NCBI RefSeq assembly: GCF_000972705.2 | Contig: NZ_LATL02000016.1 | Span: 1-25,762, forward strand | Length of the DNA: 25,762 nucleotides | Reading direction: 5' to 3' | Source: Limnoraphis robusta CS-951 | GTDB taxonomy: Bacteria > Cyanobacteriota > Cyanobacteriia > Cyanobacteriales > Microcoleaceae | Shown here: positions 1 to 25,762 of the stretch, piece by piece | Layout: each line of letters opens with the position of its first letter | Numbering within the stretch: position 1 is the stretch's first letter | Translations under genes and position numbers: made by a program | The notes under the pieces: generated by a model | Seen by the model: the letters and a program-made list of their open reading frames with translations, nothing else | Told to the model about the DNA's origin: nothing | Database searches by the model: none

Positions 1-2
1 GG

Positions 3-125
3 TTCATCCGGGATCTTGATGACCACTCCGAGATTGAATTAAACCCGCCCCACCCCCATCAGAAAATTAATCAACCGGATATATCAAATGACAAGTTGCT
101 CGTTTGTGGGACACCATTGCTGTAG
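3..125 (+). CDS. Possible 3' end of a CDS cut by the left edge
   Basis: A reading frame is open from base 3 to a TAG at 123-125, about 40 codons. It encodes an acidic, proline-rich tail containing IRDLDDHSEIELN and ending in CGTPLL. The other two plus frames close within 45 bases. I do not recognise the family. It would converge on the minus-strand gene that ends at 156. It could equally be non-coding sequence. Confidence 0.25.
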   Translation, partial: FIRDLDDHSEIELNPPHPHQKINQPDISNDKLLVCGTPLL

Positions 126-155
126 TTGGAGGATTACCAGAACGCAGAACAGATT

Positions 156-932
156 CTATTTTGTTTTTGTAGTGTCGTTAATCTTCTGATAAAGATAATC
201 GAGCAATTCTCTAACTGTCAAACCAATTTTTTCTGCTTCATAGTCTGATATCTCAATTTCAAATTCCTCTCCTATAGCCATAAAAAGCTCGAGGATCTGT
301 AATCCCCATGTATCATCTAAAGCCAAATCGTCTACAAGATGGCTGTCTAAATTTACATCTTCTTCATCGACTCCTGATTCTTCAGCCAATACCCTTCGTA
401 GTTGGAGAAAAATTTCGGCTTTATTTTTATTCCCATCAAATTGTTTGAGAAACTCCGCTTGTTCGCGCAACTCGGCTTCACGTTTAGCTTCTTCTGCCGC
501 TTTTCGTTCAGCTTGTTCACGCAACTCGGCTTCACGTTTGGCCTGTTCTGCCGCTTTTCGTTCGGCTAAACGTTTGGCTTCTTCTGCTTTTCGTTCGGCT
601 TGTTCACGCAACTCGGCTTCACGTTTGGCCTGTTCTGCCGCTTTTCGTTCGGCTAAACGTTTGGCCTGTTCTGCCGCTTTTCGTTCGGCTTCAAGCTGAA
701 CTTTATGCCTCATCTTTTCAAGGCGAGAAATAACGATATCCCTGACTCTAGTAAAATCGGCTTGAAAACCGCTCTGTTGATAGATTTTGGTTGCCACGTC
801 CCAAACAATTTTATCAACATTAGATTCCATGAATCTTAGATTTTCATCCGTTGGAGTGGCGATTTTATCCAAACAAAGATTAGCCGCCATATCCAGTATC
901 TTTAATTGATATTCCTTTTCGGATTCATTCAT
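156..932 (-). CDS. Coiled-coil protein with a serine-less acyl-carrier-like domain (copy 1)
   Basis: 258 residues in three parts. Residues 1-80 form an unrecognised, probably helical domain shared with the paralogue at 1284-2177. Residues about 81-162 are a highly charged Ala/Glu/Lys/Arg coiled coil made of near-identical blocks (ERKAAEQAKREAELREQ), repeated at the DNA level as well. Residues about 168-252 match an acyl carrier protein: VDEEDVNLDS, then VDDL, then FMAIGEEFEIEI and AEKIGLTVRELLDYL. Where a carrier protein has the DSL motif, this copy reads LALDDTWGLQ (203-212), with three extra residues and no serine, so it should not accept phosphopantetheine by the usual route (inference). 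No signal peptide or membrane segment is seen, so it is probably cytoplasmic. The ATG at 932 is supported by the matching start and upstream DNA of the paralogue. The function is unknown; a protein-interaction scaffold is possible. Confidence 0.8.
   Translation of the reverse strand: MNESEKEYQLKILDMAANLCLDKIATPTDENLRFMESNVDKIVWDVATKIYQQSGFQADFTRVRDIVISRLEKMRHKVQLEAERKAAEQAKRLAERKAAEQAKREAELREQAERKAEEAKRLAERKAAEQAKREAELREQAERKAAEEAKREAELREQAEFLKQFDGNKNKAEIFLQLRRVLAEESGVDEEDVNLDSHLVDDLALDDTWGLQILELFMAIGEEFEIEISDYEAEKIGLTVRELLDYLYQKINDTTKTK
461..700 (-). repeat. In-gene tandem repeats encoding a coiled coil
   Basis: Blocks reading ttcgttcggctwvttcrcg / caactcggcttcacgtttggcc on the plus strand recur about five times with little change and encode the ERKAAEQAKREAELREQ segments. 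Near-identity at the nucleotide level, including silent sites, points to recent expansion or gene conversion. Related blocks occur twice in the neighbouring gene (about 1300-1465 and 1775-1935). Confidence 0.75.
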
Positions 933-1200
933 GATCGGATAGGAACTCCAAAAATGAGGGCAGCCAACAGAATATTAATTTTAAGAGCGACTAACAACTA
1001 ACGGGATTTACCCCCTTCCCTTTCCTCGTAGGAGAGGGTTAGGGAGAGGTGGAGAGGGCGTTGCGGTGAGGTAGGGAAGGGGGTTGGGGGGTTAGGTTCT
1101 ACAATTTCTGGTTGAGAATGAAAACACCCTACTTAAAAAGGGGGGATAAACCCGTCTCGACCCCCACCCACTGCGATCAGAGCGATCGCACGGGTTGACA
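933..1200. other. Spacer between the two paralogues
   Basis: This stretch holds the 5' flank of copy 1 (about 930-980, resembling the 5' flank of copy 2), the inverted repeat at 1010-1084, and a G-run motif ggggggataaac near 1139 that recurs near 2335. I see no coding sequence in it. Confidence 0.5.
1010..1084. repeat. Intergenic inverted repeat
   Basis: A perfect 12-base arm ACCCCCTTCCCT (1010-1021) is matched by its reverse complement AGGGAAGGGGGT (1073-1084), 51 bases apart. The centre is purine-rich (gagagggttagggagagg). It looks like a dispersed cyanobacterial intergenic repeat or small palindromic element and lies between the duplicated genes. No uridine tract follows the arms, so it is not a standard terminator. 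Confidence 0.6.
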
Positions 1201-1340
1201 TCATTTTCTATAGCCATAGGAAGTTGTAGCATATCCATCTTCATCCAAATCGTTTGAAATATCTTTGAGAAAAATTTCGTCTTTCAACTCGACTGAGCCT
1301 GTGGCCTGTTCTGCCACTTCTCGTTCGGCTTGTTCGCGAA
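1201..1340 (-). pseudogene. Degraded second carrier-like domain of copy 2
   Basis: If the missing base near 1338 is restored, the frame continues through REQAEREVAEQATGSVELKD, then EIFLKDISNDLDEDGYATTS and ends YGYRK at 1201-1203. Its DNA aligns with the first carrier domain of the same gene: gaaatttttctcaaa, then a jump of about 55-60 bases, then gatatt...ggatatgctac...ggctatagaa. So the parent had a second coiled-coil/carrier module that lost an internal piece and then the frame. A sequencing error could account for the single base but not for the internal deletion. Confidence 0.6.
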
Positions 1341-2177
1341 CTCGGCTAAACGTTGGGCTTCTGCCACTTTTTGTTCGGCTTGTTCGCGCAACTTAGCTAA
1401 ACTTTTGGCTTCTGCTGCTTTTCGTTCGGTTTGTTCGCGCAACTTGGCTAAACGTTTGGCTTCTGGCACCACTGTTTTTGTAGTGTCGTTAATCTTCGGA
1501 TAAATATAATCGAGCAATTCTCTAACTATGCAAGAATTGTAGCCATAAAGACCAATTTTTTCTGCTTCATCGTCTGGTATCTCAATTTCAAATTCCTGTT
1601 CTATAGCCACAGAAAGGAGTAGCATATCCGCCCAATCTGCACCCAAATAGTGTTTAATATCGCTGTCTAAATTTACCTTTTCTTCATCGAGTCTTAATTC
1701 TTTGACCAATACCCATCGCAGTTTGAGAAAAATTTCGGCTTTATTTTTATTCCCATCAAATTGTTCTATAAAGTCGGCTTGTTCTAGAAACTCGGCTAAA
1801 CGTTTGGCTTCTGCTGCTTCTCGTTCGGCTTGTTCGCGCAACTCGGCTAAACGTTGGGCTTCTGCTGCTTCTCGTTCGCCTTGTTCGCGCAACTCGGCTT
1901 CACGTTTAGCCTGTTCTACCGCTTTTCGTTCCCCTTTAAGCTGAATTTGATGCCTGATCTTTTCAAGGCGAGAAATAATGATATCCCTGACCCTTGCAAA
2001 ATCGGCTTTAAAACCGCTCTGTTGATAGATTTGGGTACCCACGTCCCAAACAATTTTATCAACGTTAGATTCGATAAATCTTAGATTTTCATCCGTTGGA
2101 GTGGCGATTTTATCCAGACAAAGATTAGCTGCCATATCCAGTATCTTTAATTGATATTCGTTTTCTAATTCATTCAT
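1284..2177 (-). CDS. Coiled-coil protein with a serine-less acyl-carrier-like domain (copy 2, frameshifted tail)
   Basis: 297 residues as read. Residues 1-80 are almost identical to copy 1. A coiled coil follows (about 81-138), then a carrier-like domain (about 141-230) reading HYLGADWADMLLLSVAIEQEFEIEIPDDEAEKI. It aligns without gaps to the carrier consensus LGADSLD..., but Trp182 sits where the phosphopantetheine serine belongs. A short insertion, GLYGYNSCI, precedes VRELLDYI. A second coiled coil (about 237-280) then runs into an unrelated tail (ANKPNEKWQNRP...). The shift is explained by one missing C near 1338/1339: other copies read ttcgcgcaactcgg, this one ttcgcgaactcgg. The restored frame runs to a TGA at 1201-1203. 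The ATG at 2177 matches copy 1. The upper two thirds look intact; whether the gene still functions is open. Confidence 0.75.
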   Translation of the reverse strand: MNELENEYQLKILDMAANLCLDKIATPTDENLRFIESNVDKIVWDVGTQIYQQSGFKADFARVRDIIISRLEKIRHQIQLKGERKAVEQAKREAELREQGEREAAEAQRLAELREQAEREAAEAKRLAEFLEQADFIEQFDGNKNKAEIFLKLRWVLVKELRLDEEKVNLDSDIKHYLGADWADMLLLSVAIEQEFEIEIPDDEAEKIGLYGYNSCIVRELLDYIYPKINDTTKTVVPEAKRLAKLREQTERKAAEAKSLAKLREQAEQKVAEAQRLAEFANKPNEKWQNRPQAQSS

Positions 2178-2314
2178 AATCGGATAGGAACCTCAAAAAG
2201 GAGGGCGGCGAACAGAATTTGAATTTGTTGAGCGATCGCCTCAAAAATAACCGATGATAGACCTTTCTGAATGGCGGAGTTTTCCACTAAAAACTAACCA
2301 CTTCCCTTTCCTAA

Positions 2315-2340
2315 CCCCCCTTTTTAAAGCAGCAGGGGGG
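2315..2340. repeat. C6/G6 hairpin, intergenic
   Basis: CCCCCC (2315-2320) and GGGGGG (2335-2340) can pair around a 14-base loop. It lies just beyond the stop of the minus-strand gene at 2356 and could help end that transcript, but no uridine run follows on either strand. The flank ggggggataaac is shared with 1139-1150, so it is more likely a dispersed repeat. Confidence 0.4.
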
Positions 2341-2355
2341 ATAAACAAATTGGGA

Positions 2356-2727
2356 TTAAATCATCGGCGTTTCAACGACTTCGTGATGGTGTCCGTGACA
2401 GTGACCTTGACCTCGGTGACGTTTCCCTTGTCTGCATCCTACCGTTGACGTTAACACCACCTGCTGAAGTTCTGCCAAGAGTTGATGCACTTTTTTCCAT
2501 TCTACCGCATCCGGGGAAGCCGCATCACATTGTTCTTGCCAACGATTGATGACGTCTTGTAGGTCGTTTTCTGGGAAATTCCCCACCAACTCTCCATTAT
2601 CCAACTGTCGCGTAATTTCGAGTAACTGGTCTTTTAGCGCCATCGGCACCCGAATGGTTTGCGTCGCCCCATGTCTCCAAGCCCCCCGACGTCCGGCGCC
2701 CTGACGACATCCTCCTCTTCCGTGCAT
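2356..2727 (-). CDS. Small basic protein, possible ribbon-helix-helix core, His-rich tail
   Basis: 123 residues from the ATG at 2727. That start is preferred because AGGAG lies ten bases upstream (AGGAGTTTAACCAATATG); an in-frame ATG at 2760 has no such site. The N-terminus is Gly/Arg-rich (MHGRGGCRQGAGRRG). TQTIRVPMALKDQLLEITRQLDNG follows, a strand-then-helix pattern like cyanobacterial proteins often suspected of a ribbon-helix-helix DNA-binding fold. The C-terminus, GKRHRGQGHCHGHHHE, is rich in His and Cys and could bind a metal ion (inference). Two CRQG motifs, one near each end, are unusual. It stands alone between the carrier-like genes and the HMA_2 pair. A metal-responsive repressor is possible but unproven. 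Confidence 0.65.
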   Translation of the reverse strand: MHGRGGCRQGAGRRGAWRHGATQTIRVPMALKDQLLEITRQLDNGELVGNFPENDLQDVINRWQEQCDAASPDAVEWKKVHQLLAELQQVVLTSTVGCRQGKRHRGQGHCHGHHHEVVETPMI

Positions 2728-3262
2728 ATTGGTTAAACTCCTAACGTTTGATAGATTCATCTTAGCCTATTTTTTGATTATGTGACAATATCTAAAATAG
2801 CACTATAGAGGAAAATATAGATTTTGTGACATAACCATAGACTTTGAACAATGTTGTAGCGCTTTAGGGCAAATTCCGATAGCCCCACAACAACTTAGTG
2901 GAGGTTATTCTCAATAAAATCAACGGTCTTAAAAGTTTAACAAAGTTTTCCTTAAGCTGTGACTGATTTATTCCTTGAATTTTGCTTAAAAAAGCCCTGT
3001 TTAAACAATTGCATATTATTCTCAATAGGAAATTTTAGATATTTTAAAACTTTCCTAAATTCCTTGCTACAAAAGGCTTAGGAGACAACACATAGACGTT
3101 TTAAATAAATTTTTGTAAAATAAAAACGATTAGACTTGTCATCAGAACAATAAAGCATTAAGCTAGAATTATAACCAGACTTAACCTCTGCTTAAACTTA
3201 GTAAAACAGCTTTGAGGAAGTTGGGTTTAGCATCTACTTTAGATTCCCCAAGGAGGTGGAAA
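2728..3262. other. AT-rich divergent spacer
   Basis: About 535 bases separate the minus-strand RHH-like gene from the plus-strand HMA_2 gene. Promoters for both are expected here, but no convincing -35/-10 pair could be picked. A motif gattNtgtgaca occurs twice (near 2776 and 2820) and might be a binding site. No ORF, RNA gene or mobile element was recognised. Confidence 0.35.
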
Positions 3263-4249
3263 ATGACCAATAGGACCCTGCAACCTTTTCATCCATCAAT
3301 TGAAGTGGTTCATGCAACGTCAGGGCGTGTGCGAATTAAAGTCCGGGGTCACTTAGAAACCGTCGCCCAACAGTTGCGACAAATTGAGGGAATTTACAGC
3401 GTTATTTTGCATCCTCAGACAAACAATTTAGTCTTGAAATTTGACACTCAAAAGCTGTCCCTGTATGAACTTTTAGCCCAATTAACCGCTTCTCCTTGTG
3501 AGTTAGAAAATAATAGCATTTCTTCTGCGGAAACCGTGATATTCACCCCAACACCTCAACCCTCAACAGAAATCATTGAAACGTTAATTCGGATGAGTGC
3601 AGCGATGCTATTAAACCGTCATTTAGGGATTAGCGGTTGGGTGTCGCTTCCCGTTTCCTATGCAACCAGTCAAGTCACGGCTAAAGTGATTAATGGAGTT
3701 AAACCCCAACTCAAAAATATTACACAGTTCACCTCTAATTCTCAGCCAACAGAAGAAAAAAATATAGAAATTACCGTGATTCATTCTACACCCGGACGAA
3801 TCAGATTGCGAGTTCCACAAGTGAAAAAAGATTCGCGCTACGCCAAACGCTTAGAAAGATTTGCCGAACAAATTTCGGGTATTAAAGACATTAATATCAA
3901 TCTCACAACCGCTTCTGTGAGTATCATTCATCAGTTTAAAAATAATGCTATACTAGAATCAGAGTTAAACCGTTTGTTTGAAAAAGTCGCAGAAACACAA
4001 CCGAGTTTTTCTGAGATTTTAACCCCGTCTGTCCCAACAATTTCTGAAGTCAAAGTCGCCCCAGTTGTTGAGGAAGCTAAACCCGAAGTCAAAGTTGAGA
4101 AACTTGTACAGAGAGTTACTGAAAAAACCGTCAATTCTACGCCGAAAGTTCCTGAAAAAACGAGTATATTTTCAGGATTTAAGTCCTCTATGCTGACGAT
4201 GTTTTTAAACTTCATGGCAGGTCGTCCCATGCCTCAAACCGTCAGTTAG
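3263..4249 (+). CDS. Tandem HMA_2-like domain protein
   Basis: 328 residues from the ATG at 3263, which has a strong ribosome site (AAGGAGG) six bases upstream; longer in-frame versions lack one. Two ferredoxin-like HMA_2-type modules are visible. The first, near residues 10-78, runs from IEVVHATSGRVRIKVRGH to the strand NNLVLKFD. The second, near 175-240, runs from IEITVIHSTPGRIRLRVP to DININLTTASVSIIHQF. Neither carries the CxxC metal motif of copper chaperones, so metal binding by that route is unlikely. A Pro/Val/Lys/Glu-rich linker and a short hydrophobic end (SSMLTMFLNFMAG) follow. The next gene, 45 bases on, is DUF5132-like; such pairs are commonly seen near P-type ATPases in cyanobacteria (family knowledge), but no ATPase is present here. 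The cellular role is unknown. Confidence 0.75.
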   Translation: MTNRTLQPFHPSIEVVHATSGRVRIKVRGHLETVAQQLRQIEGIYSVILHPQTNNLVLKFDTQKLSLYELLAQLTASPCELENNSISSAETVIFTPTPQPSTEIIETLIRMSAAMLLNRHLGISGWVSLPVSYATSQVTAKVINGVKPQLKNITQFTSNSQPTEEKNIEITVIHSTPGRIRLRVPQVKKDSRYAKRLERFAEQISGIKDININLTTASVSIIHQFKNNAILESELNRLFEKVAETQPSFSEILTPSVPTISEVKVAPVVEEAKPEVKVEKLVQRVTEKTVNSTPKVPEKTSIFSGFKSSMLTMFLNFMAGRPMPQTVS

Positions 4250-4294
4250 TCAAAAAAGTTTTCAATCCCTTTGAATAAAGCGAGGAAATCAGTC

Positions 4295-4573
4295 ATGGCA
4301 CATCTTCATCTATTAAGAACCTTCAAACAAACTTCACTGACAACAGCAGCATTTGGAGTCGGGGCGTTAGTCTTAGTTCCCCTCTTACTTCCAGTTGCCA
4401 AAACGGTTGCAAAAGCGAGTATTAAAAGCGGCGTTAAACTCTATCAGAACGGACAAAAAACCTTAGCCGAAGTGGGAGAACTTTGGCAAGATACAGTCGC
4501 CGAAGCTGAAGCCGAAATTGCGGCTCAAAATCCTGGAAAACAAACCATCAATATTGAAGTTTCTGGGAATTAA
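4295..4573 (+). CDS. DUF5132-like small membrane-associated protein
   Basis: 92 residues. The ATG at 4295 is chosen because GAGGAAA lies about ten bases upstream; an upstream TTG at 4271 has no site. A hydrophobic, Gly/Ala-rich stretch (TTAAFGVGALVLVPLLLPVA, about residues 18-37) looks like one membrane segment. An amphipathic lysine-rich helix and an acidic end (AEAEAEIAAQNPG...) follow. This is the DUF5132 pattern. It follows the HMA_2-like gene by 45 bases and is probably co-transcribed with it. Its function is not known; a membrane partner of the HMA_2-like protein is a reasonable guess. Confidence 0.7.
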   Translation: MAHLHLLRTFKQTSLTTAAFGVGALVLVPLLLPVAKTVAKASIKSGVKLYQNGQKTLAEVGELWQDTVAEAEAEIAAQNPGKQTINIEVSGN

Positions 4574-4630
4574 TCATTGTATTTGGTAGGAGTTCCCCCT
4601 CTTATGTCCTGAGAGGGGAGAAATTCAACA

Positions 4631-4660
4631 TTAACATCGAGACGTGAGAACGGTTATAAT
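4631..4660 (+). promoter_or_regulatory. Sigma70-type promoter for the M20 hydrolase
   Basis: TTAACA (4631-4636), an 18-base spacer and a perfect TATAAT (4655-4660). Transcription would start near 4667, about 40 bases before the ATG at 4707. Position and match are good, but this is a motif reading only. Confidence 0.55.
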
Positions 4661-4706
4661 AAAAGCTCATGTGATTAGCTGTAATAACTCTCACTCCTAA
4701 AGCTCT

Positions 4707-5918
4707 ATGGTTTCAACTGTTCCCATCCGCAATAGCGTTAACCTCTCTCAACTGCGATTAGAGATTCGCAATCTGCAACCCCAATTAGTCGAATGGCGGC
4801 GCCGTCTTCATCAACGTCCTGAACTTGGGTTTAAAGAACAGTTAACCGCAGAATTTATTTCTGAAAAATTAAAAAGTTGGGGAATCGAACATCAAACTGA
4901 AATTGCCAAAACCGGAATCGTCGCAACAATAAATAGTGGTCAACCGGGGCCTGTTTTAGCGATTCGGGCGGATATAGATGCCTTACCTATTCAAGAACAA
5001 AATCAAGTGTCTTATAAGTCCCAACATGATGGAATCATGCACGCTTGCGGACATGACGGACACACGGCAATTGCATTAGGAACAGCTTATTATTTAGCCC
5101 ATCATCGCCAAGACTTCAAAGGAATTGTTAAAATCATCTTTCAACCCGCAGAAGAAGGCCCCGGCGGCGCTAAACCGATGGTTGAAGCAGGAGTGTTAAA
5201 AAATCCTGATGTTGATGGGATTATTGGGTTGCATTTATGGAATAATTTACCATTAGGAACAGTCGGAGTGAGAAGTGGTGCATTAATGGCAGCCGTAGAA
5301 CTGTTTGAATGCACCATTCAAGGCAAGGGCGGACATGGTGCCATGCCCCATCAAACGGTGGATTCAATTGTTGTTGCTTCCCAAATTGTCAACGCTTTAC
5401 AAACCATTGTAGGTCGCAATGTTGACCCGTTAGATGCCGCAGTCGTAACAGTCGGTTCATTTCATGCCGGACACGCGAATAACGTGATAGCAGACTCGGC
5501 AAAAATGACCGGAACCGTGCGATATTTTAACCCCAAATATGCGGGATTTTTTGGCAAACGCATCGAAGATATTATCGCTGGAATTTGTCAGGGTCAAGGG
5601 GCGAGTTATCACTTAAATTATTACTCCTTTTATCCGCCTGTAATTAATGATAGTCAGATGGCAGATTTAGTCAAAAGTGTAGCAGAAACCGTTATCGAAA
5701 CCCCACTCGGAATTGTTCCCGACTGTCAAACAATGGGCGGGGAAGATATGGCATTTTTCCTGCAAGAAGTTCCCGGTTGCTATTTCTTTTTAGGTTCAGC
5801 AAACCCTGAGAAAGATTTAGCCTACCCTCATCATCATCCTCGGTTTGATTTCGATGAAACAGCATTAGGAATGGGCGTCGAAATATTTGTCCGTTGTGTC
5901 GAAAAATTTTGTTATTAG
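4707..5918 (+). CDS. M20-family metal-dependent amidohydrolase (IAA-amino-acid/hippurate hydrolase type)
   Basis: 403 residues, the usual length for the M20D group, which removes acyl groups from amino acids or other amides using two metal ions. Metal-site elements in order: Asp in RADIDALPIQE (about 87-97), HACGHDGH (112-119, with Cys114 and His116), PAEEGPGGA (about 147-155, with catalytic and ligand Glu149/Glu150), GLHLWNN (His176) and the C-terminal HHHPRFDFDE (from 375). The dimerisation/lid domain lies between, with GKGGHGAMPH. No signal peptide is present, so it is cytoplasmic. The substrate cannot be told from sequence; annotated relatives include N-acyl-amino-acid, hippurate and auxin-conjugate hydrolases. 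A good promoter lies just upstream, and yidD follows after 13 bases, suggesting one transcript. No defects seen. Confidence 0.93.
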   Translation: MVSTVPIRNSVNLSQLRLEIRNLQPQLVEWRRRLHQRPELGFKEQLTAEFISEKLKSWGIEHQTEIAKTGIVATINSGQPGPVLAIRADIDALPIQEQNQVSYKSQHDGIMHACGHDGHTAIALGTAYYLAHHRQDFKGIVKIIFQPAEEGPGGAKPMVEAGVLKNPDVDGIIGLHLWNNLPLGTVGVRSGALMAAVELFECTIQGKGGHGAMPHQTVDSIVVASQIVNALQTIVGRNVDPLDAAVVTVGSFHAGHANNVIADSAKMTGTVRYFNPKYAGFFGKRIEDIIAGICQGQGASYHLNYYSFYPPVINDSQMADLVKSVAETVIETPLGIVPDCQTMGGEDMAFFLQEVPGCYFFLGSANPEKDLAYPHHHPRFDFDETALGMGVEIFVRCVEKFCY

Positions 5919-5931
5919 AAATGACTAAACC

Positions 5932-6156
5932 ATGAAAAAAATCGTAATAGGATTAATTCGGGGATACAAGATGTTTATCTCACCCTTGTTACCCCCCTCT
6001 TGTCGATATCACCCCACTTGTTCAGTCTATGCGATGCAGGCTGTTGAACGATTTGGGGTGATGCAAGGCGGTTGGTTAGCCATTCGACGAATTTTGCGTT
6101 GTCATCCGTTTCACCCCGGCGGGTATGACCCCGTTCCGCCAAAAAATAAGAAGTAA
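5932..6156 (+). CDS. yidD: Membrane protein insertion efficiency factor YidD
   Basis: 74 residues. It has the family signature [20 protein letters not shown] near the N-terminus and [17 protein letters not shown] at the C-terminus, with three conserved cysteines. YidD is a small inner-membrane-associated protein that helps the YidC insertase place proteins in the membrane. Here it follows the M20 hydrolase by 13 bases and not yidC or rnpA, its usual neighbours in many bacteria; cyanobacteria often carry it alone. The start codon at 5932 gives a standard-length protein. Confidence 0.93.
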
Positions 6157-6238
6157 AACACAAACTCCTAGACACAGAAAATACCACAAGCAACTCTTTG
6201 TGTCTTTGTTTCTTCGTGGTCAATTTATCCATTTTTCC

Positions 6239-7456
6239 TTAACTTTCAATCACTTCTAAAACGCTTTTAGGAGATAACTTATCTTTAAACCAAACAATCC
6301 GAGCGGGAATATTATTCAGTTTAACTCCCGCTTTTTCTAGGTTTAAACGTTCGGAAATCGCTAAGACTAAATTATCACAGTCAGAATGACGAACTTGATA
6401 AAATTTCTTTTGTAAATATTCAGGACGCCAATACCCGACAATTTCTAATAAAAAGACCCGTCCATCGGGATGAACTAAACGAAAATCAGGAATCATTACA
6501 CTTCCAGGAAGGGGAATTAGATCAACTTCTCGTTCAAGTTTCCAGTCGGTTTTGAGTGATTTCCAACGAGTTGCAAAAGACTCTTCTAACAGACTATCAT
6601 AGGGCTTTCCAGGTGGATAATGACTGACTAAATCACAATCAGAATTCAGGCTAAAATAACCTGTACGCAAGACTCGACTATAAGGATCACGCTGTTGTAA
6701 AGTCGCTTTGAGACTCCATCGAGTCACATGAAGTAAAGCAGGAATCATTTTAGCTAAGGCTAAACCATAACGGGTACTGGGTTTAAATAAACTGGTTGGC
6801 CCGTCTAAAGTGAGCGTAAAACCATGTTCTGCATCTCCTTCAATATAAGTCATAACTTGAAATAATTTTAGATAGCGAAATAAGAGTTTATATTCGCCGG
6901 GATCATTTCGATAAGCGTTAATTTGAATGTCACTCGCTCGATAAAAAATTCCCTGAACTTGAGATAAATTATAGCGATGTAACAAGGCTTCTGGAGTCGG
7001 AGTATCAAACTGAGTTAGAATTTTATTTTCTTGTAAATCGGCATATAAACCCGCTCTAATTTCATCTAAAACCACTTCTCGTTTGAGTGTTTGAGATAAA
7101 GTTAAAGCCAGTTTTTCTAGGGTTTTTTCTGTATTTTCAGGACTAGGGATGGTTTTAGCGGCTAAGGTAAAAACCTGTTCTCGCAACTCAACAGGTTCGA
7201 GTGGACTGATAATTTCAAACGTACAAAAACCACTTTTCAGTAAATGAGCAAGTCCTCGTTTTATGCGATAATTTGGGCTATCTCCTTCAAATTCACTGAG
7301 ACGTTGGTTGAGTTCTCCCTGTGTGGAATTTACGGAGTCTTGAAAACAGGAAATTACCTGATTTGCAACATCTAAATTTTGGGAGTCTATTTTGAGATGC
7401 AGGGGAATTAGGGTTTCTCCTAGTTGGCGATAACTTAATAAATCACTGGGTAACAT
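6239..7456 (-). CDS. DUF790 / Bax1-like nuclease
   Basis: 405 residues. The N-terminus (MLPSDLLSYRQLGETLIPLHL), the central HRYNLSQVQGIFYRASDIQI (about 160-179) and the C-terminal IPDFRLVHPDGRVFLLEIVGYW are hallmarks of DUF790. In archaea this family includes Bax1, a structure-specific endonuclease that works with the XPB helicase in repair. The C-terminal part has a PD-(D/E)xK-type core: Pro323-Asp324, then Glu338 in LLEIVGYW. An XPB-like helicase is the usual neighbour, but none lies inside this window; it could be elsewhere in the genome. The gene converges with yidD, with an 82-base spacer holding a motif (tttgtgtctttgtttcttcgtgg) that resembles common cyanobacterial intergenic filler. 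Nuclease activity is inferred, not proven. Confidence 0.85.
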   Translation of the reverse strand: MLPSDLLSYRQLGETLIPLHLKIDSQNLDVANQVISCFQDSVNSTQGELNQRLSEFEGDSPNYRIKRGLAHLLKSGFCTFEIISPLEPVELREQVFTLAAKTIPSPENTEKTLEKLALTLSQTLKREVVLDEIRAGLYADLQENKILTQFDTPTPEALLHRYNLSQVQGIFYRASDIQINAYRNDPGEYKLLFRYLKLFQVMTYIEGDAEHGFTLTLDGPTSLFKPSTRYGLALAKMIPALLHVTRWSLKATLQQRDPYSRVLRTGYFSLNSDCDLVSHYPPGKPYDSLLEESFATRWKSLKTDWKLEREVDLIPLPGSVMIPDFRLVHPDGRVFLLEIVGYWRPEYLQKKFYQVRHSDCDNLVLAISERLNLEKAGVKLNNIPARIVWFKDKLSPKSVLEVIES

Positions 7457-7771
7457 TGGCTTGAAAACTATTGTAAATTAATTTCGCTAGCGCAAGTGTC
7501 TGGCTTGCTAGACATAAATTTTAGATGAACGGTTAAACGAACCCCAATCGTTTTAAATAAACCCCCTGTATATAAAATAAATGTAAATCTTTGGTAAAAG
7601 TGACGCTTTCTCTTTTACTTCTTAATACCTGCTTAACCTATACCCTATAAGTTTTACAGAAGATAATGCTCAAAAAATAATACCTTGACATCTTGATATT
7701 GCATTAAGTAATAATTTATGGTATGAAACAATCAACACCAAGCAAAATTATTGATGTGATTTTAGAATCTT
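7457..7771. other. Divergent spacer upstream of the polysaccharide cassette
   Basis: About 315 AT-rich bases separate the divergently transcribed DUF790 and glycosyltransferase genes. Apart from the promoter candidate at 7685-7714, I see no gene or repeat. Confidence 0.4.
7685..7714 (+). promoter_or_regulatory. Sigma70-type promoter for the polysaccharide cassette
   Basis: A perfect TTGACA (7685-7690) is followed, after 18 bases, by TAATAA (7709-7714), a 4/6 match to TATAAT. The predicted start near 7721 leaves a leader of about 50 bases before the ATG at 7772. Being the only good candidate in the spacer, it probably drives all three cassette genes. Confidence 0.5.
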
Positions 7772-8728
7772 ATGCTTGACTTCACAGTAGTAATCTGCAC
7801 TTATAACGGAGAACATCGTTTACCTCAAGTTCTAGATCGTCTGCTTGCTCAAGAAACAACCCAACCTCTCGTTTGGGAAATTCTAGTTATTGATAATAAT
7901 AGCACAGATCATACTGAAAAAGTGGTTCGCAAGTATCAATCAGAATCTTCCCAAAATTCTCCTAAAATTCGATACTGCTTTGAACGGCAACAAGGGATTA
8001 CATTTGCTCGACGTCTAGCGATTAAGGAAGCACAAAGCCCTTTAATTGGCTTTCTAGATGATGATAACTTACCTCGTAATGATTGGGTTGACTCGGCTTC
8101 TTCGTTTGCTCAATTGCATCCTAAAGCGGGAGCCTATGGCAGTCAAATCCAAGCGTTATATGAGGCGAACCCCCCGCAAAACTTTCATCGAATTGCTTGC
8201 TTTTTAGCGATTATTAATCGGGGAGAAGAAGCCTTTCGTTATGACTTATTAGAACGTTGGTTATTTCCGCCCGGTGCGGGTTTAGTGATTCGTAAACAAG
8301 TTTGGTTAGACTGCGTACCCGAAAAACCTTTTTTCACCGGAGTATCAGCACAGTCTTTACAAAATAAAGGCGAAGATATTGAAATTTTGTCTTATTTTAG
8401 AAAAAAAAGTTGGGAAATTTGGCACAATCCCCAGATGAAAGTAGATCATTATATTCCTAATAATCGTTTACAAAAATCTTATCTCGTCAAACTTTTACGG
8501 GGAATTGGTTTGAGTCGCTATTACACTCGAATGCTGCAACTTCCAGCTTGGAAAAAGCCTTTTTTTACGGTTATTTATCTTTTGAACGATCTTCGTAAAT
8601 TTATCGTTCATTACTGGACTCATCACAAAGTTCTCAATACAGATTTAGTAGCTCGTTGTGAATTAGAATTTTTTTGGAGTAGCTTAATGAGTCCTTTTTA
8701 TTATTTTTTAGTGAGAAAAGCATCATAA
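7772..8728 (+). CDS. hpsE: GT2 glycosyltransferase, HpsE-like (hormogonium polysaccharide)
   Basis: 318 residues with a GT-A fold of family 2. The N-terminus FTVVICTYNGEHRLPQVL (4-21) binds the nucleotide sugar, DNNSTD begins at 41, and the metal-binding FLDDDN places its acidic cluster at 96-98. A GEDIE motif (200-204) supplies the likely catalytic base. The N-terminus and length resemble HpsE of filamentous cyanobacteria, a glycosyltransferase of the hps locus needed for hormogonium slime and gliding; this assignment is by recall, and a generic GT2 remains possible. The acceptor and sugar are unknown. No strong Shine-Dalgarno site precedes the ATG. The next gene starts four bases after the stop, so the two are surely co-transcribed and functionally linked. 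Confidence 0.8.
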   Translation: MLDFTVVICTYNGEHRLPQVLDRLLAQETTQPLVWEILVIDNNSTDHTEKVVRKYQSESSQNSPKIRYCFERQQGITFARRLAIKEAQSPLIGFLDDDNLPRNDWVDSASSFAQLHPKAGAYGSQIQALYEANPPQNFHRIACFLAIINRGEEAFRYDLLERWLFPPGAGLVIRKQVWLDCVPEKPFFTGVSAQSLQNKGEDIEILSYFRKKSWEIWHNPQMKVDHYIPNNRLQKSYLVKLLRGIGLSRYYTRMLQLPAWKKPFFTVIYLLNDLRKFIVHYWTHHKVLNTDLVARCELEFFWSSLMSPFYYFLVRKAS

Positions 8729-8732
8729 ATTT

Positions 8733-9764
8733 ATGCTAAAACCGATCATCTACTTTTACATCCCTCGTGATTTATTCCCTAAACAGTTTCCTCAAAATAT
8801 AAATGAAAATTGGCCTGGATTTTGTCTAGGAATTTATGCTTGGACGTTGCAAACTTATCTCCGTTTAAAAGCGGATGGTTTTCCCTGTCAATTAGTTGAT
8901 GAATTACCTCAGTCTGGAATTGTGATCGTTCATCGGAAGTGTCTTTACGTTCACAAACAGCTTAAGCCGGGGCAAAATTTACTCCTCATCTGTATGAAAT
9001 CCGATGTAGATTTCTATCCCTACGCTCAACTTCATGTGGTACAAAATCCTCAAGAAGTATCAACAATAAACTCCAGATATTATATCCCTCATTGGACACA
9101 ACCGGGATTAATTACTCGGGATTTTAAACGAGGGAAAACATTTAAAAATATTGTTTTTTTTGGACATATCAAAAATCTAACACCTGAACTTTCTAGTATT
9201 GAATGGCAAAATAAACTTGAGAAACTCGGCTTAAATTGGTGTCCAATTATTAATCAAAATCACTGGGCAGATTATGAAAAAATTGATAATCGTTGGAATG
9301 ATTACAGTCAAGTTGACGCTGTGGTTGCTATTCGTAGTTTTGGAAAAGGAAATCAATATACCAATAAACCTGCAACCAAACTTTTTAATGCTTGGTTAGC
9401 GGGTGTTCCTGCTATTTTAGGGTATGAGTCAGCCTATCAAACTGAGGGAAAACCGAACTTAAATTATTTAGAAGTGACTTCGATGAATGAGTTGATTTCC
9501 GCTTTAAAAAAGTTAAAATATGATAGTAACTTTCGTCAAAACATAGTTAACAATGGTCAATTACAAGCACCAAAAATTCATCCTGAACAAATTACTAAAA
9601 AGTGGCGTTACTTTCTCACAGAAATTGCCATTCCTGCTTTTGAGGACTGGTGTTCAAAACCTCGTCGAGTTCAAAATATGATTCTCGAAACTCGTTATTT
9701 ATCTTGGTTTATTCATCGAGGACAGTCTAAAATTGCATCCTTAGCATTAAATTTTAAACGATGA
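8733..9764 (+). CDS. GT-B-like glycosyltransferase of the polysaccharide cassette
   Basis: 343 residues. The N-terminal half has Rossmann-like strands (IIYFYIPRD; GIVIVHRK near 62-69; LLLICMKSD near 83-91). The C-terminal half contains FKNIVFFGHIKNL (about 137-149), DAVVAIRSFG (195-204) and NKPATKLFNAWLAGVPAI (211-228), the last resembling the donor-binding region of GT-B enzymes. I cannot name the family, and its donor and acceptor are unknown. It starts four bases after the GT2 gene, and its stop overlaps the start of the pyruvyl transferase gene in an ATGA (9761-9764), suggesting translational coupling. No membrane segment or signal peptide is seen, so it probably acts on the cytoplasmic face of the membrane during repeat-unit or chain assembly. 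Confidence 0.75.
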   Translation: MLKPIIYFYIPRDLFPKQFPQNINENWPGFCLGIYAWTLQTYLRLKADGFPCQLVDELPQSGIVIVHRKCLYVHKQLKPGQNLLLICMKSDVDFYPYAQLHVVQNPQEVSTINSRYYIPHWTQPGLITRDFKRGKTFKNIVFFGHIKNLTPELSSIEWQNKLEKLGLNWCPIINQNHWADYEKIDNRWNDYSQVDAVVAIRSFGKGNQYTNKPATKLFNAWLAGVPAILGYESAYQTEGKPNLNYLEVTSMNELISALKKLKYDSNFRQNIVNNGQLQAPKIHPEQITKKWRYFLTEIAIPAFEDWCSKPRRVQNMILETRYLSWFIHRGQSKIASLALNFKR

Positions 9765-10684
9765 AACTATTTTATTATCAGCGAAAAGATAGAGCTAGTA
9801 ATTTTGGAGATCAACTGAATAACTGGTTATGGCCCCAACTCCTACCCGGATTCTTTGATGAAGACGAAACAACGACGTTTATCGGTATTGGAACCTTACT
9901 AAATCAAATATTACCTCAACGAATACCCCAAGCCAAACAGTTAATTATTTTTAGTACAGGTGTGGGTTATGAACAGCCTTTAAAAACGTTAGATAAAAAT
10001 TGGCAAGTTTACTGTGTTAGAGGTAAATTATCTGCAAAAAAATTAGGCTTATCAACCGATTTAGCAATTACAGATGGTGCCATTTTAACAAGACGTTTAT
10101 ATCAACCTTCCTTACAAAAAAGTTATCGTTATTCCTATATGCCGCACATTCATCATGCCACTTTTGCGGGGGAAATCTGGCAACGGATTTGTGAACAAAT
10201 TGGCTTTCATTATATTGATCCTCGCGCCTCTGTTGATCAGGTTTTCTCTAGTATTAGCCAAACAGAGGTTTTACTGGCTGAAGCGATGCACGGTGCAATT
10301 ATTGCTGATACTTTTAGGGTGCCTTGGATTCCGATGATTACCAGTCCGAGAATTCTAGCCTTTAAATGGCAAGATTGGTGTTCTTCAATGGGTGTAAAAT
10401 ACTCTCCTTATTCTCTTTCTCCCTTGGTGAAATCTTATCCTAAGTATGCTCGGGGAATACGTTCAACATTTCCAGCTTTAATTCATTGGAAAAATAGTTT
10501 CCTGCAATTTCCAAACATGAGTCAAATTTGGCAAGAACAAGAACAACTTTATGGAATACAACTGCTAAAAATTGCTGAAACGGGACGACAACAACTCAGT
10601 TCAGATGCAAAACTTGAACGCTTAACGGTTCAACTGGAAGAAAAGCTTGATTTATTGAGAACAGATTGGAGTTCTAAGTCTTGA
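9761..10684 (+). CDS. Polysaccharide pyruvyl transferase family protein
   Basis: 307 residues. Family marks: an N-terminal SNFGDQLNNWLWPQLL (13-28), FIGIGTLLNQ (40-49), the strand IIFSTGVGYE, VRGKLSAKKLG (86-96), and the conserved EAMHGAIIADTFRVPWIPM (174-192) with His177. These enzymes transfer pyruvate from phosphoenolpyruvate to a sugar as a ketal, adding negative charge to surface polymers. The start overlaps the preceding gene by four bases, so the cassette is GT2, GT-B-like, pyruvyl transferase. Its last 55 bases overlap the 3' end of the convergent AAA-like gene, unusual for two intact genes. The C-terminal tail beyond about residue 230 is poorly conserved in the family. Cytoplasmic. 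Confidence 0.85.
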   Translation: MKLFYYQRKDRASNFGDQLNNWLWPQLLPGFFDEDETTTFIGIGTLLNQILPQRIPQAKQLIIFSTGVGYEQPLKTLDKNWQVYCVRGKLSAKKLGLSTDLAITDGAILTRRLYQPSLQKSYRYSYMPHIHHATFAGEIWQRICEQIGFHYIDPRASVDQVFSSISQTEVLLAEAMHGAIIADTFRVPWIPMITSPRILAFKWQDWCSSMGVKYSPYSLSPLVKSYPKYARGIRSTFPALIHWKNSFLQFPNMSQIWQEQEQLYGIQLLKIAETGRQQLSSDAKLERLTVQLEEKLDLLRTDWSSKS

Positions 10685-11808
10685 GAATGAGTCAGTTGTT
10701 CTTCAACCCATTTTAGGTTAAATACATGGCGATAAATGTTATTTTTAACTTTTAGTAATCCTTCCTGTTTAGCCACTAACCCACTTAATAAAAGTTCAGT
10801 CTGTTCCCGACTATCATCAACTTCAATGTTTAAACCCTGTAGGATTTTCTGATAAATTTTGAGGAGAGTTTGAGTTTGCTTTTGATTGTAAATCAGTCGA
10901 TTTTTTATCGTTCGTAAATGTTCAGGTTCATCTTGTATTTCCCAGGATCTTATAAGATAAGACTGCACAATATTTTCAATCCATAATCTTTCTTTCCCCT
11001 GGGGAATAGTAAGTATTTTATTAGAGTTTTGTTGACTTATTTTCCAAACTATCTGACAAATTTTTTGGGTTAAAAAAGGTTGTCCGCCTGTCCAAAAGAG
11101 AATTTCTTTGAGTACCGTTTCAGGCTGAGACACTTTTCCTTCTAATCCTTTGATGAGCGGTTGAATTTCTGTGCTTTTAAACCCTTGAAGTTCGATAGAT
11201 GTACCAATCGAAAAAGGACTCTCAACGATATCTGTGACTAAATCTGAGGGTGTTGCTACGCCAAATACAGCAAAAATAAGACGGTTGTATTCAGGAGCAA
11301 TCGTTCGTTGATCGTAGTAGAATCGAATCAAGCTAAAAAAATTATCTAAAGAAAACGGTAAACGCAGAAGACTATCAACTTCATCGATTAAAAACAATAG
11401 TTTTTTGTGAGGCAAATAAATCGTAATAATTTCTCTGATAAACTGATGAAATCGCTGAATCGGAGTGAGCGCTATATATTTTTCCCACCAAGTATGAAAC
11501 TGAATTGTTTGAATTAAGTCTAACTCGATTAAAATTTGAAATAACAAGCATTTATACCAGCTTTCATCCTGTTTTTGTTCACCAGAAATACTGCTCATAT
11601 CTAGAGAGATACAACAAAACCCTTCTGCTTCTAGATTTCGCTTCATTCTCACTAATAAAGATGACTTTCCCATCTGACGAGCTTCAAAAACAGAACAAAA
11701 TTTTCCGCACTTGAGAGCGGTATAAAGTTGTCTGTCTGCGGCACGGATAACATAGCTGGGATCGTCACTTTTAAGACTTCCACCGACTTGATACTTAGAG
11801 AAAAACAT
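10630..11808 (-). CDS. AAA-like (STAND-type) ATPase
   Basis: 392 residues from the ATG at 11808, giving MFFSKYQVGGSLKSDDPSYV, the usual start of this family. An in-frame ATG at 11985 would add 59 unlike residues and overlap the upstream gene by 140 bases, so I reject it. The Walker A motif is ARQMGKSS (about 43-50) and Walker B is KLLFLIDEVDSLL. FWTGGQPFLTQKICQ and the winged-helix-like end (NIYRHVFNLKWVEEQL) complete the AAA-like module (PF14516 type). In cyanobacteria this module is often joined to WD40, TIR or kinase domains; here it stands alone, with no visible effector. It lies 37 bases downstream of another AAA-like gene on the same strand, so the two probably form an operon and may assemble together. 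Its 3' end overlaps the pyruvyl transferase gene by 55 bases. Confidence 0.8.
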   Translation of the reverse strand: MFFSKYQVGGSLKSDDPSYVIRAADRQLYTALKCGKFCSVFEARQMGKSSLLVRMKRNLEAEGFCCISLDMSSISGEQKQDESWYKCLLFQILIELDLIQTIQFHTWWEKYIALTPIQRFHQFIREIITIYLPHKKLLFLIDEVDSLLRLPFSLDNFFSLIRFYYDQRTIAPEYNRLIFAVFGVATPSDLVTDIVESPFSIGTSIELQGFKSTEIQPLIKGLEGKVSQPETVLKEILFWTGGQPFLTQKICQIVWKISQQNSNKILTIPQGKERLWIENIVQSYLIRSWEIQDEPEHLRTIKNRLIYNQKQTQTLLKIYQKILQGLNIEVDDSREQTELLLSGLVAKQEGLLKVKNNIYRHVFNLKWVEEQLTHSQDLELQSVLNKSSFSSS

Positions 11809-11845
11809 TAGCACCCACCCGGTTTTTTCGTTAATATTAAACAGT

Positions 11846-13888
11846 CTAACTGACTGTACTCGCTTGAAACTGACTAACAGTGACTCGATTGCGCCCCTTT
11901 CTCTTGGATTGATACAATGCTCGTTCAGTTGCCTGTACAATGGCTCTATAATTTTCTTCTGCATTGGGAATCGTATTAGACACACCCAAACTCACCGTGA
12001 CAAACTCTTCTGGAAAACCACCAAACTTCTGACTCTTAATTTCAATCGCTAAAGATTTTACCTTTTCACGGATTCTTTCAGCCACACAAACCGCCCCAGA
12101 CAAATCAGTTCGAGGTAGCAAAATAGAAAATTCCTCTCCACCATAACGAGCAACAACATCATCTGGACGGTTAACAGATTCTCGAATTGCTCTAGCAATT
12201 TGCCGCAAACAATCATCCCCGGCTGAGTAGCCGTAAATTGTATTATAGATTTTGAAATAGTCAATATCACACAAGATAAAGGATAGGTTTGTTTGCTCTC
12301 GAGAGGCACGTTGCCATTCCATTTGAAGATAGCTATTGAAGTAACGTTGATTTGCCAATTGTGTCAACTCATCTAAATTACATAACTGTTGTAACTCTAG
12401 ATTCTCTTTTTTTAACTGTTCAGAATCCGAAGATTCTTCAATCTTACTTATATCAGCAGGTGGGATAAAATTCGAGAGGGGAGTTTCCCCGTAGGTGGGT
12501 AAAAGTTGTTTGGTCAAATACAGACGGTACAATGCACAGCAAATCTGAACGCGATCGCCTTCTAAATTCACCAATCCTAAACTCTCTAATTGATGGGCTA
12601 AAATAGACTCAATCGTTACGCCGATCTCGCTTGCCACTATCTTTTGAAGTGCAGCTTTTAATTGAGGTTCGGCTTGAATTATCGCCAGCAAACGACGCAG
12701 ATAATCATTATAAATTCCGGCTTCTGTTGAGGCTTGTTCTAACAATTTTTGCAAGCGATTTTGAGGATGATCAGAGGTTTCATTCTCGGACATGGGGTCA
12801 GCCGATTGCCAAGTTGATCTTTGATTGAGAGGATGTTCAGGAAAGGTCAAATGATAAAATGCAAGCTGAATTAAATAAGGATGTCCTCCGACCATATTCA
12901 TCAGTTGTTCAATTTGAGTATTCCCCATCCAAGTCAATTCATATTGTTCAGCCAGTTGTTGAACTTGCTGAGGGGTAAAGGGGGGTAATGTTAAAGGTAA
13001 ACCCACATTAAACGGCGATTGATGCAGTTTGAGCGGCAGGGAAATTTCTGTAGAATAGGTAACAATCAACCGCAGTTTTTGCCAAATATTGACCTTGCGA
13101 GCTTGTTCATGCCAAAATCGCAACAACGGAAAAAATTCTCCGGCTATTTCGGGGAATTCAAACAGCCGATCCACTTCGGTAAAAGCCAGAACAATTGGAG
13201 ACTGAATTTGAGTCAAAATATAGCCTTGAAAATAGCTTGTGCAGCTCACTTTGCTCCCCATTTCTTCATCCCAATATTCATCGATCCTTGACTCTAAGTT
13301 TAATTCTCGCGTGACATTCATACTCAACCAACGCAAGAATTTATTGAGATCGCTAAAAATCACCCGATCCGCTTGTTGAAAGTCGATAATCACACTCTGG
13401 TAATTTTCCACTTCCGCTTGAGCCAGTAGATAAAAAATCAGAGAGCTTTTTCCCATTTTATGGGGTGCTCTGATGCGGATTAAACTACCCGGTTGAGTCA
13501 TTTCCCCATAAGCAAGTTCCTCAATCGGAGGTCGAGGAATATAAAAGCTAGAATTGTGCAGTAAAGGACGATTGGGAAATTCTACAATGTTTGTTACCGA
13601 AAAGTCCGATGGGTTCTGGAGCAACTGCTGTTGAGCGAGGGTCAAGGAACGAGACTCCAATATTTGACGAAAACTGGTTTTGTTGATGGGTTCTCCCCAA
13701 GTTTCACTCAGTAATAACCATAATCGGGCTGCAACTTTCCGAATTCGTTCGGCTCCGTAAAAGGCATCCTTGGCAATTACTGTATAGGTTTTTCCCTCCC
13801 ATGCTTGACGGAGTATGAGTTCTTGGAGAGAGGTTAAAGATTCCGACAGGGTAGCATTAAGCACCTGTATCACTTCGTCAATTGTCAT
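11846..13888 (-). CDS. AAA-like ATPase fused to a GGDEF diguanylate cyclase
   Basis: 680 residues. Residues 1-80 match the helical N-terminal domain seen in cyanobacterial vWA-MoxR-associated proteins (LQELILRQAWEGKTYTVIAKD, RIRKVAARLWLLLSE). Residues about 110-460 are an AAA-like STAND ATPase: Walker A APHKMGKSS (141-149, Lys147), Walker B PIVLAFTEVD (231-240), and NMVGGHPYLIQLAFYHL near 331-347. A short coiled coil (about 485-503) leads to a GGDEF domain (about 504-672) with DELTQLANQRYF, CDIDYFKIYN and an intact GGEEF signature at 583-587. An inhibitory RxxD site (RPDD, 574-577) sits exactly five residues before it, so an active, product-inhibited c-di-GMP synthase is expected. ATP-driven conformational change or oligomerisation may control the cyclase (inference). 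No membrane segment is present. The ATG at 13888 gives a standard family N-terminus. Confidence 0.88.
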   Translation of the reverse strand: MTIDEVIQVLNATLSESLTSLQELILRQAWEGKTYTVIAKDAFYGAERIRKVAARLWLLLSETWGEPINKTSFRQILESRSLTLAQQQLLQNPSDFSVTNIVEFPNRPLLHNSSFYIPRPPIEELAYGEMTQPGSLIRIRAPHKMGKSSLIFYLLAQAEVENYQSVIIDFQQADRVIFSDLNKFLRWLSMNVTRELNLESRIDEYWDEEMGSKVSCTSYFQGYILTQIQSPIVLAFTEVDRLFEFPEIAGEFFPLLRFWHEQARKVNIWQKLRLIVTYSTEISLPLKLHQSPFNVGLPLTLPPFTPQQVQQLAEQYELTWMGNTQIEQLMNMVGGHPYLIQLAFYHLTFPEHPLNQRSTWQSADPMSENETSDHPQNRLQKLLEQASTEAGIYNDYLRRLLAIIQAEPQLKAALQKIVASEIGVTIESILAHQLESLGLVNLEGDRVQICCALYRLYLTKQLLPTYGETPLSNFIPPADISKIEESSDSEQLKKENLELQQLCNLDELTQLANQRYFNSYLQMEWQRASREQTNLSFILCDIDYFKIYNTIYGYSAGDDCLRQIARAIRESVNRPDDVVARYGGEEFSILLPRTDLSGAVCVAERIREKVKSLAIEIKSQKFGGFPEEFVTVSLGVSNTIPNAEENYRAIVQATERALYQSKRKGRNRVTVSQFQASTVS

Positions 13889-14797
13889 TGAGAAGGCACA
13901 CGAAGAAATTTTACGATGGTTTAGGTTCTGAGTATTCGACGATGATACTCGATATTTAATGTTATCTGAAAGTGGATAGCGGTTATTGATCTAACTTGAT
14001 ATCCTAGTGATGCGAGGTCGATTGTGTCTCCCCTGGAGAATCGCCTTTATGTAATCTTTTGAGCAATGCTTGATTGACTCCTCTGATTGAGTTTAGAACA
14101 CTTAACAGGCACAATCTTCTCATAGATTGTTGGGAAAGTTTGTAGCTCTTTACAAATAAATTTCAGATTTTTCTGTTTGATAATGACTACAAAATAAGCT
14201 TGACAGTTTCCGTAATATGTGATAGCCTCTGCCCTGTTGGAAGACTTTAAAAGTTTGAGCCAGTTTCTAAAGAGAATCAGAAGAACAGAGAGAGAAAAAT
14301 TCAATACCAGTGTTTTTAAACAGAAGGAAATTCGGTCATTCTATTCCAGTTTAATACTCAACTCCCGGCGGTTTTAGTGATTAGATTCCCAATTCTAACA
14401 GAATACACAAAAATCCGGTGAATGATTAACCCCCCTAGCCGTAAACCCAGCAGTTAACTCAGACCCAAGTTTACTCTAGTTGTACCTGAGAAGTCGGATA
14501 GCTGGGAGATAAAGCTACAATTTATAAAGACAATAAGAACAAATAGAACTGCTGAAAAAAAGCAGAACCCGTCATTGATAGGCTTAATGACTCCCAAATT
14601 TATAGCAGAGAAAGAGTTGATTAGGACACTGTTTTTCTGTCAAATCCTTTTCTGATAAAGGTTTCAATTCTGTCTCCTGTCTCCTGTCTCCTGATTTCTG
14701 CTATAGGTGCAGTTGTCAGCCTTTTCCCCAGGCAAAAGGGTGTAACCCCTGCCAATTAATTGTATTCTCCACTTGATCATCAGTTGAACAAACTTCC
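13889..14797. other. Long spacer upstream of the hybrid kinase
   Basis: About 900 bases between two divergently transcribed genes. It contains three in-phase copies of TGTCTCC at 14671-14691, and a minus-strand ORF at 14047-14304 (85 codons) that I do not trust: it is Lys/Leu/Ile-rich, matches nothing known to me and has no clear ribosome site. Promoters for both flanking signalling genes should lie here, but none stands out. No structured RNA was recognised. Confidence 0.35.
14671..14694. repeat. Three-copy heptamer repeat (TGTCTCC)
   Basis: TGTCTCC is repeated three times in perfect phase from 14671 to 14691, followed by tga. It is a short STRR-like tract, with the same period as those at 25074 and 25555 but a different unit. 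Confidence 0.7.
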
Positions 14798-17700
14798 ATG
14801 TGGAAAATCATTGTACAAAACCAGTTAGCTCTAAGTCTTCCGCTCGATCTCTGCACCAAGAAGCAATTTTCCTTCCTTTTATTACACGCAGGCGGCGATA
14901 CCTTAATTGCTCTGATCTATTATTTGATCGCCCTGTTGCTCTATCGGCTTCAACAGCGACAGGATTTTCCCCATCAACGCTTCTACATCTGGATCAGTGT
15001 CTTTCTGTTTACTTGTGGAACCACAAAAATTCTTGACCTTTGGACATTCTGCTATCCTAACCCCTGGCTTACTGAACTCAGCAGAGCGATTTTCATTCTG
15101 GTGTTTGTTTACACCGCCTGGATCTTGTTCCTCAAACGGCCAACAGTCCTAACATTACCCACCCAAGCTCAGTTTACAGCCATTGACAAAACCCAAGAAG
15201 CCAATATTCAGCAACCCATTAAAACCGAAGAAGTCCTGAAAAAACTCGTCGCCGATACCGCCGCAGTCACCGGAACCCAATTCTTTTCGACTTTAGTCAA
15301 GCAACTCGCCACCATCCTAGAAGTTCCCAACGTTCTGATTACCCAAGTCAACCCTCAAAACCCAAACCAACTGAATATTATCGCTTTTTACTCCAACGGA
15401 CAACTCCAACCCCAACTCCAATATCAGATGCTTGGGATGCCCTGTGAACTTGTCCTCAAAACCGCCAAAATCCAATTTTTAAACGATCACCTGCCAGAGC
15501 AATTTCCCCAAGCCTCAATCCTCAAAACCCTGGGCGTCGTCTCCTATCTGGGTGTTCCGCTATTAGATGGAGAACAACAAGCCATTGGTACTCTGTGCAT
15601 TCTCAGCGACAAGCCCCTCACAGACGAAAACACCCTAACCGCGATTTTAAGCCTGTTTGCAGCCCGAGTCGTCGCCGAAATTCAACGTCAGCAAGCAGAA
15701 ATTGCCCGCAATCAAGCCTATAATCAGTTAGAGATGCGAGTTCACCAAGCCACCGTCGGACTGCGATCGCGGACCGCCGAACTCGAACAAGAAATCCAAG
15801 AACGAGTCGCCGCCGAATTTAGCATCCTCACCAGTGGAATTCGCCTGAGAAAACAACAAACCGGACTCCTCGAACTCGCCCAAAGTCAAAGCATTTTTGA
15901 GGGAAATCTGGCGATCGCCATGAGCGAAATTACTCAAATTGCCGCCCGTACCCTAAATGTAGCCCGTTCCGGCATCTGGTTCTATAACACAGATCAATCA
16001 GAACTCTATTGTGCCTATTTGTACCCCAACTCAAGCGATTCTTCCCCAAAAACAGAAATCACCCTCCAGCGATCGCAATGTTCGGCCTACTTTGAAGCCA
16101 TTAACGCTCAACGAGTGATCAGCGCTTCCAACGCCCACACCGACGAATGTACCCAACAACTGACTGTCTACCTGCAAAAAAACGCCATGATCGCCTTACT
16201 GACTGTTCCCATTCGCTGCAAAGGGCAAATTCTCGGTGTGATCAGCTTAGAAGACAGTCTAATCCGAGATTGGGCCATAGAAGAACAAAACTTTACCAGC
16301 TACCTGGCACAGATGACCTCTCTAGCTCTCGAAGCCCGCGATCGCAAACAAGCCGAAGCCGCCTTACAATCAAGTCAGCGCTGGGTGCAGCAAATCGCCG
16401 ATGCTAGCCCCGGAATTTTGTATCTCTACGATCTCTCTCAACAACGCAACCTCTACACCAACCGTACCGTTGTCGATCTTTTGGGCTACACCGCCGCTCA
16501 AATTCAAGCAATGGATCAAACCCTATTTCAAATCTTGATGCACCCCGAGGACTTGGCAAGATTATCCGATTACTACTCTCAAATGCTGATTGGTTGTCAA
16601 GGCGATGTCTTTGAAATAGAATATCGCATCCAACACCGAGACGGACATTACCTGTGGTTCGTTAGTCGAGATACCGTTTTTAGTTACAGCGAGTCTGGAC
16701 AACTCAAACAAATTCTCGGAACCGCAAATGATATTACCGAAATCAAGCAAGCCGAAGAAAAACTTCGCGCCAGCCAAGCCAGCCTCGCCACCGCTCAACA
16801 AGTGGCTCATGTGGGAAACTGGCAGTTAGACCTTCAGACTCACCAGATTATTTGGTCAGAAGAATTATTCCGCATCTTTGGTCTTGATCCGACTCAAAGA
16901 GAACCCCGTTATACTCAACTGATTAAGCAAATTCATCCTCAAGATCGACCCCTCTGGCGAAGTCAGCTTAAGCAACTCTTGAAGTTCGGAAAAGCCACTG
17001 AATTTGATTGTCGCATTATTCGACCTGATGGTTTGATCCGTCATATTGAAGCGCGAGGACAGGGCATTTTTAACGCTCAAAACCAAATTATCCAGGCGGT
17101 GGGTACAATTCTCGATATTACTGAACGCAAGCGTTCTGAACAAGCCCTGCGAAATATGGCTGAACGAGAGCGGGCTTTTTCCCAAGTCTTGCAACGAATG
17201 CGTCAGTCCCTAGATTTACAGAAAATTTTTAGTAGCACCACGGCTGAACTCCTACAAGCCCTCAACAGTCATCGAGTCGTTATTTATCAATTTTTACCCG
17301 ACTGGAGTGGGGAATTTGTTGCTGAGTCTGTGACTCCCCAATGGCAGCCTTTACTCGGCTCAACGGCTTCTGCGGCTAGCATCGAAAATCTAGTTAATCA
17401 AACCCAATGCACCGTTCAACAGTTAGTCAGTATTCAAGACACCTATCTCCAAGAAACCCAAGGGGGTTTATATCAACAGGGCGTCACTTATCTCTGTGTT
17501 AATGATATTTACAAAACTGATTTTTCGAGTTGTTACATTGAATTATTAGAGAAATTTCACGCCCGAGCCTATATTACCGTTCCCATTTTTTGCGGAACTC
17601 AACTCTGGGGACTCTTAGCCACCTATCAAAATGATAGCCCCCGTCATTGGGAAGAATCTGAAATTCGCATGATGGTACAAATTGGCATTCAGTTAGGCGT

Positions 17701-19177
17701 CGCGGTTCAACAAGCTGAACTTTTAAGCACCACTCAACAGCAAGCCCAAGAACTTAAATACGCTAAAGAAATCGCTGATGCTGCTAACCGAGCCAAAAGC
17801 GAATTTTTAGCCAATATGAGTCACGAACTTCGTACCCCTCTGAATGCAATTCTCGGTTTTACTCAACTGATGCACCATGATCCGGCTTTATCTGGAGAGT
17901 ATCAGCAATATCTCGATATTATTAGTCATTCCGGCGAACATCTGCTGAATTTGATTAACGATATTTTGGAAATGTCGAAAATAGAAGCCGGACAGGTCAC
18001 ACTCAACGAAAAAAGCTTTGATTTACACTATTTAATCAATAGTCTTGAAGAAATGCTGCGACTCAAAGCCCGCTCTAAACGCCTAGAATTGCGATTGGAT
18101 TGTGATGTTAATGTGCCTCAATATGTCATAACAGACGAGAATAAGCTGCGTCAGGTTCTGATTAATTTATTAAATAATGCAATTAAATTCACAGAAAAAG
18201 GCACTGTCATCTTGCGCGTGAGTTCTCTGGAGTTTCCCCAACCCAACACCCTGATGTTTGAAGTCGAAGATACAGGTTTAGGGATTGCAGCTTCTGAATT
18301 TGATCGGTTATTTAAAGCCTTTAGTCAAACAGAAGCTGGCTTAAAATCTGGTGAAGGAACGGGCTTAGGTTTACCGATCAGTCAACGGTTTGTCCAACTG
18401 ATGGGCGGAGAAATTACCGTTCGTTCTCAACCGGGAGTCGGGAGGATTTTTACGTTTAAGATTCCGGTTAAACTCACCGAAAAATCATCCGTTGAACCCG
18501 TTCATCCGACTCAAAAAGTTATCGGTTTAGCACCTCAGCAAAAAAGTTATCGAATTTTAGTCGTTGAGGATAAACTCACCAATCGTTTACTGTTACACAA
18601 ATTGCTGCACTCGATAGGATTTGCAGTCAAAGAAGCCCATAATGGACAAGAAGCAATTAAGATTTGGTCAAGTTGGCAACCGGATTTAATCTTCATGGAT
18701 ATCCGAATGCCGATCATGAATGGTTATGAAGCCACTCAACATATCAAATCTACACCGAATGGCAATCCTACGATCATCATAGCATTAACCGCCAGCGCCT
18801 TTGAACAAGACCGACAAATGATTTTATCCGCCGGATGTGATGATTTTATTCGCAAGCCTTTTCAAGAAGAAGAACTACTCACTTTAATCAGTCGGCATTT
18901 GGGTGTACAATATGTTTATGCAAATTCTACAGATCAGAAACATTCCACTCAATCTAATCATGCTGAGTCAGAATTTGTCTTAGATTCCAATGCTTTAAAT
19001 GTCATGTCTCAAGACTGGATTCAACAACTCTATCATGGGGCCGCTCAATGTAGCGATGTGCTAACGAATGAATTAATCGATCAAATTCCGCCAGAAAATA
19101 TACAACTCGCCAATGAACTCCGAGAATTAGTTGATAATTTCCGCTTTGATCGAATTATGGAACTTGTTCAAAATTGA
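14798..19177 (+). CDS. Hybrid histidine kinase with ethylene-receptor-like, GAF, PAS, GAF, PAS, PAS-type sensors and receiver
   Basis: 1459 residues; domain order is membrane, GAF, GAF, PAS, PAS, GAF, kinase, receiver. Residues about 25-115 form three membrane helices related to the ethylene-receptor sensor (GGDTLIALIYY, FTCGTTKILDLWTF). Asp34, Tyr41 and Cys73 are kept, but Lys77 replaces the expected copper-ligand His. GAF domains lie near 150-295 and 356-515, and PAS domains near 524-653 and 658-782. A third GAF (about 787-975) resembles cyanobacteriochromes: DTYLQETQGG (Asp881), then SSCYIELLEKF with Cys912. The kinase core has the phospho-acceptor His1009 in MSHELRTPLN and an ATPase domain with NLLNNAIKFT and GEGTGLGLPIS (about 1108-1225). 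A receiver domain (about 1250-1370) carries the phospho-acceptor Asp1301 in FMDIRMPIMNG. About 80 more residues follow, with no Hpt histidine motif that I can see. It sits in the inner membrane; phosphotransfer to an outside Hpt or regulator is expected. The start at 14798 gives a complete first helix. Confidence 0.9.
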   Translation: MWKIIVQNQLALSLPLDLCTKKQFSFLLLHAGGDTLIALIYYLIALLLYRLQQRQDFPHQRFYIWISVFLFTCGTTKILDLWTFCYPNPWLTELSRAIFILVFVYTAWILFLKRPTVLTLPTQAQFTAIDKTQEANIQQPIKTEEVLKKLVADTAAVTGTQFFSTLVKQLATILEVPNVLITQVNPQNPNQLNIIAFYSNGQLQPQLQYQMLGMPCELVLKTAKIQFLNDHLPEQFPQASILKTLGVVSYLGVPLLDGEQQAIGTLCILSDKPLTDENTLTAILSLFAARVVAEIQRQQAEIARNQAYNQLEMRVHQATVGLRSRTAELEQEIQERVAAEFSILTSGIRLRKQQTGLLELAQSQSIFEGNLAIAMSEITQIAARTLNVARSGIWFYNTDQSELYCAYLYPNSSDSSPKTEITLQRSQCSAYFEAINAQRVISASNAHTDECTQQLTVYLQKNAMIALLTVPIRCKGQILGVISLEDSLIRDWAIEEQNFTSYLAQMTSLALEARDRKQAEAALQSSQRWVQQIADASPGILYLYDLSQQRNLYTNRTVVDLLGYTAAQIQAMDQTLFQILMHPEDLARLSDYYSQMLIGCQGDVFEIEYRIQHRDGHYLWFVSRDTVFSYSESGQLKQILGTANDITEIKQAEEKLRASQASLATAQQVAHVGNWQLDLQTHQIIWSEELFRIFGLDPTQREPRYTQLIKQIHPQDRPLWRSQLKQLLKFGKATEFDCRIIRPDGLIRHIEARGQGIFNAQNQIIQAVGTILDITERKRSEQALRNMAERERAFSQVLQRMRQSLDLQKIFSSTTAELLQALNSHRVVIYQFLPDWSGEFVAESVTPQWQPLLGSTASAASIENLVNQTQCTVQQLVSIQDTYLQETQGGLYQQGVTYLCVNDIYKTDFSSCYIELLEKFHARAYITVPIFCGTQLWGLLATYQNDSPRHWEESEIRMMVQIGIQLGVAVQQAELLSTTQQQAQELKYAKEIADAANRAKSEFLANMSHELRTPLNAILGFTQLMHHDPALSGEYQQYLDIISHSGEHLLNLINDILEMSKIEAGQVTLNEKSFDLHYLINSLEEMLRLKARSKRLELRLDCDVNVPQYVITDENKLRQVLINLLNNAIKFTEKGTVILRVSSLEFPQPNTLMFEVEDTGLGIAASEFDRLFKAFSQTEAGLKSGEGTGLGLPISQRFVQLMGGEITVRSQPGVGRIFTFKIPVKLTEKSSVEPVHPTQKVIGLAPQQKSYRILVVEDKLTNRLLLHKLLHSIGFAVKEAHNGQEAIKIWSSWQPDLIFMDIRMPIMNGYEATQHIKSTPNGNPTIIIALTASAFEQDRQMILSAGCDDFIRKPFQEEELLTLISRHLGVQYVYANSTDQKHSTQSNHAESEFVLDSNALNVMSQDWIQQLYHGAAQCSDVLTNELIDQIPPENIQLANELRELVDNFRFDRIMELVQN

Positions 19178-19207
19178 GCGATTTTTCATCTTTTCTCTGG
19201 CAGGAGA

Positions 19208-19237
19208 CTCCCGTTATAATCTTCGATTTAACGAGAG
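19208..19237. repeat. Left hairpin of the iscB relic
   Basis: CTCCCGTTA pairs with TAACGAGAG (one mismatch) around TAATCTTCGATT. On the minus strand, the stop codon of the iscB C-terminal frame falls inside this hairpin (19228-19230), as expected if it is the 3' end of the element. Confidence 0.65.
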
Positions 19238-19634
19238 AGGAATGCCAGTCCTTTATGTAGGTTTACAACTAGGTGACTTGAATAGCGAAGTAAACAAGTA
19301 TTTTTGTCGTTTACTCCTTGCTTTAGTCTTTTTTTCTTCGGAAAAAACTGATACAAATCGTTAGCACTGATATAACCCTTGAGGGTAGAACGCTTAGTTT
19401 TGTATTCAACGTAGTCCCCGTTTTTGAAAGAATGCGTTCCATCAAACCCACCATAAGTATCACGGACTCCACCTTTTTGAACAGTTAAGTCGTGCATTTT
19501 ACGGGGTCTTGAAGGAAGACGTTCTGTACTACTTTTGCCTTGCCATCTCTAACCCAACGCCTTGCCCTAGATGCTTTGGTAGGCATCGCTGGTGAGCCAT
19601 CGGGATTGAGAACGGGTAGACGCTTGTTAAACAT
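19228..19634 (-). pseudogene. iscB pseudogene, RuvC/HNH core deleted
   Basis: The N-terminal piece starts at the ATG at 19634: MFNKRLPVLNPDGSPAMPTK, then ASRARRWVRDGKAKVVQNVF. This is the PLMP/RRXRR domain that opens IscB, the ancestor of Cas9. Near 19500-19515 it jumps and loses frame, stopping at 19485. In another frame the C-terminal piece follows: KMHDLTVQKGGVRDTYGGFD, then GDYVEYK, GYISANDLYQFFPKKKR, to a stop at 19228. The KGGVR..YGG motif is typical of the IscB C-terminus. The RuvC and HNH nuclease segments, roughly 300 codons, are absent, so no cutting activity is possible. A longer in-frame ATG at 19673 exists but would run into the presumed omega-RNA. Confidence 0.75.
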
Positions 19635-19639
19635 TGGAG

Positions 19640-19858
19640 ATAATCCAGTTAACTGTACTTGTTGGATTCCCAACTACACCTCGCCCATTCTTTGCCGCGA
19701 TTCCCAACAACTGGTTGGGTCAAACAGGGAGTCCTTGCGCTCTGTGGCACAAGGAAGTGTGTAACGTCAAAGAACTCAGTGGGCTATTCAGCTTGCTTAC
19801 TGCTTGGAGTCCAGTGTTTCTCCGCAAGCTCCCGTTATAATCTTCGATTTAACGGGAG
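19640..19858 (-). ncRNA. Probable omega-RNA relic upstream of iscB
   Basis: IscB guides are encoded just upstream of the gene, with the guide segment at the RNA 5' end just outside the element. The 200 bases before the iscB start have no good ORF but several pairings, the clearest being CCCAAC / GTTGGG at 19703-19708 and 19714-19719. If expressed, the guide would come from bases just above 19858, the end of the radical SAM gene and its stop. Assignment rests on position and structure only. Confidence 0.4.
19829..19858. repeat. Right hairpin of the iscB relic
   Basis: A perfect nine-base stem CTCCCGTTA / TAACGGGAG around a 12-base loop; 29 of 30 bases equal the copy at 19208-19237. Confidence 0.7.
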
Positions 19859-19865
19859 AAGCTGA

Positions 19866-20669
19866 CTAACTTTGATGGACGGTTCTTACTTTTATCCCGG
19901 TTTGAGCGTGAATATTTTCCGCTAAAGCTTCTAAAACAGCCGGACTCACACATTTTAACTGACGAACTTCGTAAAGACGATCCTCTGTGATGCTATGATT
20001 TTCTCGTCCATCGAGTTGACGTTTAACAGGTTTAGGACGAGTTGGAGTATTCAGTTGAATTTCCCTTGGGGCGATCGCTTGAATTCGGCGAATATATTCA
20101 GCCACAGTGGGTTCATCCCAAGCCGATAAGATCATCGTTTGAATCCCTAATTCTCCCGGATACTCCGCCGAAAACTGTTCAATTCCCGCCCCTAAATCCG
20201 TAAAATTTACCCGATGATCCGCTCGGTTGACTCGTCTTAAGCCAGCCGCCGAAACTGCATCCAGTTTAACCGAGACTCGATCGGCTAATGCTAATTCTGA
20301 ACGCACTGTAGGATCATTTAACAGCGTCCCATTGGTTAATACTAAAGTCGGACGATGGGTTAATGCTTTAATTTCCCTTAAAATTTCCCCTAAATTCACC
20401 GCTAACGTCGGTTCACCACTCCCACTGAGAGTAATAATATCCACATCCCAAGGAGTAAACTGTTTTAACTCCTCTAAAATTTGTGAGGTGGGAATATATT
20501 CTCGGCGATCGCAAGTGATCTGTTCAATTTCTCCGAGTTGACAATAAACACAATTAAACGAACAAGTTGACACCCCACCAATCGGATCAATACCCAGCGA
20601 TCGCCCATATCGCCAAGAGGAAACCGGGCCGTAAACCGCAGAAAAGGAGTCTGCTGCTAGATTTGCCAT
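19866..20669 (-). CDS. Radical SAM protein (COG0731-like)
   Basis: 267 residues. The iron-sulfur and SAM-binding motif CSFNCVYC places Cys36, Cys40 and Cys43 near the N-terminus, followed by a glycine-rich TLSGSGEPTLA and TLVLTNGTLL, as in radical SAM (beta/alpha) barrels. The start YGPVSSWRYGRSLGIDPI and the length fit the COG0731 group, related to the archaeal wyosine-tRNA enzyme TYW1; the substrate of the bacterial members is not known to me. The start is 18 bases after the stop of the CPBP protease gene, so the two are probably one transcript. The iscB relic was inserted only 8 bases past its stop codon, leaving the gene intact. Cytoplasmic. Confidence 0.88.
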   Translation of the reverse strand: MANLAADSFSAVYGPVSSWRYGRSLGIDPIGGVSTCSFNCVYCQLGEIEQITCDRREYIPTSQILEELKQFTPWDVDIITLSGSGEPTLAVNLGEILREIKALTHRPTLVLTNGTLLNDPTVRSELALADRVSVKLDAVSAAGLRRVNRADHRVNFTDLGAGIEQFSAEYPGELGIQTMILSAWDEPTVAEYIRRIQAIAPREIQLNTPTRPKPVKRQLDGRENHSITEDRLYEVRQLKCVSPAVLEALAENIHAQTGIKVRTVHQS

Positions 20670-20687
20670 AATTTTAATTCTCGCGTC

Positions 20688-21515
20688 CTAGCCTAGATTG
20701 TAGACCCCCCACAATAGAGCTGCCACCATCAACAACATGACGATTCCCATCGCTCCCGCTAACGGTTGATCGGCGATACCTGTCACCCACTGCGGAACCC
20801 GACGACTATAGGTTAATCTTCCCAGGGTTTGTAAACTCGTCATTCCCCAAATCAAACCTGCGTGTAAACCGATAGCTAAACCCAGTTGACCCTGATCGCA
20901 GACACAAGCGAGGGTTAATACCATTCCCATTAACCCGAGTCCAGGGAGTTGTGGAATTACGTCTCGAACTTGCCAAATTAAGTGAGTCAAGGCAAAAATC
21001 AGACTGGTAATTGCTGCCGCACTAATGATGGCGTAGTCTTGTTGAAGTTGATACTGTACAAAACCTCGAAAGACAAATTCCTCTGTTGTACTAATCCAAA
21101 ATGCGAGTAATAGAATTGACAGCGCTGTACCGATGATTGCTGGGGTGGGTTTAAGATGGGGGTGCCAGTTCATCCAGCCAAAAACCCACTCGACTCCAAA
21201 TAACACGATTAAGCTGAGAATTGCTAAACTCCAACCGATCATTAAAGAAATCCCCGTTTGGGCTTGCCACACCCAGCCATAATCTAAAAATGACTGATGT
21301 TCAACCTTAGAGATGTTCCAGATAATCAAGGGAACCATCAAATAAAGTGAAGCCAGCAAAATCGACTTTTGTTTTTCGTTCAAGGGTTGAGGCGGATGCC
21401 AATTCAGTGCGATCGCGGTACCGATAGCAATTGGCAACCACAACAGTCCCCAAACCCAGAAAAATAGAGTCACTTTGATGATCGCACCTGCATTCAGCAG
21501 TTCCGTGAGATTCAT
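20688..21515 (-). CDS. CPBP-family intramembrane glutamic endopeptidase
   Basis: 275 residues with about seven or eight hydrophobic helices. The CPBP (Rce1/Abi) motifs are complete: motif 1 STTEEFVFRG (142-151, with Glu145/Glu146 and Arg150), motif 2 FALTHLIW (174-181, with His178) and motif 3 IGLHAGLIW (215-223, with His218). Eukaryotic members trim CAAX proteins; bacterial ones act in protein maturation, bacteriocin immunity or stress, and cyanobacteria carry many paralogues. It lies between a cyAbrB-like regulator (29 bases upstream) and a radical SAM gene (18 bases downstream) on the same strand, suggesting one operon, though the substrate is unknown. Complete, with no missing catalytic residue. 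Confidence 0.9.
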   Translation of the reverse strand: MNLTELLNAGAIIKVTLFFWVWGLLWLPIAIGTAIALNWHPPQPLNEKQKSILLASLYLMVPLIIWNISKVEHQSFLDYGWVWQAQTGISLMIGWSLAILSLIVLFGVEWVFGWMNWHPHLKPTPAIIGTALSILLLAFWISTTEEFVFRGFVQYQLQQDYAIISAAAITSLIFALTHLIWQVRDVIPQLPGLGLMGMVLTLACVCDQGQLGLAIGLHAGLIWGMTSLQTLGRLTYSRRVPQWVTGIADQPLAGAMGIVMLLMVAALLWGVYNLG

Positions 21516-21544
21516 GTTCCCGTTGCGATCAATAAACGAGTGTT

Positions 21545-21949
21545 TTACTCTTCTTCAGCTTCACTGCCATTTTTCTCATCACCGTCATCAACTTGAATCA
21601 GATGAATATGTTTGTATCCTAACTTAATATCAAATTCATCACCCGGCCTTAATCCCATTTCTTTGGTATAAGTTGAACCGATGACGATTTGACCATTTTT
21701 GTGAACGCTGACCATATAGGTTGGGGCGCGTCCACGACCATCGCCCGTACCATCTGGACTCAGAGGAATTCCCCGTGCTTTGAGAACGGCATCATAAAAA
21801 TCCGTCAGATTCACACGGACTTGGTTATCTTTTGTAACACTGTAATATCCACAGAGTCTTGCTGTTTCTCGGCGCGGAAGGTGAGAAAGTTCTTTGACTT
21901 TTTGAAGTAAAGCCTTTCCGGTCAGGGGTGCTGTTGCTGCTTTAGACAT
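21545..21949 (-). CDS. cyAbrB-family transcriptional regulator
   Basis: 134 residues. The N-terminal part (TGKALLQKVKELSHLPRRET, ARLCGYYSV, VNLTDFYDAVLKARGIPLSP) and the C-terminal AbrB/SpoVT-like swapped-hairpin part (YMVSVHKNGQIVIGSTYTKE, MGLRPGDEFDIKLGYKHIHL) match cyanobacterial cyAbrB proteins, in which the AbrB-type domain is C-terminal. These DNA-binding proteins control carbon and nitrogen metabolism, hydrogenase genes and cell differentiation. I cannot say whether it is the cyAbrB1 or cyAbrB2 type. An acidic tail (DDGDEKNGSEAEEE) ends the protein. A promoter candidate lies at 22022-22051. It is the first gene of a probable three-gene unit with the CPBP protease and radical SAM genes. 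Confidence 0.92.
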   Translation of the reverse strand: MSKAATAPLTGKALLQKVKELSHLPRRETARLCGYYSVTKDNQVRVNLTDFYDAVLKARGIPLSPDGTGDGRGRAPTYMVSVHKNGQIVIGSTYTKEMGLRPGDEFDIKLGYKHIHLIQVDDGDEKNGSEAEEE

Positions 21950-22643
21950 CGTTTGACAAAATCTCCATTTGGCATTAAAAACATTCAGTCAGTCCTATGT
22001 ATGTTTCGGGCTGCTAAAAATAATATATACTTAAATTTATCAATTTGACAAAATTTTTTTGGTTAATCTTGTGAAGATTGTGATTATTCCGTAAAGTCAT
22101 TGCTCAACAGAAGAAAAATTGCTATCCTCCTGGGGATTTAAGGGAAAAATCTCGGCTGAAATTCTGCCCAAGGGATAGGCTGTCTGGGCTGATATCCGAC
22201 AATTTCAGTAATAGGTTATAGGCATCTTGACTCAATTTGTCCAGCCCGGAACGCCAAGAGCTGCCTCTATTTTAAAACCGACAAATCGGCTATAGGGTCT
22301 CAATACGAGGTCAGGAGAGCGTTAATTTCCGGGCAACAGCTTCAGCCAGATGAAACGGTCTGGTCTGGTGTGACTTGCCAATATTGGGTCAGTTTGTCTT
22401 GACAACAACAGCAAGGGTAGACCAGCAATTGCCAATCCCCTCAGAAAATAGACGGAATTCTTAAAAATTTCCAATGATCAAACGTCCTCACTCTGTTCTG
22501 GATCGCTCAAACCCTTGACAGAAGAAACCCCAGGGGCGGTTTACAGTCGTTTACACCTTTCTAAGTTTCCCTGTTTCCCGAAGCGTTAAGGATTATGATT
22601 GACAACTCATTCACAAAGCTGTATCACTTCCTACGACAAATCA
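21950..22643. other. Long spacer between cyAbrB and lpxD
   Basis: About 690 bases. It holds the cyAbrB promoter candidate near 22022-22051 and a small hairpin CCGA/TCGG at 22278-22289 that, on the minus strand, is followed by TTTTAAAA and could end the lpxD transcript weakly. The middle (about 22130-22560) is more GC-rich and irregular than other spacers here, as RNA genes often are, but I recognise no known RNA. A 20-codon plus-strand frame at 22595 overlaps the lpxD end and is probably chance. Confidence 0.35.
22022..22051 (-). promoter_or_regulatory. Promoter candidate for cyAbrB
   Basis: Read on the minus strand: TTGTCA (22051-22046), 18 bases, TATATT (22027-22022). It would leave a leader of roughly 65 bases before the ATG at 21949. 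Each box is one base from consensus, but the region is AT-rich, so chance is possible. Confidence 0.4.
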
Positions 22644-23690
22644 TCAAGAATCATTAAACTGACGTTGCAGTTCTTTAAGAGATTGGTAAATTTCGGGTAG
22701 ACGCTTGCGAATCGCAGAAACTTTCAGATAGAGTTTATTGGGAATAGCGGGTGAATCCGAAACAATCTCTCCGGCTTTTACACTGTTATGAATTCCGGCT
22801 TGGGCTGTGGCGATCGCACCGTCTCCAATTTGCGCTTGGTTGGCGACTCCCACCTGACCTGCTAAAATCACTTGATTTCCCACAATTACCCCCCCAGCCA
22901 AGCCCACTTGCGCCGCAAACGCACAATTTTTTCCCACCTGACAACCGTGACCAATATGCACAAAATTATCGAGTTTTGTATTTTTTCCGATGCGCGTTTC
23001 TCCGACTGCGGGACGATCGATGGCACTATTAGAACCCACTTCCACCCCATCTTCTAACACCGTCACCCCGGACTGTTCCATCTTGAACCAGCCTTCAGGG
23101 GTGGGAACGAAGCCAAACCCTTCGCCGCCAATTACCGCCCCGCTCTGAATCACACAGTCAGCCCCAATTTGGCTGCGTTCGTGAATGGTACAATTGGCAT
23201 GAAGAATACTGCGATCGCCAATTGTGACTTGAGGATAAATCGTCACATGGGGATGAATACAGACGCCATCACCAATGCTTACACCTGCTTGAATCACCAC
23301 ATAAGGGCCGATATAAACTTCAGTCCCAATGGTTGTATCTGGGTCAATAATCGCAGTCGGATGAATACTCGGTGCAGGTCGAAACGGTTGATAAAATAAG
23401 CGAATGGCTTCAGCGAAGACTAAACGCGGTTGAGGCGTTGATAACCAAGCAATCCCCAATTGGGTCGCTTGAGTTTGTAGCGTTTCATCCACAGGTAAAA
23501 TTAAGGCACTGGCAGCAGTTTTCTGGAGGTGGGCGGCAAATTTCGGCCCTTCAATATAACTCAGCATTCCCGGTAAGGCGCGATCAATCGCATCTACGCC
23601 GAAAAGATCTTGATCGCTCGACGAGGCCGTTATCAGACTATGCTGAGTGATAGAAGAACTGAGTTTTTTAAGCAATTCACTAAATTTCAT
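22644..23690 (-). CDS. lpxD: UDP-3-O-acylglucosamine N-acyltransferase LpxD
   Basis: 348 residues. LpxD adds the N-linked acyl chain in the third step of lipid A synthesis, using acyl-ACP, in the cytoplasm. An N-terminal uridine-binding part (FSELLKKLSSSITQHS to about 100) precedes a long left-handed beta-helix of hexapeptide repeats (IGTEVYIGPYVVIQAGVSIG onwards, about 105-310) and an alpha-helical end. The catalytic-type His lies in NFVHIGHGCQVG (His245). The start at 23690 (MKFSELLKKL) matches the family; an in-frame ATG at 23780 would add 30 residues read through the end of the adjacent tnpB relic and is rejected. The upstream DNA is that relic, so the native promoter has been displaced or replaced. 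No other lpx gene lies nearby. Confidence 0.93.
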   Translation of the reverse strand: MKFSELLKKLSSSITQHSLITASSSDQDLFGVDAIDRALPGMLSYIEGPKFAAHLQKTAASALILPVDETLQTQATQLGIAWLSTPQPRLVFAEAIRLFYQPFRPAPSIHPTAIIDPDTTIGTEVYIGPYVVIQAGVSIGDGVCIHPHVTIYPQVTIGDRSILHANCTIHERSQIGADCVIQSGAVIGGEGFGFVPTPEGWFKMEQSGVTVLEDGVEVGSNSAIDRPAVGETRIGKNTKLDNFVHIGHGCQVGKNCAFAAQVGLAGGVIVGNQVILAGQVGVANQAQIGDGAIATAQAGIHNSVKAGEIVSDSPAIPNKLYLKVSAIRKRLPEIYQSLKELQRQFNDS

Positions 23691-23845
23691 CTTTTCTCTC
23701 GGCGGTCGACCCTCGCTAAAAGCGACGGGAGGAAAGCCGTGCCTCCCATAGTTGTATAATTGAAAAATACCGAAATACAAAAATCAAGTAATCGGTTTAG
23801 CACCTTGAAAACTCGAGTTAGGGGGTTCCAATCAGGAAAGCTTGA

Positions 23846-24016
23846 TTGGGTAAAAACTCTAAGCAACAAGTACAAAGTCTGACAAGACACCGTACCGCCG
23901 GGCTGGCGGAATCGGGACTCTGCAATGGGTCGAAAGTCTGTGGACATGACGTAAGACGGGGACATAATCAACCCAGGTTGGTAGTGTACGCAGATGTGGG
24001 TGAAGCAGAAACCTAG
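23846..24016 (+). pseudogene. tnpB 3'-end fragment
   Basis: After an in-frame TGA the frame runs 56 codons to a TAG at 24014-24016. It includes RHRTAGLAESGLCNGSKVCG, then HDVRRGHNQPRLVVYADVGE. The TAGLAES stretch resembles the variable C-termini of cyanobacterial TnpB proteins, which come after the RuvC and zinc-ribbon parts. Those catalytic parts are missing, so this is a remnant. Recognition is from memory of such tails and would benefit from a search. Confidence 0.5.
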
Positions 24017-24062
24017 ATTGTGAAGTCTAGGAATCCCTCGCTAAAAGCGAGGGGAGGATGTC
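23870..24062 (+). ncRNA. Probable TnpB omega-RNA (reRNA) relic
   Basis: In TnpB elements the guide RNA overlaps the 3' end of tnpB and ends at the right end of the element, with the guide taken from the flank. Here two hairpins stand in line: CCTAGA / TCTAGG (24012-24031) and CCCTCGCT / AGCGAGGG (24035-24053), followed by GGAGGATGTC. The guide would start near 24062 (aaggaagacttgattc). The first hairpin contains the tnpB stop, as expected from the overlap. Whether it is expressed is unknown. Confidence 0.5.
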
Positions 24063-24109
24063 AAGGAAGACTTGATTCTATTAAACTCCACACACCATTC
24101 CTAAAAATA

Positions 24110-24129
24110 AAACCTACCTTTGTAGGTTT
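24110..24129 (-). terminator. Rho-independent terminator of the UspA-like gene
   Basis: A perfect eight-base stem AAACCTAC / GTAGGTTT with a four-base loop (24110-24129). On the minus strand it is followed by TATTTTTAGG, a uridine-rich run. It lies about 90 bases past the stop of the UspA-like gene. A second small stem, AGCCG/CGGCT, sits near 24148-24163. Confidence 0.7.
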
Positions 24130-24220
24130 AGCCTGACAACCGCACAAAGCCGTTTAATCGGCTAGCCTAAACAGCAGTTGTCTGTTTAAGCTCAACAAAA
24201 GTTCCTGACTGCCATTTGAT

Positions 24221-24712
24221 TCATGGCGTCTTTTGGGGCAATTGTACGATTAAAACAGAACAATCAGCATGATGGAGTGCATAATTGCTGACACTCCCCA
24301 AAATCAATTCACTTAAGCCTGAATATCCTCGACGTCCCATAATGATTAAATCGGCATTCCATTCCCTAGCGGCTTGGCAAATTTGCCGCCCTGGTTTACC
24401 GGAGAGTTGAGAATACTCGGCGATCACTCCCGAGTCAATCCCTTGTTGGCTATAGATTTTCAGCGTCTCCAACCCCTTTTGTACATATTCTTGCCATCGT
24501 TTTTGATAGCTTTTGAGAGTTTCTAATTCTACCATTTCGTAGTAGCTTAAACCTGTTATTCCTTCGACAATTGCACTTCCTTGTTCATCCGACGAGAGAA
24601 CGTGCAGTATCATCAGCTTGGCTTGACAGAGTTTTGCCATTGATAACGCTTTCTCAAACACGATCTCACTGACTGGAGACAGATCGATAGCCACTAAAAT
24701 TTTTTCAAACAT
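24221..24712 (-). CDS. Universal stress protein (UspA-like)
   Basis: 163 residues. The start MFEKILVAIDLSP is the family N-terminus with the nucleotide-binding Asp9; GGGGGAGAG lies just upstream of the ATG at 24712. Longer in-frame starts at 24727 and 24769 are rejected because they place the ribosome site inside the gene. The ATP-binding motif GRRGYSGLSELILGS (126-140) fits GxxG(9x)GS, so this is the ATP-binding class, and DCSVLIVQ ends the fold. A longer insert (MVELETLKSYQKRWQEYVQK) follows the second helix, as in many cyanobacterial members. Such proteins respond to starvation, oxidative or osmotic stress, usually as dimers in the cytoplasm. It appears to be a single-gene unit, with a strong terminator downstream and an unusual hairpin about 200 bases upstream. 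Confidence 0.92.
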   Translation of the reverse strand: MFEKILVAIDLSPVSEIVFEKALSMAKLCQAKLMILHVLSSDEQGSAIVEGITGLSYYEMVELETLKSYQKRWQEYVQKGLETLKIYSQQGIDSGVIAEYSQLSGKPGRQICQAAREWNADLIIMGRRGYSGLSELILGSVSNYALHHADCSVLIVQLPQKTP

Positions 24713-24912
24713 CTTGCTCTCCCCCATAAGTTTGACGATGGAATTGAGGAAATCCAACCTCCAACTCAAGTCGAGCGATTGTTAGTTTTTCCTGACTTTC
24801 CTGCAAAAATCGATGATTTCTTCGACTAGAACCTCGGCCTAGCGATCGTCAAATGAGGGAGACAGTCCCCCTAGCAGATGCACAAAAAGTGTATCCGTTT
24901 CTTCGGGAGATT

Positions 24913-24946
24913 GTCTGGAACAAAAGAGCAACTTTTGTGACCAGAC
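24913..24946. other. Two-tier perfect hairpin upstream of uspA
   Basis: GTCTGG (24913-24918) pairs with CCAGAC (24941-24946), and inside it ACAAAAG (24920-24926) pairs with CTTTTGT (24932-24938) around AGCAA. An A faces GA between the tiers. No uridine run follows on either strand, so it is not a plain terminator. It may be an RNA control element, a protein site or a small mobile relic. Confidence 0.5.
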
Positions 24947-25036
24947 CGACGCTCTATAAATTTTCACTGTCCGCTTTTAATTTAATCATACTATAAACCG
25001 ATTAACCCTTTCTATTTGTGTAAGTTTTCTTAAAAC

Positions 25037-25070
25037 TTTTCAGGCGTAAAAGAAAAAAACGCCCTGAAAA
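25037..25070 (-). terminator. Weak terminator candidate for the DUF1232 gene
   Basis: The stem CGCC(C)TGAAAA-type arms pair across a 13-base loop with one bulged base. On the minus strand the stem is followed by GTTTTAAGAAAACTT, only partly uridine-rich. It lies about 110 bases past the DUF1232 stop. Confidence 0.35.
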
Positions 25071-25073
25071 AAC

Positions 25074-25108
25074 GGGTTACAGGTTACAGGCTACAGGTTA
25101 CAGTGTAG
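25074..25108. repeat. Heptamer repeat tract (AGGTTAC)
   Basis: Five seven-base units in phase: gggttac, aggttac, aggctac, aggttac, agtgtag. It is an STRR-type tract between the DUF1232 stop and the hairpin at 25037. Confidence 0.7.
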
Positions 25109-25182
25109 AAGTGGGTTGAATTGCCAAATCAATCAATAATTGCTGCTGAGGAATTCCGTCAACCTGCCTGTATCTTCAAAGA

Positions 25183-25503
25183 TCAATCAATCGTCTCAGC
25201 TTCGACATCGACAACGGTTTGACTCGCCGTTGAACCTTGACTGACTTTTGCGTTAGAGTCTTCTTCAGAGACTTGACCTGTTAAAGATCGAGTATAATCA
25301 ACGAACATCTGATACACTTCAGAAAACAAAATCGTCAAGAGAACGACATCATCAATTTGTCCGACAATCGGGATGATGTCCGGTGAGATATCAAGGGGAC
25401 TGAGTAAGTAGACCAAGGTTCCTAAAATCACCCATCCCCGAGATTTAGGATTACGGATGATACCTCGATAGAGGTTATACAAAGCTTGAATAGAAATACG
25501 CAT
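25183..25503 (-). CDS. DUF1232 (YkvA-like) membrane protein
   Basis: 106 residues from the ATG at 25503; a TTG at 25521 would add six residues. The core LYRGIIRNPKSRGWVILGTL, VYLLSPLDISPDIIPIVGQI, then DDVVLLTILFSEVYQMF is the DUF1232 signature, with the SPLD..PD..P.(V/I)G..DD motif complete. Two hydrophobic segments flank that motif, so it is likely membrane-bound. A Ser/Ala/Thr/Glu-rich tail (EEDSNAKVSQGSTASQTVVD) follows. Family function is unknown. No clear ribosome site precedes the ATG. Its 5' side abuts the heptamer repeat array at 25555, leaving only about 50 bases for a promoter. Confidence 0.85.
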   Translation of the reverse strand: MRISIQALYNLYRGIIRNPKSRGWVILGTLVYLLSPLDISPDIIPIVGQIDDVVLLTILFSEVYQMFVDYTRSLTGQVSEEDSNAKVSQGSTASQTVVDVEAETID

Positions 25504-25554
25504 AGAATCAGAAAAGAACAATTGCCGACAATATTTTATTGTGCCGAACCTTAA

Positions 25555-25762
25555 ACAGTGACCAGTTATCAGTGACCAGTGAACAGTAACCAGTTACCAG
25601 TTATCAGTGACCAGTGACCAGTAACCAGTCAACAGGGAACAGGGAACAGGGAACAGGGAACAGTGACCAGTTACCAGTTATCAGTGACCAGTGAACAGTA
25701 ACCAGTCAACAGGGAACAGGGAACAGGGAACAGGGAACAGTGACCAGTTACCAGTTATCAGT
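25555..25762. repeat. STRR heptamer array with 77-base higher-order repeat
   Basis: Twenty-nine complete seven-base units plus five bases run in unbroken phase to the window edge. Units are NCAGTNA variants (ccagtta, tcagtga, ccagtga, acagtaa, ccagtca) and acaggga. Eleven units form a 77-base super-repeat: 25590-25666 and 25667-25743 differ at one base, and a third copy starts at 25744. Each super-repeat holds four acaggga units in a row. No spacer structure is present, so it is not a CRISPR array. Confidence 0.92.

What the first reader, a model, noticed from the sequence alone, without database searches (positions are those of the whole stretch)
156..2177. Tandem coiled-coil proteins with carrier-protein domains that have lost the phosphopantetheine serine
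Seen: both genes join an N-terminal ~80-residue domain, a charged coiled coil and a domain with clear acyl-carrier hallmarks (FEIEI, EAEKI, RELLDY). Known: carrier proteins need Ser in the DSL motif. Copy 2 has LGADWAD with Trp182 in that place and no gap; copy 1 has LALDDTWG with an insertion. Both losses are independent in sequence, so the fold may have been kept for a non-carrier job such as docking. I know of no described system of this architecture.
Basis: partly seen in the sequence, partly recalled or inferred. Interest (0 to 1): 0.75.

Follow-up and report, generated by a model that had tools for sequence, protein, structure and literature searches.

The report
Carrier proteins that lost their cargo hook
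Two neighbouring cyanobacterial genes belong to a rare protein family, not found described in the papers searched, in which the small fatty-acid carrier protein was kept as a shape but lost the one amino acid that holds the cargo, probably turning it into a docking module.

Summary
Both genes (156-932, 1284-2177, minus strand) join a conserved ~80-residue four-helix domain, an E/A/R/K-rich helical spacer and a domain with the acyl carrier fold; copy 2 has Trp182 at the attachment position, copy 1 a three-residue insertion. Relatives are patchy in cyanobacteria (13 of 386 and 20 of 388 genomes in two overlapping samples, after removing false hits by eye). The carrier domain descends from fatty-acid AcpP, not from PKS/NRPS carriers. 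Serine is missing family-wide: gapless Ser in 4 of 50 domains, Glu/Asp in 25. Acidic AcpP docking positions (D38, E47, D56) are kept in 42-46 of 50. So these are not two private losses of this window, but a non-carrier docking role remains the best reading. Some relatives carry two to four such domains. In one genome the same kind of domain sits behind a JukA-like anti-phage sensor, with a weakly hydrolase-like gene upstream, so the domain can be swapped between N-terminal partners. Partner and function are not shown. The N-terminal domain has no Pfam match and no convincing PDB fold match.

The parts
156..932 (-). copy 1, 258 aa: N-terminal domain + helical spacer + Ser-less carrier domain
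   Evidence: ORF; PF00550 22.0 bits; NF002148 5.4e-17
693..932 (-). copy 1 N-terminal ~80-residue domain, four predicted helices
   Evidence: AlphaFold2 pLDDT 89.3; invariant in 15 rows: M1 L13 D40 W44 I50 Y51 G55; best Foldseek E 1.1
441..692 (-). copy 1 helical spacer (residues 81-164), DNA repeats of 36/54/87 bp
   Evidence: relative P0001 is longer by 29 aa, the length of one 87-bp unit
159..440 (-). copy 1 carrier-like domain (residues 165-258)
   Evidence: AlphaFold2 pLDDT 87.2; Foldseek AcpP hits
303..326 (-). copy 1 former attachment site LALDDTWG: no Ser, 3-residue insertion
1284..2177 (-). copy 2, 297 aa: same architecture plus a C-terminal spacer tail
   Evidence: ORF; PF00550 20.5 bits; NF002148 1.2e-14
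1938..2177 (-). copy 2 N-terminal domain
   Evidence: 86% identical to copy 1
1764..1937 (-). copy 2 helical spacer (residues 81-138)
1479..1754 (-). copy 2 carrier-like domain
1626..1646 (-). copy 2 former attachment site LGADWAD, Trp182 in place of Ser, no gap
1284..1466 (-). copy 2 C-terminal spacer tail, residues 238-297
1201..1341 (-). probable relic in another frame past copy 2's spacer: spacer letters followed by ELKDEIFLK, the start of a further carrier unit as in multi-carrier relatives
   Evidence: translation, compared by eye with P0016. Intact multi-carrier relatives exist
2356..2760 (-). upstream 134-aa gene; a counterpart (by eye) also lies directly upstream of the single copy in Lyngbya aestuarii
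   Evidence: no Pfam match at E<=0.01

Best explanation
The two genes are tandem paralogues of a cyanobacterial family: a conserved four-helix N-terminal domain, a charged helical spacer of variable length, and one to four domains derived from fatty-acid AcpP. Shown by sequence: the fold and most of the acidic AcpP recognition helix are kept, while the phosphopantetheine Ser is gone in most members. Inferred: the window's domains are not phosphopantetheinylated and carry nothing; they act as protein-docking modules that bind a partner through the AcpP-type helix-2/3 surface, as unmodified AcpP can do with MukB, while the N-terminal domain does the conserved job and the spacer sets the distance. 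The partner is unknown.
For: Ser column over 50 domains: E14, D11, G5, S5 (4 gapless), W5, K3, L2, one each of V, P, H, R, one gap. Five further family-type domains outside that set have no Ser: L084 Tyr, L085 Glu twice, L039 Glu, L038 Lys; the dropped L020 fragment has Glu. Control: 28 of 28 ordinary carriers have Ser; these are 28 of the 30 loci given for the best of over 150 matches in six of the same genomes (L081 is a family member, L076 was left out). AcpP recognition positions acidic in the family against NRPS carriers: D38 42/50 vs 0/20, E41 31/50 vs 0/20, E47 46/50 vs 1/20, D56 42/50 vs 0/20. Family plus AcpP form one clade (100/98) apart from PKS/NRPS carriers. F50 and I54 kept in 48 and 43 of 50; Angelini 2012 says these two are crucial for ACP stability (PMC3340395, passages). 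Apo- and holo-AcpP stimulate MukB ATPase alike (PMC8602292, passages), so docking without the arm has precedent. N-terminal domain pN/pS 0.34-0.38, bootstrap upper limits 0.68-0.92. The same carrier type sits behind a different N-terminus in L084.
Against: No partner or binding was shown. IscS binding is lost in an AcpP S36T mutant (PMC13343975, passages), so not every AcpP docking survives loss of the Ser. Type I carriers also have acid at E41 (4/5) and E47 (3/5), so those two positions are not AcpP-specific, and T39 and V40 vary more than the Ser column. The carrier domain evolves fast: pN/pS 1.2-1.6 among the two window copies and L001, bootstrap ranges including 1, which also fits relaxed constraint. 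Four gapless Ser cases exist, so some members may still be carriers. At least 4 loci are broken or decayed (G005, G163, G240, G560).
Confidence: 0.55

Rival explanations
1. AcpP decoy or regulator: the Ser-less copies mimic apo-AcpP and bind fatty-acid enzymes, AcpS or SpoT-type sensors, tuning lipid synthesis or stress signalling.
For: Acidic AcpP positions D38 and D56, absent in the PKS/NRPS carriers compared (1/5 and 0/5, 0/20 and 0/20), are kept; apo-ACP as a growth inhibitor appears as a title in a reference list (Keating 1995, seen only as a citation). One member (L002) lies near a RelA_SpoT-domain gene.
Against: Patchy occurrence (1 of 61 genomes in the family of L. aestuarii, that one being L. 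aestuarii itself) while an AcpP-like match was found in 105 of 106 genomes; the RelA_SpoT neighbour is a single case; no neighbour recurs across the distant genomes read.
Confidence: 0.15
2. Recruitment module of anti-phage or other conflict systems: the Ser-less AcpP domain links sensor and effector parts, as adaptor domains do in such systems (that comparison is recalled).
For: L084 (G403) fuses the domain to a JukA-like protein (PADLOC JukA 5.5e-15; 59% identical over 217 aa to a stand-alone JukA-like protein of G608). A hydrolase-like ORF lies upstream (Hydrolase_4 0.0035, under its cut-off). A piece of that ORF recurs in an ORF two genes upstream of the family member in G506 (41% over 91 aa). 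Island-like contexts: an integrase ORF in G506; RelA_SpoT protein with PDC-S33 match, NA37 and, by eye, a recombinase near L002.
Against: One fusion only; a search with the whole L084 protein in a sample of 386 genomes found stand-alone JukA-like matches or carrier matches but no second fusion. PADLOC has no hit for the window's two proteins at E<=0.1 and only weak single-member hits (best 8e-4) among 27 members. No defence gene was recognised among six other window proteins scanned with Pfam; PADLOC was not run on them.
Confidence: 0.15
3. Decay: the family keeps a working N-terminal domain and the carrier part is drifting without function.
For: Carrier pN/pS about 1 or above in close pairs; copy 2's tail looks like a relic; several loci broken; the Acaryochloris-type carriers have lost most of the motif (alignment).
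Against: D38, E47, D56, F50 and I54 are kept in 84-96% of 50 domains from proteins only 24-57% identical to copy 1 outside its own group; six more distant pairs give carrier dN/dS 0.27-0.88, a seventh not computable; the domain was multiplied to 2-4 copies in P0013-P0018.
Confidence: 0.12
4. Still a carrier: another residue, or the Ser-bearing paralogues, takes the cofactor.
For: Gapless Ser in P0008 (twice), P0013 domain 1 and L018.
Against: No Ser at or near the site in either window copy and no second conserved helix-2 Ser in the family; ACP S36T cannot be modified (PMC3340395, passages).
Confidence: 0.03

Closest known systems
Type II fatty-acid acyl carrier protein AcpP (PF00550; TIGR00517/NF002148)
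   Same: Fold, most helix-2/3 acidic positions, core residues; one clade in the tree
   Different: No attachment Ser in the window copies; fused to an N-terminal domain without Pfam match and a spacer; insertion loops before helix 4 in many members; arrays of up to four
AcpP as a structural subunit (MukBEF, cysteine desulfurase-ISD11 complexes, among the PDB titles)
   Same: A carrier fold used for docking; apo-AcpP works on MukB (PMC8602292, passages)
   Different: There an ordinary AcpP, with Ser, is borrowed; here a Ser-less copy is built into the protein
Juk immune system sensor JukA (YaaW type; the YaaW name is recalled)
   Same: One relative of the carrier domain, L084, sits on a JukA-like protein
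   Different: The window's proteins have another N-terminus and no PADLOC match; JukA function taken from a review (PMC13282480, passages)
DUF1493 (PF07377), small ACP-like proteins (description recalled)
   Same: ACP-like resemblance (recalled)
   Different: Only 2 of 27 members touch the model, best E 0.0074

Membership tests
Acyl carrier protein AcpP | carrier fold | tested here: met
   for copy 1 (alignment given held two AcpPs); by homology only for copy 2
Acyl carrier protein AcpP | Ser in the DSL motif | tested here: not met
   Trp182 in copy 2, insertion without Ser in copy 1; gapless Ser in 4 of 50 family domains
Acyl carrier protein AcpP | curated score of the ACP models | tested here: not met
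   61.4 and 53.9 bits against cut-off 71 (NF002148); the multi-domain relatives P0013 and L085 do pass it on their summed score
Acyl carrier protein AcpP | phosphopantetheine attached | not testable with these tools
   needs mass spectrometry
PF00550 PP-binding (sequence family) | gathering score | tested here: inconclusive
   copy 1 over (22.0 vs 20.8), copy 2 just under (20.5); 26 of 27 members match at E<=0.1
PKS/NRPS carrier domains | tree placement with PCP or type I ACP | tested here: not met
   separate clades
Juk system | JukA-like region in the same protein | tested here: not met
   no PADLOC match for the window's two proteins; met only by the relative L084
DUF1493 | Pfam match | tested here: not met
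   no match listed for either window copy at E<=1; 2 of 27 members weakly

The most novel reading that the evidence does not exclude
A Ser-less AcpP has become a portable recruitment domain in cyanobacteria, the carrier-protein counterpart of death-fold or effector-associated adaptors, that links interchangeable N-terminal parts (the new four-helix domain, a JukA-like phage sensor) to effectors such as lipid hydrolases, with repeat-driven spacer length and carrier diversification serving specificity.
Probability: 0.13. Interest if true: 0.82.

Novelty: new variant of a known kind. Interest (0 to 1): 0.56.

Why it matters
AcpP is a highly constrained bacterial protein; Angelini 2012 calls its DSL signature absolutely conserved among bacterial ACPs of fatty-acid synthesis (PMC3340395, passage). 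A family that copied AcpP, kept much of its docking face and dropped its chemistry, in arrays of up to four, separates the two roles by nature's own experiment. It offers a tool to ask which AcpP interactions need the prosthetic arm, points to an undescribed ~80-residue domain, and, if the JukA link is general, would add a carrier fold to the list of immune adaptors.

Full report
What is there. Two minus-strand genes of 258 and 297 aa, 351 bp apart, share an N-terminal ~80-residue domain (86% identical), an E/A/R/K/Q-rich spacer and a carrier-like domain. The closest relatives are consecutively tagged genes of a Limnoraphis robusta MAG (P0001 and P0003; 90% and 65% to copy 1). Lyngbya aestuarii has one copy behind what looks by eye like the same upstream gene. 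The spacer is coded by tandem DNA repeats, and P0001 differs from copy 1 in length by 29 aa, the length of one 87-bp unit.

Who else has it. Protein search: 11 hits of 7992 scored candidates with the whole protein (one, P0011, a spacer artefact), 9 of 16 with residues 1-80, 22 of 7994 with the family alignment. Genome scans with the N-terminal alignment: 5 loci in genome contigs; 16 of 386 cyanobacterial genomes at E<=0.001, of which I accept 13; 22 of 388 in a second, overlapping sample, of which I accept 20. Among the accepted, G005, G163, G240 and G560 are broken and in G553 no carrier was found in the stretch read. 1 of 61 genomes in the family of L. aestuarii, namely L. aestuarii itself. 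Tandem pairs also occur in G147 and G202. Long forms P0013-P0018 carry two to four carrier domains after one N-terminal domain. Copy 2 itself seems to end in the relic of a further unit.

What the carrier domain is. Copy 1's domain is predicted as an AcpP fold (the alignment given held two real AcpPs, so some pull towards that fold is built in). In a tree of 78 domains, the 50 family domains and 3 AcpPs form one clade (100/98) apart from 20 NRPS and 5 type I carriers; one fast sub-clade (Acaryochloris type, 5 domains) groups with AcpP at 87/72, so the family is not shown as a single clade. The tree has 78 columns for 78 rows and its bootstrap had not settled.

The missing serine. The 50 domains come from 39 proteins. 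Left out: near copies (P0001, P0003, P0019, P0022, P0024), truncated P0007 and P0023, rows with too few columns (the L020 fragments, which show Glu, and one L012 fragment), and L037-L039 and L084-L085, read later. At the Ser column: E14, D11, G5, W5, S5, K3, L2, V, P, H, R one each, one gap; 12 of the 50, one of the five Ser among them, carry an insertion just there. The column has entropy 2.9 bits, against 0.3-0.8 at F50, E47, I52 and I54; T39 and V40 vary even more (3.4 and 3.5). No other helix-2 column offers a conserved Ser. Control: 28 of 28 non-family carriers have Ser. In 106 genomes an AcpP-like profile finds exactly one match in 95, none in 1 and more in 10: seven of these ten bear the family; of the other three, the extra domains read are Ser-less in G395 (L085) and Ser-bearing in G399 and G027.

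History. Unordered parsimony needs 5-6 changes between Ser and not-Ser, a loss-only history 15-17 losses. Both window domains lie in one starred clade of 18 without a gapless Ser. I therefore read the Trp and the insertion as later variants, not as two independent first losses; regain against repeated loss is not settled.

What was kept. Acidic AcpP positions used for partner docking (roles mostly recalled; D35 and D38 are needed for IscS binding in PMC13343975, passages) are kept: D38 42/50, E41 31/50, E47 46/50, E48 37/50, D56 42/50, against 0, 0, 1, 6 and 0 of 20 NRPS carriers and 1, 4, 3, 0 and 0 of 5 type I carriers. Many members add a loop before helix 4 ending in a conserved Cys (27 of 39 domains with that column). 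The N-terminal domain is under purifying selection (pN/pS 0.34-0.38) and changes less than the carrier.

Swapped partners. In G403 a 398-aa protein carries the same kind of domain (Tyr at the Ser position) behind a JukA-like region (PADLOC 5.5e-15), 59% identical to a stand-alone protein of G608. Upstream on the same strand, with one 114-aa ORF between, lies a 309-aa ORF with a weak hydrolase match (0.0035, under cut-off) and no PDB sequence match at E<=0.01. Its C-terminal piece resembles a 145-aa ORF two genes upstream of the family gene in G506 (41% over 91 aa), where an integrase ORF and a weakly PPPDE/LRAT-like ORF also lie. A review says JukA senses early phage proteins and acts with diverse effectors including phospholipases (PMC13282480, passages). 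G395 has a spacer with two Ser-less domains and no recognisable N-terminal domain. A second fusion was not seen in a sample of 386 genomes. This is a lead, not a demonstration.

How it probably works. Shown: architecture, ancestry, loss of the attachment residue, retention of most of the docking face, reuse behind other N-termini. Inferred: no cofactor, docking of a partner, spacer as a ruler. Precedent: apo-AcpP stimulates MukB ATPase like holo-AcpP (PMC8602292, passages); against it, AcpP S36T no longer binds IscS (PMC13343975, passages). The rivals are an AcpP decoy, an immune adaptor and decay.

Novelty. Searches in the PMC open library listed no paper that I recognised as describing such proteins (42, 44 and 64 returned none); I read only the listings apart from passages of PMC3340395, PMC8602292, PMC13343975, PMC13282480 and PMC12571901. 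Subscription journals and bioRxiv preprints were not searched.

Noticed in passing
window 1201-1341 (-): Probable relic of a further carrier unit in another frame past copy 2; multi-carrier relatives are intact elsewhere (P0013-P0018).
   Followed up: partly
window 2356-2760 (-): 134-aa protein with RGGCRQGAGRRGAWRHGATQTIRVPMAL near its start, no Pfam match at E<=0.01; counterpart by eye in the same place in Lyngbya aestuarii (L001 9500-9874).
   Followed up: partly
window 10630-11985 and 11846-13888 (-): Two overlapping ORFs with AAA_35 matches, the longer one with a C-terminal GGDEF domain.
   Followed up: no
window 3212-4249 (+): Protein with two HMA_2 stretches; a counterpart lies near the family gene in L001 by eye.
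   Followed up: no
L084 / L121 (G403 contig 753): JukA-like protein fused to a Ser-less carrier domain, with a hydrolase-like ORF and a 114-aa glycine-rich ORF upstream.
   Followed up: partly
L148 3565-4236 and 5054-6325 (G608): Stand-alone JukA-like protein with an nSTAND1-type ATPase ORF downstream.
   Followed up: partly
L002 7177-9366: RelA_SpoT-domain protein (PADLOC PDC-S33 8.8e-13) beside an NA37 protein, near a family member and, by eye, a recombinase ORF.
   Followed up: partly
L004 8473-9963, L038 909-2267, L150 3963-5369, L151 9835-11271: A similar 450-500-aa ORF lies directly upstream, same strand, of the Acaryochloris-type family gene in all four loci (by eye).
   Followed up: no
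family carrier domains, loop before helix 4: A conserved Cys (27 of 39 domains having that column) closes a variable loop; role unknown.
   Followed up: no
L048 721-1758 and L051 1486-2499: Distant proteins with a similar N-terminal domain and spacer, carrier part not recognised by profile.
   Followed up: partly
L085 722-1549 (G395): Spacer with two Ser-less carrier domains (DELD, DEIN) and no recognisable N-terminal domain.
   Followed up: partly
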